In this document: in pieces, positions 1 to 64,000 of the stretch
How positions within the stretch are numbered: position 1 is the first letter of the stretch
Layout of the letters: every line of letters starts with the position of its first letter
Assembly (NCBI GenBank): GCA_018417955.1
Contig: JACTVC010000015.1
Coordinates: forward strand, 87,862 to 151,861
Source: Laccaria trichodermophora
Taxonomy: Eukaryota > Basidiomycota > Agaricomycetes > Agaricales > Hydnangiaceae
DNA length: 64,000 nt
Direction of reading: 5' to 3'
Program-made: the position numbers and the translations under genes
Notes under the pieces: generated by a model
Told to the model about the DNA's origin: nothing
Seen by the model: only the letters and a program-made list of their open reading frames with translations
Databases searched by the model: none

Positions 1-109
1 CCTAACCCTAACCCTAACCTAACCCTAACCCTAACCTAACCCTAACCCTAACCCTAACCCTAACCCTAACCTAACCCTAACCCTAACCTAACCCTAACCC
101 TAACCCTAA
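1..109. repeat. Telomere repeat array (CCCTAA)n
   Basis: About 18 units of CCCTAA, several shortened to CCTAA, run from the first base. The C-rich strand read 5' to 3' from the left end is the orientation expected of a true left chromosome end. The 5-base variants are consistent with telomerase slippage or an imprecise template. The array may be truncated by assembly. Confidence 0.97.
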
Positions 110-354
110 GTCGATGGGGGAAAACAAGTACGAAGTTACTATACTCGTTCGCGAGCCTCTGGTTTCCTAGTGCTTAGTACCCATAGTCGAGCATAATTTG
201 TTCACGAAGATGCACCTAACACAACCACACTTGAGCGTGTATAAAAGACTCGCATTGCACTGACGAGGTACTAGTAACCGAAAGCTTGTCAGCTACAGCT
301 GTAGCGGCAACCTTTGCAATCGCAACTAGTCCTAGGTGGAGGATACTCTAACAA

Positions 355-366
355 CCCTAACCCTAA
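355..366. repeat. Short interstitial telomere repeat
   Basis: Two perfect CCCTAA units lie about 245 bp inside the terminal array, in the same orientation. They could mark an earlier chromosome end or a healing event. Two units could also arise by chance. Confidence 0.6.
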
Positions 367-379
367 GTTCACCTTCGCC

Positions 380-407
380 TTCGGTTTCGGTTTCGGTTTC
401 GGTTTCG
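380..407. repeat. TTCGGT microsatellite
   Basis: Four to five tandem copies of the hexamer TTCGGT/TTTCGG lie right after the interstitial telomere repeat. No coding frame is apparent. Confidence 0.85.
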
Positions 408-655
408 TCGCCGGTGCCTTGTCCAACGTACGTTTAGATGAGCTCGCCATGTTGTTGTGACGGTAAGTCGTGGGTTGTAGTAGACGCCGATCGAACTTCT
501 AATCGTTTGATCAAAACAAGCGTACTTTGTTTACACACGTTGTTTATTTTACATCTTGTAGATCAACTAGTACAAACGGCGCTTAATCGCACATTTACAT
601 CCTAACTTCACATGTTGCTCCAGTAGACACCTTCGCTATACGTACAAAAAACCTT

Positions 656-940
656 CGCAGGTCGAGTGTGCCCGACCTGCGAGCATCATGATAAAATCTA
701 GTAGCGTCGCACACAATTGTCATAACCTAACTCGCAGATCGAACACACCCGACCTGCGAGCATTATTGTGTATTATCATCTCTAAATATGTTCCAGCATG
801 TGTCATTCATCTCTCGCAGGTCGAGTGCACTCGACCTGCAAGGGTTTGTCGCTACAGACTTCACCCATCAACCTATTAAAGTACATAACATTCGACCACG
901 TTACCCATTACTGTTTCATTGATACCGTTCGACCTGCGAG
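656..940. repeat. Dispersed subtelomeric palindrome family (CTCGCAGGTCGA)
   Basis: Four occurrences of one motif lie within 285 bp. 656-681 is a 9-bp stem around an 8-base loop. 731-760 is an 11-bp stem with one mismatch. 816-839 is a perfect 24-bp palindrome, GCAGGTCGAGTG and its complement. 928-940 is a single half-site, TTCGACCTGCGAG. Spacing is about 75-110 bp. The arms are shared but the loops differ, so selection or copying acts on the arms. They could be protein-binding sites or hairpins; the function is unknown. Confidence 0.8.
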
Positions 941-1262
941 CCTTTTTGCCCATTTCGTCTAACATTTGTAACACCAACCTTGTTATCCTTACTCTAAAAC
1001 CCTATAGAATTATCTCATCCAACTTCCCCGCCGCCTGCCTTCACGCAAATTAGGAGATTTGTGTCTTCAACTCAACGTCGCACTGGTCCATATAAGTGTA
1101 CTCGACCAATCGGCTTGTTGTCTTCGATCCTAATTGCCCCATCCCGTGCTCCACGTATTTGACTCACCATCCTAGCCTTTCAAGCTTTACGGATTGAGGG
1201 AGGACTCATCATTATGCTTTCTGTGAGATGTCTGCCAAAAAATCAGCCTCGGTTCATACACA

Positions 1263-1343
1263 TTCCACCTAGCCGACTTGAACGACTGACCTCGTCATGT
1301 ATATCATACAAGTGACGCGCTCTACCAACTGAGCTAAGGAGGA
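1263..1343 (-). tRNA. tRNA-Thr (anticodon TGT), with a short intron
   Basis: Read on the minus strand the cloverleaf folds as follows. The acceptor is TCCTCCT with AGGTGGA (one T-T mismatch at pair 4-69). The D arm is GCTC/GAGC with loop AGTTGGTA. The anticodon stem is CGTCA/TGACG, perfectly paired. The anticodon loop starts CTTGTA, giving anticodon TGT. An intron of about 8 nt (TGATATAC) lies one base 3' of the anticodon, the usual eukaryotic position. The T arm is AGTCG/CGGCT with loop TTCAAGT, and the discriminator base is A. The mature length is 73 nt. It lies about 125 bp beyond the 3' end of the BRE4-like gene on the same strand. Confidence 0.85.
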
Positions 1344-1467
1344 GTGAAATAGAAGCGGCCATGGCGCAACTCATACTTCAGAGGATATACCCAACTCCGA
1401 AACGACAAGAGCAGCCTAAATTTTCCAATCCAAATAGGTTCTGACTCCTTGCTGCTAATTTTTCTAC

Positions 1468-4400
1468 TCAAACGTCCCTAGGTGGGCGATAATGCAGCGT
1501 ACTCGGCGCGAGCTCCAAATTACTTCCTCCGCGAGCCATAAATCCAACACCCGTAATGTGATATTGCTCACCAACAACCTCTTTCACGGCAATCATCAAA
1601 CGATCAAGGCGGTTGACAATGCCATATGCCGTGGAGACACCAACGCAAAACATTCTGAAAGATGGCTTCAACTAGGGTAAGAATCAAATGAGAAGCTTGA
1701 ACAGACAGATATTGTTCATTCTGCAACGTTTCCAGAGTGAGAGACCGTGGCAAGCCATAATCCTCTTCCGCATCTTTATGGATGACGTTCATCCCGTGGT
1801 AGCGGAGCATGAAGCGATCAAGTAGCGGACAAGGCGTGATTTGGGGCAACGGATTGCCAGTCCGAAGGGCGGTGGATATCATTGCTTTGATTTTTACAAA
1901 TCAGTGCGACAAATTTTGCAAATGTGAGATCAAACGCACTGATAACAGCGAGAACGTCTCCTTGGAAATCGCTGTCGGTAAGCCTCGTCCGGCGGAGAAA
2001 CGCGCGTGTCCAGTTTGAATCCAGGTGTTTGACGACGGACATCAGGTGGGAGAGGGAATATGTAATCGATCTAGGAACACACATTCAACATTCGTCCCGA
2101 TAACCAACCGTTTCACCTACATTTGGAGATCCAAAATATCCTGGTAGCGTTTTGCTGGCCAACGCCCACGGAATGAAAACTACAAAAAATATGAGCAACT
2201 GCCTCAAAGATCGAAGGCGAAAAAAAAACCCACCTCATAAGAAACGTTAGCTTTAAGCGCAGCGGAGCGTTTTAGCTTGGACCGAACGGCCAAAAGACTT
2301 TTGATAATTTCCTTCACCTCGCTCTCATTTTTCGAATGCGCGAAAGAAACGATCGAGCAATAGATAACCCCGATCTCAGACGTCGTAGTGGCCATTGAAT
2401 TCCTTTGGTACCGCCGAATGGTCGTTGATGGAGGGAGGAGAGAGAAAATGCTGTATTAAACGAGAGCGTTGAGAAGTTTACCGTAAGTATAAGACAACGA
2501 ATCTTACAATGCAGCCACAACGCCAATCGCTACCAGAACGAATCGTTTCTACAAATCATCAGTTGAAAAAATCCTCCATGCGCGGCAATGATACGCACCC
2601 AAGCAACAGAAATGCCTGATCCCGGAGATCCTGGATTTGGAATATGGATATCTTGGTATGAATACCCAATCACCTAACCAGCCCCTTAAACGACCGCACC
2701 TTCAATCGACACACGAAAAAACTCACCAAGCACACAGTGACAGCATAGACGGTGACCGTCATAGGATGGATCGGACAATTGAGTTTGACAAAGAAGAAAA
2801 TAGGGAATGCCACGGCGCACACTGTTGCGAGCCCGTATGCGTTACCTTGTGCGGAGCCGCAGGATATGTACCTAAGTGGATGAGAGAGTTGGGGAGAAGA
2901 CGGAGAAAGGCAAAGTACCACAACACCGCGCCCGACACGCCACCACCAAAAGTTGCCACGAGTCGAGCGATAAGACTGTATGTCGTATCGCCTCTGAAGC
3001 GGGAGAGCGTGACTTGTCCCATAATGCTTAATACTTGTGGGTGAGAGACGAGACACGAGTAGAGGTTACATACATTGCCCAAACCGAACGGTTTTCTGAA
3101 CGCAGAGAGGAATCAGAAATGAAACGCATGGCAAAGAACCATCCTCACTGAACGCAAAAGTCGCAGACGACGGCAAAAATGACGGGAGACAAAGTATAAC
3201 TACCGCCAACATCAGGAACTCTCGAAGCAAAACAAAGGTAACGAAAAGGCGCACCAGTAAACAATCCAGCTTTAACCGCATACAAAAGGTTCCCACCTTT
3301 CCTCGTCAAAAACAGATAAAGATAATTCGAACACCATTCCAGCACATTCCTCGGCGGCAGCGCGTCAGGATCACGCCGTCTAGCTATCCCCAGATCTCCA
3401 TGCAAAGGCTCCGCACCCTGCACGACATCTACGACATCCACCCATTGGTAAGCATGAACGAAAATGGCGAGAGAATAAACAGACTTGGGTTGTCATCTGA
3501 TTCTCCCTGCTGTCCATGCTCGGACATATCCCATGGCCACCACAGCTTCAATGTGCGTATGGGTGTCCAAAGTTTGTTTTCCAGGCGTGACGACTCCAGT
3601 TTGATGGCTTCGTCCAGCTTTATATGTTAATTGTTAGCGTTGATACGCAGGAGAAGGGGGGAGTGGGCAGACCAGCTCAAGAACAATAGCTGTCATTTGG
3701 GTGAGGTGATATTGGTACACATAGCAATTGAAGAGGTACCGATGGGGCGGCATCTCTTGTTTCCTGTCGTCGAAAGCGGGGAGATAAGAGTCGAGAACAA
3801 CGTGTCTGATAAATAGAAACCGTCAAGAGAGCTCGCCGAAAAGAGAAGGTAGGGAACATACCGGCGCTCCTCTCGAAACTCTTGCAGCGCAACAAATACC
3901 CTCTCCCGCAACTCCTTCAATTTCTCCAATTTCGCCTGCCACTCCTCTTTCCCCGCTTTCTTCTTCCCAAAAAGCCCAAACCGCCCATCCCTCACGCCCC
4001 CAAACCAATCCCTCAATCCTTTCAATCCTTCACCGCTTACTTCAAGAAGATTATCACAGCTAGACTCAACGTCAGCGTCGCTCGCTTAAACTTATAGACC
4101 ACCTACCTCTCACTCAACAACTCCGTCGTCCGCGCTGTGCACGCCTCAGAATTTGGGTCATGCAGCCGCGTAGCCTCAATGTCCAGATACCGATGCGACT
4201 CAAACACCCCAACCGCGTGCTCCCTCTTCGACCGCGTCTTCGCCAAGTTCGACAACGACTGATGAAGCACATGATGATGATGGGGATGTTGATGATTCTC
4301 CGATGGCGCACGAGAGTGCGACCTAGATGGTAACGGTGACAAACCAGCCGCCAGCTCCAACGGTGGAGTACCGGGACGAGGTGTACCAGGTAAGGATGGA

Positions 4401-5684
4401 GCTGGGGTGATTGGAAACCTCTCCCTCGTTGGATCTATCAGCGTAAAATACAGTCCCATCCCATGAGCCCTCCCAACGATGCGCCGGGCGAAGTCCTGGA
4501 AGGTCATAAAATCACCCGGCGCGAACCGGCAGTAGATGATGTCACTTGGAAGCAGCCGTGCAGAAGGGACAAGCGCCACGACGGCGCCTTCAGCGCGGGC
4601 AACGGTGTTCTTGATGGATTCGACCTTTTCGAGAAATTCATGCGAGACGGTGGGTGTTTTGAGGAGGGCGCGATGCATGTCAAGAGCAGTAATGAGGGGG
4701 GAGAGAACGCCTTGCAGGCCTTGTGTGAACTGGGCCGAAATGGTGCTAGGGAAAATGGTGAGGGAGCAAAGGATGGCGAGCGCACTGTGGAATACGAGGG
4801 GAAGGACTACGGCTCTTCCTATCTGGAAAAGGTTGAGGGAGATAAATTGAGTGAAAAAATTCTTACAAGATAGTATGGGAAGGGAAACAAGACAGCCGTT
4901 GTCAACGAAACATCTACCAGGCATTGAGTTCAAAGAGCTTTGAAAAAGAGTGAAGAAAATACCGAGGCAGATACACGAGAAAATGCAAGCAAAAGTAAAT
5001 GGACCAGGGCCTTGTCGTGCTTTGATGTAAAGGATAACTGCGCTTCCGACGCCGACGAACACTCCCATGATAACAGTTGGTCCTGCTTCAATGAATTTCC
5101 CGCTCACTGCTTCGACAAATGTAGCAGTTGGGTCATGCACGGTACGCGCCATGTCCGCGAAGCGAATACCTACACACACGTAACTTGAGAGAATTTAATA
5201 CCGATATTCCAGAAGAAAGGGAGCGACATACGACCAGGTGAGGGATATCATGATCATAATCGTAACCTCGCGTTCGACAACGGCACGGAATGGATCGGTT
5301 GGGGGAGAAAGGAATGACGCTGAAAGAATGGGTGCCAATTGAAACATTGAATGTAAAAAAAAAAATTACCGATTAAAATGAGGAACGTTGCCTGTACGCC
5401 GATAAGAACCTCCGCAGATGAAGAGAAACTAGTCTACGCGCCTGACCACCCATAACCGTCTCCACACGCGGAATAACGAACAAGACCGATGCCAACCAGG
5501 CCGCAACCGCACATCGAATAACAGGCTTGAACTTGCGCCACGTTAAGCTGGGTTGAATCCAGGCAAGGTACTTTGACGTGAAGTTGAATCGAATGCGCTT
5601 GGCATGTTTAGGCTTCTTGGGCTCCTCCGAGATGTGGATATGGCGCTGTGCCTTTTCGTTTTTGTTTCCGACAGAATCTGGCAT
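1468..5684 (-). CDS. BRE4-like membrane transporter (ArAE/FUSC type, DUF2421 C-terminus)
   Basis: A multi-exon gene resembling fungal 'putative ER transporter, 6TM N-terminal' proteins and yeast Bre4 (brefeldin A sensitivity). The start codon is at 5684 (MPDSVGNKNEK). The N-terminal part holds the family's hallmark segment KYLAWIQPSLTWRKFKPVIR followed by hydrophobic helices. The middle exon (about 4103-5179) has several membrane segments, then a His/Ser/Pro-rich cytosolic stretch. Exons at about 3690-4025 (basic and coiled), 3150-3440 (RRDPDALPPRN) and 2760-3060 (GQVTLSRFRGDTT) build the second membrane half. The C-terminal domain at about 1470-2090 contains GNPLPQITPCPLLDRF and ends with HITGVG plus a short tail. 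Roughly 1,000 residues, the usual family length. The substrate is unknown. I see no frameshift. Confidence 0.85.
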
Positions 5685-6347
5685 GATGGGATAGACGCCT
5701 GTCAGAGCAGGTTGACTTGGCGCGATGTCGTCGCAGAGTGCGCAGTCTCTCGAATGACGTTGTGTAAAGTTTGTGTCGTGATGAGACAAAAGGCAATCAA
5801 ATCTTCTCACCCTGGAATTGGGATGACTCAGCAGGACTGGTAGTGATCGCGAATGACGCAAGCCCTCAGGAGGCTGTGCTCGACCATGTCGGACCGTTGT
5901 CGCTATTCTTCTCGTCGAGTTGTCGTTCTAATTTTGTTGACAGAGCACATTGTATAGACCTAGCCGACGCCGAAGATGCGAGCCTTCAAGCCTTCAAGCT
6001 TCAAGTTTTGCTAGAAGCTTGTCAGCCGGCTCCTTTCGGTGTGGACGAGACGAATTCACGGTCGCACACCTGAAGGTTCAGGCTCTCTCTTCAAAGCGCG
6101 TAAAGATACCCCCCGGGTGAGAACATGCCGTGCTCTTTGCGTCACTCTTGTCGTCTTTGGAGAAAGCTTGGGAGCTTGAGCGGAGTCACTGCCGTCTTTG
6201 TTTGGCTTAGTTGGGAAAGAATATTTTTGACACTCAGTCCAAACTCAGTCTGCCATGAGACAACGATGACTGAGGAAAGGTTTTACACAGTTTCAGAACC
6301 TCCTTGAAATCGACGAGATACCCTCTCCTAGGTAACTAGCAAACCCA
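5685..6347. other. Divergent intergenic region
   Basis: About 660 bp between the starts of the minus-strand BRE4-like gene and the plus-strand MARVEL gene. It must hold both promoters. No convincing TATA box or operator-like repeat was found. Short reading frames here show no protein-like content. Confidence 0.5.
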
Positions 6348-7114
6348 ATGCCGGACTTCTTCCGATGGGCTCACCCGCGTAAGCATCCTTCATATCGTTT
6401 CAAACTCGTACTCATCGAAAATCCCAGTTTTCTTTGGGGTTATTGTAGTTTTTGCTATCATTGAGGTTAGATCGCCTTTTTGTCATGCGATATATATTCC
6501 AACTAATCGTTCTTCAGTTGAGCATATCCGCTTGGCTGGTTGCAAAGTACAATGCGCATCATAACTTCACCCACCGGTCCCTCCGCACTCGCGTTCGATA
6601 CACGCTGTTTGTCTCGATATGGACCGTCTTGTTTGGAACCATCTTCCTTATCACGTTTCTGGTGGCGCCAACGGGGCTTATTTTGACGAGCATAGCGGCT
6701 CACGGTATCTTGTAAGTTGTTCGTTGCAGAACGCTCTTTGTAACGGAGAGGCTCATCAAATTCTCATGAAGCGTGTTCATGACATGGGTCCTATGGGTAG
6801 CGGCAGCAGCTGCGATCACGCAGTCGATAGGAGGGAACTTGAATTGCAAGTGCGTCTCCGCATTGTATCATCTCTCGCTGTACATTAATTCACCTTCCGC
6901 CCAGGACGCAGCACGAGTTCGTTTACTGCGGTCACCTGAACGCTCTTGAAGCTTTCGCCTGGATGATATGGTGCGATTTTCCAGTCTTTCCTTCTTCACT
7001 CACCTTATCGTTGTCAGGATTATCTTAACATTCTTGCTGGTGGCTATAATTGTCCGAGGTGTAATGGTTGTGCGCAGGGGTGAAGGCTACGGGGGTGGTT
7101 TAGTTGACGAGTAA
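6348..7114 (+). CDS. MARVEL-domain four-helix membrane protein
   Basis: A small spliced gene. Exon 1 (6348-6378) encodes MPDFFRWAHP. It joins in phase to an exon starting near 6470 (RLFVMRYIFQLIVLQL). That exon carries transmembrane helices 1 and 2 (ISAWLVAKYNAHHNF, then VSIWTVLFGTIFLITF). An exon near 6770 gives helix 3 (VFMTWVLWVAAAAAIT), followed by a cysteine. An exon near 6905 and the next give helix 4 (HLNALEAFAWMIW, ILTFLLVAIIVRG) and a Gly-rich tail ending GGGLVDE. The layout of four helices with an AF-W motif in helix 4 fits fungal MARVEL proteins of the plasma membrane or vesicles. The last GAG-TAA could instead be a splice donor (GTAAGA), which would extend the C-terminus to 7377. 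Confidence 0.75.
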
Positions 7115-7437
7115 GATACAAATATTTCCGCTTTCTCCGCTAATCTCCAAGCGGCCATTTCCTGTAAAACCCAAACAGGTGGTTATCAATGATATCGTGC
7201 TTATGGTGGTCACAAAGCAAGATGGCTTGCCGCAGAATTACAACTATAATCGACGTACTTGTGACACACCGCCATAGAATCTTGGAATGGTATCAAACCG
7301 CCAGGCTTTTTAACCACAGAATAGTTCTTTGTCACTACACAACACAAAATAGTTCTTTATCAGTACGCAACACTTGACGAACAGGAGAACAAAATTCAGC
7401 GCAAGTACGTTTCCCGCCGGATTATCTATAAGTAATC
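7115..7437. other. Convergent 3' region
   Basis: About 320 bp between the 3' ends of the MARVEL gene (+) and the RlpA-like gene (-). If the MARVEL gene uses the alternative splice at 7110, it would end at 7377 within this stretch. Nothing else is recognised. Confidence 0.4.
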
Positions 7438-7931
7438 CTAGGTCACTTGAATGCGACCCACATCCTCGGAAGCGACTACAGTGAGCGCGGATGGCGAAAG
7501 ATCAATGTCAGTCGGACCACAGCCTTCGCATTTGTCGACAACTGTGGCTTCCACGCATTTTCCTTGGTCTAAGTATTTGGTATATTGATGAGGAAATCTG
7601 CGCTTTTCATATAAAAAGATACGCACAATTCACGCCAATTGACTTGAAGCAATTTTCGCCATTGCCGTACTGCGCGACTGACAGCGCGACGACATGATCG
7701 CTGGCTTGATTGTTCCTGCCACAGGCACCCAACTAGGAGGATTAAGTAGGCTGGAATTTGGATCTTATTTTTCTGCACCTACTCCCGGAGCGTAAAAGGT
7801 TGCTGGAGAGCATATTCAAGTGTTAGCTATACGCCAAAGCATATGGGACGCATATACAAACCGTCCCCACTGAAAGCATTGGCCATACCAACGAGAGCGA
7901 GAATTGACAAGAAGCGCTGAGTAGAGAACAT
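7438..7931 (-). CDS. Small secreted RlpA-like double-psi beta-barrel protein
   Basis: The start at 7931 gives a signal peptide (MFSTQRFLSILALVGMANA). After an intron comes ATFYAPGVGA, then CGRNNQASDHVVALSVAQYG and NGENCFKSIGVNC. After another intron comes GKCVEATVVDKCEGC, followed by DIDLSPSALTVVASEDVGR and the end IQVT. These are the conserved blocks of the fungal RlpA-like/DPBB family (barwin- and expansin-related, including riboflavin-aldehyde-forming-enzyme-like proteins). They include the cysteine pairs and the D-L-S-P block. Predicted product is about 130 residues, extracellular. Members are often linked to cell-wall or fruiting-body biology; its activity cannot be read from the sequence. 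Confidence 0.85.
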
Positions 7932-9336
7932 GTTAAATCTTTGTAGCTCTGAAGGAAAGTAGAAAGCTGAACAGCACTTCTGAGGAAGGTCCGTCATGAT
8001 CTACTTCGTTTTTATAGCGGTACACGAAGAACCAAGTACTTTCTCATCCATAAATTCCGGCGATTGAGGTTCTCCAAGTGGATGAGTTTCGAGAATCGGG
8101 CTAGCCTCTTCAGATGAAAGTTGAAGTCCAAAACGCGGAGCGAACTGCCGTTGTACTAAAATAACTTCCTCCCCAAAGAATCAATGGACCAAAATTACTA
8201 GGGAGATCGTTTAACTGTAGGATAGAAAATTGCAGGTTGCATCGATTCTTAGAGACTTTAAATACAGAAACTTTATTTATTTTCTGGTAAGAACGAGAGG
8301 CGAGTTGGTGCTTTGACACGTAGCCCGAGCTTAGCTGACCTCAAGTCAATTGAAATTGGTTTCTTACGAAGAAAGCAAGGTAGATAAAATCAACGCCCAA
8401 GAGGTCCGTAGTACTTCGAGCGGTCGACTTTTGGGCGTCTGTTAATAATCAAGGCGCCTTGTGAAAGTAACTAACCGAAGTTGGTTCCTTTATTTTGAAA
8501 AACGTGCGCAAGGAAATTGCCAGTGGGTGCATATGCCACTGCGATAGGAAGTCGTACCGATGCTAGTTGCGGTACCGCTGAACTACATCCAGAGCAGCAT
8601 TACTTCCCCGCACTAAGTCAACAATAAACGACGAACGCGCATGCTCGCTAGTACTGATTAGTATAACTCTTCGACAATCCTTCGTCATGCCGAGGGCACG
8701 ATACGAACAATATCCACACCACACACGCATAGAGCAAATATAATGCTTCGAAATGCTTCCCTTCAACGCGAAGTTCGTCAACTCTCTAATTCTGGCCAAG
8801 CCTTCCATCTCACCAAATTGTGGCGTAGTGAATGCCCGTCCGACGCTTCTTATTCTGAGCGTGCAGCATGATTCTAGACGCATACGTTCACAATCCACCA
8901 GTAGTAGGCTTGTGAATAAATTTATCCAAAATGCTGTAGAAATATTGTTATTAAATACCAGGGAATGGTGAGGACTGAGGCATCCCAAAATGATACTGAC
9001 TTTCACCCCTCAATTTAACGTCGGCCACTAGAATACTGGGGGTAATTGTGGACGTCGAAACACGAGGGGGGCATACTTATACGTTTTCATCAAGTTTTCA
9101 TTTTGGGGCGAAAGAAGCGGGCATTTTTTCAAGTTTGAGATGTGCTAGAACTCGACATGCAGCGCGACTCTGGTGAGAGAAGGAGAGTTGTTTGTTGCAG
9201 AGCAATTGTGTAAGTAAGTATTCGCTCAGGTTGCGCTTGGCAGGCATCATTCAAGTTGGCCTGTTTTCGTCTAATTGCACCTGTTTAGTTTTGAGGATTC
9301 CGTCCGCTCAACAAAACACGTTTGCCAGCGACCACA
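7932..9336. other. Intergenic region between RlpA-like gene and VPS29
   Basis: It contains the RlpA-like promoter (minus side) and the VPS29 promoter (plus side). One open frame of 147 codons on the minus strand (8563-9006) matches nothing I know and has no flanking splice logic. I do not call it a gene. No repeats were seen. Confidence 0.4.
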
Positions 9337-10097
9337 ATGGTCCTTGTCCTCGTTATCGGTGACCTCCACATCCCTCACAGAGTTCATGACCTCCCCCTCA
9401 AATTCAAGAAACTCCTCGTTCCCGGTAAAATCCAGCAAATCCTCTGCACGGGCAACGTCTGCGACAAGGAGACGTACGACTACCTGCGGACCATATCGCC
9501 CGATGTGCACGTCGTCAAGGGTGACTATGACGAGTCGGGGTTCCCGCTGTCCGTGACGGTCGTGCATAATCCGATTAAGATTGGCGTGATGCATGGGCAC
9601 CAGTGTATACCGACTGGCGACTTGGATTCGCTCAGCTCGTTGGCAAGGCAGATGGATGTGGACGTATTGATTTCAGGTCATACGCATACGTGAGTCCCTC
9701 CCAAAGCGGTGCGACAATTGTGCGGAACTTACGTTCACGCGCACAGGTTTCAAGCCATCGAATTCGATAACAAATTCTTCGTAAACCCAGGATCAGCGAC
9801 AGGAGCATGGACAGGAGCTTATAATGCGTTCGTTTGCTTCTTACCCCTACCCCGTCGCCACCCCTTCCTTTCTAATGCACCCACGTCAGAGACCCGACAC
9901 CGTCATTTGCTCTGATGGACATCCAAGGCTCCGTTGTCGTGACGTATGTGTACCAACTCATTGAAGGAGAGGTCCGAGTGGAGAAGATTGAATGGAGGAA
10001 GGATCCTGAGGTGGTCAATGCTGCTCCTAGGAGTACCGTCATGCCCCAGAGCATTCCTAGTCCGACGCCTAGCAGCCCGCAAGGGGGTGGGTGGTAG
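9337..10097 (+). CDS. VPS29: Vacuolar protein sorting-associated protein 29 (retromer subunit)
   Basis: Three exons. The first starts at ATG 9337 with [15 protein letters not shown], then [32 protein letters not shown] and VVKGDYDE, and ends in [10 protein letters not shown]. After an intron (GTGAGT...ACAG) come [20 protein letters not shown] and, after a second intron, [32 protein letters not shown] and a Ser/Pro tail. VPS29 has a metallophosphoesterase fold ([14 protein letters not shown] motifs). It is a scaffold of the retromer coat that recycles cargo from endosomes to the Golgi. It is complete at about 195-200 residues, normal for the family. It is a conserved housekeeping gene in an otherwise subtelomeric setting. 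Confidence 0.96.
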
Positions 10098-12586
10098 TAG
10101 CAATGACGTTGGACTTTGTAGGTTCGTTGTTCTAGTCGTGCCCGTCCATCTTCTCCATTGCTGACGATTGCGCAGATTGGGATTATTTAACGGGCTTTTC
10201 TATCCTTTGTATTATCCCATTACGATCCCAAATACAGGTTGGGCATCGGAAAGGTCTCTGTATCTCCTTTGACCATGAGTGACCAATTCTATGGGGCGGG
10301 TCTTCGTCCCTCGGACAGATTATTTTGGTGTCTTGCATAAAGGTAGCCTGCCGCCTTTTCGCATTGTCCAACGGAACTCTATGTGTCAGGCAGCGCCGCT
10401 TTGTCTCTCAAGCTTTTATCTCGTCCAACATTGATCAAGTTTCACCCCGCCTTCCTGCACGTTCAACACCTATGCAGCTACACCGAGGAATTTGCGCGGT
10501 TAGTTCACCATTTTTCATCGGGCTATACTGACGTAACGCCGAATCCATAATCTAAAAAACAAACGTCTAGTCGTGCTGAGGAGCTTGCTGGGGGACTCAT
10601 GACGTGCCAAGTGGCAAGCTTATGTTCAAGTCTTATTGTGGCTTATGACTTTTGGCCCGCAGGTGTTACACGTTTGCACGCAATCCTTCGCTTGCCCGAG
10701 AACGAGCTATCACCCCAGCCAGTCGGTCAGTTTTATATTACGTTTACCTTCTCCGCTATTGTCTACCTCATAGGCGGCCTTTTCCAAGCGGCATCTGTCA
10801 CTTTGGAGGCTCTTCACGTGTCCCACGATGGCGACTATTGCTTCAATCTATCCACACACGAGGATGAACCTTCAGCTTTACATCATGAATGCTGATGATG
10901 TCTGGGTGTGGAGTGGGCTCGTCGACTTTTAATCTCTCCTCCAGCCTTGAGGCCCCTGGCCCCTCTCCATCGATGCAATCCTTCCAAAAGTTTTGGTTCC
11001 GATCGTGCCTTTCCTCGGTGAACTCTGCGTGGATAGATGCTAGACGTATATCAGCCTCTAGGTTGCGTTTCTATACAATGTACATCTTCTAGGCGTCTCA
11101 ACGAAGCAAGAATATCCCCCCATTTGGGTCCATAATAAGGCGATATAACTTTAAATTATTGGGGTTTATGGCAAGTCCCATCTCGGTTGTCACCTTCGGC
11201 AATCAGGATATCGGGATTATTCGACATGCGTCGTGCCTGCACCATCCAACCGCGAATGCATGAATGAGAGGTGTTTGAAGCTCTGCTTTTCTTCTGTCGG
11301 GTCTCTACGCGGCTTGCTGTACGGCCTTCTTTGCTTGCCATTGTCCAGTTCCAAGTAGGGCCGCCGATCAATAGGACTCGTTCGTCAGGTTCTATCTTAC
11401 TCGTATCTGAATCATTCATAACATTCTTGTCTTCAATCTACACCTGTCAGCTCTATTTACTGTTGCTTCAACGCGCTCAACATGTGTCTCGATCTATTCC
11501 CCTCTGGCTGCTGGCATGGGTAAGATTCAGCTCCTCGGCAATATTTCTTCTGAAATTCAACAAGTACATGCCTTAAGTTCGCCTTTGCTGCCCTTCCCTG
11601 TCCATCAATTCTACACACTTTGCGAGCAATGACGTCTACCATTTGAGGCCCTCAAATGACTTTTCCCTCATTTATTACCTTGCGAATCGGAGACTTTAAA
11701 TAACAAAAACAGAAGGTAGGGCGCTATCGGGGATGTCAGATCTTGCTCATCTCTACTTTTCAGGCGAACTGAATTGTTGTGAAGAATCGCCTGCCTGCAT
11801 ATATGCATGGCGATATCCAAGCATTGCTAAGCGTATCTCCCGAACTGTCGCTCATTCGCACTTTTTTTTCCTATTCGTTCTCAGGAGATTTTCATGTCGT
11901 ACCTTAGGCGCCTCGTGCATCTATCTCACTGGCTGGGCCTCTAACATGGTCGTAGATCGTGCAAGGAGCTTCAAACGGTAGCACTCCTTGCTGTCATGAA
12001 ACGAAATCGGGGGTATTGATCTGAGGATACGATGGCCTTCGGGATTAGACTCAGGAGCATTTGATGTGACACTTGCTTATTGTCTTTTCACGTTTCGCCC
12101 GCAAGCCGTCGTTATCACGCCCGTAAGTCCAACCAACTGAGACCAAGCCGTCAGAGAGGCATTATGTGATTTCGGGATCACATGAAATGTACTGACCTTC
12201 ATTGACAACGTGCTGCCCAAGGGTTTGTAGCTTTCTCAGCCGAATGGCGTACATACTGGCTTGTACTGGTGAATGTGAAAAGGTGTTCAACGGGAGCTCT
12301 AGGCCAAAAGTGGCCAAAGTCAGCCAAAGTCTTTCAAAGTTTAAGGACGTTGTCATGTCTCTATGGAATGGGGGTTCGTCTTCCCAAACGTTAACCTTAC
12401 CTTGCGAGGGACGATTATAATATCGTCAGCGCTATCGTCCTTCTCGACTGCGGAAATTTTCATGCATGGGTATATCATTACACAGTGGGAACTACGACTA
12501 CGAAGCGAGAGGCTATTAGCAGCCGTAAAAGAGTGTGGCAGAGCGCGGCATGGAAGATTGTGGTCTGTGTTTAATCAGATGACCAC
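10098..12586. other. Unresolved 2.5-kb stretch between VPS29 and P450
   Basis: No recognisable protein family. Several minus-strand segments look like possible exons: 10843-11070; part of 11156-11419, a charged stretch starting MNDSDTSKIEPDERVLL; 12162-12356; and 12400-12480, where an acidic frame ends at a GTAAGG donor. They could belong to one or two unknown minus-strand genes. I cannot join them with confidence. Confidence 0.35.
10843..11070 (-). CDS. Possible last exon of an unknown minus-strand gene
   Basis: From a TAG acceptor at about 11071 the frame reads LEADIRLASIHAEFTEERHD, then NQNFWKDCIDGEGPG, ASRLEERLKVDEPTPHP and VHPRVWID, ending at a stop at 10843. The strongly charged, low-complexity-free composition looks coding. 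I recognise no family. Upstream exons would lie at 11.1-12.5 kb. Confidence 0.3.
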   Translation of the reverse strand, partial: KRNLEADIRLASIHAEFTEERHDRNQNFWKDCIDGEGPGASRLEERLKVDEPTPHPDIISIHDVKLKVHPRVWID

Positions 12587-14577
12587 TTAATGCTCTTCGG
12601 AAACCAAGGCTATCGCTTTGGCCGAACGGGGTTTGATGACACATTTAAAAGGCTCAGGATAACTAAAACCAGATTTTTATCAACAGAAGGTCGAAGAAGC
12701 GAAGAAGAATCTTACCTGATGGTACCAGTAGTATTTTCGTGGACGGGAGTGATGGGGATACCTTGATCATCAAGGGCCTTCTCAATGTTAAAGACGGAAA
12801 GCGACATCGAAACCGTTGAAAAAAGAGAAGCTTCAGCAAGATACCTCCCGGGGCAGATACGACGACCGTAACCGAAACACACGTTACGCGGGTCGCGTTG
12901 ACCTTTGGTCGTGTACCGCTCTGGATCGAAGGTGAATGGATCAGGATAGGTTTCGGGATCATGGAGCATATTCCTAGATCGAAATTCAGCAAAAGTGAGG
13001 AAGTCTGACGACGGAGATCATTTCACCAGAGGTTGGCCATGATGATGGTGCCCTTGGGGATGAAGAACCCGTTGACGATGTCATCCTCGACGGCTCGATG
13101 GGGCACGCCTAAATATAACTTTTTTTGAGAGTCCTATATTTTTGAACCGAGGATACCGATAAATACCTAAGGGAGCTACGCTGTTCCAACGAAGGACTTC
13201 GGTAACCACTGCATTGATGTAGGGAAGATGAGAGAGGTCCGAAAGTGTGGGTAGCCTGTCGTTGCCGACGACGGCGTCAATCTCAGCTTGGGCTTTCTTT
13301 TGAACCTCTGAAATAACAGTAAATATGTGAGCATCGCATGACCAGTAGGATGTGAAATGTCCTTGCCTGGATTCAAAACCATGGCGAGGAAAAAGGCGTA
13401 TTCCGCAGAGACGGTGGTATCAGCGCCGCCTAGATAAAGTTTATTATAACACTACGGAACGGCACATAAGCAGGCGCACCTCCATACATGGAACTCGCCG
13501 TGAACTTCAAGTCCCGGATTTCCTCTTCAGTCATGGGTGATTCGGCTTCAAACGCTGTGGAGACGAATGACGGGGGTGCGGTCCCAGCGGCCTAAGAGAC
13601 AAGTCAACGCAAGCTCAACATTCAGGGGATGACGTACCATTTGCTCCTTAGTAAAATTGTAGGGAACATCGACCATTCGTTGAGTATCCTTGCGCCACCG
13701 GCGTGCTGTCTCCATGAAGCTCATGCCAGGCAGAAATTCCGGAAGGCTCCGCAAAATGGGGAAGAAGTCGACTATGAACGCCCCTGGGATCGAGGCGGCG
13801 TTGAAGTTCCCGTTGGCATGTTCTATCAAGTTGACGAAGGGGTCGTCCCGCTCCTGGACCTGATATCCATAAGTAAGACCAAGGATAATTCCACCGGCAA
13901 GCCTAAGATGAATTTATAGTGCAGTCAATAAGTTAAAGGACAACGACGTACGTTCGGAGACAACTCAAGAGATCACAATCCCCCTTCAAAGTAAGCTTCA
14001 AAAACCGGCGAGTTTCTGTTTCAACTAAAGGATGCAACTTCTCGATGGGACCCGAGTTTCCGAGATAGCGAGCAAAATGTTTGCGGTAAGTGCGAAAGCG
14101 GGGACCATAAGGAATGAGAACAAGTGTTTCGTTGTAGCCCACAAGCTCCCCACCCATTTCCAGCCGAGGTCGGTCGGAGTAGATGGCTCCTTTCTTGTCA
14201 AGCTCTTCCATAACGTCAGCTGAGTTGATGATGACCAAGGGCTGTCCCATAAGCGTTACTGAACATATCCCGCCTTTGAAAAGACGTAAGGGCTTAGAAG
14301 ACTTGCTTTTTTGGGTATCAAAGGCTTACCCCACTTGCGACCCCATTCTGCAAAAGTCAACCACTCCTTCTTAGCGGGCATGTCGGCAACATTCTACGTT
14401 ACGATACAATGAGAAGACATACATTGGAGTTGATTGAAAACTTACTCCAACAACGGGAAGTCCTCGAGGGCCAGGGGGCAGCGGTGCGGGCGTATTTACT
14501 TGACGAAGATAAGCCCGGAGGAGATATAAACCAAAGCCCAGAAGACCGAGATCGACCACAGTGATGTTCTTCAACAT
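12587..14577 (-). CDS. Cytochrome P450 monooxygenase
   Basis: A haem-thiolate monooxygenase, membrane-anchored. The start at 14577 ([20 protein letters not shown]) gives a single N-terminal helix, followed by the proline hinge [15 protein letters not shown]. Later blocks are [20 protein letters not shown], the I-helix oxygen-binding GGADTTVS (about 13430), the K-helix EVLRW (ExxR, about 13190), [10 protein letters not shown], and the haem loop [11 protein letters not shown] with its cysteine (about 12870). The last exon, joined across an intron (GTAAGA...TTTTAG), gives [13 protein letters not shown] and a stop at 12587. Many short introns; all key motifs are intact. The sequence resembles basidiomycete P450s annotated as O-methylsterigmatocystin-oxidoreductase-like. 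The substrate is unknown, and there is no neighbouring biosynthetic cluster. Confidence 0.93.
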
Positions 14578-15842
14578 GAAGGACGTGTAGATGAAGAGAC
14601 ACCAAGTGGTCGTGTCTTTGAGCAGAAACAAGTTCAAACTCAGGGGCAGTTCAGGAGTTTACATTTAGGCCAAACGCACCCTGTTCCTGGTTTCTGATGG
14701 GTTCTTTGCAATAGTGATGGCAAAAAAAAGACTGACGTAAGCGTTGACAAAGCTTTCTCCTCGACAATCTCGGCAACCTTCTCGCACCCTCTATGTATGC
14801 TTGTTCCCGTGATAAGTCAAGAATTCCTCCGAGTGTCGTTCAAGGCAAATCAAGTTCGAACTTGAATGGCGAAAATATACACGTTCATCTCTTCTTCAAT
14901 TCAGTTTGGGGAGCTGATTCAGGGCTATGTGAGCCACCTCTATGTAGCTTGTAGTAACGATGAATTTCTGCTGCCCCACATAAGCATCCGAGGAAGCGGA
15001 TGGTATCGTGCATCTCAAGCGCAAGGTTTTTTTTTGGGTAATACTCGTGAGTCGTTTGTATTCATAAGTTCTCGATCATCCCGAACTTGGGCTTCCTCTC
15101 ATGGATTAACATAACTTCGCTACCTAGCTTCATGTAAGGCTCAACACCAAAGTACATCGCTGACGTCGACTTCAATAGGTGTGATATCGCACCCAAAGCC
15201 CAACCGTTGCGCACCCTCAACCGATTAATTTATTCGTGGAAGTTCCCGCGAAAAAAAACTTTCTTCAAGCACAACGTCCACGCGTTGGTATGTATAGGCT
15301 GGAATCGAAATCAGACGTCGCTCCTTCCAGGTATCTTTCTAGCACCACATGTCTCCAATTTTTCAAATTCCGATCACAGATTCCCGATACGTCTCCATCC
15401 GTTCATCGTAAGTAAGGCAACCAAAGATTACGTACTTTCCCTCGCTTCAATTTTGAACAGTTGCGCTGAAGGTTCATATTTGCTGTATGACCACTTCTAC
15501 CCGAACGTCAATGAATGAAGCAAAGTCAAAGCGAAGAGGGGCTATATTTCAAAGGATTTTGAAGTTTAAACGGGACGTGAACGGACGGTGCCAGGGGCAG
15601 AACTGACGCACGAGGCAGATCGCGATTTCCAGAAGACGACGAGATCTAACATCCATCGGAAATAAGGGTTCCCTGACATCGAATGTTTTCTCCTTTCTCA
15701 AGAGTGATTCTCACCCCATTCACTAGGAACATTCCTGTTGATACTTATTACATGGTGCCGAGCTGACCTTACCTGGCTTGAACCTTCGCAACCCCACACT
15801 CGTTCCTGCTCTTTCCTAGACATTCGTTAACCATCTGCAACG
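14578..15842. other. Divergent intergenic region
   Basis: About 1.26 kb between the P450 start (-) and the DUF6534 gene start (+). One plus-strand frame (15207-15518) has no family signal. Nothing else is identified. Confidence 0.4.
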
Positions 15843-17882
15843 ATGTCACCGTCAGCCACCCTCGAACCCGATGTTCCCCTTGACAACACGTTCGTATCGT
15901 TCTTCTCACTCAAGCAAGACTTCTGAAAACATTGGCACACATTGGCTATTTCAGCATGGGAGCGATGATGATAGGCGTCATTGTCAGCGCTGTTCTTCAT
16001 GGAGTTTGTTTGGTTCAGGCGTTTTTTTACTTCACCAGTGAGTGTCCGCTGCGTCTCGACATTTCTGAGAGCTAGACGTCCTTTTCGCCCCTTAGAGTAC
16101 AAGAAAGACATTTGGTACATCAAAGCCCTCGTGAGCCGATAATTGAGCACCTCCCCCGAACTTCTCAGTGGTTCTGATGTCGCCTGGCAGGTGATAACAA
16201 CGGTGGTCTTCGACGCAATTCATCTTTGCTTCATTTCACACACTGGTGAGTTCCCCTTCCCTTGTACCCTGCGATTGCTCTGAGCTACTCGCAAGTCTAC
16301 CATTATGTTATAACGAACTATCAGTAAGTCTCCCTATTTCATTGACGTTCTCGCGCTAATGTCCGTAGCAACCCCGATCGTCTCCGTTTTCTTATATGGT
16401 GAGCCGCCTCCCAACTACTTGCTTCCCTCTTTCTGACGTGCAGTTGTAAAGGTCGGTTGTGGTAAGTGTTCAATTTCGCGTCATTGAAAAACTGGGCTCA
16501 ATCCGGTGTAGATGGAAGCGCTTTTCACGGTATGTTAGCTCCGCTGCTGCTGCATCAGATAGCGTCTCATGGAACTTCAGGGAGTTAATGGAGGAATTGT
16601 TCAAACGTGAGTTCTATACGTCCTACCAACTGCCATGCCTGCTCAATATCATATATACATTAGCTTCTATACTCAACGCGTATGGCGTCGTGAGTTTGAC
16701 CCACTCGTAACCCGGATCAAAGAACTGATCTTGCCTGTTAGTGAGTAAAAGGAACTATTTTCTGACAGGCTTCATTCTTTGTCTTATCATCGCGACAACT
16801 GGTGAGTGGCTTGAAATTTTTCAGGAGAAGACATCTTACAAAATCTTACAAACGTTTTTAGGTTGCGGTACAGGTGCGTTCAAGTCTAACCAAATATATT
16901 TCGCGATTCTTACTCCTTCCTTCCCTTTTTAGCATGGGTCATTCTAGCGTACGTGATGTATCTTTGTTCCTCTCTCACGCGGTCACCTAATGGCAATGCG
17001 CCTAGCACAGTATGCAAATGACAACATATGAACAGCTGTTGAAAATCACGGTTTGCCCCTTCATACCCCGCCGAAAATCACCGCCCGCTCACTATGTCTA
17101 GCCGCTCACTATAACGATCAATGCCCTATCGTCGACTACCGACGTCCTGATCGCAGCAAGCTTATGTATCATGTTACACAACGCTCGCACTGGTTTTAAA
17201 AAGTGCGTTTCGCTGGAGATAGTCGTCCTTATATTGACGATAGACTTCTCTCAGATCGGATACTATCATCAATAGATTGGTCAGTATCCCTACTATCAGC
17301 TGCGGTAGAGATTTGAACCAGACGATTTATATTCAGATGATCTTCATAGTCAACACTGGAGTGTCAGTTTTCCACTTCCTCCCTCCTTCAATACGACTGA
17401 TTCGGGCTACCAAACAGCTTAACCACGTACGTACTGGTGCCGCTCATTGGATAGAAATATAACAATATCTTTTAGCACCTGTGCTATCGCCGCCCTGATC
17501 GCGGTGAGTCCCTTCCCTCTTGTCGCAGTCAACTTTCTGATGCGTTTACGATCAGTTGGTGGCATCATCTCATAGCTTGATTTACGCCTCATTCTACTTT
17601 TGCATTGGACGATGTACATCTAGGTTTTGCCTCTCCACTTAACCCTGATTAACATCCCCGTTTTTAGTCTACACAAACTCGTTCCTGGCGACGCTGAATG
17701 CACGCAAGAGAATTTCGAGCGACGTTGATGAAACTAGCCACCTGATGGTGTCTCTCCCACCCAGCGTACTGACTGGAAACATGACAACCGGCAGCAGGAC
17801 AGCACAGCAGAATATTTCAATACGAATAGAAACAACCAAAGAAGCTCTTCGAGACGAGGTGAATGATAAGGTAAGATCCTGA
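15843..17882 (+). CDS. DUF6534-type seven-helix membrane protein
   Basis: A gene with about a dozen short exons. It starts MSPSATLEPDVPLDNT. Exon 2 joins in frame as MGAMMIGVIVSAVLHG, then LVQAFFYFT, KYKKDIWYIKAL and TTVVFDAIHLCFISHT. Next come VYHYVITNY, FYTQRVWRR (the R-x-W step after helix 4), NYFLTGFILCLIIATTG, ALSSTTDVLIAASLCIMLH and SDTIINRL. It ends LVASSHSLIYASFYFCIGR and VYTNSFLATLNARKRISS. This block order is that of the Agaricomycete DUF6534 family, which is predicted plasma-membrane and of unknown ligand. A tail motif QQNISIRI also occurs (as QQNISIKI) in the second DUF6534 gene at 45.9-48.0 kb. The end is uncertain: stop at 17882, or splicing at GTAAGA to a stop near 18013. Confidence 0.75.
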
Positions 17883-18978
17883 ATTACTTATTGAAGTCGG
17901 TTAATTTTTTTGTTAGAGTATGACAACCAATACAGAAATTGGAAGAAGCGACGAAGATCTTTCGACGAAAAATGTGTCTTTGTAGTGGTCTCCAGTGTCC
18001 ACAGAGTGCATGAATGAGACTTATCAATAGCTTTGCGCATAGAATTCCGTCATGTATGTACGGGCGTTGCTTCGGGAAGATATTAGCCATCCCCCGTTTT
18101 GAATATTAACGGAGATGTGGAAGGATGTGGATCGATCACAACCATAAAGAAATCCTTTCCCGCACATCAAAATCCATCAACGCCGTAGCCCGACTGCTCA
18201 GTACTCAGTGCTCGGTCGTTACGCCCAAGTGTGATGTGAAGTCGCGGAGTGGGCACGACGAAATGGGTTGTTTCGCCTTTTTAGTAGTTACAAACAACCC
18301 CCAAAAGGCCTCACAGTTAAAGAAGCCTAGTGAAGAGAACACATTTTCCAAAAGGAAATCATGTCTGTCATTTTTCCTTGAAATTTTCGAGTCGAGAACT
18401 GTAATAAATGTGATTGGTTTTGCCCCTCAAAAAAACAGCCAGGCGTTATGCTTGGTGACATCCGATCTTTGTCCCAAGACATAAAATAGAAGACATTGTA
18501 TGATACAAAACGGAACTGTGTACTTCGGGAACATCCGAATAATATGATAGCCGACTTGTCTTGGCAGAAAAACAGGAAGAGAGGAAGGAGGGGATGAGGA
18601 ACGGTAAAGACACGTCGAGGAGACGCGTTCTTGATATAAACACCCACCGTACGTCATGTTCCATTTTTGGCTGTCCATCGCAAACTGAATTCACTTCGAA
18701 GTGGTGTGAGTTCCGGATTGAATCGAAGCCTCCTCGAAATCACTCCGATTCGGCGGCAACACTAGCTGGACTTCAACTTGGAGATGTACTGGCGGCGGGG
18801 GGTCATGCGACTTTTTCTGGAAGGGGTTTCTTCAAATAAGGGGGGGAGGGGTTTGCTAAAGGAAACCGTTGGGTTTTCGCAGAAAGGGGGCTTCCTCAAT
18901 GGTTTTATCCTCCGATATTAAAAGTTGGAACATACTTGGATACCCCACGTCTACAATACAGCGTCCCAAGACGGTCAA
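17883..18978. other. Convergent intergenic region
   Basis: Lies between two converging seven-helix genes. If the upstream gene is spliced at 17873, its last exon lies at about 17938-18013. The rest holds only short frames with no protein-like features. Confidence 0.4.
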
Positions 18979-20317
18979 TCAAAGAGCCCATTCTTCTGGC
19001 TTACTACGCCCAGGCTCCCTATCTAACTCGTTGTCTTGATCTTCCTTTTCAACCGAGCCAGTCTCTGGTGGATCTCGCACGGTCATGGTTTTGACAGAGA
19101 TGAGGTGAAGAGGCACAGAATGCTGTCTAGTATCAATCTCCGAACGGACGGTGTTAACGTAATTGGAATAGGAAGCCTGGTTTGATTGAGCATAAGTGAT
19201 TGTTCCGCGATCGACGCTGAGAATGAGCAGATTGAAAGTTATGCCCTAGAAGGCAAACGTCACATCCTTCGGAGTGAAAAAAGAGAGGGTAGGACGAACG
19301 ATAATTTGAACGACCTAAAGACCACAATATCTGTCAAATATGGAAGGTTCGGACAAAGGTTTTCACATACCGAATCAGAGACACCAAGAATCGCATTATT
19401 ATTCGCCAAATAACACACGAAGAGGATGACGATAGAGATTGTGTATATCGCTCCACATTCAATCAAAACCCGTAGGATGCGGGAATATGGCCCTGCGCTT
19501 GTCCGATCTTTTGCTGTGCGCCTTTTCACCGTCCATATACGATAAACGATAAGAGCTTCCAAGCGTAAATCTCGGTACTTTGTAAGTGAATCACGGATAA
19601 GAACTTACATGTGGTTACAACATTTGTCGCCAGAGTGAGGACGAGAGTCGATGTAATGAAGGGTTTCAGTTGAGATTGGCTTAGGACTCCAGTATCCAGT
19701 CTAGCTTCGATGTAAATAGTGAAGCTAGAGCAAACTGGACATTGTCAGTGCAAGAGGACGGCACCAAGAGAAATTATCCTCCTACCAGCAGTTCCGATCC
19801 ACATCAACGCAGGTCCGACTATAACAAACCATCGGCGGTTGTAAATGATGTAGCAGCGGTACAACTGCGAAAGAACTGAGAAAATCACAAAATAATGGGA
19901 CATCAACCTACTAGAATGCCATCTCCAATGAACGTCTGCGCACTGTAATCTGCAAATTTCATGACGTTAACCCAGTATGAAATATGGGCAAACTGAGCCG
20001 CCGGGGTTTGCTTTCCAACGCTGTACACGAAAGCGTCTAAATTATGGCGCAATCCAAATCCAACGTCCATCGTCCCAAACAACAGCATAAAAAGCGCTGC
20101 GACGACCATGGGCTTGTTGATAATTTTGAACGGTTTTACGGCCCCATCTTTCCAGAGAAGAACTCGCATGGTCGAAAAGAACGTGACGAGGTAAATTCCT
20201 AAGCAAGCAGGGAAGAATGGTCATGCAATGAGGAACATTGAACAAGATTTTACCATAGAATACCGACTCCATGAACAGCCCAACAATTTGGGCTGCGGTA
20301 ATGTCGAACGGCGGCAT
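18979..20317 (-). CDS. Basidiomycete seven-helix integral membrane protein (unnamed family)
   Basis: The start at 20317 gives MPPFDITAAQIVGLFMES, a helix that continues through an intron into MRVLLWKDGAVKPFK (about 20169). Then come PMVVAALFMLLFGTMDVGFG, HNLDAFVY, FADYSAQTFIGDGIL, a helix pair near 19700-19900, EALIVYRIW (about 19560), ILRVLIECGAIYTISIVILF and a last helix starting near 19255. A hydrophilic acidic C-terminal tail (VRSEIDTRQHS to KPEEWAL) ends at 18979. The pattern matches a large mushroom family with short extracellular loops and a cytosolic tail. The function is unknown. It is not closely similar in sequence to the neighbouring DUF6534 protein. Confidence 0.7.
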
Positions 20318-22480
20318 AGAGAGGCTGATGACCGGAAGATAGAGAAGGTGGGTGTACAGCCTTCAGAATTTCCTGTCCTATATATATACCGAGCATGGAA
20401 CCTGTAAGAACTAATCATCTGACGTCGCAGGCCCACAGGCGCCAAGGCGGGAGAAGGAGACAATAAGGTTACCTTGAAGCCCTTAATTTTGGGGATAGAG
20501 TGGAACGCCCGCGTCTGAAAATAGCGACTGGCTATGTCAGTTCGCTTATCGCTGAGGTTATGTGTGAATCCAAGGCTGTGGAATTGAACAAAGTGAAAAC
20601 TAGCATTTCCATCGACTCCAGACCATCACGTCACTCACCCACTATCGGATGAGGCAAGAGGATACCCATGGAGATTTCCGCATGGCGCAGGAGTCCTCCT
20701 GATGAAAGGCGGCCAGACTGGCCAATCTTCCAGTTGTTAGCGCATGATTACTGCATTTTCAGGGCCAGGATCCCTTGCGATGCTTCAAGGGGATTTGAGG
20801 AAGTTTATCTTTTCGGATTTGGCACTGATCAAATGATCCCTAATGATCCTTGTTGACCGAGATGAAGGGTGTTGTAACTGTTGTGTTGGTTGTTGGACAC
20901 ATGGACGACTAATTCAAGGCCGTCTTGTTTGGCAGGGTGCCAGAAAAGAAACAACTTGGTGATCCAGACTCTCACAGCCACAAAGGGCCGGTGCATACCA
21001 TTTAGGTAAAACGTTCATGGGGGTAAATCAGGAATTCGAGCCTCGATGAAGTGAGTCGCCTTCATGCTGTTGAGCGAGGTGGCGCTTGGGAACGGGCTCG
21101 TCGGTGGTTTGTGAAGATGCTCCGCCTAGTGTTTGTTACTTATTCTTTCTGACACAACCTAATCGCTAAACCCGGCTGATCAATCGGATTTTAATTGCTC
21201 TCACCAACTGGCACAATGTGACCTCAGAGTACCATTTTTATTCTCTCACGGCACGCGCAGCGCCCAACCTTTGAGTCCCCTGGCCATCAACGCGACAGAA
21301 CTCAAAGAAGAAGATATTTGTACTTATCTAGCCGGGAGATAAGTACCAGGATCAGTCGAGTATTCTGCAAGAGGAGAGAACAGAGACTATGATCAGAACT
21401 TTAAATGTTGCCTCACGACTCGGATACACTTGTCGCCTGATCATAATGACTTTCCTCGTGCGCATCAAAGATTCAAAAACTACCACCCTGAGAACCGATC
21501 AGACAATAGTATGGATTGACGCAAAAGGAGCCTCAAAGCCTGGCGGATAGCTTCTCGTTCACGAGTCTTCTCAGCTTGAATACGCCTTCCTTCTAGCCCT
21601 GAGTTCTGCTCGCCTGCCTCCTTCTTTCGTTTGATGGAGGGAACGACCCACATGAGGCAATGTCCTTCCTTGCGATTTGCAGCTTGTTGGCTGTGAAAAT
21701 CCGTCATGGGGTTGGTAATAGCTAACGCCACAGAATCTTTTTGACTCTACGGGCCCTGCAGCTTGTTGAATGTGAAAATCCGTCATGGGGTTGGCAATGG
21801 CTAACGCCCCAATTTTTTTTTTGACTCTACGGGCCCGGTCGTCGCCGCACGGTTGCCCTTTCTATATACAAAAACGGAGGAATGATTAAGTACTACAGTA
21901 CCTAGATTTCCCCAATAAGTGCCAGCTCGTGTGAAAGACCGAAGCTGCAACCTGCTGCAACTTCCGACTTGCAAGTATGCAACTTCCCAACGCCAGTCAT
22001 TCCGGTTAAATTCTTCGGCCAGGCAGAAAATAACAGAGCTTATCATTCACACAATGACGACTGGGTGTTCAGTGGTGCTGTGTTCTAAGTCCAAATGGCC
22101 AAATTGGCAAATTGTACATCCGAGCATGGGACCAGGGGAAACACTGAGGCAGAGGGCCAGCTCGAGCCCCGGTCTTCTCATCAGCCTCCACGCATAATGA
22201 AGCAATTTGGAAGCCGTCGGCTTAGATTGGCTTAGCCATCGCCTTCAAAATCATTCGATTTGGGCGATAAAGCCGACGCTAAGCTCGGTGACCTATGAAT
22301 TTCCGTTCAAGACGCAATGTCGTCAACCAACGACTATAATAAATATGTAAGGCTTTAAATAAGATATAATCGATAATCCGCCAATAGCCCAAAATTATGT
22401 AGATTAAACCGTCCTAACGGAAAAGGACGAAACATTAAAAGCCTTCCTTTTTCCCGATCATCATACTAACAGAACCTCAC
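20318..22480. other. Gene-poor spacer upstream of the GH47 3' end
   Basis: About 2.2 kb with no supportable gene. It holds the tandem duplication at 21678-21836. The part at 21830-22046 recurs at about 28970-29149 (shared blocks GTCGTCGCACGGTTGC-like and CAACTTCC-AACGCCA). It therefore belongs to the segment that was duplicated together with the GH47 gene. Confidence 0.5.
21678..21836. repeat. Tandem duplication, two units of about 79 bp
   Basis: Two adjacent units each begin TGCAGCTTGTTG and end GACTCTACGGGCCC. They share AATCCGTCATGGGGTTGG and CTAACGCC. They differ by a few substitutions and by the length of a T run. The divergence is around ten per cent, so the duplication is not brand new. 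Confidence 0.9.
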
Positions 22481-25699
<3,219 letters not shown>

Positions 25700-26532
25700 C
25701 TATGGGTGGTCAAGTTGCCATTGGCCAAGATGAGACCCCCCCATGAGCGATGCCAAGGACCGGAGGGGTTACGTAATATTAGACGTTTTATTCCCATTGC
25801 TTTCCCACTGTTTCGCACACGATCTACAACTACTCGACAGAAACACAACGCACCTTTGACAAAAGAAAGCTCCATGGAGATTCTCTGGAGTTGAATTGCG
25901 TTAGAGTCGGTGCAGCTTTGAGCCGGGGTCTCAGCTAATAAGCAGTTTGGGAGGCCGTGGAATGGTAGGTTTAATATCAATCACGAGAATATTGATACAC
26001 TCCCAACTGTGGTTCACACCCACCAGGTCGCACAACTAACTGAACACGCAGTGTGTGATCTTTCTCAACCTGTGATCATCCTATGAAAACTTGTGTCACT
26101 CCGTTCCGAAGTTGTAGAGCTTCCCGACTTCCGACTCCTGAACGTTTATGCGTGTATGAAAATAAGCCCAATCGATCTTTAGGTTCTGTCATAAACATCA
26201 TTCAGGTTGTGCAAGCGCTCTCCAGGACCCCGGGCGTATCTGCTGGAGGATGAATCTCCGAAAACAGACAAGATTGGCCAAAAGTTTGGTGTCAAAAAAA
26301 GATTTTTGATACATGACTGTCGTGAAATATTCAAGTTCAGGACATGATAGCGCTAGAAACTCTTAGTGTGCACAAAAATCCCAAAATCCTGGAATTATGA
26401 ATGTTAGGGGTCCTCCTGCTCCTTGCACCACTGTGTGAAACCATTAAATAGGCCTAAGCTTGACAGGATCCTTTTCCAATAACGTTGGGAGACTCTCATC
26501 TCCTCACTCATTCTTCTTCAGCTTCCCCAGAA
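25700..26532. other. Divergent intergenic region (GH47 promoter side)
   Basis: The first 280 bp, just upstream of the GH47 start, recur near 31714-31990 with the second GH47 copy. The duplicated segment therefore includes the promoter. The remainder leads to the DUF6533 gene and shows nothing recognisable. Confidence 0.5.
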
Positions 26533-28230
26533 TGGAGGCACTTCTCAAATCGAATCCAGTTGAACTCTTACATCAGATCCAATCTGTAGGATACATACAA
26601 GGTGCGTAAATTCATCACAAAATATTGTTCCTAGTGCTCACCGTATATCCTCAGTCGCGGTTACTGCGGCGGTTATTTATGATCACTGTCAGTTATTCTG
26701 ATTTTTCCCTATCTTACAACTGCTCACATTCTCGGGTTGCAAGTCACTACCTGGGACTTAGAAGTTAGTACTACAATTATGACGTCCCGCTCACTGATGA
26801 GATCTCAATCCGTCACACCAGGTTGAGCTTGTATGGGTACAGCAATAACACTATATCCCACACCAAAGGTCAACACTAATTGTGATCATAGAAGAAAAAG
26901 TGGACCATTGTGACTGTCCTCTTTGTGATTGTGTGTCCTTCATATATTTTTATGCTTTGAAATGATCTCGCTAACCACTAGGTTTCTAGAATCGATATGT
27001 TGGCGAAGTGCTTCCCATGTACGCATAGAATTCTACGGTTATCACTCCTAGTATTCACAGTGCACTGCCCAGATATCTGACAAGCGGTATGGAATATGAT
27101 CAATGATCAGTGAGGACATTGCTAAGCTAATTCATTTTATTTAAAGAGCTAGTCCTAAAACCTTCATCTGAGGGGAAAAATGGGGTTCCGTCATATTTCT
27201 TTTATGCCCCTTGATCGTCCTGATAAAAAAATATGTTTTCTGTATTATCTGAAATCAGAAGTGAGTTTTTCCTTTGCAACTGTATCAACTTGGTTTAGCT
27301 CAATTAAATGTTTGTCTAGATGTAATTATAATATATCCTTTCAACTCAACGTGATGGTCCAAGCTACAGGCACTTTTCTAGGTAGTCCCGCATTCAAAGT
27401 GGAACAATGGGGATGTCATGTCATGATCTGGTCAATGCAAGGTTTGCTGCAAGACCTATGTATCAACTGCATACTGACTTGCCCCCATCTAGCTATCATG
27501 CAATACCGAATCTGTTGTATGTACAATTACTCAAGAAAAATTGTCATTTTGGTGGCCGTTGCATTTACTGCTGAAATGCTCGCAATGCTATTAATTGACT
27601 TCTTATATTTGCGCCACATCATTAGTGAGCAGTTCTAAAGTAATTTGATCATAATCATCTCTCATTTTTTTTTCAGTGGGCATTGAACCCCTCCCTGGTG
27701 TCCACATGTGCATATCATATCCCACGAATTGGTATTTTGTGTCCTGGATTCCAATATTTGGTTATGAACTCTTGATCCTCATACTTGGAATACGAGCTGG
27801 AATATTATTCCTGAAGGACGCAAGAATGCTCCCCTCAAATTTTGGAAAACAGTCACTACGTTCTATTCTGCTGCGTGACAGCATATTGTATCCTATCATG
27901 TACGTAACAATTTTATCCAGGAATGTTGCTCACTTCTTTTCATGAAGAGCTTTCATAGTAGGCGTCTCCAATGTCTTGGGCTGGTCAAAGTCGATGGTAA
28001 GAGTTTGGAAGTTGACTTGGCCCTCAAATTTCTTTCTTATTTTTTTTTTGCAGAGGTCTACCACACTGGTCGCAGCTGTCTTGATCCAATTATTCTCGAG
28101 AGTTTTAGGCAGTCGTCTCATTCTCAACCTTCGGGAAGCATATTATCTTCCTTTCCAGGAAGAGTGCAGCCTAAATGGACGGCTGCCAACTCTCATTTTT
28201 AAATGTGGAGATGATGAAATTGTAAATTAG
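26533..28230 (+). CDS. DUF6533-domain seven-helix membrane protein
   Basis: A gene of many small exons. It starts ATG 26533 (MEALLKSNPVELLHQIQSVG). Then come VAVTAAVIYDH, TTWDLEV, VELVWVQ, KKKWTIVTVLFVI and NRYVGEVLPM, which is the DUF6533 order (Y-DH, T-D-E, W-W, F--NRY). Later exons give AIMQYRICCMYNYSRK (the R-x-x-A/C-L/MY step after helix 3), IVILVAVAFTAEMLAMLLI, GIEPLPGVHMC, FVSWIPIFGYELLILIL and SILLRDSILYPIM. The last exon, after GCAG at about 28054, gives LVAAVLIQLFSRVLGSRLIL, NLREAYY and a hydrophilic tail ending at 28230. A membrane protein of unknown function. It sits between the complete GH47 gene and its first decayed copy. Exon joins are approximate. Confidence 0.75.
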
Positions 28231-29149
28231 GTGGAATAAATTTCGTATAAGATGTGTTATTGGTATGACAAGATTTTGGCTTTGGCGAGGTGGAGTAGAA
28301 CAAGGGAAGAAGAACCCTACCATGGCCAGCCTCAATCGTGATCACAACAGAGAGGTTCGCGTTTGCACAGACGTTAGTCAATAGCATATTTGTACCCCAG
28401 CCACCGCATTTACCAAGGGCGCGGTAAATCAAAGAGAGGAACGAGGAGCATTCCAACATTCAGGCATGGGTAACCTTAGTATGCGCACACGTTAGTCAGG
28501 TAATGTACTTGCGTTCCAACCACCACATCTACCAAGGGGGCAGAAAAAGCAAAGAGGAAAAACGGAGAAGATTCGGGTATAACAATACAAGTAAAACGAA
28601 ATCACTTACAGAGAGAAACAGAAGGCAACCCCGGATATTGAACACGGGTAGCAGCCTCCCTAGACCATCTACGACCCATTGCAACTTCTGTGAATGTGAA
28701 GTTCGTCGTCGTCGTTGAGCTCAGTTTGAGCCTTGCCTTCATCTACGGAAAGTCGGAGCAGTTAATGTGGTATGCTATCATGAAACCCAACAGATTGACG
28801 ATCAGACACCTAGGCCTGCACTGTCCCGCTTGGAAGCTTAAACTCTCATTGAAATGAAGAGGCAACGGACTGAAAATGTGGATCGTAGGGAAACTCGCTG
28901 CTGTCGATCGCGAAAGGGTTCAATAGTAAGGCTACCAAACCATTTGAAATCTACTAACCTTTCTCAGCTGAGCCCGGTCGTCGTCGCACGGTTGCACTTT
29001 TTAACATCTAGAACACGGACTGATGCACACAGTACCTATATAACTCATTACTCGCCAGCGGGTGCGAAAGACCCAAGCGCACTGTATTCTCGCAAATATG
29101 CAACTTCCTAACGCCAATCATTCCGGTCAAGTTCGGCCATGGCAGGATC
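28231..29149 (-). pseudogene. Probable old GH47 relic plus duplicated 3' flank
   Basis: 28594-28680 resembles the GH47 exon/intron junction at 24785-24880 (GGCAACCCC, TATTGAACAC, CAGCCTCCC in the same order), at clearly lower similarity than other copies. A diverged direct repeat of about 85 bp occurs at about 28365-28450 and 28480-28565. 28970-29149 matches the 3' flank of the complete gene (21830-22046). The sequence looks like an older decayed duplication. Confidence 0.4.
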
Positions 29150-31713
29150 AAGATACTTGAGCGTTTCCGCAAGTAAGTAGCTATGCAAAGGAACCGTCAA
29201 CTTGCAAGAGAAAGGGAAAGATCAAATTTAGCGTACCTGGGCATCTCATCAACATTATCATATCCACGCCCCGCACACTTGGATACCCAAAATTTGTCCT
29301 AGAGTGTCATTCGAGAGCTTGAAAGATCTCATACCCTATCTCACGCCACCGTACCTCACCCGTCGTCTTCCAAAGGATGCACAAGCTCTCAACAGTCTAA
29401 AAAAACGTCAGGTGCACACCATCAGCGTCAAAGCCTATCACTGATTCAAAATTTCATAATCACCTCTGGACGGAGTAGGTACAATGCCGAATTTGAATAA
29501 CCCCTCTCGACCCGCATACATGCGTCCATAATTGATGGTATGCAGAATAAGAATGGAAGCCACACCTTTGCGCAATACTCCGCCCTCCCCGTCACTTTGG
29601 CGAGACACTTGTATTTTAACTGGCAACTCGTCGCTTCGGCGAAGAGGGTACGTCGTAGCTCCCCTGCGAATTAATAGCAAGTCAGAACAACCGAGGTAAG
29701 GCAGGAAGCAACGGGGAAGATAGAACCATCCGTGAAGAATTGCGAGACAATCAAAATAGAAAGCCATACACAACCCCTAAAACATGTCGAGACCGACTTG
29801 GAAGGTGAAGGAGATAGAGGATGTGCTTCGATGTTGTAAAAGCGCGCATGACGAATTGAACGTTAGATGGTGGCCCACCCCAGACGCTTCAACAAATATC
29901 AAAATATATTTGGGTGCAACCAATGAATCCAATCCACCGCTGCGACAGCGAAATCGAAATCGAAAAGCAATCATCCACCAGATGAAGATGAAGAGCTCAA
30001 AACGGGGTGTGGCTCAAGAATCAACTTGGTATCCGCACATCACGCCACTAACAAGCGAAGACACAAGAACAGCCAGCCAGTCTTCCCGTTCAAGGTCCGT
30101 AAGGCCTCTCCGCACATCATACCAGGGTTACGTGATCGATCACGCACAAAATCCAGGGAGAAAAGAAAGCTTGAATACAATCAAGGTAGAGGAAGAACCA
30201 AAATGCCACTGACGTAGGGTCAGAGAAGACAATGAAGCCCAGGAGTCACGTCAAACTGTTGTATGAATGAATCTTGAGCGATGGATGGCTTTTGGCAGAT
30301 GTCTAGAGTCAGATTGTAACCCGATGCGAGGTTCGACAACTTGAACGTAGAACAAGGCCTGAGATGGACCGAGTGCACCCAACGCAGGTTCGTCTACGTA
30401 GCCCAACGCGAAGTCTTGCTATGTTGCTCAACGCAAGACCCGACCCACCCCAACGCCAACGCGGGCAAGAATCATCAGCACTTCCACAAAATGACGAACG
30501 ACATGAAAGGGCGGGGAAGGTGAGAAAATGAATCAATCGGCGACCGAAAGGAAATCGCGTCGCTACTGAACGACTCGGAATCAAGGAAGGGGAGGGTATG
30601 AAAAACAAGGAAAAAGCCAAGTGTGGGTGAACGATAATGGGAGTGGAATAAAGCTAGTCTCATCTGCCATGAGAACGGACACAGACACTATATGGGTGGA
30701 ATTTGGACGAGTACCTCGACCATCACGCGAAACAGAGAATAAAAGAAAACAAAAGGATAAAACAAGCCCACTCACGTATCAGTATTGACCGCAAACAAAG
30801 GCAATCCCAAGAATGTATTAAACATAGGCAAGAGCAGCCTCCCAAGTCAGCTTTTGAGCGTAGGATGGGGGAGGAGTGTGTGTGTGCTGAGACGAAGCCG
30901 CCGAGGTAGCGGATGACTGTTTCGAAGAAGTGGGCGTAGGAGGTTGGCTGGGGACGGGGGTGGGTGAGTTGAGGTCAGGGAGGCGTAAGACGTGAGAGGA
31001 AGGAATGAGAGAAGATGTAGAGGGAAGGAGGGAGGAAGACGGGAAAGTGAAGAAGTGAAAAGGAAGGAGGGACAAAGTGAGAAAGTGGGAAAGACATACG
31101 GCATAGAAATGGTCAGATTCCCCATAAACCCAATGGCGTCTTCGAAATCGTCGTGTAGCCCCACTATGTACATAGTATCGAGGGAGTCGAGAAGCGTTAC
31201 GCCCCATCCGTTGAATCTATTCGTTTTGGGTAAGTGGACGGAAGAGACGAAATGGAAGAAAACGTACTTGTCCGAGAACTTCCCCGAAACCGCCAACAGC
31301 TCATCATGTGGGAATGCATGTGTTTTATACCCCTTCATAGCGTGCACAAACCCCGCCTTTATTTCATCCCTTCTCTTTCCCCAGTCAACGGGTCCGATTG
31401 AGGTTGGGGTTGGGGGTGGTGTTGCGTACGCCGTAGTTGTCGACGTGGTCACTCTTCCCGTCGCAGCATCTTGTCCAGACGGGCCTTCGTCCCCGTATGC
31501 GTGTACTCGCCATGTCCATCTCCCTGCTGTTCATTTCCAAGTCCACCTTCATGCTCAAAAAGCGGTGGGTAACCAAGGACGCCTAGTGACCAACGTGAAC
31601 GCTGACAATAATACAACGGCCAACGCGAGTCAGCGTACGAGAGGTCGTCGCCCGTAGAAGAAAGGAGGAGTCAAGGGAAGGCGGGGTGTGGTGAGAGGGT
31701 ACCCGGGTAACAT
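29150..31713 (-). pseudogene. GH47 mannosidase pseudogene, copy 2
   Basis: It follows the complete gene from its promoter into the C-terminal exons, but is broken. Just after the start codon (31713) it has 8 extra bases (GGGTACCCGGGTAAC where the complete gene has GGGTAAC), which shift the frame. About 750 bp are missing between sites matching 22985 and 23740, joined at a short CCTCT overlap, so the central catalytic exons are lost. The C-terminal exon with VFNTEAHP is also absent. Intact stretches remain (FNGWGVTLLDSLDTMYI at about 31210). The long intron is present in diverged form at about 29.7-30.8 kb. Confidence 0.85.
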
Positions 31714-32914
31714 CTATGGTTGATTCAAGTTGCCATTGGCCAAGATGAGACCCCATGCACATGAGCGATGCCAAGGTTACGTAATAGACGTTTTATGTTC
31801 TTCCCCACTGTTTCGCACACGATCTATTCAACACCTACTCGACAGAAACAGCTCAATGCACCTTTGACAAAAGAGAGCTCCATGGAGATTCTCTGGAGTT
31901 GAATTGCGTTAGAGTTAGTGCAGCTTTGAGCCAGCGTCTCAGCAAGTAAGAAGTTTGGGAGGCCGTGGAATGGTCAAAATAGAGGTTGAAAAGTCAGACA
32001 CTCCAACGGAAACTTCATGTTCGACGTCACTGTAAAATGTGATTTACTTGGGAAATGAGAGGGACGTGTTGAGCCTAAGTAAGTTATGGCTGCACCATCA
32101 AAGTGCCCTGGTGAAGGGCTTTGCCTTCATGGCGATAGGGACAACGACGACAAGCGAACCGAAGATGTTCTTGGCACCGCGGGGTGTCTCTGTGCACTTT
32201 GAAGAACGATCAAGGACCTTCATATGCGATTGTGTGTTTTCTTAATTTTTTTAAACGAGAATTATTGAACACGCTCACCATAGAGCTCAATTCATACATC
32301 TACGGTTGATAGGTATCGTTTTTATTGTCCGCTGGCTTGGTATTGTCCACGTCGGTGAAGTGATGCAAGTGTCATTAAATACTAAGATGGGGCTTGCGGC
32401 GGGATGATGTTCACTCAGCGCTTCCGTCATCTGTGCGGAAAAAGGACATCCAGCTTTTTTTGCTGGAAGGAAAAGTTCCAGCGCAAAAAGGGTTTCTTTT
32501 TACATCTTTCAAGTTGGGCACTGGCAATCAAACGGACGTCAGCGGTTTTATTGAACACAAATCGAACCCACAGGGAAATTATCCCAAATTCCCCTCCGCA
32601 TAAAAATTGAGTCATATTATTGTCACGGGTTTCGCCCACAGGCGATTTGGAGTCATCCCGAACCCTGCAGCGCGCACGAGGCTTTTATGAGAAGTTCGGA
32701 GTTTATTTTTGTTGAGAACTTATTTCAATATTTGAAATAAACTATGGGGACTCGCAGATGCAAAATTTGTGTGGACAACATTTGATTTCATGTCAAGCTA
32801 AATGTAGACCATTTTTACTCCATCCTCTTAACAAAAAATCAAACGTTCGTTCTTCAAAAAGTAGATGTAGTTAGAAAATCTAGTCCCCTTTCCGGTGGAG
32901 AGATGAGGAAACAT
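31714..32914 (-). pseudogene. GH47 promoter copy, then relic of the 2OG oxygenase gene
   Basis: 31714-31990 repeats the GH47 upstream flank. 31990-32240 holds short blocks of the oxygenase exon on the minus strand, with large gaps (GGAAACTTCATGTTCGAC, AGTTATGGCTGCA, CTTTGAAGAACGATC). 32680-32900 matches the sequence 3' of the intact oxygenase (53050-53280). The pattern suggests an old extra oxygenase copy in tandem with the next one. No intact gene is present. Confidence 0.6.
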
Positions 32915-33851
32915 TTAAATCACCCGCCTTCTTTTGCCCGCCTGCTTCTTCTCATCAAAATCCGGCCCCGCTTTCTTCACGACAAGACAAAGGTTTCCAT
33001 AACTGTAGCCGAGCGATGCCTCGTTGCCATAAGCGATGTAAGAAGCTTTGACGCGGGAGAACGATGCAAGAGGTGTGATCCACAAAACTTTCTTGGCTTC
33101 AATGATGCGGCTCCTACGCGTCGTCGCTGGATGTACTTTCTTCATCTGCATCACAGATCACTACCCCGCCTACACTCAATAACGCGTCCACAATTCCTTC
33201 CTCGATCTGCCAATCCGGAAACCGATCCATCTCGTCCAACATGACATGATTGATTGTGATCGTACGCCGATACTTTGTGCGCCCGTCCTCCTCAACCGCC
33301 TCGTATCCTTTTTCTGACGCTTCATATATGACCGTCAGCTTGGGATTAAGACTGAGCTGTTCCAAAACGCGTTTGATCATGGCGTCGCTGCCTTTGAGGG
33401 AGTCTATGAGGTCCTTCAGTTTAGTCCCCCCCGCTGCTATCGGGTACATAAAGTCGAGTCCAAAACCAAGATAACCGCCACCTGGGAGTACATCGGGATT
33501 CTGTAGCAAGGAGGATAGAGACTCGCGGAGAGCCGCTTCGTCTTGTTTGGTCCAGGCATTGGAGGTGACAGATGTGGTGTCGTCGAAATAAAGGTTGTAA
33601 GTCAAGGTGACACGATAGCCAGAGGTGACCATGGAAACTTCGTGCTCGACATCGCTATAAAACGCAACATAGGCGATTGACGAAATTTCTTGGGCGGAAG
33701 TTATGGCTGCAGAATCAAAGGTCCATTCCTCACCCTTGTGACGAAGATGAAGAGCTCCTCCTTCGTGGCAAGTGGGGAAAACGACGACGAGGGAGGCGAA
33801 CATGTTCTCACTGCGTGGAGTGTCCTTGTGCGCTTTGAAGAACGACCCGGG
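32915..33851 (-). pseudogene. 2OG-Fe(II) oxygenase, copy 1, 3' part (severed)
   Basis: This is the 3' two-thirds of exon 3 of the oxygenase whose 5' part lies at 42858-43375. It begins at the transposon edge with SFFKAHKDTPRSENMFASL and keeps the iron ligands (H-x-D in HKD and the distal His in DVEHEV) and the 2OG-binding GYRVTLTYNLY. Relative to the intact copy it also has a net 5-bp deletion in the Ser/Asp stretch (about 33105). This creates an early stop after SSDDA. The remaining codons (KKVLWITPLASFSR to AGPDFDE) continue in another frame. The gene is therefore disabled twice. Confidence 0.9.
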
Positions 33852-34267
33852 TATGGCAGTCCGTTTGGGTAAAAATTCCGGAAATATATACTTTTTAGCA
33901 TAAATTCAATTTGTATGCGCTTGAGTTTTGCCAATGTCCTGCGGAAGATAACTTGAGAGTGCGCAACCTTTTTTATAGTCCCCAGAAACATTTTTGTCAG
34001 CGCGGAAATGTTTGACCTCAGCGCGGAAATATATTGACCTGTGCAGAAATTTATTAACAGTGCGCGCATACTTGTTCACAGTGCGCGCAAACTTATTCAG
34101 CTGTGCTGAAGCAAATTTGTCCCCCGGAAACATTTTTTTTGCGCACAGAAACATTCATATCTGGTGCGCGGATTTTTTGCCCTCCTGCCATTTTGGGAAT
34201 GCCGTGCTGCCGTGATTAGCTAATTGATGCATTGTTGGCAGTTTCGGCATGCTGGTCGGCGTTTAAA
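33852..34267 (+). repeat. Left terminal inverted repeat of the 9-kb transposon
   Basis: It matches the reverse complement of 42451-42857 with scattered substitutions and an 8-base indel (TTGGCAG-type insert near 34240). At about 33998-34105 it contains five iterated units of about 20 bp of the form (C)AG(T/C)GCG(C/G)..AAA..TATT.A, probably transposase-binding sites. Confidence 0.95.
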
Positions 34268-34605
34268 ATTCAAATATATCGTCTTTCTAGTCTTGTTTTT
34301 ATGACATATATTTGTGAATGAAAGAAGTACAATGGTAGAGGTGCAAGAGAGAAAGTAAGCTACTCATAACTTTAACTTTGAAACTTTGATTTTGCAAAAC
34401 AAAAATGTACTTTGACGATTTCTAATCTGATTTTTCAATGGAACTTTGACGATGTACCACACTTAAAGAAATCGATAGCAATTTTATACGCTTCCACCAA
34501 ATACCTGAATACATAGAGCAAAACTGTGCAACACAATTTATAAAAGCGAATACTGATGACTGAGTAAAGAGAGATATGTGCATAATAAGAAAAGAAATTG
34601 AGTTC
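34268..34605. other. Noncoding stretch inside the transposon
   Basis: About 340 bp of AT-rich sequence between the left TIR and the 3' end of the finger-protein gene. No feature is recognised. Confidence 0.5.
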
Positions 34606-36293
34606 CTAGTCCACCTCCATCCTCCCAGCATGATCATTATTGACCTCCACCCCCACTATGGCTACTTTCTTGCTGGTGGTGTTTGTAACGCGTAGCCATG
34701 TTCCACGGCTGTCCCCTTTGATGGGTGGTCCATTATAAAGCCACTGAGCGCCTGCTGGGAGCCGGAAGACACTGATTCCATTACATTTGGAAAATGCACA
34801 TTTAAAGTAGACGGAGTTTGGAATGTCGAATTTTGGACCATCAGTAGAAAGGCGAGAGCAGACTGGGCACTGGTGCTGATATACCTGTCCGAATGGGCGA
34901 CAGCTTTGATGAACCCATATAAATGTAGTGGTGGTCGATGGTGTAATTTCTACAATGTCTGTGTGTGCACCAAGGCCTTGGTGGTCTTGTAAAATGGTTT
35001 TGAGGGTAGGACGATTGAAAATAAAATGTTGAATGCTGAGATCCATGAGAAATCGGCTACTGAAGAATGGCTGAAAATGTTCTTGAGTGAAGCCGATGAT
35101 TTTGCTGAAGAGTTTTCTGGCATATTGTGAGCTTTTCAGGTATCGAGTTTTTCTAACAAAACATACCGTTCTTGGGCGAAAACGTGCAAATAATTGTTTG
35201 ATTCCTCTGTCCGTAACAGAGCACCGCAGGACAACAAGACCAATATATTGCTGTTGTTGTCTGCACGGGTCAAAATTTCCTGGAACCTATCAGTGAAGAT
35301 GTGTCCGAAAATCTCCAAATTTGATTAGAACATATTTGAAAAGTGCTAAAAATGAAGGAATGCTCACTTCATTGATGGGAACTGCACCACCACTGTCTGG
35401 GACATGATGAACAAAGCCATTTGTTGGGTCACAGTGTGTTGCGAAAACGATTAAAAAACGTTGGAAACTATAACAATAAAAAATGAGTGATAGGAAGAAC
35501 TATACAAATCAAATAAACGTACCCTTCCAGTTCATCCTCCAGGTCACCAAGGAGGATTTCCATTGCATCCCAGAAACCAATGGAAGTTTTTTCATCTAGA
35601 AGATCAAACTCGATGTCGAAAAAGACCACATTTCCTTTCAACCAAGGTTGTAGGATTTCAAATGTAACTCTACTAGGCGTATCCCGCATTCCTTGAAGGT
35701 GAATTGAAATGACAGCAAGCCTTTCTACATTTATAACTGGCCAATTCTCTCGTATGGACGTCTTGCAAGCTAACTTGAATGGCTAATATGTTTTGAGCAT
35801 AAATTGAATATGGATATGTAATAAAAAAACTCACATATGGTTCATTGCCGTTCATTTTTCTGAAACAAGGGGGACAGTAGAAAGGAATGTCCTCACCCTC
35901 ATCTTTGAAGTCATGGTTGAGGCATGAGGTACACGCTCCTCTTTCTTCGCAACCTTGACATTGGATGACATCCCCACCGTTCACACACCCAGAGCACCAC
36001 TATAAAAATGGTATATAAATGGAAAAGGAGCAATTCAATTTAAAATTTCTCACTGCGCCTTTGGAGAGGGTCTGCCCTTCCTTAATTCGGATCCCAATTA
36101 CTTCCCTCTTTCGTTTCCGAGTTGGCTTGGAAGATTTCGATAGGACAGATTTCCGAGTGATTTTAGTGAGAGATGTAGGTGGTGCGGTTCCACCAGCAGA
36201 AGTCATGCCAACAGAGCTGACTTTGTTCTTTGTTTGAACTGATTTTCGGTGGGCATTCGGAGCAGCTGGGCGAGGAGGCATTGTGAGTTGCAT
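34606..36293 (-). CDS. Transposon-borne cysteine-rich finger protein with possible caspase/CHAT-like core
   Basis: A spliced gene. Exon 1 (MPPRPAAPNAHRKSVQTKNK, start 36281, or 36293 with MQLT in front) is Ser/Lys-rich and nuclear-looking (KPTRKRKRE). Next is a C4-type cluster, WCSGCVNGGDVIQCQGC, GACTSCLNHDFK and FYCPPCF, resembling a PHD or related zinc finger. The middle has VVFFDIEFDLLDEKTS, LIVFATHCDPTNGFVHHVPD and, after an intron, NILVLLSCGALLRTEES. The His and Cys ending two hydrophobic strands recall caspase/CHAT-fold proteases; this is a guess. The C-terminus has FIWVHQSCRPFG, QCPVCSR and YFKCAFSKCNG, a second cysteine cluster of a type I recall from repeat-associated Agaricomycete proteins. 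The role is unknown: regulator or accessory transposition factor. Confidence 0.7.
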
Positions 36294-36440
36294 TTCTCAA
36301 TAGTTCGTCGCAGTATTTAATCTTATTGTCAATTACCCAAGAAGGAAATACCATGTGATCACATGTTCATATTTGATTATTTCCACGCACTCCTCGACCA
36401 CCACCACGTTCCTCATCAACGCGCTCAGCAGCCACAGTCC

Positions 36441-36675
36441 GTGCAGCTGCCTGACCCATCTCTGGTGAGCAACACGAGTCCAGATGAAACTCGTGTTGTG
36501 CTGGAGCCCCCATATGACGGGCTCCAGCTGCCAACAGATGGTGTCGTGGCACAGTGCTGGATGCATGCAGCTGTTGGTGCGACTGCCTGACATCTCTGGT
36601 GAGCAACACAAGCCCATATGAAGCTTGTGTTGTGCTGGAGCCCCCATATGACGGGCTCCAGCTGCCAAGAGATGG
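36441..36675. repeat. Direct repeat of about 95 bp, two copies
   Basis: Copies at about 36447-36541 and 36581-36675 share TCTCTGGTGAGCAACAC, GAGCCCCCATATGACGGG and CTCCAGCTGCCAA. It lies between the finger-protein and BTB genes. It also contains small inverted arms (GGAGCCC / GGGCTCC around CCATATGAC). Confidence 0.85.
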
Positions 36676-36698
36676 AATTGTGGCATCACGACGTCTCA

Positions 36699-37089
36699 CC
36701 TCACCCAGACCACCTCCCTTGCATGCAAAAGCAAGCCGGAGGTGGTCTTCTTTTCACGTTTCGACGGCGCCTCGCCTACACCACCTCCCTCGCATGCAAG
36801 AGCGAGCCGGGGTGGTTCCATTTTCACGTTTTGACAATGCCACGCCAACACGACCTCCCTTGCATGCAAAAGCAAGCCGGAGGTGCTCTTCTTTACACAT
36901 TTCGACGATGCCTCGCCCACACTACCTCCCTTGCATGCAAGAGTGAGTTGGAGGTGGTTCCGCTTTCACGTTTTGTTTTGACGATGCCATGCCCACACCT
37001 CCCTCGGATGCAAAAGCGAGCCGGAGGTGGTATTCTCTTCACGTTTCGATGCCACCTCACCCACACCACCTCCCTCGCACGCAAAAGCT
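36699..37089. repeat. Minisatellite, about 5.5 units of 65-76 bp
   Basis: The units carry ACCTCCCT(T/C)GCATGCAA(A/G)AG, then GAG(C/T)(C/T)GGAGGTGGT and TTTTCACGTTT(C/T)GA, with several per cent divergence. The unit length (about 70) is not a multiple of three overall, and frames on both strands are accidental. It fills the spacer between two transposon genes. Confidence 0.9.
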
Positions 37090-37347
37090 TCTAACTTAAA
37101 TCCTGGGCTTGTGCCAACCATTCATGTTGTTTGGCTGTGTTACATCCTAAGCCCTCCAGCCCGCACTCTAAAAGATTTTTTTTCATGAGTTCCAGATGAT
37201 TGCTGGTGTCATCCACAGCATCTTCAATCTTAAATCATCAGCTTGACTCACCATAATTTGTTGCATGTATTTGTGGGTGTATATCCGTCTTCTCTTCGTG
37301 TTCCTGACATTTTTCCCGATGACACAACAACAAAACTAGTCTGTAAA

Positions 37348-38407
37348 TCAAAAGAACATCTCATGTACAGTAGCGATTGCCTGCTGAATCAAATCCTCCT
37401 CTTTGCAAATAAGACTAGAAAATTTCAGCTGAATCCACTCGAGAACATACTTCTTGCATTCAGGATTCATCCCACGATGCTCCATGTTCTCCAGCGTCTC
37501 TGGGATTAAGATCATCGGAAAATTTTCAGAGGGGTGATGAATGCTTCGGCCAAGCACCAGGAACCATTTCTCATACCATACCTTTTTGCAGGCTGTGTGT
37601 TGAAGGCAAAAAGGGGTGATGTCAGAGTCGTTTGGGAAGGGAGGGTGATGTGCAAGGCGCTTTCTTGCTGTAGCAATGGATTCCTTTGTAGTAGCGATAA
37701 TCATATAAAGGGAGAAGTCCAAATTGGTTTCATTTGTCTCAGTATAACGCTCGAGAGGAGTGTTCAGCAGCATGCGGATAGGGATCTCAATCCAGTCTCG
37801 GAGACTATACTGCCGGGCCAGCTTGAGGCGATGAACTGGGTGAAGTGATTGCTTCGCGAGTTGTGAGGTAGCAAACTTCACACCTTGCTCCATTTGCCAC
37901 ATGTGCGATATGTGGAGAATGTTGAGCAATTGCTCTGTATGCTCTGTTTTCAGTGGCTCTAACGCGCTATGTCCGACCACAAATCAAATCAGTATGAAAC
38001 TATACAAGAAGGAAGGTAGACAGACGTATGATTAAACCAATCCATAAAATCCTCAAATGCTTTAGCGGTTAATCCTTCAATGATGATGGGATATCTTCGG
38101 GACCCTTCACGATTGTCTGTTCCGGGGTCTTGTGTTCCACCTAGGTTTCGATCGGAAAGCATGTCTCCCAAAAATGGGGAATGGCGGGACAATTTTGAAG
38201 AATCTAGGATAAATCCTTTTCCTTCAACCTAGAGTTGAGTCAGGACTGGTCTTGATTATTAAATGAAAAAATATTCCGTACTGAGAACACAACCTCATAC
38301 ACTGGTAGAGCGTACTTGGGATGGAAGGAAAATGTCTGTTGACTGTTTGACGGGAGCATGGCGATATCAGTGGATGGAGATACATCGGGTGATCCAGGTG
38401 TAGTCAT
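37348..38407 (-). CDS. Transposon-borne BTB/POZ-domain protein
   Basis: The start at 38407 gives MTTPGSPDVSPSTDIAML, then TFSFHPKYALPVYEVVFSV. After an intron come VEGKGFILDSSKLSRHSPF and LGDMLSDRNLGG, the beta-strand/helix core of a BTB fold. Then IIIEGLTAKAFEDFMDWF and HTEQLLNILHISHMWQMEQG (the typical helix pair). The rest is a helical C-terminal region (LHPVHRLKLARQYSLRDWI, CKEEDLIQQAIATVHEMFF) ending at 37348. BTB proteins mediate dimerisation and cullin or transcription-factor contacts. Stand-alone BTB genes of this type are abundant in mushrooms. It is divergent from the transposase with only 125 bp between start codons, so the two are probably co-regulated. The reading frame is open. 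Confidence 0.8.
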
Positions 38408-38532
38408 GTCAGCTGATGAGAATGTAACTTGATTGGGGGAGAAAGAGAGGTTCTTCTGGGTCTTTGAGCGGTGATATCAGGTATATATATACAAATCGTT
38501 ATCGCTCACACCAAATTGACACATCAACGGTC
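38408..38532. promoter_or_regulatory. Shared divergent promoter, BTB gene / transposase
   Basis: 125 bp separate the two start codons. A TATA-like run (GTATATATATAC, about 38480-38491) sits about 45 bp upstream of the transposase ATG. It is nearly palindromic and could serve either direction. Confidence 0.5.
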
Positions 38533-40734
38533 ATGCCTCTCTCCCCTCTTCCACAGTCTCAAACCCCATGGTCAATTGCTGTTCAGAATGCGTATCAGAC
38601 ACTGTACCAGATCTACCACACCGGATCTTCTTACATTGAAACAGGGAGCGTTGAGACCCACCGTCTCCAGCAATATGGAAATACAATCATCACGGAAGCA
38701 TACCCGATGGTCCTTTTGTTGACTGAGTCAGCAGAATCTGAATTGCTACCCCTTGAATGGATCGAGCAAGTTTCTACTGAATTTACCTCACTACTGGAAG
38801 TCATCCAGGAATATTGGACATCGGCAAAAGATGAGTATGTAATGAGCAGCATGCAAGAGGTTCCTTAATTTGAACCAAATCTTTTTCAGATTAGCAGCTA
38901 ATGTTATGGTCCATGACCATATCTATTCAATACGCAGTGGGAAATGTGGCCGACCAAAAAAATTTGTTGATACGAAGGTTCTTCATGATGCTTTCCAGAA
39001 AGGAAGGCGAATACCAACCACAGTTCTTGCTGCTGCTTTGGGTATCAATCGGAAGACTCTACAAGCACGATTACAGGAAACAGATATTAATTTCAGGTAT
39101 GATGAAATAGCTGATGAGGAACTGGATGCCTTGGTTCGGAAATATTACCAGGAGAACCCTACTGGTGGGCGTGCTTATATGATTGGTCGCCTGCGGGCCG
39201 CACATGCCTTGCGTATTCAACGCCACCGTGTCATGGCCTCTATGAAGCGTGTTGATCGGCTGGGACAAGCCTTGCGGCAACATGTTGGTAAAAAAAAGGA
39301 ACGAACTCGCTATCAAGTTCCTCGACCGAATGCCCTTTGGCACATTGATGGACACCATAAGCTGATTGCATGGGGAATTGTTTTCCACGGTGTTGCTGAT
39401 GGATATACACATAAAGTGTGTCTACTTATTCTCGGACATGATCGAGTTGATTACATATGAGTAGGCTGCTGGACTCCATGCAAATACAAATAACAGGGCT
39501 GAAACAGTTCTTGACATGTTTATTGATGCAATTCTGGAACATGGCGTCCCATCACGGGTGCGTGGTGATCGAGGAGGAGAAAACAGGGATGTCTCAATTC
39601 TTATGATCTTGCTGCGTGGGCTCAACCGTGCCAGCTTCATGTGGGGTCCTTCGGTGTTTAATACCCGCATTGAGCGCCTGTGGGTTGAGGTTGGGAAGCG
39701 ATTTGTGCGTCAGTGGCGTGCCTTCTTCACCCGACTGGAGAGATGTCATCTGTTAGAGAGGATGAATCCGCATCATCGCTGGCTCCTACATTATTTATTC
39801 CTTGACATGATTAATGAAGATTGTCAAAAATTCTGTGAAGAATGGAACAATCATCCTATTTCTGGAGTAGGAGGAGGACGGTCTCCAAATGTATGTAATT
39901 TGATTACGCCTCATGGAACACTTGATTCTATTATTGTGTTAGGAACTCGCACTTTTGGGAGAATTAAAACATGGTGTTTATGACGATTGTGAGGGTCTTT
40001 CAGAGGAAGAAGTTTATGCATTCTATGATTTCGAAGATGACAATGGGCTACAAGATGAAAGCCCTGATTCATCAGATGACGAATGGGATGGCAGTGTTGA
40101 TGAGGACACACTGGGAGCTGAAGATGGGGTAGATGATCTTTGTTTTGATTTTACCGAAACTAACTCATGGATAGGTGGACATGCAAGTCGACGATCTGTC
40201 TGAGGAAGGATCAGATGGTGAAGAATATTCAGAGGAGGATGAACCAGGATCTGGGGATGACGTAACTGATCTGCTTTATTAATTGTAATAAACTGACTTG
40301 TTGGAAGGTCAACATGCAAGTAGATGAACAACGGTCCAAAGTTCCCAGTGGTTCGGATTATGACTTTGATATGGAGGTCTGTACCATGTTGAATTATGGA
40401 CGTAAAGCTGAGTGGAATGCAGGGAATCGATTCCAATATTCGACATGAGGCTATCCCTGTTCCACCTGGAGATTGCCCATTTGATCAGGACACACTGATT
40501 GTGTTTGGACATGGTCTCAAGATATTGACTGAGGGTGGCGAGCTTCCTAGTGGTTATGGAGTTATGCTGGATGAATTAAACGGAAATGCATTCAATGAAC
40601 AGGAGAAGATTAATATCGGACGGAACAGGGCCGAACATGCAATTGTCCTTCCAAGTGAAATTTGGAAACCTCGATCTGAGTTATGGGCACAAGGACTGTA
40701 CGCAATGACCAGTATTTTGTCTTTATCGCTTTGA
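38533..40734 (+). CDS. Integrase-core (DDE) transposase
   Basis: Starts MPLSPLPQSQTPWSIAVQNA. A helical N-terminal region is followed by a GRPKK/AT-hook-like patch and a helix-turn-helix (IPTTVLAAALGINRKTLQAR). The rve-type catalytic core has its first Asp in LWHIDGHHKLI (about 39345) and its second in VRGDRGGEN (about 39567). The Glu is in FNTRIERLWVEVGKRF, with 34 residues between second Asp and Glu. Then come RWRAFFTRLE-like and EEWNNHPISGVGGGRSPN blocks. Introns at about 38834-38889 and 39416-39470 keep frame. A further intron (about 39893-39941) leads to ELALLGELKHGVYDD, an acidic linker and a last exon (NIRHEAIPVPPGDCPFDQD to LPSEIWKPRSELWAQGLYA). All catalytic residues are present, so it may be active. 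Exon joins in the acidic part (40.1-40.4 kb) are uncertain. Confidence 0.85.
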
Positions 40735-40869
40735 TTTACATCTTTACCAACCACCATTCACCATGTTGTCACATTATTTATAAACTGGGGAATTGCATAG
40801 CAGTCCCACATCAACTACTCTCCCCATTCCTTTGCCACATCGTTTCTCTACCTTCTCTCTGCTCTTCCA

Positions 40870-42276
40870 ATGTCTCGTCGTTCCTCTAAGGGGAAACGAA
40901 AGGCTAGCCCACCAGCTTCTCTTTCCTCTGATGAGGACGATCCACAGGATGTTCCGGAAGAACGCCATCTATCCAAAAAGCGTCGGGTCAATTCTCCAGC
41001 ACGTGTCAAACAGGCAGCATTGTCCAGGGTTGCAAGCACATCTATGTCAGGCGCCTCATCAAAGAAGGGTTTGGCAGGTTTCGCTGCACTGATCAATAGC
41101 ACCAGCCTGGCTGCAGCCCGCAAGGAGACGAATCGAGGCCTTCGTTCTGGTAGCTCTTCCACCAAACAGTCTCGTAATGGAGGTTCCTCATCCAAGGCAG
41201 GAAATACAGTACGAATTTTATATTTATCTATGTCCAAAAATCTCACTTATGTTTTTTCTGTAGGATGACATCTTTGCTGTTGGAACGATTGTGTTCCTTG
41301 TGGTTGGTGTTACATCAGTAAGTTGTATATTTATTTTCGCTCACACATTGCCATCTAATTTATACAATTACCTAGAATACAGCAGCAGAAGAGCGCTCAG
41401 CTTCGTTCCATCCAGTATACCGTCTCCAGGATGATGTTGACATCTCTGCCATTGCGCTTACTGGTATGAAGCAATCGGGACTTTGCGTGATGAAAGGCTC
41501 CAGTGGGTTTGAATTTCATCCTGACGACAAGTACTCGGTCCTCGATGAGAAACTTCGGAATCACTTTCCCAAGCTATTCGACTGGATGTGCGAATCAGAC
41601 ACATTCGACACCATCAATTCTTCCTGGCTGGTTTGTATGAAGCCTCCTCGAAAATCACTCATCGTCTATTCTGATGACCGATTGCCAACCGGTTCCGATA
41701 TTATTACTGCCTGTCAGCTTGCAAAGAGCAAGGTTAGCGTCTCAAACCGTATACTTTATCTTGGTAAGTCTTTCTCTTTCACTAGCATGCTCACCGCAGT
41801 TGATTTACAACGTGATTCTAGTCACATGCAATCCAGTTCCTAGTGCGACACTCAAGACTTGGAGACCATCCATCTCAGCTTTACATCAGGCCTCTGATAT
41901 TGACGACCATAGCTCCAATGAAACACACTCCAGGATCTCTAGCCCATCGTATAGTCCAGTGTCTCTTCCCCGCACCCAGCGATCTTTGCGACATCGACGA
42001 CTCCGAGATAGGAGTGAAGAGGTGGAGCAGGATGTCATCAGCATCTCCAGTGTATCTGGTACGAAAATCAATTGCTGTGTTTTATTTATAACTTAACTGT
42101 CTACCTCTTGTGCAGATACTGAATCGTCAGTGCCAGGGGTAACCGTCCCAGCCCCTGCCAACAAAGCCGCTACTCCACCATGTGTCGAAGCTATTCAGGA
42201 CTCCTTCTTCTCATCTATCAATTTTGATGAAGGGGAAAACCCTTGGATTCCTTACGACTCAAATACTGCTGCCTAA
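40870..42276 (+). CDS. Transposon-borne Ser-rich basic protein, unknown function
   Basis: The start ATG at 40870 gives MSRRSSKGKRKASPPASLSS, then DEDDPQDVPEERHLSKKRRV. This is a bipartite basic patch that looks like a nuclear localisation signal in a disordered region. Exons after about 41264 give DDIFAVGTIVFLVVGVTS, FHPVYRLQDDVDISAIAL, LRNHFPKLFDWMCES, SSWLVCMKPPRKSLIVYSDD and LPTGSDIITACQLAKSKV, an apparently folded domain. A Ser/Arg-rich tail ends near GENPWIPYDSNTAA and stops at 42276. I recognise no family. Its position next to the transposase on the same strand suggests a part in transposition, perhaps as a partner or DNA-binding subunit. All introns found keep the frame open. Confidence 0.65.
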
Positions 42277-42450
42277 TTACACCACCACATGACGATTACA
42301 CTCCATTCTTTTTTAATCACACCTTACTTCCCACTATGATACATTCATTTTGCATCAAAATATAATGTTGATCACACATTTAAAATAAGACTTCGTCTGA
42401 TAACAAGGGATATTCAATTAAATTATAAAATTTAGGAGTTCTAATTTGAA

Positions 42451-42857
42451 GTTTAAACTCCGACCGACATGCCGAAATGCATCAATTAGCTAATCACGGC
42501 AGCACGGCATTCCCAAAATGGCAGGAGGGCAAAAAATCCGCGCACCAGACATGAATGTTTCTGCGCGCAAATAAAATGTTTCCGGGGGTCAATTTTGTTT
42601 CAGCGCAGCTGAATAAGTCTGCGCGCACTGTGAACAAGTTTGCGCGCACTGTCAATAAATTTCTGCACAGGTCAATATATTTCCGCGCTGAGGTCAAACA
42701 TTTCCGCGCTGACAAAAATGTTTCCGGGGACTATAAAAAAAGTTGCGCACCCTCAAGTTATCTTCCGCTGGACATTAGCAAAACTCAAGCGCATACAAAT
42801 TGAATTTATGCTAAAAAGTATATATTTCCGGAATTTTTACCCAAACGGACCGCCATA
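42451..42857 (-). repeat. Right terminal inverted repeat of the 9-kb transposon
   Basis: Reverse complement of 33852-34267, including the iterated GCGCGC-(A)AA motifs (about 42600-42710). It ends GGACCGCCATA against the CCCGGG target duplication. 42277-42450 between the last gene and this repeat is AT-rich and featureless. Confidence 0.95.
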
Positions 42858-43375
42858 CCCGGGACCTGCAGATGCGGTTGTTAGCTCTTTATCCCCTGAA
42901 TTCTTTCCAATCACGCTCACCGTAGACGTTCAGTTTATAGATCTCCGAACGAACTTTTCTCTCCGTATTTTGCACGAGCTTGGCGCAAACGTGGTCCAAG
43001 ATTCCTGCATCGACGACATCAAGACGCGTCAAGAAATTTGAGCTATCCATCTTCCATGCTTTCCGATAGGTTTCATCCAGAACGTCTTTGTTGTCCAGGC
43101 CGAAAGCGGCTCGCTCGCAGGCTCCGACCAATGTTTCGAGTTTGAGACCATCCGCGTTGGCGAGATCTATATATTGCGCGCTATCAAAAGGAAAAACGAG
43201 AGTTTTAGTCGGATAAGCCGAATGAGCCGGAGGGATCGTCTTACCCCTCGCCGCCGTCAGTGAGAAAAAAAAGCTGTCCACCGTTGTCGGTCAAAGGGTA
43301 GGTACCAGTGCAGAAGGGTTGCTCCTTTTTGATAGCGTCACGAACAGCGGAAAGCTCGGAGGGGACGGTGGACAT
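42858..43375 (-). pseudogene. 2OG-Fe(II) oxygenase, copy 1, 5' part (severed)
   Basis: Start codon at 43375 (MSTVPSELSAVRDAIKKEQP). Exon 1 continues CTGTYPLTDNGGQLFFLTD. After an intron, exon 2 gives SAQYIDLANADGLKLETLVG and ACERAAFGLDNKDVLDETYR, then WKMDSSNFLTRLDVVDAGI and NTERKVRSEIYKLNVYG. A GTGAGC donor follows, and the next exon begins GTCCCGGG. After eight bases of that exon the 9-kb transposon interrupts it, and the rest is at 32915-33851. It is about 90 per cent like the intact copy at 53.3-54.7 kb. The promoter side is also shared with that copy up to about 43560. Confidence 0.9.
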
Positions 43376-45936
43376 GTTGCGAGGTGGCTGAAGTGGCGGA
43401 TGAGCACCAAAACGTTTTCCAAGAGTTTATAACCACACAACCACAAGGCAGGGTTCTAGGACAATCGAGTCATGGTCAGATATTTCCCGGCGGGATTACT
43501 AATTTGGGACTCACTCTGAGTCATCCCGAACCCTTGTCTTTCACACTGCGAGGCGTGGGTACCAATGCGCCCAACTGCAAGGCAGAGTTGTTCATACTGG
43601 TCAGGTGAGTCAGAGTTGTTCACTTTCCGCCGAAAACCTTATTCTTAAAAAGGAGCGACATCATGTGACAACGCGCACCTGTTGCAAACTTGTGGAAGAC
43701 TGGAAGTTACTAAGTCCTAAATTGCTCAAGGGACTGAACTTGTAGTAAATATACCTCAAGTTCTATGAACTGAAGCAAGGCCGTATGTATTGAGAAATTC
43801 AGGTAATACAAATACACCTATTGTGATGGCGGGTAAGCAATTGGCAACTACCAGTCGCGACTCGATGCCCTAGCCTCTTGTTTACCCAGGTAACCCACCT
43901 GGAGACGTCGCTTCGCGCCCCATCATGCGCATCCCGCCCTAGAATCCACCCCACATGTTTGTCGTTGGTGTGGGACTCGTGCGGTTAAGGTCGCATCAGG
44001 CGGCGATGAGGCGAGAAGTGAAGCTCCATGTCGTAGGTCGCTTAAGTGTCCCACCCTGAAATCCACCCGACGTATGTTTGTCGTTGGCGTTGGACTCACG
44101 CGGACGGGCGGTGGCTTGCTTGTGCCTCGCCGTTGGCAGGTTTCATCATCAAGGTCGGTGTTGGGTGCTCATCATCGTTGGACCCATCTTCGCACCCTCG
44201 TTGGGTGTGCTTTGCGTGGACGGGGCGGTATTTGTGTCGTATACCGACGCCGGGGTGGGTTGAGTTGCAGGGCTTGCGAGGTTGGCTTTGGGCAAGGTTT
44301 ACGAGCGGGGGAGATCGAGAGCAGGTGGGTGGGACTCGCGGAGAGATTTTGGTTTGTTTGAAATTCGGGCGTGTTCCCAGAGGTCATGTGACGTTTTACC
44401 ATTTCGAGAACTAAGGTTTTCGGCGGAATCTCAAAAGTGAGGTGAGTCACACTTGAGTTGTGTTTGGTTGAGTTGGACCGGCAACCACCGTGAGTCATTC
44501 CGAACCCCCTTGTCGTAGTCAAAACCAAGTTGTGAAGGCATTGTGCAGTTGGCTGACTTTGGGTAATTATTTGAATTGTAAGGTTTTTTGAGGTCCTTCA
44601 ATGCACCTGAACAGCTACTTAGTCCCACAAAATGTAGTACCTTATTTAGACGCTACAGTTGTGTATCGGAACTCATTGGGTTGTTCCTTATTGGGACCGC
44701 TCCGGAATATAACTACTGGATTGTGGCGTTTTTCGTTTCTTGTTTTCTTTTTGACTTTTGGTGGATTCACAAATTCTGGCTTTTGAGGGGACGCTACCAG
44801 CATCCCCGCCCGGGCCGTTATTTCACGCATTCCTTGCAACGTCAGCGCACACGCTCCTTATTCTACTTCTCTTCACGGAAAATCCTGCCGCCGCTGTCGT
44901 TTTTTTGGCACGAGACGGACGCTGAGGAACTCTAAGCGTTTCCCTCATTGGGTCGGTGATGGGCTCGGCGGCTCGAGACGACTGAAATCCGCATCTGTGA
45001 TAGTATAAGATGGCCACGTGCCGGAAGAAATTGTCGACAGTCAGTGGTGGGCTTTTGCCGATTGGTCTCGAAGGTTTTCGAGTGCAACCCGTTACAATTA
45101 GGAGGTCGTTAGGACTGAAGGTGGCTGGTTATACCTGGAATGTTAGGCTCTTTGAAGTTTGAAATTTGAAAAGGTGCTGATCCGTCCAGTGGTTACTTCC
45201 GGCGGCGGGTCAGCCAAATTCCCTGCTTAGACACACTGTCAAACATTTAGTTCTCTGAGCGTGCATACCAATTACTGACCTTTAGTCCTCGTCAGCTTTT
45301 GACCCTCCTCAGAGCTCAACACAGCTATCCTCTGTTACAGCGACTCTCGTCGTCGTTGCCTCAGCGCCACACCATGGCAGCAGTCTCGCCAGGTCAACTG
45401 TCATTCTTGAATGTAGGGATGTGAAGTCGTGGGTATGAGTGTGGAAAAGATGTGCTGTGTTGTCCGGGAGCTGTGTCGTGTGGGAGCTGTACGAAGCGAA
45501 GATGCAGAAATTGTTCCACATCGGACTGCATGGACTATGCATCCCCAAAACCTGGGCCAGGCGGAAGAAATGCTATAGCATCCCCAGAAACGACGTCCAA
45601 AAACAACTTGTTGATGTAATTCCAAACTCCGACTCGGAGCTTACGCAACTTTGGGAGACGATTGAAAACGATAGACAAACAACCGCGTCGCGTTTGAGTC
45701 GTGGATGCAATACTAAATAGATATAGTAGTGCAACGTTAGCGCAGCTGTGCGATCTGCGTCTTTAGCGACGAATTATTGGAGGGTATTCTCTTCTTTTAT
45801 AAATGAGATATAATTTTTTCGATCAAAATCCGTCCACCGCGCTCCAACTTTCGAAGCCATTTCGAAGCACACTTCACGCTGAATCATATCCAGGCTCCGC
45901 TCCAATGTATCCAGAACCCTGTAGAAACATGAGCTG
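43376..45936. other. Gene-poor spacer with an inverted-repeat insertion
   Basis: 43376-43560 and 44440-44510 resemble the sequence upstream of the intact oxygenase (54740-54960), with about 880 bp of extra sequence between. 44046-44414 is an open but compositionally odd (G/T-rich) frame with an internal diverged direct repeat (43923-43985 against 44045-44105). 44600-45900 shows no recognisable gene. Confidence 0.4.
43621..44440. mobile_element. Candidate non-autonomous TIR element, about 820 bp
   Basis: The left edge CACTTTCCGCCGAAAACCTTA matches the reverse complement of the right edge (TAAGGTTTTCGGCGGAA, then TCAAAAGTGA), with a 5-6-base indel. GGTGAGTCA lies close to both edges (43613-43621 and 44441-44449) but is not exactly adjacent on the left. 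The element interrupts sequence that is continuous upstream of the other oxygenase copy. It has no transposase. Confidence 0.5.
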
Positions 45937-48013
45937 TCACATACCGGAGAGGGATGCAAGACTTGCCACTTTTATAGCCGAACCCTTTTCCATATCGTTC
46001 CCAGAATCCGTGGCGAACTCTTTCTGTGTATCGATCTTGATTGAGATATTCTGCTGCTGCTGAAACATTATTTGAATAGGAAGACTCAAGATGACGAAAC
46101 TTACTCGACTGGATGATATCTTTCCGGTCTTGCTCTTTCCCATCGAGTTCAATGACAGATTATTTCCACTGGTGCTTTCAATGCCGTCAGAGAGCTCACG
46201 AATCTTCTTCCGCGCATTGAGTGTTGCGAGTAGAGAGTTTGTATAGACTATAATTAGTATTAATAGATTGTCTGCAGCGAGAGAGAAGGCAGATCGTACG
46301 GCGTCCTATGCAGAAGAAAAAGGCGATATAAATATACGTCGTCGGCCACGCGAGGATCTGGCGATGAATGCTTATTATACATCATATATTATAAGACTAA
46401 GAAAGGAAAACTTACCGAAACGAGGGAAGCTAAGGCACAAAGGCTGTATGAAATGAAATTTATGAGACTGCTTCACGAATGAATTTGGTGACTTGGGTCT
46501 AACCTGGTGAGAAGTCCGGTATTGACGGAGAAGACTATCTGCGCAATGTTCATTCAAACTGAGACAAAGGAAAGAATATGCACGTACGAGTTTAGTAATG
46601 ATCGTATCCGATCTGGGTGAAAGAGTTGGTCCATGCCAAGAGGGGAACGGAAAATTTGACAATACCTGTGGAAGCCGGTGCGAGAGCGGTGTAAGATTGT
46701 GCACAATGAGGCGGCGATGACGACGTCGCCCGCCGCTGCTAGAGCGTTGGTTGCGAGCGATAGTCCCTATCCATTGGCAGAGAAATTGATGTTAGAGGAA
46801 TATGAAGTCTAATGATTACTCTTCACCTCCAGGTGAGCGAGTTCAGCGACGGTTTTATATCGTAGCCTGTGTTTGCTAGTTATTACAATTGAGGCAGGCC
46901 GGGAGGTGGGTTCACTTACGATATGATCGTATAAGCTAATTGAGTCAATCAAGTCAGTAATTTTACATGAGAATACGGCATCGTTGAGGACCCAAGTTGA
47001 CTCCTGTTGCGCAATTGAGTAAAATGGTAATTGAGATGAGCAACTGATGATGACGAACCAAACTCCCCGAAGATAAGTAAAACCTGTGCCACTGTTAGCC
47101 GCAGTCCACAGCTCAAAAATAAGCACATACAACGATGACGATGAGCCACACTTTTCGATCGCTCACTGTAAATTTAATGAGATTTAATGGTAAAGAAATT
47201 ACAGTGAAGGGAAACTGACATCGCCAGATACGCGTTGCAAGGAAGCTATAACGTAACAGAGGTCAATCAAAAAGGAACTTTAGAACAAGGGGGCGTAGGG
47301 ACTCGCCATTGCACCATGACCGTGGTGAGTCCCTACCAACGAACTGCGATTTAATTCGCCCACAAGTGCAAATAATTGGGAGACGCACGTTAAACAAGAC
47401 CTCAACCAACAGTGTTCTGTATTCAAAGGTCGAAAAGTGACTATAAGAGACAGAAGCATCATCACGTACTGAACGAGCTCGCCAAGAAAAGACACATTGC
47501 CCCAGTTCGTGATGGTATACGTGTAAACTGCGGAGAATCGTCAACTGATCATACGGGGATAAAGTGGGGATGATTCTACCAGTGTGAGTGATAAGACCTT
47601 GGTGTATGGTGTCCGCAAGCATCACAGCCCCAACCTATGCAGAACCATCACTTCAAGGGAGAGGGAAATTTCAACGTTGATACTTACCAGAGCTTTAAGG
47701 TGCCACCGATCGCTTTGGTGGGTAAAGTAGTACCAAGCTTGAACACAAGAAACTGAAACAATCCTGTCAGAATTTTAAGAACCAGCGAAGGGAAAAAGAG
47801 ATTCAGACCCCCAAAAAGGCTGCTGAGCAGTCAGCAGAACGGTTATAAATGGATACCATAGATACTTACCATCCAGAAACGACAACCCCGATATAAGCTG
47901 CACCCAAACTATGTTGAGAGAGAGATCAGACGTCTTGATGTTATCAGCTTGATTCAAATTGGTACGCACGTATCGTTGAGCACGATTTGTGATAACGGAG
48001 CGGGGTCTGCCAT
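45937..48013 (-). CDS. DUF6534-type seven-helix membrane protein, second gene
   Basis: The start at 48013 gives MADPAPLSQIVLNDT. A GTGCGT...ATAG intron joins in phase to LGAAYIGVVVSG. Further exons give VMLADTIHQGLITHT (about 47620), VYTYTITNWGNVSFLGELVQ (about 47515) and SLLVEVLFNV (about 47400). Helices at about 46.8-47.1 kb, including a YLRGVWFV-like stretch, follow. The C-terminal exons give YTNSLLATLNARKKIRELSD, MGKSKTGKISSS and QQQQNISIKIDTQKEF, ending at 45937. The order of blocks equals the DUF6534 gene at 15.8-17.9 kb, and the tail motif QQNISI is shared, so the two are paralogues. Function and ligand are unknown. Middle exon joins are not fully resolved, so I cannot exclude a lesion there. 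Confidence 0.7.
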
Positions 48014-49259
48014 ATCAACGAGAACGTTGAGGGAACGCGGTCGAACCGAACGGAAGAATGCTGGGGAATTGAGCTTGAGCTTTTATATTTTCGGCCGCAT
48101 GATTAGTTTTTCGTTCTTGGGAGATTTCCCCCACTTAGGTGCGCCTTGATCTGGATGATGCCTGCCATCAAGGGAGATATAAGTATCTCGGATAGAGCCG
48201 AGAACCACTGATCGACACAAAGTTTGCTTAGGTCAAGAACCTCTACTCTGATTTCAATGTCTAGATTATGACGAAAGGATAAGGGTAATGATAACCCATT
48301 CTGACGTTTGACTTATATTTGAAACCTCTTTACATGCACTTTGTCAAGCGCGAAAATTTGTGGGGCTGCAACTAAAAAGGTGTGACGGTACCTATTCATT
48401 TGACCCTTCGGATTTCAAATTTCAGGGTTTGCTCTTGTGACTCAATCTGTCTGGTGGTTTTGGCTAATACTTGGGCTAACCACTTATGTTCATAACTATA
48501 TTCTCAGAAACCTGAACGACTCCTGGCTGTGTTGGATCAGCTCCCCAAAAAATCGATGGCCCTGCGTCCGGTATATCTTTGAGCTGAAGAAACGATGATC
48601 GCAACTCGGTTATTTGCTGGGCTCGATTTCTTTGGACGTATCGAATGATTCATCTGATAATTTCCAACTTTGCGGCAATAACTCAATTACGGGGCGAACT
48701 GCCCGTTGCTCTGCCTGAGATCTACAATACAACGGCTAGGCAGACAGAAGGACGTACCGGCAGGATTTGTCGTGGACCACCAGATTCCGGAGTTGTTCTT
48801 TCCATATTTATGGGGCCCTTTGAAATAAGCATGGGTAATGATGCATGTCTCCAGCCGATCAAGCATGGAGACGTAGCTTTACTTTGTTGGTTTATGCATT
48901 CTATCTAAAGCCGGTTTTCAAATTCGGCGAATTCGACGATCCCACTCAAAATTTTTAAAACCTGAGAACCTGACTTATCCTAGCTTATCCTGCAGGTTGT
49001 TTAGGAGAAGCAGACTCGTCTTGGCATCCTGCCGACGCCTTTCGCTGATACACCTTCAATGATGATTTTGCATTTGATGTTTCCAGTGGGATATTCCTTT
49101 TTATCTTGAAAACAAGGGGACAAACGCTCGGAACGATCACTCCTCAGACCTTCAAGAGACATATTGAATTAGGGCACGACTCCAAGCTCGATTTTTACAG
49201 TACAAATACAATTTGGTTCTCGTCTTGTCATCCTTAAATTATTGAACATCAGCTGACAC
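48014..49259. other. Spacer; right part is duplicated at 58.8-59.1 kb
   Basis: No gene seen in 48014-48940. From about 48940 the sequence (ACCTGAGAACCTGACTTATC and GCAGACTCGTCTTGGCATCC) recurs near 58780-59060 with small indels. That is the left edge of the segment carrying GH47 copies 3 and 5. Confidence 0.5.
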
Positions 49260-51092
49260 CATCCAGGCGTGCGAGGAATTGCTCTAGGGAAGATCAAGGG
49301 GGAGGAAGCGTATCAAGGGCCAACATAAAAACACGCACCACCACCTCACGTTGATAGCGAACTTTGGAATGCTAAGGCGGAGGGTAGAACGCCACGAATT
49401 TCAATGAATGAATGGGAATGTGTCCTGGTACGCAACCAACAAGGGAAAACACGAGAAAAGCCAGCCATTCTTCCCACTCAAGGTCTGTAAGGCCTCTCCG
49501 CACATCATACCAGGGTTACTGATCACGCACAAAATCCAGGGTGAAAAGAAAAAGCTTGAATAAAATCAAGGCGGAGGAAGAACCAAAATGCCACCGAGGT
49601 TGAAGCCCAGGAGTCGCGTCCAACTGATGTATGAACGAATCCTGAGCGATGTACAACTTTCGGCAGATGTCTAGAGTCAGATTGTAGCCCGATGCGAGGT
49701 TCGAGTGCGTAATCTGACACGAGATTCGACAACTTGAACGTAGCACAGGGCCCAAGAAGGACCGAGTGCAAGTTGCAACCCAACGCGAGGTTCGATTACG
49801 TAGCCCAACGCGAAGTTTTGGTATGTTGCTCAACGCAAGACCCGACCCAGCCCAACGCCAACGTAAGGACCATCAGCACGTCCGAAAAATGACAAAAGAC
49901 ATGAAACGGTGGGGAAAGGGAGAAGATGAATCAACCGACGAGAGAAAGGAACTGGCGTCGCTACTGGACGACTCGGAATCAATGAAGGAGGGTATGAAAA
50001 ACAGGGAAAAAACCAAGATGAGTGAACGATAATGGAGGAGTGAGAAAAACCTAGTCTCATCCGCGATGAGAACGGACAGAGACACTATGTGGGTAGAATT
50101 TGGGACGAATATCCCGACCATCACGCGAAACAGAGGATAAAAGAAAACAAAAAATGTTAAAACCAGCCCGCTCACGTGTCAGTATTGACCAACGCCAAAG
50201 AGGCACTAAACACTGACAAGAGCAGCCTCCCAAGTCAGCTTTTCAGCCTATGTCGGGGGAGGAGTGCGCGTGTGCTGAGACGAAGCCGCCGAGGTAGCGG
50301 ATAACTGTTTCGAAGAAGTGGGCGTAGGACCTAAGCTGGGGACGGGGGTGGGTGAGTTGAGGTCAGGGAGGCGTAAGAAGTGAGAGGAAGGAAGGGGAGA
50401 AGATGAAGAGAGAAGGAGGGAGGAAGACGGGAAAGGGGAGAAGTGAAAAGGAAGGAGGGACAAAGCGAGAAAGGCATACGGACGGCATAGAAAAGGTAAG
50501 ATTCCCCATAAACCCAATGGCGTCTTCGAAATCGTCGTGTAGCCCCATAATGTACATCGTATCGAGGGAGTCGAGAAGCGTTACGCCCCATCCGTTGAAT
50601 CTATTTGTTTTGGGTGAGTGGATGGAAGACGAAAGGGAAGAAAACGTACTTGTCCGAAAACTTCCCCGAAACCGCCAACAGCTCATCATGTGGGAACGCA
50701 TGCGTTTCATAACCCTTCATAGCATGCACAAACCCCGCCTTTACTTCATCCCTTCTCTTTCCCCAGTCAATGGGTCCAGTTGGGGTTGGGGTTGGGGGTG
50801 GTGTTGCGTACGCCGTGGTTGTCGACGTGGTCACTCTTCCCATCGTAACATCTTCTCCAAGCGGGCTCTTCGTCCTTGTGTTTATGTACTCGCCATGTCC
50901 ATATCCCTGCTGTTCGTTCCCAAGTCCACCATCATGTTCAAAAAGAGGTGGCGGCGAAGGTAACCAAGGACGCCTAGTGACCAACGCGAACGCTGACAAT
51001 AATATAACGGCCAACGCGAGCCAGCGTACGAGGGGCCGTCGCCCGCAGAAGGAGGAGTCAAGGGAAGGCGGGGTGTGGTGAGACTGTAACAT
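49260..51092 (-). pseudogene. GH47 mannosidase, copy 3: 5' half only
   Basis: Exon 1 from the start codon at 51092 is open (MLQSHHTPPSLDSSFCGRRP, signal anchor LALAVILLSAFALVTRR, stem, KGYETHAFPHDELLAVS). It is followed by FNGWGVTLLDSLDTMYIMGL and FETVIRYLGGF-type exons. The copy ends within the sequence of the long intron near 49260-49400. No downstream exons exist, so it cannot make a GH47 enzyme. An intron region at about 50390-50470 is a purine-rich run on the plus strand. It is near-identical to copy 5, about 9.83 kb further on. Confidence 0.85.
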
Positions 51093-51290
51093 CTATGAGG
51101 TGGTTCAAGTTGCATTGGCCAAGATGAGCACATGAGCGATGCCAAGGACCAGAGGCGTTACGTAATAATAAGATGGCAACCAACTCGACGAAAACACTGG
51201 CTCAATGCACCTTTGACAAAAGAGGCCTCTATGCAAACGCTCCGGAGTCGAACCGTGTCAGAGTGGGCAGCTTTGAGCCGGTCCCAGCTC
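51093..51290. other. Copied GH47 upstream flank
   Basis: It matches the flank upstream of the complete GH47 gene (25700-25960) and of copy 2. It is cut by the helicase-bearing element right after ATAAGAAGGT (51291-51300). Confidence 0.6.
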
Positions 51291-51300
51291 ATAAGAAGGT

Positions 51301-52805
51301 AGTCTCTCCTAGACAGACTTCGATATTATGTGAAGTCGTACCTTTGTTCACGATAATATGAAGTCTGTTATTTACCACGCCCCCAAAACCGCGTCAGAAA
51401 AAGTTTATGTAATCTTCGGACTTTGAAACCGCGTCGCGTCAATATCGCGTCCTTGCCGTTTGCTCTCGACGCGATAGCTCATGCGTTTCTATTCCAATAC
51501 ATGTGAAACTTGATATTATACATTTTGGCTGACATAGAATCTGTTATGACGACTCAATGATGGCTCGACAACCCCGCTGGCAGGACCCTCAAGGAATACG
51601 ATCAACAACATTGTGAAGAAACTCATACCGGATTGGACGAACGGACTGCATGCGATCCAACTGGAGCTCGTTTCTGCCCTTTTGGGTGGAAAGAGCGTGC
51701 CGTGCTGTACTGCAACTGGCGATGGAAAATCAGCGGCGTTCTCAGTCCCGATCCTCGTGCTCAAGGAGCATAACAAACATCCGGGGGCATATCTATTTGG
51801 GCTTCCAACTCGGAATCAGCCAATCGGGGTTGTAATCACACCAACAAAGGGGCTGGCCGATAACATTGTACATTTCTTTGTCGTTTTCCTCGTTCTGCTC
51901 ATGACTTTTGGCCTAGGTTTACGAACTTTCAAGCTCAAGACTAAACATCTCTGCATTCTCCTACTGAAAATAAACTCTTAGCGCGGCGCGGATAGCTGGG
52001 ATTCATTTGTCAGGAGAAATCAGTGAGTGCATTGAATGGCAGGTCATTTGCGTGGATCCCGAGAACCTGCGCGACAGGGAGCGGAGAGAAATCACTGAAT
52101 ATTCAGCTTTTCGAGCAAACATCTTGTTTGCATGCGTCGACGAAGTCCATCTCATCAACGAATGGGGTCTCGCTTTTCGTCTAGCCTTTGGGACCATCGG
52201 ATCTTTTCTATGTGGTCGCTTTCCCTCTTTGATATCGATTGTTGGTCTCACTGCAACTCTCGAGCCTGGGTCTCCAACGGTTGCCGTCTGCAAAATTCTT
52301 GGATTCTTCGAAGGTAACTTCCTAAAATCTCTTCCATTTGTCTGAATTTTGCTTCTTGCTTTTGTGTTTTATCTTGTCGAGCTTGGATCAGCCTTGGTTT
52401 ACTGGAGGATTCACGAAGAGTGTTGAAGGGAGAGCCAAGAGGTGACAATGAGGCAAAAAGTGATGAGGATAGAGGGGATCCAGGAGAAGATATAACAGGT
52501 GGCGCTGCGCCAGAATTTGCTACAGATTGCGATAGGAAGGTTGAAATGAAGTCAGGTGTTGCGGGAACTTAGTAGATGGTGGGCGTTTTCTTGTATGATC
52601 GGACGGCGCGAAGACTCTCTTCCATGGAGATCAACTTCTAAATGAGAAATAAACTGGATTTGAACTGTTTAGAGGAGTTGAGGAACTATAAACGCGTCTA
52701 GAGTCAGGGGAGACGAGGGAATATTGACGCGACGTGGATTCAAAGTCCGAAGATTACATAAACATTTTCTGACGCGGTTTTGGGGGCGCGGTAAAAACAG
52801 GACTA
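51301..52805. mobile_element. TIR element of 1.5 kb carrying a helicase fragment (Pack-MULE-like)
   Basis: Inverted repeats of about 87 bp at 51363-51450 and 52719-52805 share CGCCCCCAAAACCGCGTCAG, GTTTATGTAATCTTCGGACT and GTCGCGTCAATAT. ATAAGAAGGT stands directly outside both ends (51291-51300 and 52806-52815). The uninterrupted relatives near 25.94 and 31.95 kb have a single copy of that region, so a 10-bp target duplication is likely. That length fits Mutator-like elements. There is no transposase inside. The left 60 bp (51301-51360) are not matched on the right and contain a hairpin at 51315-51366. Confidence 0.75.
51610..52345 (+). pseudogene. RecQ-like DEAD-box helicase fragment (decayed)
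   Basis: It resembles the first RecA-like domain of RecQ-type helicases common in Agaricomycetes. The sequence reads KKLIPDWTNGLHAIQLELVS, CCTATGDGKSAAFSVPILVL (Walker A, GDGKSA), GVVITPTKGLADNIV, EISECIEWQVICVDPENLRD, ILFACVDEVHLINEWG (Walker B, DEVH) and SIVGLTATLEPG. The segment joining the two blocks (about 51917-51980) reads VYELSSSRLNISAFSY and then two in-frame stops (TGA, TAA), followed by TLSAARIAG. The second helicase domain and the N-terminus are missing. It is therefore a captured, inactive fragment within the TIR element. Confidence 0.85.
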
Positions 52806-52815
52806 ATAAGAAGGT

Positions 52816-53300
52816 GCGGAATGGTCAATTTAAAGATAGCGGTTGAAAATCAGACACTCCGAAACTTCGACGTCGTGTTGAAGTTATGGCTGCACCATCG
52901 AGTCACCGCGAAGTGTCTTTGTGGACTTTGAAGAACGCGATTGTGTGTTTTCTCATTTTTTCCAATAACGTGCGTTACTGTACTAATATAGGCTCGTCAC
53001 CAGCCGTCATGGTCTGAAACTGATTTGGGATCATCAAGAGATTATCAGAATACTTACCACAACATGAGAAGCTCAAAGTTTATTCGAAAAGTTCTTTCAA
53101 TGTTTGAAATAAACCCTCGACGTGTGCGGGCCCGCAGATGCAAAATTTGTATGGACAACATCCGATTTCATGTCAAGCTTAATGTAGACCATCTCTAATC
53201 CGTGCTCTTAACAAAAAAATCAAACTACATTCTTCAAAAAGTAGATGTACTCAGAAAATCTAGTCACCTTGCGGGTGGAAAGATTCAAATCACCCGCCTG
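52816..53300 (-). pseudogene. Oxygenase relic and shared 3' flank
   Basis: 52830-52960 holds short oxygenase blocks (AGTTATGGCTGCACCATC, TTTGTGGACTTTGAAGAACG) like those at 31990-32240. 53050-53300 matches 32680-32930, the 3' flank of oxygenase copy 1. It contains no intact gene. Confidence 0.55.
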
Positions 53301-54734
53301 CTACTCCTCATCAAAATCCGGCCCCGCTTTCTTCACGACAAGGCAAAGGTTTCCATAACTGTATCCGAGCGATGCGTCGTTGCCATAGGCGACGTAGGAG
53401 GTTTTGACGCGGGAGAACGACGTAAGTGGTGTGATCCATAAAACTTTCTTGGCTTTGATGGGGCTCGTACGATTGCCGTCGTCGTCGCTGGATGTGCCTT
53501 CTTCATCTGCATCACAGATCACTTCCCCGCCTACACTCAATAACGCGTCCACAAGCTTATCTTCGTCAATCCGCCATTCCGGAAACAGATCCACCCCGTC
53601 CAACATGACCTGAGTGACCGTGATCGTGGGCAAATACATTGTGCGCCCGTCCTCCTCAACCTTCTCGTAGTATCCCTCTTCTTCTTCATATTCATATTCA
53701 TATATGACCGTCAGCTTGGGATCGAGATTGAGCTGTTCCAAAACGCGTTTGATCATGGCGTCGCTGCCTTTGAGGGAGTTTACGAGGTCCTCTAGTTGAG
53801 TTTCCGCTGCAATGGGGTACATAAAGTCGAGTCCAAAACCGAGATAACCGCCACTTGGGAGTACATCGGGATTTTGTAGCAAGGAGGATAAAGACTCGCG
53901 GAGAGCCGTTTCGTCTTCTTTGGTCCAGGCATTGGAGGTGATAGATGTGTTGTCCTCGAAATAAAGGTTGTAAGTCAGGGTGACGCGATAGCCAGAGGTG
54001 ACCATGGAAACTTCGTGCTCGACATCGCTATAAAAAGCAACGTAGGCGATCGACGGGGTTTCTTGGGCAGAAGTTATGGCTGCAGAATCGAAGATCCATT
54101 CCTCACCCTTATGACGAAGATGAAGGGCTCCTCCTTCGTGGCGAGTGGGGAAAACGACAACGAGGGAGGCGAACATGTTCTCACTGCGTGGAGTGTCCTT
54201 GTGCGCTTTGAAGAACGATCCAGGACCTGCAGATGCGGTTGTCAGTTCTTCATCTCCTGTATTCTTTCTAACCATGCTCACCGTAGACATTCAGTTTATA
54301 GATCTCCGACCGAACTTTTCTCTCCGTATTTTGCGCGAGCTTAGCGCAAACGTGGTCCATGATCCCTGCGTCGACGACATCAAAACGCGTCAAGAAATTT
54401 GAGCTATCCATCTTCCATGCTTTTCGGTAAGTTTCATCCAGAACGTCTTTGTTGTTCAGGCCGAAAGCGGCTCGCTCGCAGGCACCTACCAAAGTCTGAA
54501 GTTTGAGATCATCCACGTTGGCGAGATCTATATATTGCGCGCTGTCAAAAGAAAGAAAGAGTGTTCATCGGATAAGCCAAATGCATTGGAAATATTGTCT
54601 TACCCCTCGCCGCCATCAGTGAGGAAAAAAAGCTGTCCAACGTTGTCGGCCAAAGGGTAGGTACCATTGCAGAAGGGTTGCTTCTTTTTGATAGCATCAC
54701 GAACGGCAGAAAGACCAGAGAGGACGGTGGACAT
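53301..54734 (-). CDS. 2OG-Fe(II) oxygenase (prolyl-4-hydroxylase-like), intact copy
   Basis: Three exons. Exon 1 starts at 54734 (MSTVLSGLSAVRDAIKKKQP, then CNGTYPLADNVGQLFFLTD). Exon 2 gives SAQYIDLANVDDLKLQTLVG, ACERAAFGLNNKDVLDETYR and NTERKVRSEIYKLNVYG. After a CTGCAG acceptor, exon 3 gives GPGSFFKAHKDTPRSENMFA, SLVVVFPTRHEGGALHLRH, YVAFYSDVEHEVSMVTSGYR and VTLTYNLYF. The HKD and DVEHEV histidines and aspartate are the expected Fe(II) ligands, and GYR supplies the 2OG contact. A C-terminal region of about 200 residues ends KKVLWITPLTSFSR and AGPDFDEE. About 450 residues. The substrate is unknown. It is cytosolic by absence of a signal peptide. The paralogue at 32.9-43.4 kb is destroyed by a transposon. 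Confidence 0.88.
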
Positions 54735-54959
54735 GTTGCGACGTGGCTGAAGTAGCGGACGTTGGAAGGATGGGCACCAAAACGTTTTCCAAGAGTTTAT
54801 AACCACACAACCACGATGCAGGAATTGAGTCATGGTAATATATTTCAAGGGGGCGGGATTATTGATTTCAGATTTAGGACTCACTGAGTCATCCTTGTGT
54901 TTCACACTGCGAGGCGTGGGTTTGGTTGAGTCGGGCCGAGTCCCGACAACCGCTGTTGA

Positions 54960-56230
54960 ACTGTCGTATGGTAGATACATCCATTATCCTCTCGTCCTGC
55001 ATACATGCGTCCATAACACCTTTGCGTCATACTCCACCCTGTCACTTTGGCAAGACACTTGTATACGAAATGGCAACTCGTCGCTTCGGCGAAGAGGGTA
55101 GTTATACAAAGATTATGCAGCCCCTGCAAATTAACATCAAGTCAGAACAAGCGAGGTACGGCAGCAAACGAGGGGCAAGATAGAACCATTGATGTGAAGA
55201 ATTGCGAGACAATCAAAATAGACGGAATCAATGGAAGAGGGTATGACAAACAAGGAAAAAGCCAAGTGTGGGTGAAAGATAATGGAGGAGTGGAGTAAAC
55301 CTAGTCTCATCCGCGATGAAGATGGACACAGACACTATATGGGCAGGGACAAATATCCCGACCATCACGCGAAACAGAGGAAAAAGAGCCCACTCACGTA
55401 TCACTGTTGACCGCAAACAAAGGCAATTCCAAAGAGGTATTAAACACCAATAAGAGCAGCCTCCCAAGATCGTCAGCTTTTGAGCGGAGGGTCAGGGAGA
55501 AGTGTGTGTGCTGAGAGGAAGCCGCCGAGGTAGCGGATGACTGGCTCAAAGAAGTAGGCGTAAGACGTTGGCTGGGGACGGGGGTAGGTGAGTTGAGGTC
55601 AGGGTGTAAGAAGTGAGAGGGATGAAAGGGGGAAGATGAAGAGGGAAGGAGGGAGGAAGACGGAAAAGGGGAGAAGTGAAAAGAAAGGAGGGACAAAGTG
55701 AGAAAGTGAGAAAGACATACAGACGTAGAGATGTTCATATTTCCCATGAACCCAATGGCGTCTTCGAAATTGTCGTGTAGGCCCATTATGTACATCGTAT
55801 CGAGGGAGTCGAGAAGCGTTACCCCTCGCCCGTTGAATCTAATTGTGTTGGGTGAGTTGAAGGATGAAGGATGAAACGAAGGGAAGGGTAGGACGAGGGA
55901 AGGAAGGCACATCACGAAAGACGTACTTGTCTGGGAAACGCATGTATCTCATAGCATGCACGAACCCCGCCCGTGTTCATCTTTTCTCTTTCCCCAGTTA
56001 ATGGGTCCTTCTGAAGTGGAACGTTGAACGTTGAACGTTGAGGCAGAGGCTCAGGATGGTATTGTGGCCATGTTCAACGCGAGCCAGCATACGGCCATCG
56101 TCCATAGAAGGAGGAGTCACTGGAAGGTCTGGTTTAGCATGGAGCGTAAAAATAAACAAGGAGAAATTCCCACAAGGGAAACAACAAAATATCGCCTCTC
56201 GATGAACGTCGTAATGACGAGATGATTGAT
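54960..56230 (-). pseudogene. GH47 mannosidase, copy 4 (heavily deleted)
   Basis: 54960-55190 matches the TTLFAEATSC / YLAKLTG exon region of the complete gene. It then jumps, with most of the long intron missing, to 55240-55990, which matches the KADDLGRLL, FETVIRYLGG-type and NGxGVTLLDSLDTMYIMGL exons (RGVTLL here, so the glycine-tryptophan is changed). The exon 1 stem and signal anchor are replaced by short sequence with GAACGTT repeats (56020-56040). It leads directly into block B1. It is non-functional. Confidence 0.8.
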
Positions 56231-57572
56231 TAGCACGACCGCGCCCTTCGAAAGGCTCCTCCCTTTTTGGCATGTCCCATCTCGGACGCTCCTCGTTCTG
56301 GAAAAAAGGCGCTATCTGCCCCACGAACGTTCCGACCTACCGGGAATCTTCACTTGCCCCAACAACTTGTCTCAGCGGACGTCCGGCGACATGTGACAAG
56401 CGAATCGCTCTACATCATCACGAGCAACGACACCAATTGCATGGATGTCGATACTACAACCACAACGGTCATCGACATCCTCTTCTTCAACAATGGTGAC
56501 AAGCGCCACATACCTCACTGGGGTTTGGTTTGGGGAGAGCCCGGGCCGTAATATCGATCTACCAGGTGAGTTTAGGTCTGCAATTGGCTTCAATGCAACT
56601 CTAACATTTCATGTTATTTGATACTCAGTCGTCGATGTCCAGTACCTCCATACGTGTCCCACTATTGACATGTTCACGCCCATATCAGGATCCACAGCCC
56701 ATTCATGGACCGAGACACCAGCTGTAAACGCATACGAACATCCCAGTTAAGTCTAATTCTGGCCAACGTGATCGCCATCCACCTACCGGTCGTTGGCCGT
56801 TCACCACTTGATCACCCTCATGCTCCCGCCTCCTCTGTGACTTTGTCCACTTTGATCACTGGTGCGTTGGAATGTGAGAGGCGATTTTCTTCTTTTTTGG
56901 CAACTTATTTGGATTCCTTTTCAAAGGACATCAGGAAGAAGCGGTACATAAACCGGGGGACGGTTGTTGATCTGCCTTGGCGCAGATCGGGAGTGACGGA
57001 ATGGCGATAGAAGGTTGAATGGTGGGATGGAAATTACGCTGCGTGGGGCTGCATGGTGTATGAGCAAGTAACAAATAGGTATGTGGAAGATGGAATCGGG
57101 CAAGATTCGTACTCACCTACCGAAATTGAAGCCCAATCTTTGAATGTAGTCGAAAATAACGATACTCTCGTCCCTCACTCCCTCCCAGCGTGACGATCCT
57201 AGACACTACCTACGCGAACGTTCATTCCATGCTACCTCCCTGTCCACCACCCGCCCATCGGAGCCAAAACGATTGAAGAATTGTTTTCGCTTGATTTTGG
57301 AGTTGCACAGACCCAGCCTAAATTTGGAGTGGGCTCAAAACATTGCAAACACAGAGATACGTGGACTACGATGCCAGATCCAGAAATCCGCGAGGGGTAC
57401 ACACAATGCATGTTGGATTTACAACGCCCGTGGTTCGGTGGATAAAATTGTGACGCTAGCGTCGTAGTGAATGAACTTGGGAGCGCAGAAATGAGGGGAC
57501 CGCTGCAACAGCTACGTATGTAAGTAACCTTCAACGACTTCAGCTTTTGACACCATTTCAACCCAATGCTCT
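56231..57572 (+). other. Block B1, upstream part: duplicated possible exons
   Basis: About 82-95 per cent like 61020-62583. Open stretches include DAPRSGKKALS, SESLYIITSND and TSATYLTGVWFGES, the last in a frame that needs a 1-bp shift relative to B2. Then come MFTPISGSTAHSWTETPA and, near 57250-57420, AKTIEELFSLDFGVAQTQ and MPDPEIREGYTQCMLDLQRP. These may be exons of an unknown gene. The two copies do not agree on one frame, so at least one is damaged. Confidence 0.3.
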
Positions 57573-58280
57573 TTGCGATTTTACATTGAGCTGGAATGGT
57601 GCACCCCGGCGCAGCGGTCGCGCACGCGCCGTGGTGATCTCCTTTCCAGTCTGATTGGGAGCATAGCCACACAATGTCTGGGATTCCTCGGTAAGTATCC
57701 ACTTTATCCCAACTCCAACATCAGGAACATGATACTGGTCACATTATCGATGTTAGCTCTTCTCCACCTGATACCGCTCTCCTTAGGGTATTTCTTCAAC
57801 ACTTCTTGGTTCCGTCCTTTCCTTTGGATACCAGCGGAATCCATTTCCATGTTGGGCATTCCCTTTCTCCTGAAACCGACCTCAAGTATTTTCTACGGTA
57901 TGCAACTGTACTTTGACCCAGCCCCGAAGTACAATCACTCAATATTTTCTACAGAATTGCCATACGCCAGCAAAATAGGATTCATTATCCTTTATTTCCT
58001 CATCACAGACATATATTTCAAGTACCTCGTATTTTTAGGGGGTGGGTGTCGACGCGAAGAGGGCCCAATGGCAAAAACACTGGCAACGTTTATCTACATG
58101 TATGGACAGAAGTTTGGTGTCTATTTCAAGGACCTTGCGCGTCTCGTGCTGCGCCTTGCACATATTTTGCTTGACTGTGCTGGGGCTCTCGGACACAGTG
58201 TCCTGTGTTTTGGAATGGAGCTTGAAGATGATAGAGATTTAGAATCACAGACACATGTCGGTGCCCCCACCATTGTATGA
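57573..58280 (+). CDS. Block B1: unknown spliced gene or hydrophobic ORF
   Basis: The plus frame is open for 235 codons and contains strongly hydrophobic stretches (MLALLHLIPLSLGYFF, IGFIILYFLITDIYFKYLVF) and ends THVGAPTIV. Two perfect-looking short introns sit within it: 57691-57757 (GTAAGT...GTTAG) and 57899-57955 (GTATGC...CTACAG). If spliced, a second frame is also open across both joins (GIPR-SSPPDTALLRVF, then YFLR-IAIRQQNR) and ends CTYFA at about 58174. The copy in B2 lacks one base exactly inside the second intron, which would be harmless only if the intron is real. I cannot choose the frame and recognise no family. Confidence 0.35.
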   Translation: MRFYIELEWCTPAQRSRTRRGDLLSSLIGSIATQCLGFLGKYPLYPNSNIRNMILVTLSMLALLHLIPLSLGYFFNTSWFRPFLWIPAESISMLGIPFLLKPTSSIFYGMQLYFDPAPKYNHSIFSTELPYASKIGFIILYFLITDIYFKYLVFLGGGCRREEGPMAKTLATFIYMYGQKFGVYFKDLARLVLRLAHILLDCAGALGHSVLCFGMELEDDRDLESQTHVGAPTIV

Positions 58281-58789
58281 TGTGAGTTGTCGAAATTTTG
58301 TGTTCATTACGGTTGTGCCAATTGATTATTTTTTGACAAAGGACGCATCACCATCACCCGCAATAAATTTCGGGTGACCGTAAAGCTAGGGAGAACTTAC
58401 AAGATAATCAACTTTCCGTCTTGCTCTTCGTTCTTTTGAAGATGGTAACGGTTAAAGTGAAACAACATATCTGGCATTTCATTGTTGATTGAGCGCGTTT
58501 CTCCAGTACAACCAAGATCGGATATGTACTCTGAAACGACATACATACCATTCGTCTACAGAAAAACCGATTACAAGAATAAGTCCGTTACTGAGAAATT
58601 CCTTAGCCCATAATTTCATCCGAAATTTGGGGTGGTTCCTTGATGAGAAACAGTTAATAACGGTGTAGCATAGAGCGGTCATAAATGGAAGATATCGACA
58701 CTCACATTGCGTGATAGTGGGTTATTGACATGTGTCTTGGATTCCAAGTCTATATCGTTGTCGACCTCATTCAAAAATTTTAAAACCTG
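58281..58789. other. Block B1, 3' flank
   Basis: Repeated at about 63291-63790 with small indels. A minus-strand frame at 58479-58682 is not conserved well enough to call. The block ends where the GH47-linked left edge (ACCTGAGAACCTGAC) begins. Confidence 0.4.
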
Positions 58790-60880
58790 AGAACCTGACT
58801 TATCCTGCAGGTTGTCTCGGAGAAGCAGACTCGTCTTGGCATCCTGCCGACGCCTTTCGCTGATACACCTTCAATGATGGTTTTGCATTCGATGTTTCCA
58901 GTCAGATAAAACAAGGTGACGAACGCTCGGAACAATCACTCCCTTAAGACCTTCAAGAGATTAGGACACGACTCCGTCAAGCTCTCAGTGGAGTGATTTT
59001 TACGGTATAAATACAACTCGGTTCTCGTCTTGTCATACTTAAATTATTGAACATCAGCTAACATCATCCAGGCGTGCGAGGAATTGTTCAAGGGAAGATC
59101 AAGGGGGAGGAAGCGTATCATTGACTATCAAGGGCCAACATAAAATCACGCACCACCATCTCACGTTGATATGTAGCGAACTTTGGAATGCCAAGGCGGA
59201 GGGTATATATTTCTTGAACGCCACGAATTTCAATGAATGAATGGGAATGTGTCCTGGTACGCAACCAACAAGGGAAAACACGAGAAAAGCCAGCCATTCT
59301 TCCCACTCAAGGTCTGTAAGGCCTCTCCGCACATCATACCAGGGTTACTGATCACGCACAAAATCCAGGGTGAAAAGAAAAAGCTTGAATAAAATCAAGG
59401 CGGAGGAAGAACCAAAATGCCACCGAGGTTGAAGCCCAGGAGTCGCGTCCAACTGATGTATGAACGAACCCTGAGCGATGTACAACTTTCGGCAGATGTC
59501 TAGAGTCAGATTGTAGCCCGATGCGAGGTTCGAGTGCGTAATCTGACACGAGATTCGACAATTTGAACGTAGCACAAGGCCCAAGAAGGACCGAGTGCAA
59601 GTTGCAACCCAACGCGAGGTTCGATTGCGTAGCCCAGCGCGAAGTTTTGGTATGTTGCTCAACGCAAGACCCGACCCAGCCCAACGCCAACGTAAGGACC
59701 ATCAGCACATCCGAAAAATGACAAAAGACATGAAACGGTGGGGAAGGGGAGAAGATGAATTAACCAACGAGAGAAAGGAACTGGCGTCGCTACAGGACGA
59801 CTCGGAATCAATGAAGGAGGGTATGAAAAACAGGGAAAAAACCAAGATGAGTGAGCGATAATGGAGGAGTGAGAAAAACCTAGTCTCATCCGCAATGAGA
59901 ACGGACAGAGACACTATGTGGGTAGAATTTTGGACGAATATCACGACCATCACGCGAAACGGAGAATAAAAGAAAACAAAAAATGTTAAAACCAGCCCGC
60001 TCACGTGTCAGTATTGACCAACGCCAAAGAGGCACTAAACACGGACAAGAGCAGCCTCCCAAGTCAGCTTTTCAGCCTATGTCGGGGGAGGAGTGCGCGT
60101 GCGCTGAGACGAAGCCGCCGAGGTAGCGGATAACTGTTTCGAAGAAGTGGACGTAGGACCTTGGCGGGGGACGGGGGTGAGTTGAGGTCAGGGAGGCGTA
60201 AGAAGTGAGAGGAAGGAAGGGGAGAAGATGAAGAGAGAAGGAGGGAGGAAGACGGGAAAGGGGAGAAGTGAAAAGGAAGGAGGGACAAAGCGAGAAAGAC
60301 ATACGGACGGCATAGAAAAGGTAAGATTCCCCATAAACCTAATGGCATTATCGAAATCGTTGTGTAGCCCCATTATGTACATGGTATCGAGGGAGTCGAG
60401 AAGCGTCGCGGCCCACCCGTTGAATCTATTTGTTTTGGGTGAGTGGATGGAGGACGAAAGGAAGGGAAGGGGAAGGAAGGCACATCACAAAAAACGTACT
60501 TGTTCGAAAAGCCCCTCGAAAACAGTCAACAGCTCATCATGCGGGAACGCATGCATATTATACCCCTTCATAGCATGCACGAACCCCGCCCTTAGTTCAT
60601 CCCTTCTCTTTCCCCAGTCAATGAGTCCCTTTGAGGTTGAACGTTGCACGTTGAGGTTCAGGATGGTAGTATTGCGTACGCCGTGGTTGTTGACGTGGTC
60701 ACTGCTCCAATCGTAGCATTCTGCCAAGGCAGGCCCTTCACCCTCGTATGTTGGTGAGCCAGCGTACGGCCGTCGTCCATAGCACTGGAAGGTCTGGTAA
60801 CCATGGAGTGTCAAAATAAACAGAGAAATTCCCACAAAGGAAACAACAAAATATATTGATTCTTGAACATGACGATCAAC
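58790..60880 (-). pseudogene. GH47 mannosidase, copy 5: 5'-truncated fragment
   Basis: Near-identical to copy 3 at an offset of about 9.83 kb for its long-intron sequence (59.2-60.0 kb) and the KADDLG-, FETVIR- and FNGWGV-type exons. It carries changes such as WAATLL for WGVTLL. Exon 1 is degraded from about 60620 (KGLIDWGKRRDE remains at about 60640), and the signal anchor and start are lost. No exons downstream of the long intron exist. Confidence 0.8.
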
Positions 60881-61019
60881 GACCACCCTCCGTTCAACCT
60901 AGTTAAAGCGATCCTTCTTCTGGTAATAGACGAACTAGCCACTCCAGCCGACTTTTTCCTCAAAAGAAGCCTGATAATATTGCAAGTCCGCCTCTCGATG
61001 AACGTCGCAAGTGTAAAGT

Positions 61020-62583
61020 GACCGCCCTTCGAAAGTTTCCTCCTTTTTGGTATGTCCCACCTCGGACGCTCCTCGCTCTGGAAAAAAGGCGCTATCTACC
61101 CCACGAACGCTCCGACGTACCGGGCATCTTCACTTGCCCCAACAACTTGTCTCAGCGGACGTCCGGCGACATGTAACAAGCGAATCGCTCTACATCATCA
61201 CGAGCAACGACAACAATTGCACGGGTGTCGACACCGCAACCACGATTTTCATCGACGTCGCCTCTTCAACGATGGCGACAAGCGCCACATACGTTACTGG
61301 GGTTTGGTTTTGTGAGAGCTGTATTTGCGATCTACCAGGCGAGTCTAGGTCTGCGATTGGCTTCAATGCAACTCTAACATTTTATGTTATCTGATACTCA
61401 GTCGTCGATGTCCAGTACCTCCATACGTGTCCTACTATTGACATATTCACGCCCATGTCAGGATCCACAGCCCCTTCATGGACCAGACACCAGCATGCGA
61501 ACATCCCAATCAAGTCCAACTCCGGCCTCCCCCTTGTCCAAAACGTCCTGCTGCCTCGGAGGCCCACATGTTTGCCCAGTGATCGCCATCCACCTACCTG
61601 TCGTTGGCCGGTTGATCACTTGATCTCGCATCCTCCTCTGTGACGTTGTCCACCTTGATCACTGGTGGTTTTGGTGCGTTGGAATGTGAGAGGTGATTTT
61701 CTTCTTGTTTGGCAACTTATTAGGATTCCTTTTCAAGGGACATCAGGAAGAAGCGGTACATAAATATGCCAGGGCGACCAAATTGTTCAACGCGTACGAT
61801 ACTCCGGCTAAGACGCGTAGTCCTATTGACATGCCTTTTCTTCCGTTTACAGCCTCAGCATCACCTCCTCCAGCCAAGGCTCGTCCTACCCAAATGAGTC
61901 CCTAACATGGCTGACTTGCATGCCAACGCAATCGGGTGCGGGTCTTCGTCGCTTGGACGGTGGAAGGCGGGGAAGGTTTTTGTGAGGACGGTTGTTGATC
62001 TGCCTTGGCGCAGATCGGGAGTGACGGAATGGCGATAGAAGGTTGAGTGGTGGGATGGAAATTACGCTGCGTGGTGAGCAAGTAATAAATAGGTATGTGG
62101 AAGATAGTATCGGTCAAGATTCGTACTCACCTACCGCAATCGAAGCCCAATCTTTGAATATAGTCGAAAATAACGATGCCCTCCCTCCCAGCGTGACGAT
62201 CCTAGACACTACCTACGCGAACGTCCATTCCGTCCATTCCATGCTACCTCCCTGTCCACCACCCGCCCATCGGAGCCAAAACGATTGAAGAATTGTTTTC
62301 GCATAATTTTGGAGTTGCGCAGACCCAGCCGAACGTTGAGGGGGCTCAAAACATTGCAAACAGAGAGATACGTGGACTACGATGCCAGATCCAGAAATCC
62401 GCGAGGGGTACACACAATGCATGTTGAATTTACAACGCCCGTGGTTCGGTGGATAAAATTGTGACGCTAGCGTCGTAGTGAATGAACTTGGTAGTGCAGA
62501 AATGAGGGGACCGCTGCAACAGCTACGTATGTAAGTAACCTTCAACGACTTCAGCTTTTGACACCATTTCAACCCAATGCTCT
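61020..62583 (+). other. Block B2, upstream part
   Basis: Duplicate of 56231-57572. Here a single frame (61047-61394) runs DAPRSGKKALSTPRTL, SESLYIITSND, TMATSATYVTGVWFCES and IGFNATLTFYVI without the shift seen in B1. A plus-strand frame at 61693-61905 (KYARATKLFNAYDTPAKTRS) lies in sequence absent from B1. Function unknown. Confidence 0.3.
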
Positions 62584-63290
62584 TTGCGATTTTACATTGA
62601 GCTGGAATGGTGCACCCCGGCGCAGCGTTCGCGCACGCGCCGTGGTGATCTCCTTTCCAGTCTGATTGGGAGCATAGCCACACAATGTCTGGGATTCCTT
62701 GGTAAGTATCTACTTTATCCCAACTCCAACATCAGGAACATGATACTGGTCACATTATCGATGTTAGCTCTTCTCCACCTGATACCGCTCTCCTTAGGGT
62801 ATTTCTTCAACACTTCTTGGATCCGTCCTTTCCTCTGGATACCAGCGGAATCCACTTCCATGTTGGGCATTCCCTTTCTCCTGAAACCGACCTCAAGCAT
62901 TTTCTACGGTATGCAACTGTACTTTGACTCAGCCCCGAGTACAATCACTCAATGTTTTCTACAGAATTGCCATACGCCAGCAGAATAGGATTCATTATCC
63001 TTTATTTCCTCATCACAGACATATATTTCAAGTACCTCGTATTTTTAGGGGGTGGGTGTCGACGCGAAGAGGGCCCAATGGCAAAAACACTGGCAACGTT
63101 TATCTACATGTATGGACAGAAGTTTGGTGTCTATTTCAAGGACCTTGCGCGTCTCGTGCTGCGCCTTGCACATATTTTGCTTGACTGTGCTGGGGCTCTC
63201 GGACACAGTGTCCTGTGTTTTGGAATGGAGCTTGAAGATGATAGAGATTTAGAATCACAGACACATGTCGGTACCCCCACCATTGTATGA
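62584..63290 (+). CDS. Block B2: duplicate of the unknown spliced gene
   Basis: Nearly identical to 57573-58280. Read without splicing, the hydrophobic frame is broken by a 1-bp deletion near 62937 (CCCCGAGTAC against CCCCGAAGTAC). With the intron GTATGC...CTACAG (about 62910-62965) removed, the frame is intact again. Exon differences from B1 are few (F/I, I/T, K/R in the hydrophobic frame). It is followed by the same 3' flank to about 63790. Confidence 0.35.
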
Positions 63291-63817
63291 TGTGAGTTGT
63301 CGAAATTTTGTGTTCATTACGTCCGTTGTGCTAATGGAGTATTTTTCGACGAAGGACGCATCACCACCACCCGCAATAAATTTCGGGTGACCGCAAAGGC
63401 TAGGGAGAACCTCCAAGATAATTAATTTTTTTGTCTTGCTCTTTGTTCTTTTGGAGACGGTAACGAAGTTAAAGTGAAACAATATATCCGGCATTTCAAT
63501 GTTGATTGAGCGCGTTTCTCCAGTACAACTTAGATCGGATATGTACTCTGAAACGACATAAGTACCATTCGTCTACGGACGTAAACAGATCACAAGAATA
63601 AGTTCGTTACTGAGAAAGTCCTTAACCCCTAATTTCATCCGAAATTTGGGGTGGTGCTGATAGGTCCTTGATGAGAAACAGTTAATAACAGTGTATTATA
63701 GAGCGGTCATAAATGGAAGATATCGACACTCACATTGCGTGATAGTGAATGGCATGTGTCTTGGATTCCTAGTCGTCGAGCTCATTTTCTAATCCACACA
63801 GGGAGGTTTAAGGCGAA

Positions 63818-64000
63818 ATATGCGTAGATGGCGGAAGCGCGCATCACGGATCGAACCTCGGGTGGTGACCCACCAAATCCCAACGAAACGAAGGAAAAGC
63901 AAAGCCACAAACGCAAGTCAACGGAATGGATTTAGGTGCAACCGGTGAATCCAATCCACCCCTACGAAAGCGAATGTGAAATCGAAAAGCAATCATCCAC
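63818..64000 (-). pseudogene. GH47 copy 6, start of (continues past the window)
   Basis: It matches the long intron of the complete gene (24050-24260) more closely than copies 2-5 do, including GCGGAAGCGCGCATCACGG and GGTGGTGACCCACC. It starts a third unit of the array, or an independent fuller copy. Confidence 0.75.

What the first reader, a model, noticed from the sequence alone, without database searches (positions are those of the whole stretch)
33852..42857. A 9-kb TIR transposon carrying a transposase and three cargo genes
Seen: inverted ends of about 410 bp, CCCGGG on both sides, and four spliced open genes in two divergent pairs. The transposase has D-D-E residues of the integrase core with 34 residues between the second D and the E. 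Known: most cut-and-paste elements carry only a transposase. A fixed set including a BTB protein, a cysteine-rich finger protein and a basic nuclear-type protein is unusual. Inference: the cargo may be accessory transposition factors or host-manipulating regulators, and the group may be a new lineage of IS3EU-like elements.
Basis: partly seen in the sequence, partly recalled or inferred. Interest (0 to 1): 0.88.

Follow-up and report, generated by a model that had tools for sequence, protein, structure and literature searches.

The report
Mushroom transposon with conserved partner genes
This is a 9-kb jumping gene of a mushroom-type fungus that fits a known group (IS3EU) but keeps two conserved partner genes beside its transposase and also carries a gene that looks like a zinc finger joined to a caspase-like fold, which hints that such elements bring their own tools for dealing with the host nucleus.

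Summary
Window 33852-42857 is a DNA transposon with ~420-bp inverted repeats ending TATGG..CCATA and a 6-bp CCCGGG duplication. It interrupts a host 2OG-oxygenase gene. The transposase is a 635-aa DD34E integrase (PF24764). Termini, duplication length and lack of an HHCC motif match IS3EU, where I file it; no tree was made. In this genome 19 places match the transposase family; 16 have a related BTB-like gene within 3 kb, always divergent. A homologue of the basic protein follows in 7 of 8 such loci read. These three genes evolve under constraint (dN/dS about 0.21) and recur in a second, distant family with its own TIRs and 6-bp duplications, so they are a conserved core, not accidental cargo. 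It joins a PHD-like finger to a domain that Foldseek ranks with caspases and MALT1, with conserved His and Cys where clan CD has them; that model is of low confidence. Functions of the partners are inferred.

The parts
33846..33851 (.). target site duplication, left copy (CCCGGG)
33852..34275 (+). left terminal inverted repeat, starts TATGGCAGTCCG; holds GYGCRC motifs, some at about 20-23 bp spacing
34606..36281 (-). gene 1: PHD-like finger plus caspase/CHAT-like (clan CD) domain protein, 469 aa; exons 36281-36054, 35999-35835, 35782-35523, 35467-35368, 35312-35167, 35116-34606
   Evidence: spliced model checked against Hebeloma and Laccaria homologues, 40-41% identity; fold search; PHD hint
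36440..37095 (.). array of DNA hairpins between gene 1 and the BTB-like gene (two 95-bp units, then 5.5 copies of a 71-bp unit)
   Evidence: only this place in the genome matched
37348..38407 (-). gene 2: BTB-like protein, 315 aa; exons 38407-38282, 38228-38026, 37966-37348
   Evidence: homologues
38408..38532 (.). 125 bp between the start codons of the divergent BTB-like gene and transposase; presumed shared promoter region
   Evidence: coordinates; promoter function inferred
38533..40734 (+). gene 3: DD34E transposase, 635 aa, PF24764; exons 38533-38834, 38890-39415, 39465-39890, 39943-40128, 40175-40261, 40308-40376, 40423-40734; catalytic D 39347, D 39567, E 39672 (first base of codon)
40870..42276 (+). 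gene 4: basic protein, 392 aa, with a conserved central domain and a C-terminal SUMO-interaction-like motif; exons 40870-41208, 41264-41317, 41376-41763, 41822-42058, 42116-42276
42444..42857 (-). right terminal inverted repeat, ends GCCATA
42858..42863 (.). target site duplication, right copy (CCCGGG)
33117..33851 (-). host gene, downstream part (2OG-Fe(II) oxygenase, PF13640)
42858..43290 (-). host gene, upstream part: exon, a likely intron (read by eye) that begins GTGAGC and ends CAG, then GTCCCGGG

Best explanation
An apparently intact cut-and-paste DNA transposon of the IS3EU kind. Shown: TA..TA ends, long inverted repeats with repeated GC-rich motifs, 6-bp target duplications, a DD34E integrase-type transposase, and a three-gene core (transposase, divergent BTB-like gene, third gene) that is under purifying selection and recurs in separate families. 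Inferred: the transposase binds the repeated motifs through its N-terminal region, cuts at the TA ends and joins them to target DNA with a 6-bp stagger. The BTB-like protein, whose gene starts 125 bp from the transposase gene, would pair or bridge transposase-bound ends or attach the complex to host chromatin or ubiquitin machinery. The basic third protein would bind DNA or SUMO-marked nuclear proteins. The optional PHD-caspase-like protein would act on chromatin-bound host factors, most plausibly silencing factors, as is proposed for the TET/JBP genes of other fungal transposons.
For: TIRs and duplication; the host frame closes with one CCCGGG. Own-genome searches: 19 places with the transposase family in both a protein and a Pfam search (lower bounds), 16 with a divergent BTB-like gene within 3 kb; 17 BTB-type places in all, the 17th beside a gene 1 homologue. 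dN/dS against L011: BTB-like 0.205 and gene 4 0.216, its central domain 0.087, transposase exons 1-5 0.213; no stop or frameshift in the parts compared. Second family with the same core: 4 copies, TATGGC..GCCATA ends and perfect 6-bp duplications in 3. Gene 4 homology across families: hhalign E 1.7e-10 (L037) and 4.1e-7 (L038). Both families carry GYGCRC motifs in their TIRs. IS3EU definition: PMC10045372 (passages), PMC12730594.
Against: No Repbase sequence or tree was available, so IS3EU membership rests on structure and Pfam family. No expression, excision or transposition data. BTB is below Pfam's cut-off; the gene 4 fold is unresolved (pLDDT 52.5, no PDB match below E 0.001). Three of nine copies with both ends show no duplication: L011, the 29-kb C4 pair, and the C4 copy of family 2. 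One of the eight loci read (L039) shows no gene 4. Gene 4 of L037 and L038 was not found by the plain protein search, and L038's begins with a cysteine-rich stretch where the window's has a basic one. The GYGCRC pattern was chosen after looking at the sequences.
Confidence: 0.72

Rival explanations
1. The partner genes are host genes picked up by chance and carried passively; only the transposase matters.
For: Gene 1 is absent from the three closest relatives, and gene 1-like pieces occur at five further places where no core gene was detected in the DNA held. Fungal transposons are said to have received TET/JBP genes passively (PMC12730594 section 4.1).
Against: For the BTB-like gene and gene 4: conserved order and orientation across distant families, and dN/dS of about 0.21.
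Confidence: 0.12
2. The partner proteins act mainly on the host (relief of silencing, nuclear import, ubiquitin or SUMO pathways) and not in the transposition reaction.
For: BTB-like fold hints towards KBTBD4 and SKP1, a recurrent SUMO-interaction-like motif in gene 4, a PHD-like finger and a caspase-like domain in gene 1. TET/JBP in fungal transposons is proposed to counter silencing (PMC12730594 abstract).
Against: All are weak sequence or fold hints; a tight divergent pair with the transposase would also fit a direct partner.
Confidence: 0.4
3. Gene 1's central domain is an ordinary Rossmann-like or inactive domain, not a clan CD protease.
For: Mean pLDDT is 47.8 with only three sequences in the alignment. 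The Foldseek matches have low TM-scores (0.19-0.27 by query in the top 15) and rmsd of 6-22. VIA-align also lists flavin reductases, a polyketide synthase part and glutamate receptor domains at similar Z, most of it in the range said to be common for unrelated folds.
Against: Foldseek's 15 matches below E 0.001 are all MALT1 or caspase-1. The conserved His is the last residue of strand 216-224 and the conserved Cys directly follows strand 267-272, as in clan CD (clan rule recalled), and both are kept in 4 of 4 proteins.
Confidence: 0.35
4. The whole is a domesticated host locus, no longer a transposon.
For: The searches showed no second full-length copy with gene 1 in this genome.
Against: It interrupts a host exon with a perfect duplication and intact TIRs, and non-autonomous copies with TIR parts 88-100% identical exist.
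Confidence: 0.03

Closest known systems
IS3EU / GingerRoot superfamily (PMC10045372, passages; fungal IS3EU in PMC12730594, abstract, passages and sections 3.1 and 4.1)
   Same: TA..TA termini (rust ones TAYGG..CCRTA), TIRs longer than 30 bp, 6-bp duplications, integrase-type DDE transposase without HHCC motif, extra genes in the rust elements
   Different: The TET-bearing IS3EU families in that paper carry an alpha-kinase and a TET/JBP gene; no Pfam match to either was seen among the four proteins here. BTB and PHD do not occur in that paper's main text (0 each).
Kolobok elements with accessory proteins (PMC9587614, passages)
   Same: DDE transposon lineages each with its own accessory gene
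   Different: Another superfamily; the accessories are nucleases, helicase and KolX
Harbinger/Nuwa two-protein elements (as described in PMC12730594)
   Same: transposase plus a separate partner protein
   Different: their partner has a Myb/SANT domain and their duplication is 3 bp; here a BTB-like protein and 6 bp
KDZ elements with TET/JBP (PMC12730594)
   Same: multigene transposons of basidiomycetes
   Different: 8-bp duplications, another transposase

Membership tests
IS3EU | TA..TA termini, fungal TAYGG..CCRTA | tested here: met
   TATGG..CCATA in 8 of 9 copies with both ends (EL, L009, L010, L011, C4 29-kb pair, C28, C1, C25); the C4 copy of family 2 has one end changed to TAGGG
IS3EU | usually 6-bp target site duplication | tested here: met
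   perfect in 5 of 9 copies with both ends (EL, L010, C28, C1, C25), 5 of 6 bases in L009, none in 3 (L011, C4 29 kb, C4 family 2); L012 lacks its right end
IS3EU | DDE integrase-type transposase | tested here: met
   PF24764 at 3.4e-59, rve below cut-off; DD34E. That PF24764 holds IS3EU transposases is recalled.
IS3EU | no HHCC zinc motif before the core | tested here: met
   by eye in the sequence: a single Cys before residue 254
IS3EU | falls in the IS3EU/GingerRoot clade | not tested
   no Repbase or published transposase sequences were at hand
Ginger1 | 4-bp duplication | tested here: not met
   6-bp duplications; definition
KDZ | 8-bp duplication | tested here: not met
   as above; 8 bp is given for a Dileera element
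BTB/POZ domain (gene 2) | Pfam PF00651 above curated cut-off | tested here: not met
   17.3 bits against 20.5, E 0.0056, profile positions 12-109 of 110; 1 of 6 aligned relatives matches even at E 3; hence 'BTB-like'
BTB/POZ fold (gene 2) | profile match to solved BTB-fold proteins | tested here: inconclusive
   best PDB profile matches are KBTBD4 and SKP1 at E 0.006-0.008 over the N-terminal third; fusicoccadiene synthase matches another part at 0.035, and led an earlier, mostly N-truncated profile at 0.001
Clan CD cysteine peptidase (gene 1) | caspase-hemoglobinase fold | tested here: inconclusive
   15 Foldseek matches under 0.001, all MALT1 or caspase-1, with low TM-scores; model pLDDT 47.8; mixed VIA-align list; no peptidase match in sequence-profile searches
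Clan CD cysteine peptidase (gene 1) | His after the third core strand, Cys after the fourth | tested here: inconclusive
   H224 and C273 of P0029 in these positions of the low-confidence model, conserved in 4 of 4 proteins; the rule is recalled
Clan CD cysteine peptidase (gene 1) | proteolytic activity | not testable with these tools
   needs an enzyme assay
PHD finger (gene 1) | Pfam or structure-profile match | tested here: inconclusive
   CHD4 PHD finger at E 0.01, no Pfam PHD match; four C-x2-C pairs conserved in 4 of 4

The most novel reading that the evidence does not exclude
A eukaryotic DNA transposon lineage runs a multi-protein transposition system: transposase plus an obligate BTB-like partner and a SUMO-binding basic protein, with an optional chromatin-targeted caspase-like protease that cuts host silencing factors at the element. 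It would be the first transposon-borne caspase-fold enzyme aimed at chromatin known to me.
Probability: 0.22. Interest if true: 0.86.

Novelty: new variant of a known kind. Interest (0 to 1): 0.6.

Why it matters
Many DNA transposons are described by their transposase alone. A BTB-like gene that stays beside the transposase, divergent in 16 of 16 cases, even in families whose BTB-like protein is only about 25% identical to the window's, suggests that transposition of this lineage needs, or gains from, a partner. This makes a testable multi-protein system. If gene 1 is a chromatin-directed protease, it would be a second kind of counter-silencing tool next to the TET/JBP enzymes known from fungal transposons. 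It also means that some 'BTB' and 'hypothetical' genes in mushroom genomes may be transposon parts.

Tried and rejected
Transposase-only relatives as the norm: rejected (16 of 19 places have the BTB-like gene; the C56 match is marginal, E 7.8e-4). Fixed four-gene set: rejected, gene 1 is not detected in L010-L012. Ginger1 and KDZ by duplication length: rejected. Alpha-kinase or TET/JBP among the four proteins: no Pfam match. TIR dating was not done, since TIRs need not be identical at insertion.

Led nowhere: PDB fold search for gene 4 (best E 0.096); viral contigs (0 confirmed); NCBIfam on four homologues; the search for TIRs around L035, L037 and L039 (none found), so their element borders are unknown; a hairpin counter gave 4 in the window's array region against a shuffle mean of 1.0 and maximum of 3, and nothing clear in the relatives. 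PF00651 over the genome gave 22 matches, none at the transposase places, which weakens the BTB name. The SUMO-interaction-like motif occurs by chance in 459 of 2000 shuffles of the window protein; it is of the DVISIS type in 13 of 37 gene 4 sequences scanned. Many of the rest are partial, but at least P0041, P0054 and P0064 are long and lack it. Gene 1-like loci L023-L027 showed no core gene within the DNA held.
Full report
What is there. The window lies in a 59-Mb genome of 77 contigs. Between CCCGGG at 33846-33851 and 42858-42863 lies an element of 9,006 bp. Its ends are inverted repeats: 388 nt ungapped at 96%, or 430 alignment columns at 93%. Because CCCGGG is a palindrome, the duplication alone is ambiguous. 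Relatives settle it: L010 has TGGGGT on both sides, and copies of a second family have GGTTGT, CAAATC and GTGGGA on both sides (the last read by eye). The element begins TATGG and ends CCATA. On the minus strand the host frame reads through the site when one CCCGGG is kept: the exon before a likely intron ends KLNVY, and the sequence goes on as GPGSFFKAHKD (intron placed by eye). The downstream part is a 2OG-Fe(II) oxygenase (PF13640, 5.5e-7). So the element broke a host gene. One search found 14 further TIR matches at 8 places.

Genes. Gene models were made with a small splice-aware predictor and corrected against relatives. Leftward: gene 1 (469 aa) and gene 2 (315 aa). Rightward: transposase (635 aa, seven exons) and gene 4 (392 aa). 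Genes 2 and 3 start back to back with 125 bp between.

How general is the gene set? I searched the genome with each protein and with the Pfam profile of the transposase. Both transposase lists give the same 19 places; the tool calls such counts lower bounds. Sixteen of the 19 have a homologue of gene 2 within 3 kb, on the opposite strand and pointing away, 16 of 16; the weakest is C56 (E 7.8e-4). They are not all independent: four belong to this element's family and four to a second family, so at most about ten families stand behind the 16. The three without it are a pair of near-identical loci (L028, L029) and a short fragment on C67. There are 17 places of gene 2 type in all; the 17th, on C34, has a gene 1 homologue downstream in the same orientation as in the window. 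Both genes there hold stops.

Of the transposase/BTB loci I held the DNA of eight: EL, L010, L011, L012, L035, L037, L038, L039. Gene 4 is present in seven of the eight, broken by a stop in L035 and not found in L039. In L037 and L038 it is too distant for the plain search but holds up in profile comparison: probability 96.9%, E 1.7e-10, and 92.8%, E 4.1e-7. A direct BLASTP of EL and L037 gives 2e-9, and L038 matches a Pisolithus homologue at 3e-16. L038's version begins with a cysteine-rich stretch in place of the basic one. For the other eight loci gene 4 was not read, though DNA alignment to L038 runs through most of it in C28, C1 and C25. Gene 1 was detected in one of the eight, the window's own.

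The second family (L038 and copies on C28, C1, C25) has a transposase at about 46% and 59-60% identity over two stretches and a BTB-like protein at 25%. Three of its four copies end TATGGC..GCCATA and have perfect 6-bp duplications; the C4 copy has a changed right end and none. Both families carry GYGCRC motifs in the TIR: 7 positions (5 separate sites) in the 409-bp left end of EL and 5 positions (3 sites) in 147 bp of L038, against shuffle means of 0.24 and 0.11 and maxima of 3. The pattern was chosen after looking. Several sites are spaced about 20-23 bp, two helical turns. I read these as transposase-binding sites (inference).

Selection. Against L011, an 86%-identical relative without stops or frameshifts in the parts compared, dN/dS is 0.205 for gene 2, 0.216 for gene 4 and 0.087 for gene 4's central domain, and 0.213 for transposase exons 1-5. 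Gene 4's first exon alone is less constrained (0.512). L010 has one stop in the transposase; L012 has three stops and a 689-bp insertion in the transposase, two stops and a 7-base loss in gene 2 and one stop in gene 4. The counts leave out gapped and stop codons, and the three relatives are close to each other, so this is nearly one comparison. Still, the two partner genes have been kept about as strictly as the transposase.

Genes 2 and 4. Gene 2 reaches 17.3 bits for BTB, below the cut-off of 20.5. A profile of its family finds KBTBD4 and SKP1, both of BTB fold, at E 0.006-0.008. The genome's Pfam-level BTB matches, 22 of them, lie elsewhere. One relative is named BTB domain-containing by UniRef. 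Gene 4 has a basic, serine-rich first exon (23 K/R, 8 D/E, 25 S in 113), a conserved domain without known fold, and a DVISIS-type motif in an acidic setting that resembles a SUMO-interaction motif, present in 13 of 37 sequences scanned, many of them partial. Shuffles give some such motif in 459 of 2000 cases, so one instance means little; its recurrence, also in a Pisolithus homologue 20% identical to its alignment's first member, is the argument.

Outside this genome. Contig lengths in the listings suggest linkage: Hebeloma cylindrosporum proteins for gene 2 (P0004), gene 1 (P0029) and gene 4 (P0035) all carry longest contig 445,499 bp, and a metagenome contig of 4,929 bp carries gene 2 and gene 4 (P0002, P0037). 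I could not read these contigs.

Comparison with what is known. IS3EU is defined by TA..TA termini and usually 6-bp duplications (PMC10045372, passages). Rust members end TAYGG..CCRTA, and the TET-bearing families carry TET/JBP and alpha-kinase genes (PMC12730594: abstract, passages, sections 3.1 and 4.1). The window's element meets the four IS3EU features tested; the tree test is missing. The partner genes found here are different. Searches for print: IS3EU (30 of 32 listed), IS3EU with alpha-kinase (44), BTB with transposon terms (45), IS3EU with accessory (55), KDZ (58, 10 of 15 listed), GingerRoot (59), caspase with transposon terms (76, 15 of 137 listed), BTB with IS3EU (77). In these listings I saw no paper that announces BTB-like, basic or caspase-like genes inside IS3EU; apart from the three papers named with passages I saw listings only. 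Repbase and supplementary files were not searched, so the elements themselves may already be listed.

Mechanism, with steps marked. Shown: ends, duplication, the D-D-E residues in the sequence, conserved partners, constraint. Inferred: cut-and-paste with a 6-bp stagger; a BTB-like partner that multimerises or links the complex to host machinery; a basic, possibly SUMO-binding third protein; and a gene 1 product that reads chromatin and may cut host factors. Copies without a detected transposase but with TIR parts 88-100% identical to the window's (L009, and the C4 pair, which seems to have taken in retrotransposons) suggest movement in trans.

Verdict. A new variant of a known kind. The conserved partner genes are the solid part; the caspase-like, PHD-like gene is the most surprising and the least certain.

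Noticed in passing
window 36440-37095: Array of strong DNA hairpins between gene 1 and gene 2: two 95-bp units (fold z about -6) and 5.5 copies of a 71-bp unit; only this place in the genome matched. It sits upstream of gene 1.
   Followed up: partly
L011 1-954 and 8103-9056 (C36:176593-185648): The flanks of this copy are also perfect inverted repeats for 500 bp beyond the element, as far as the DNA held, so no duplication is visible; an assembly fold-back or a larger palindrome.
   Followed up: no
L009 (C15:821651-829200) and C4:394134-423148: Elements with TIR parts 88-100% identical to the window's but no detected transposase, filled in part by multicopy repeats and, on C4, by what look like LTR retrotransposons.
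   Followed up: partly
C19:137722-138854, C3:499510-500561, C1:837095-838166, C11:245312-246183, C23:236293-237336: Paired 66-111-bp TIR matches of the second family about 0.9-1.1 kb apart: likely short non-autonomous copies.
   Followed up: no
L038 about 8567-9251 (C4): A roughly 680-bp repeat inserted in this copy but not in its three relatives, with at least ten similar places in the genome.
   Followed up: no
L028 and L029 (C1:1747000-1756999, C15:494500-504499): A near-identical pair of loci with a related integrase and no detected BTB-like gene; upstream predicted exons encode a large unknown protein. Perhaps a separate lineage.
   Followed up: partly
L035 28-926 and L030: Predicted proteins that I took for another large mushroom transposon family (from memory), next to two of the loci.
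   Followed up: no
window 33117-33851 and 42858-43290: A host 2OG-Fe(II) oxygenase gene is interrupted by the element, a natural knock-out in this genome copy.
   Followed up: partly
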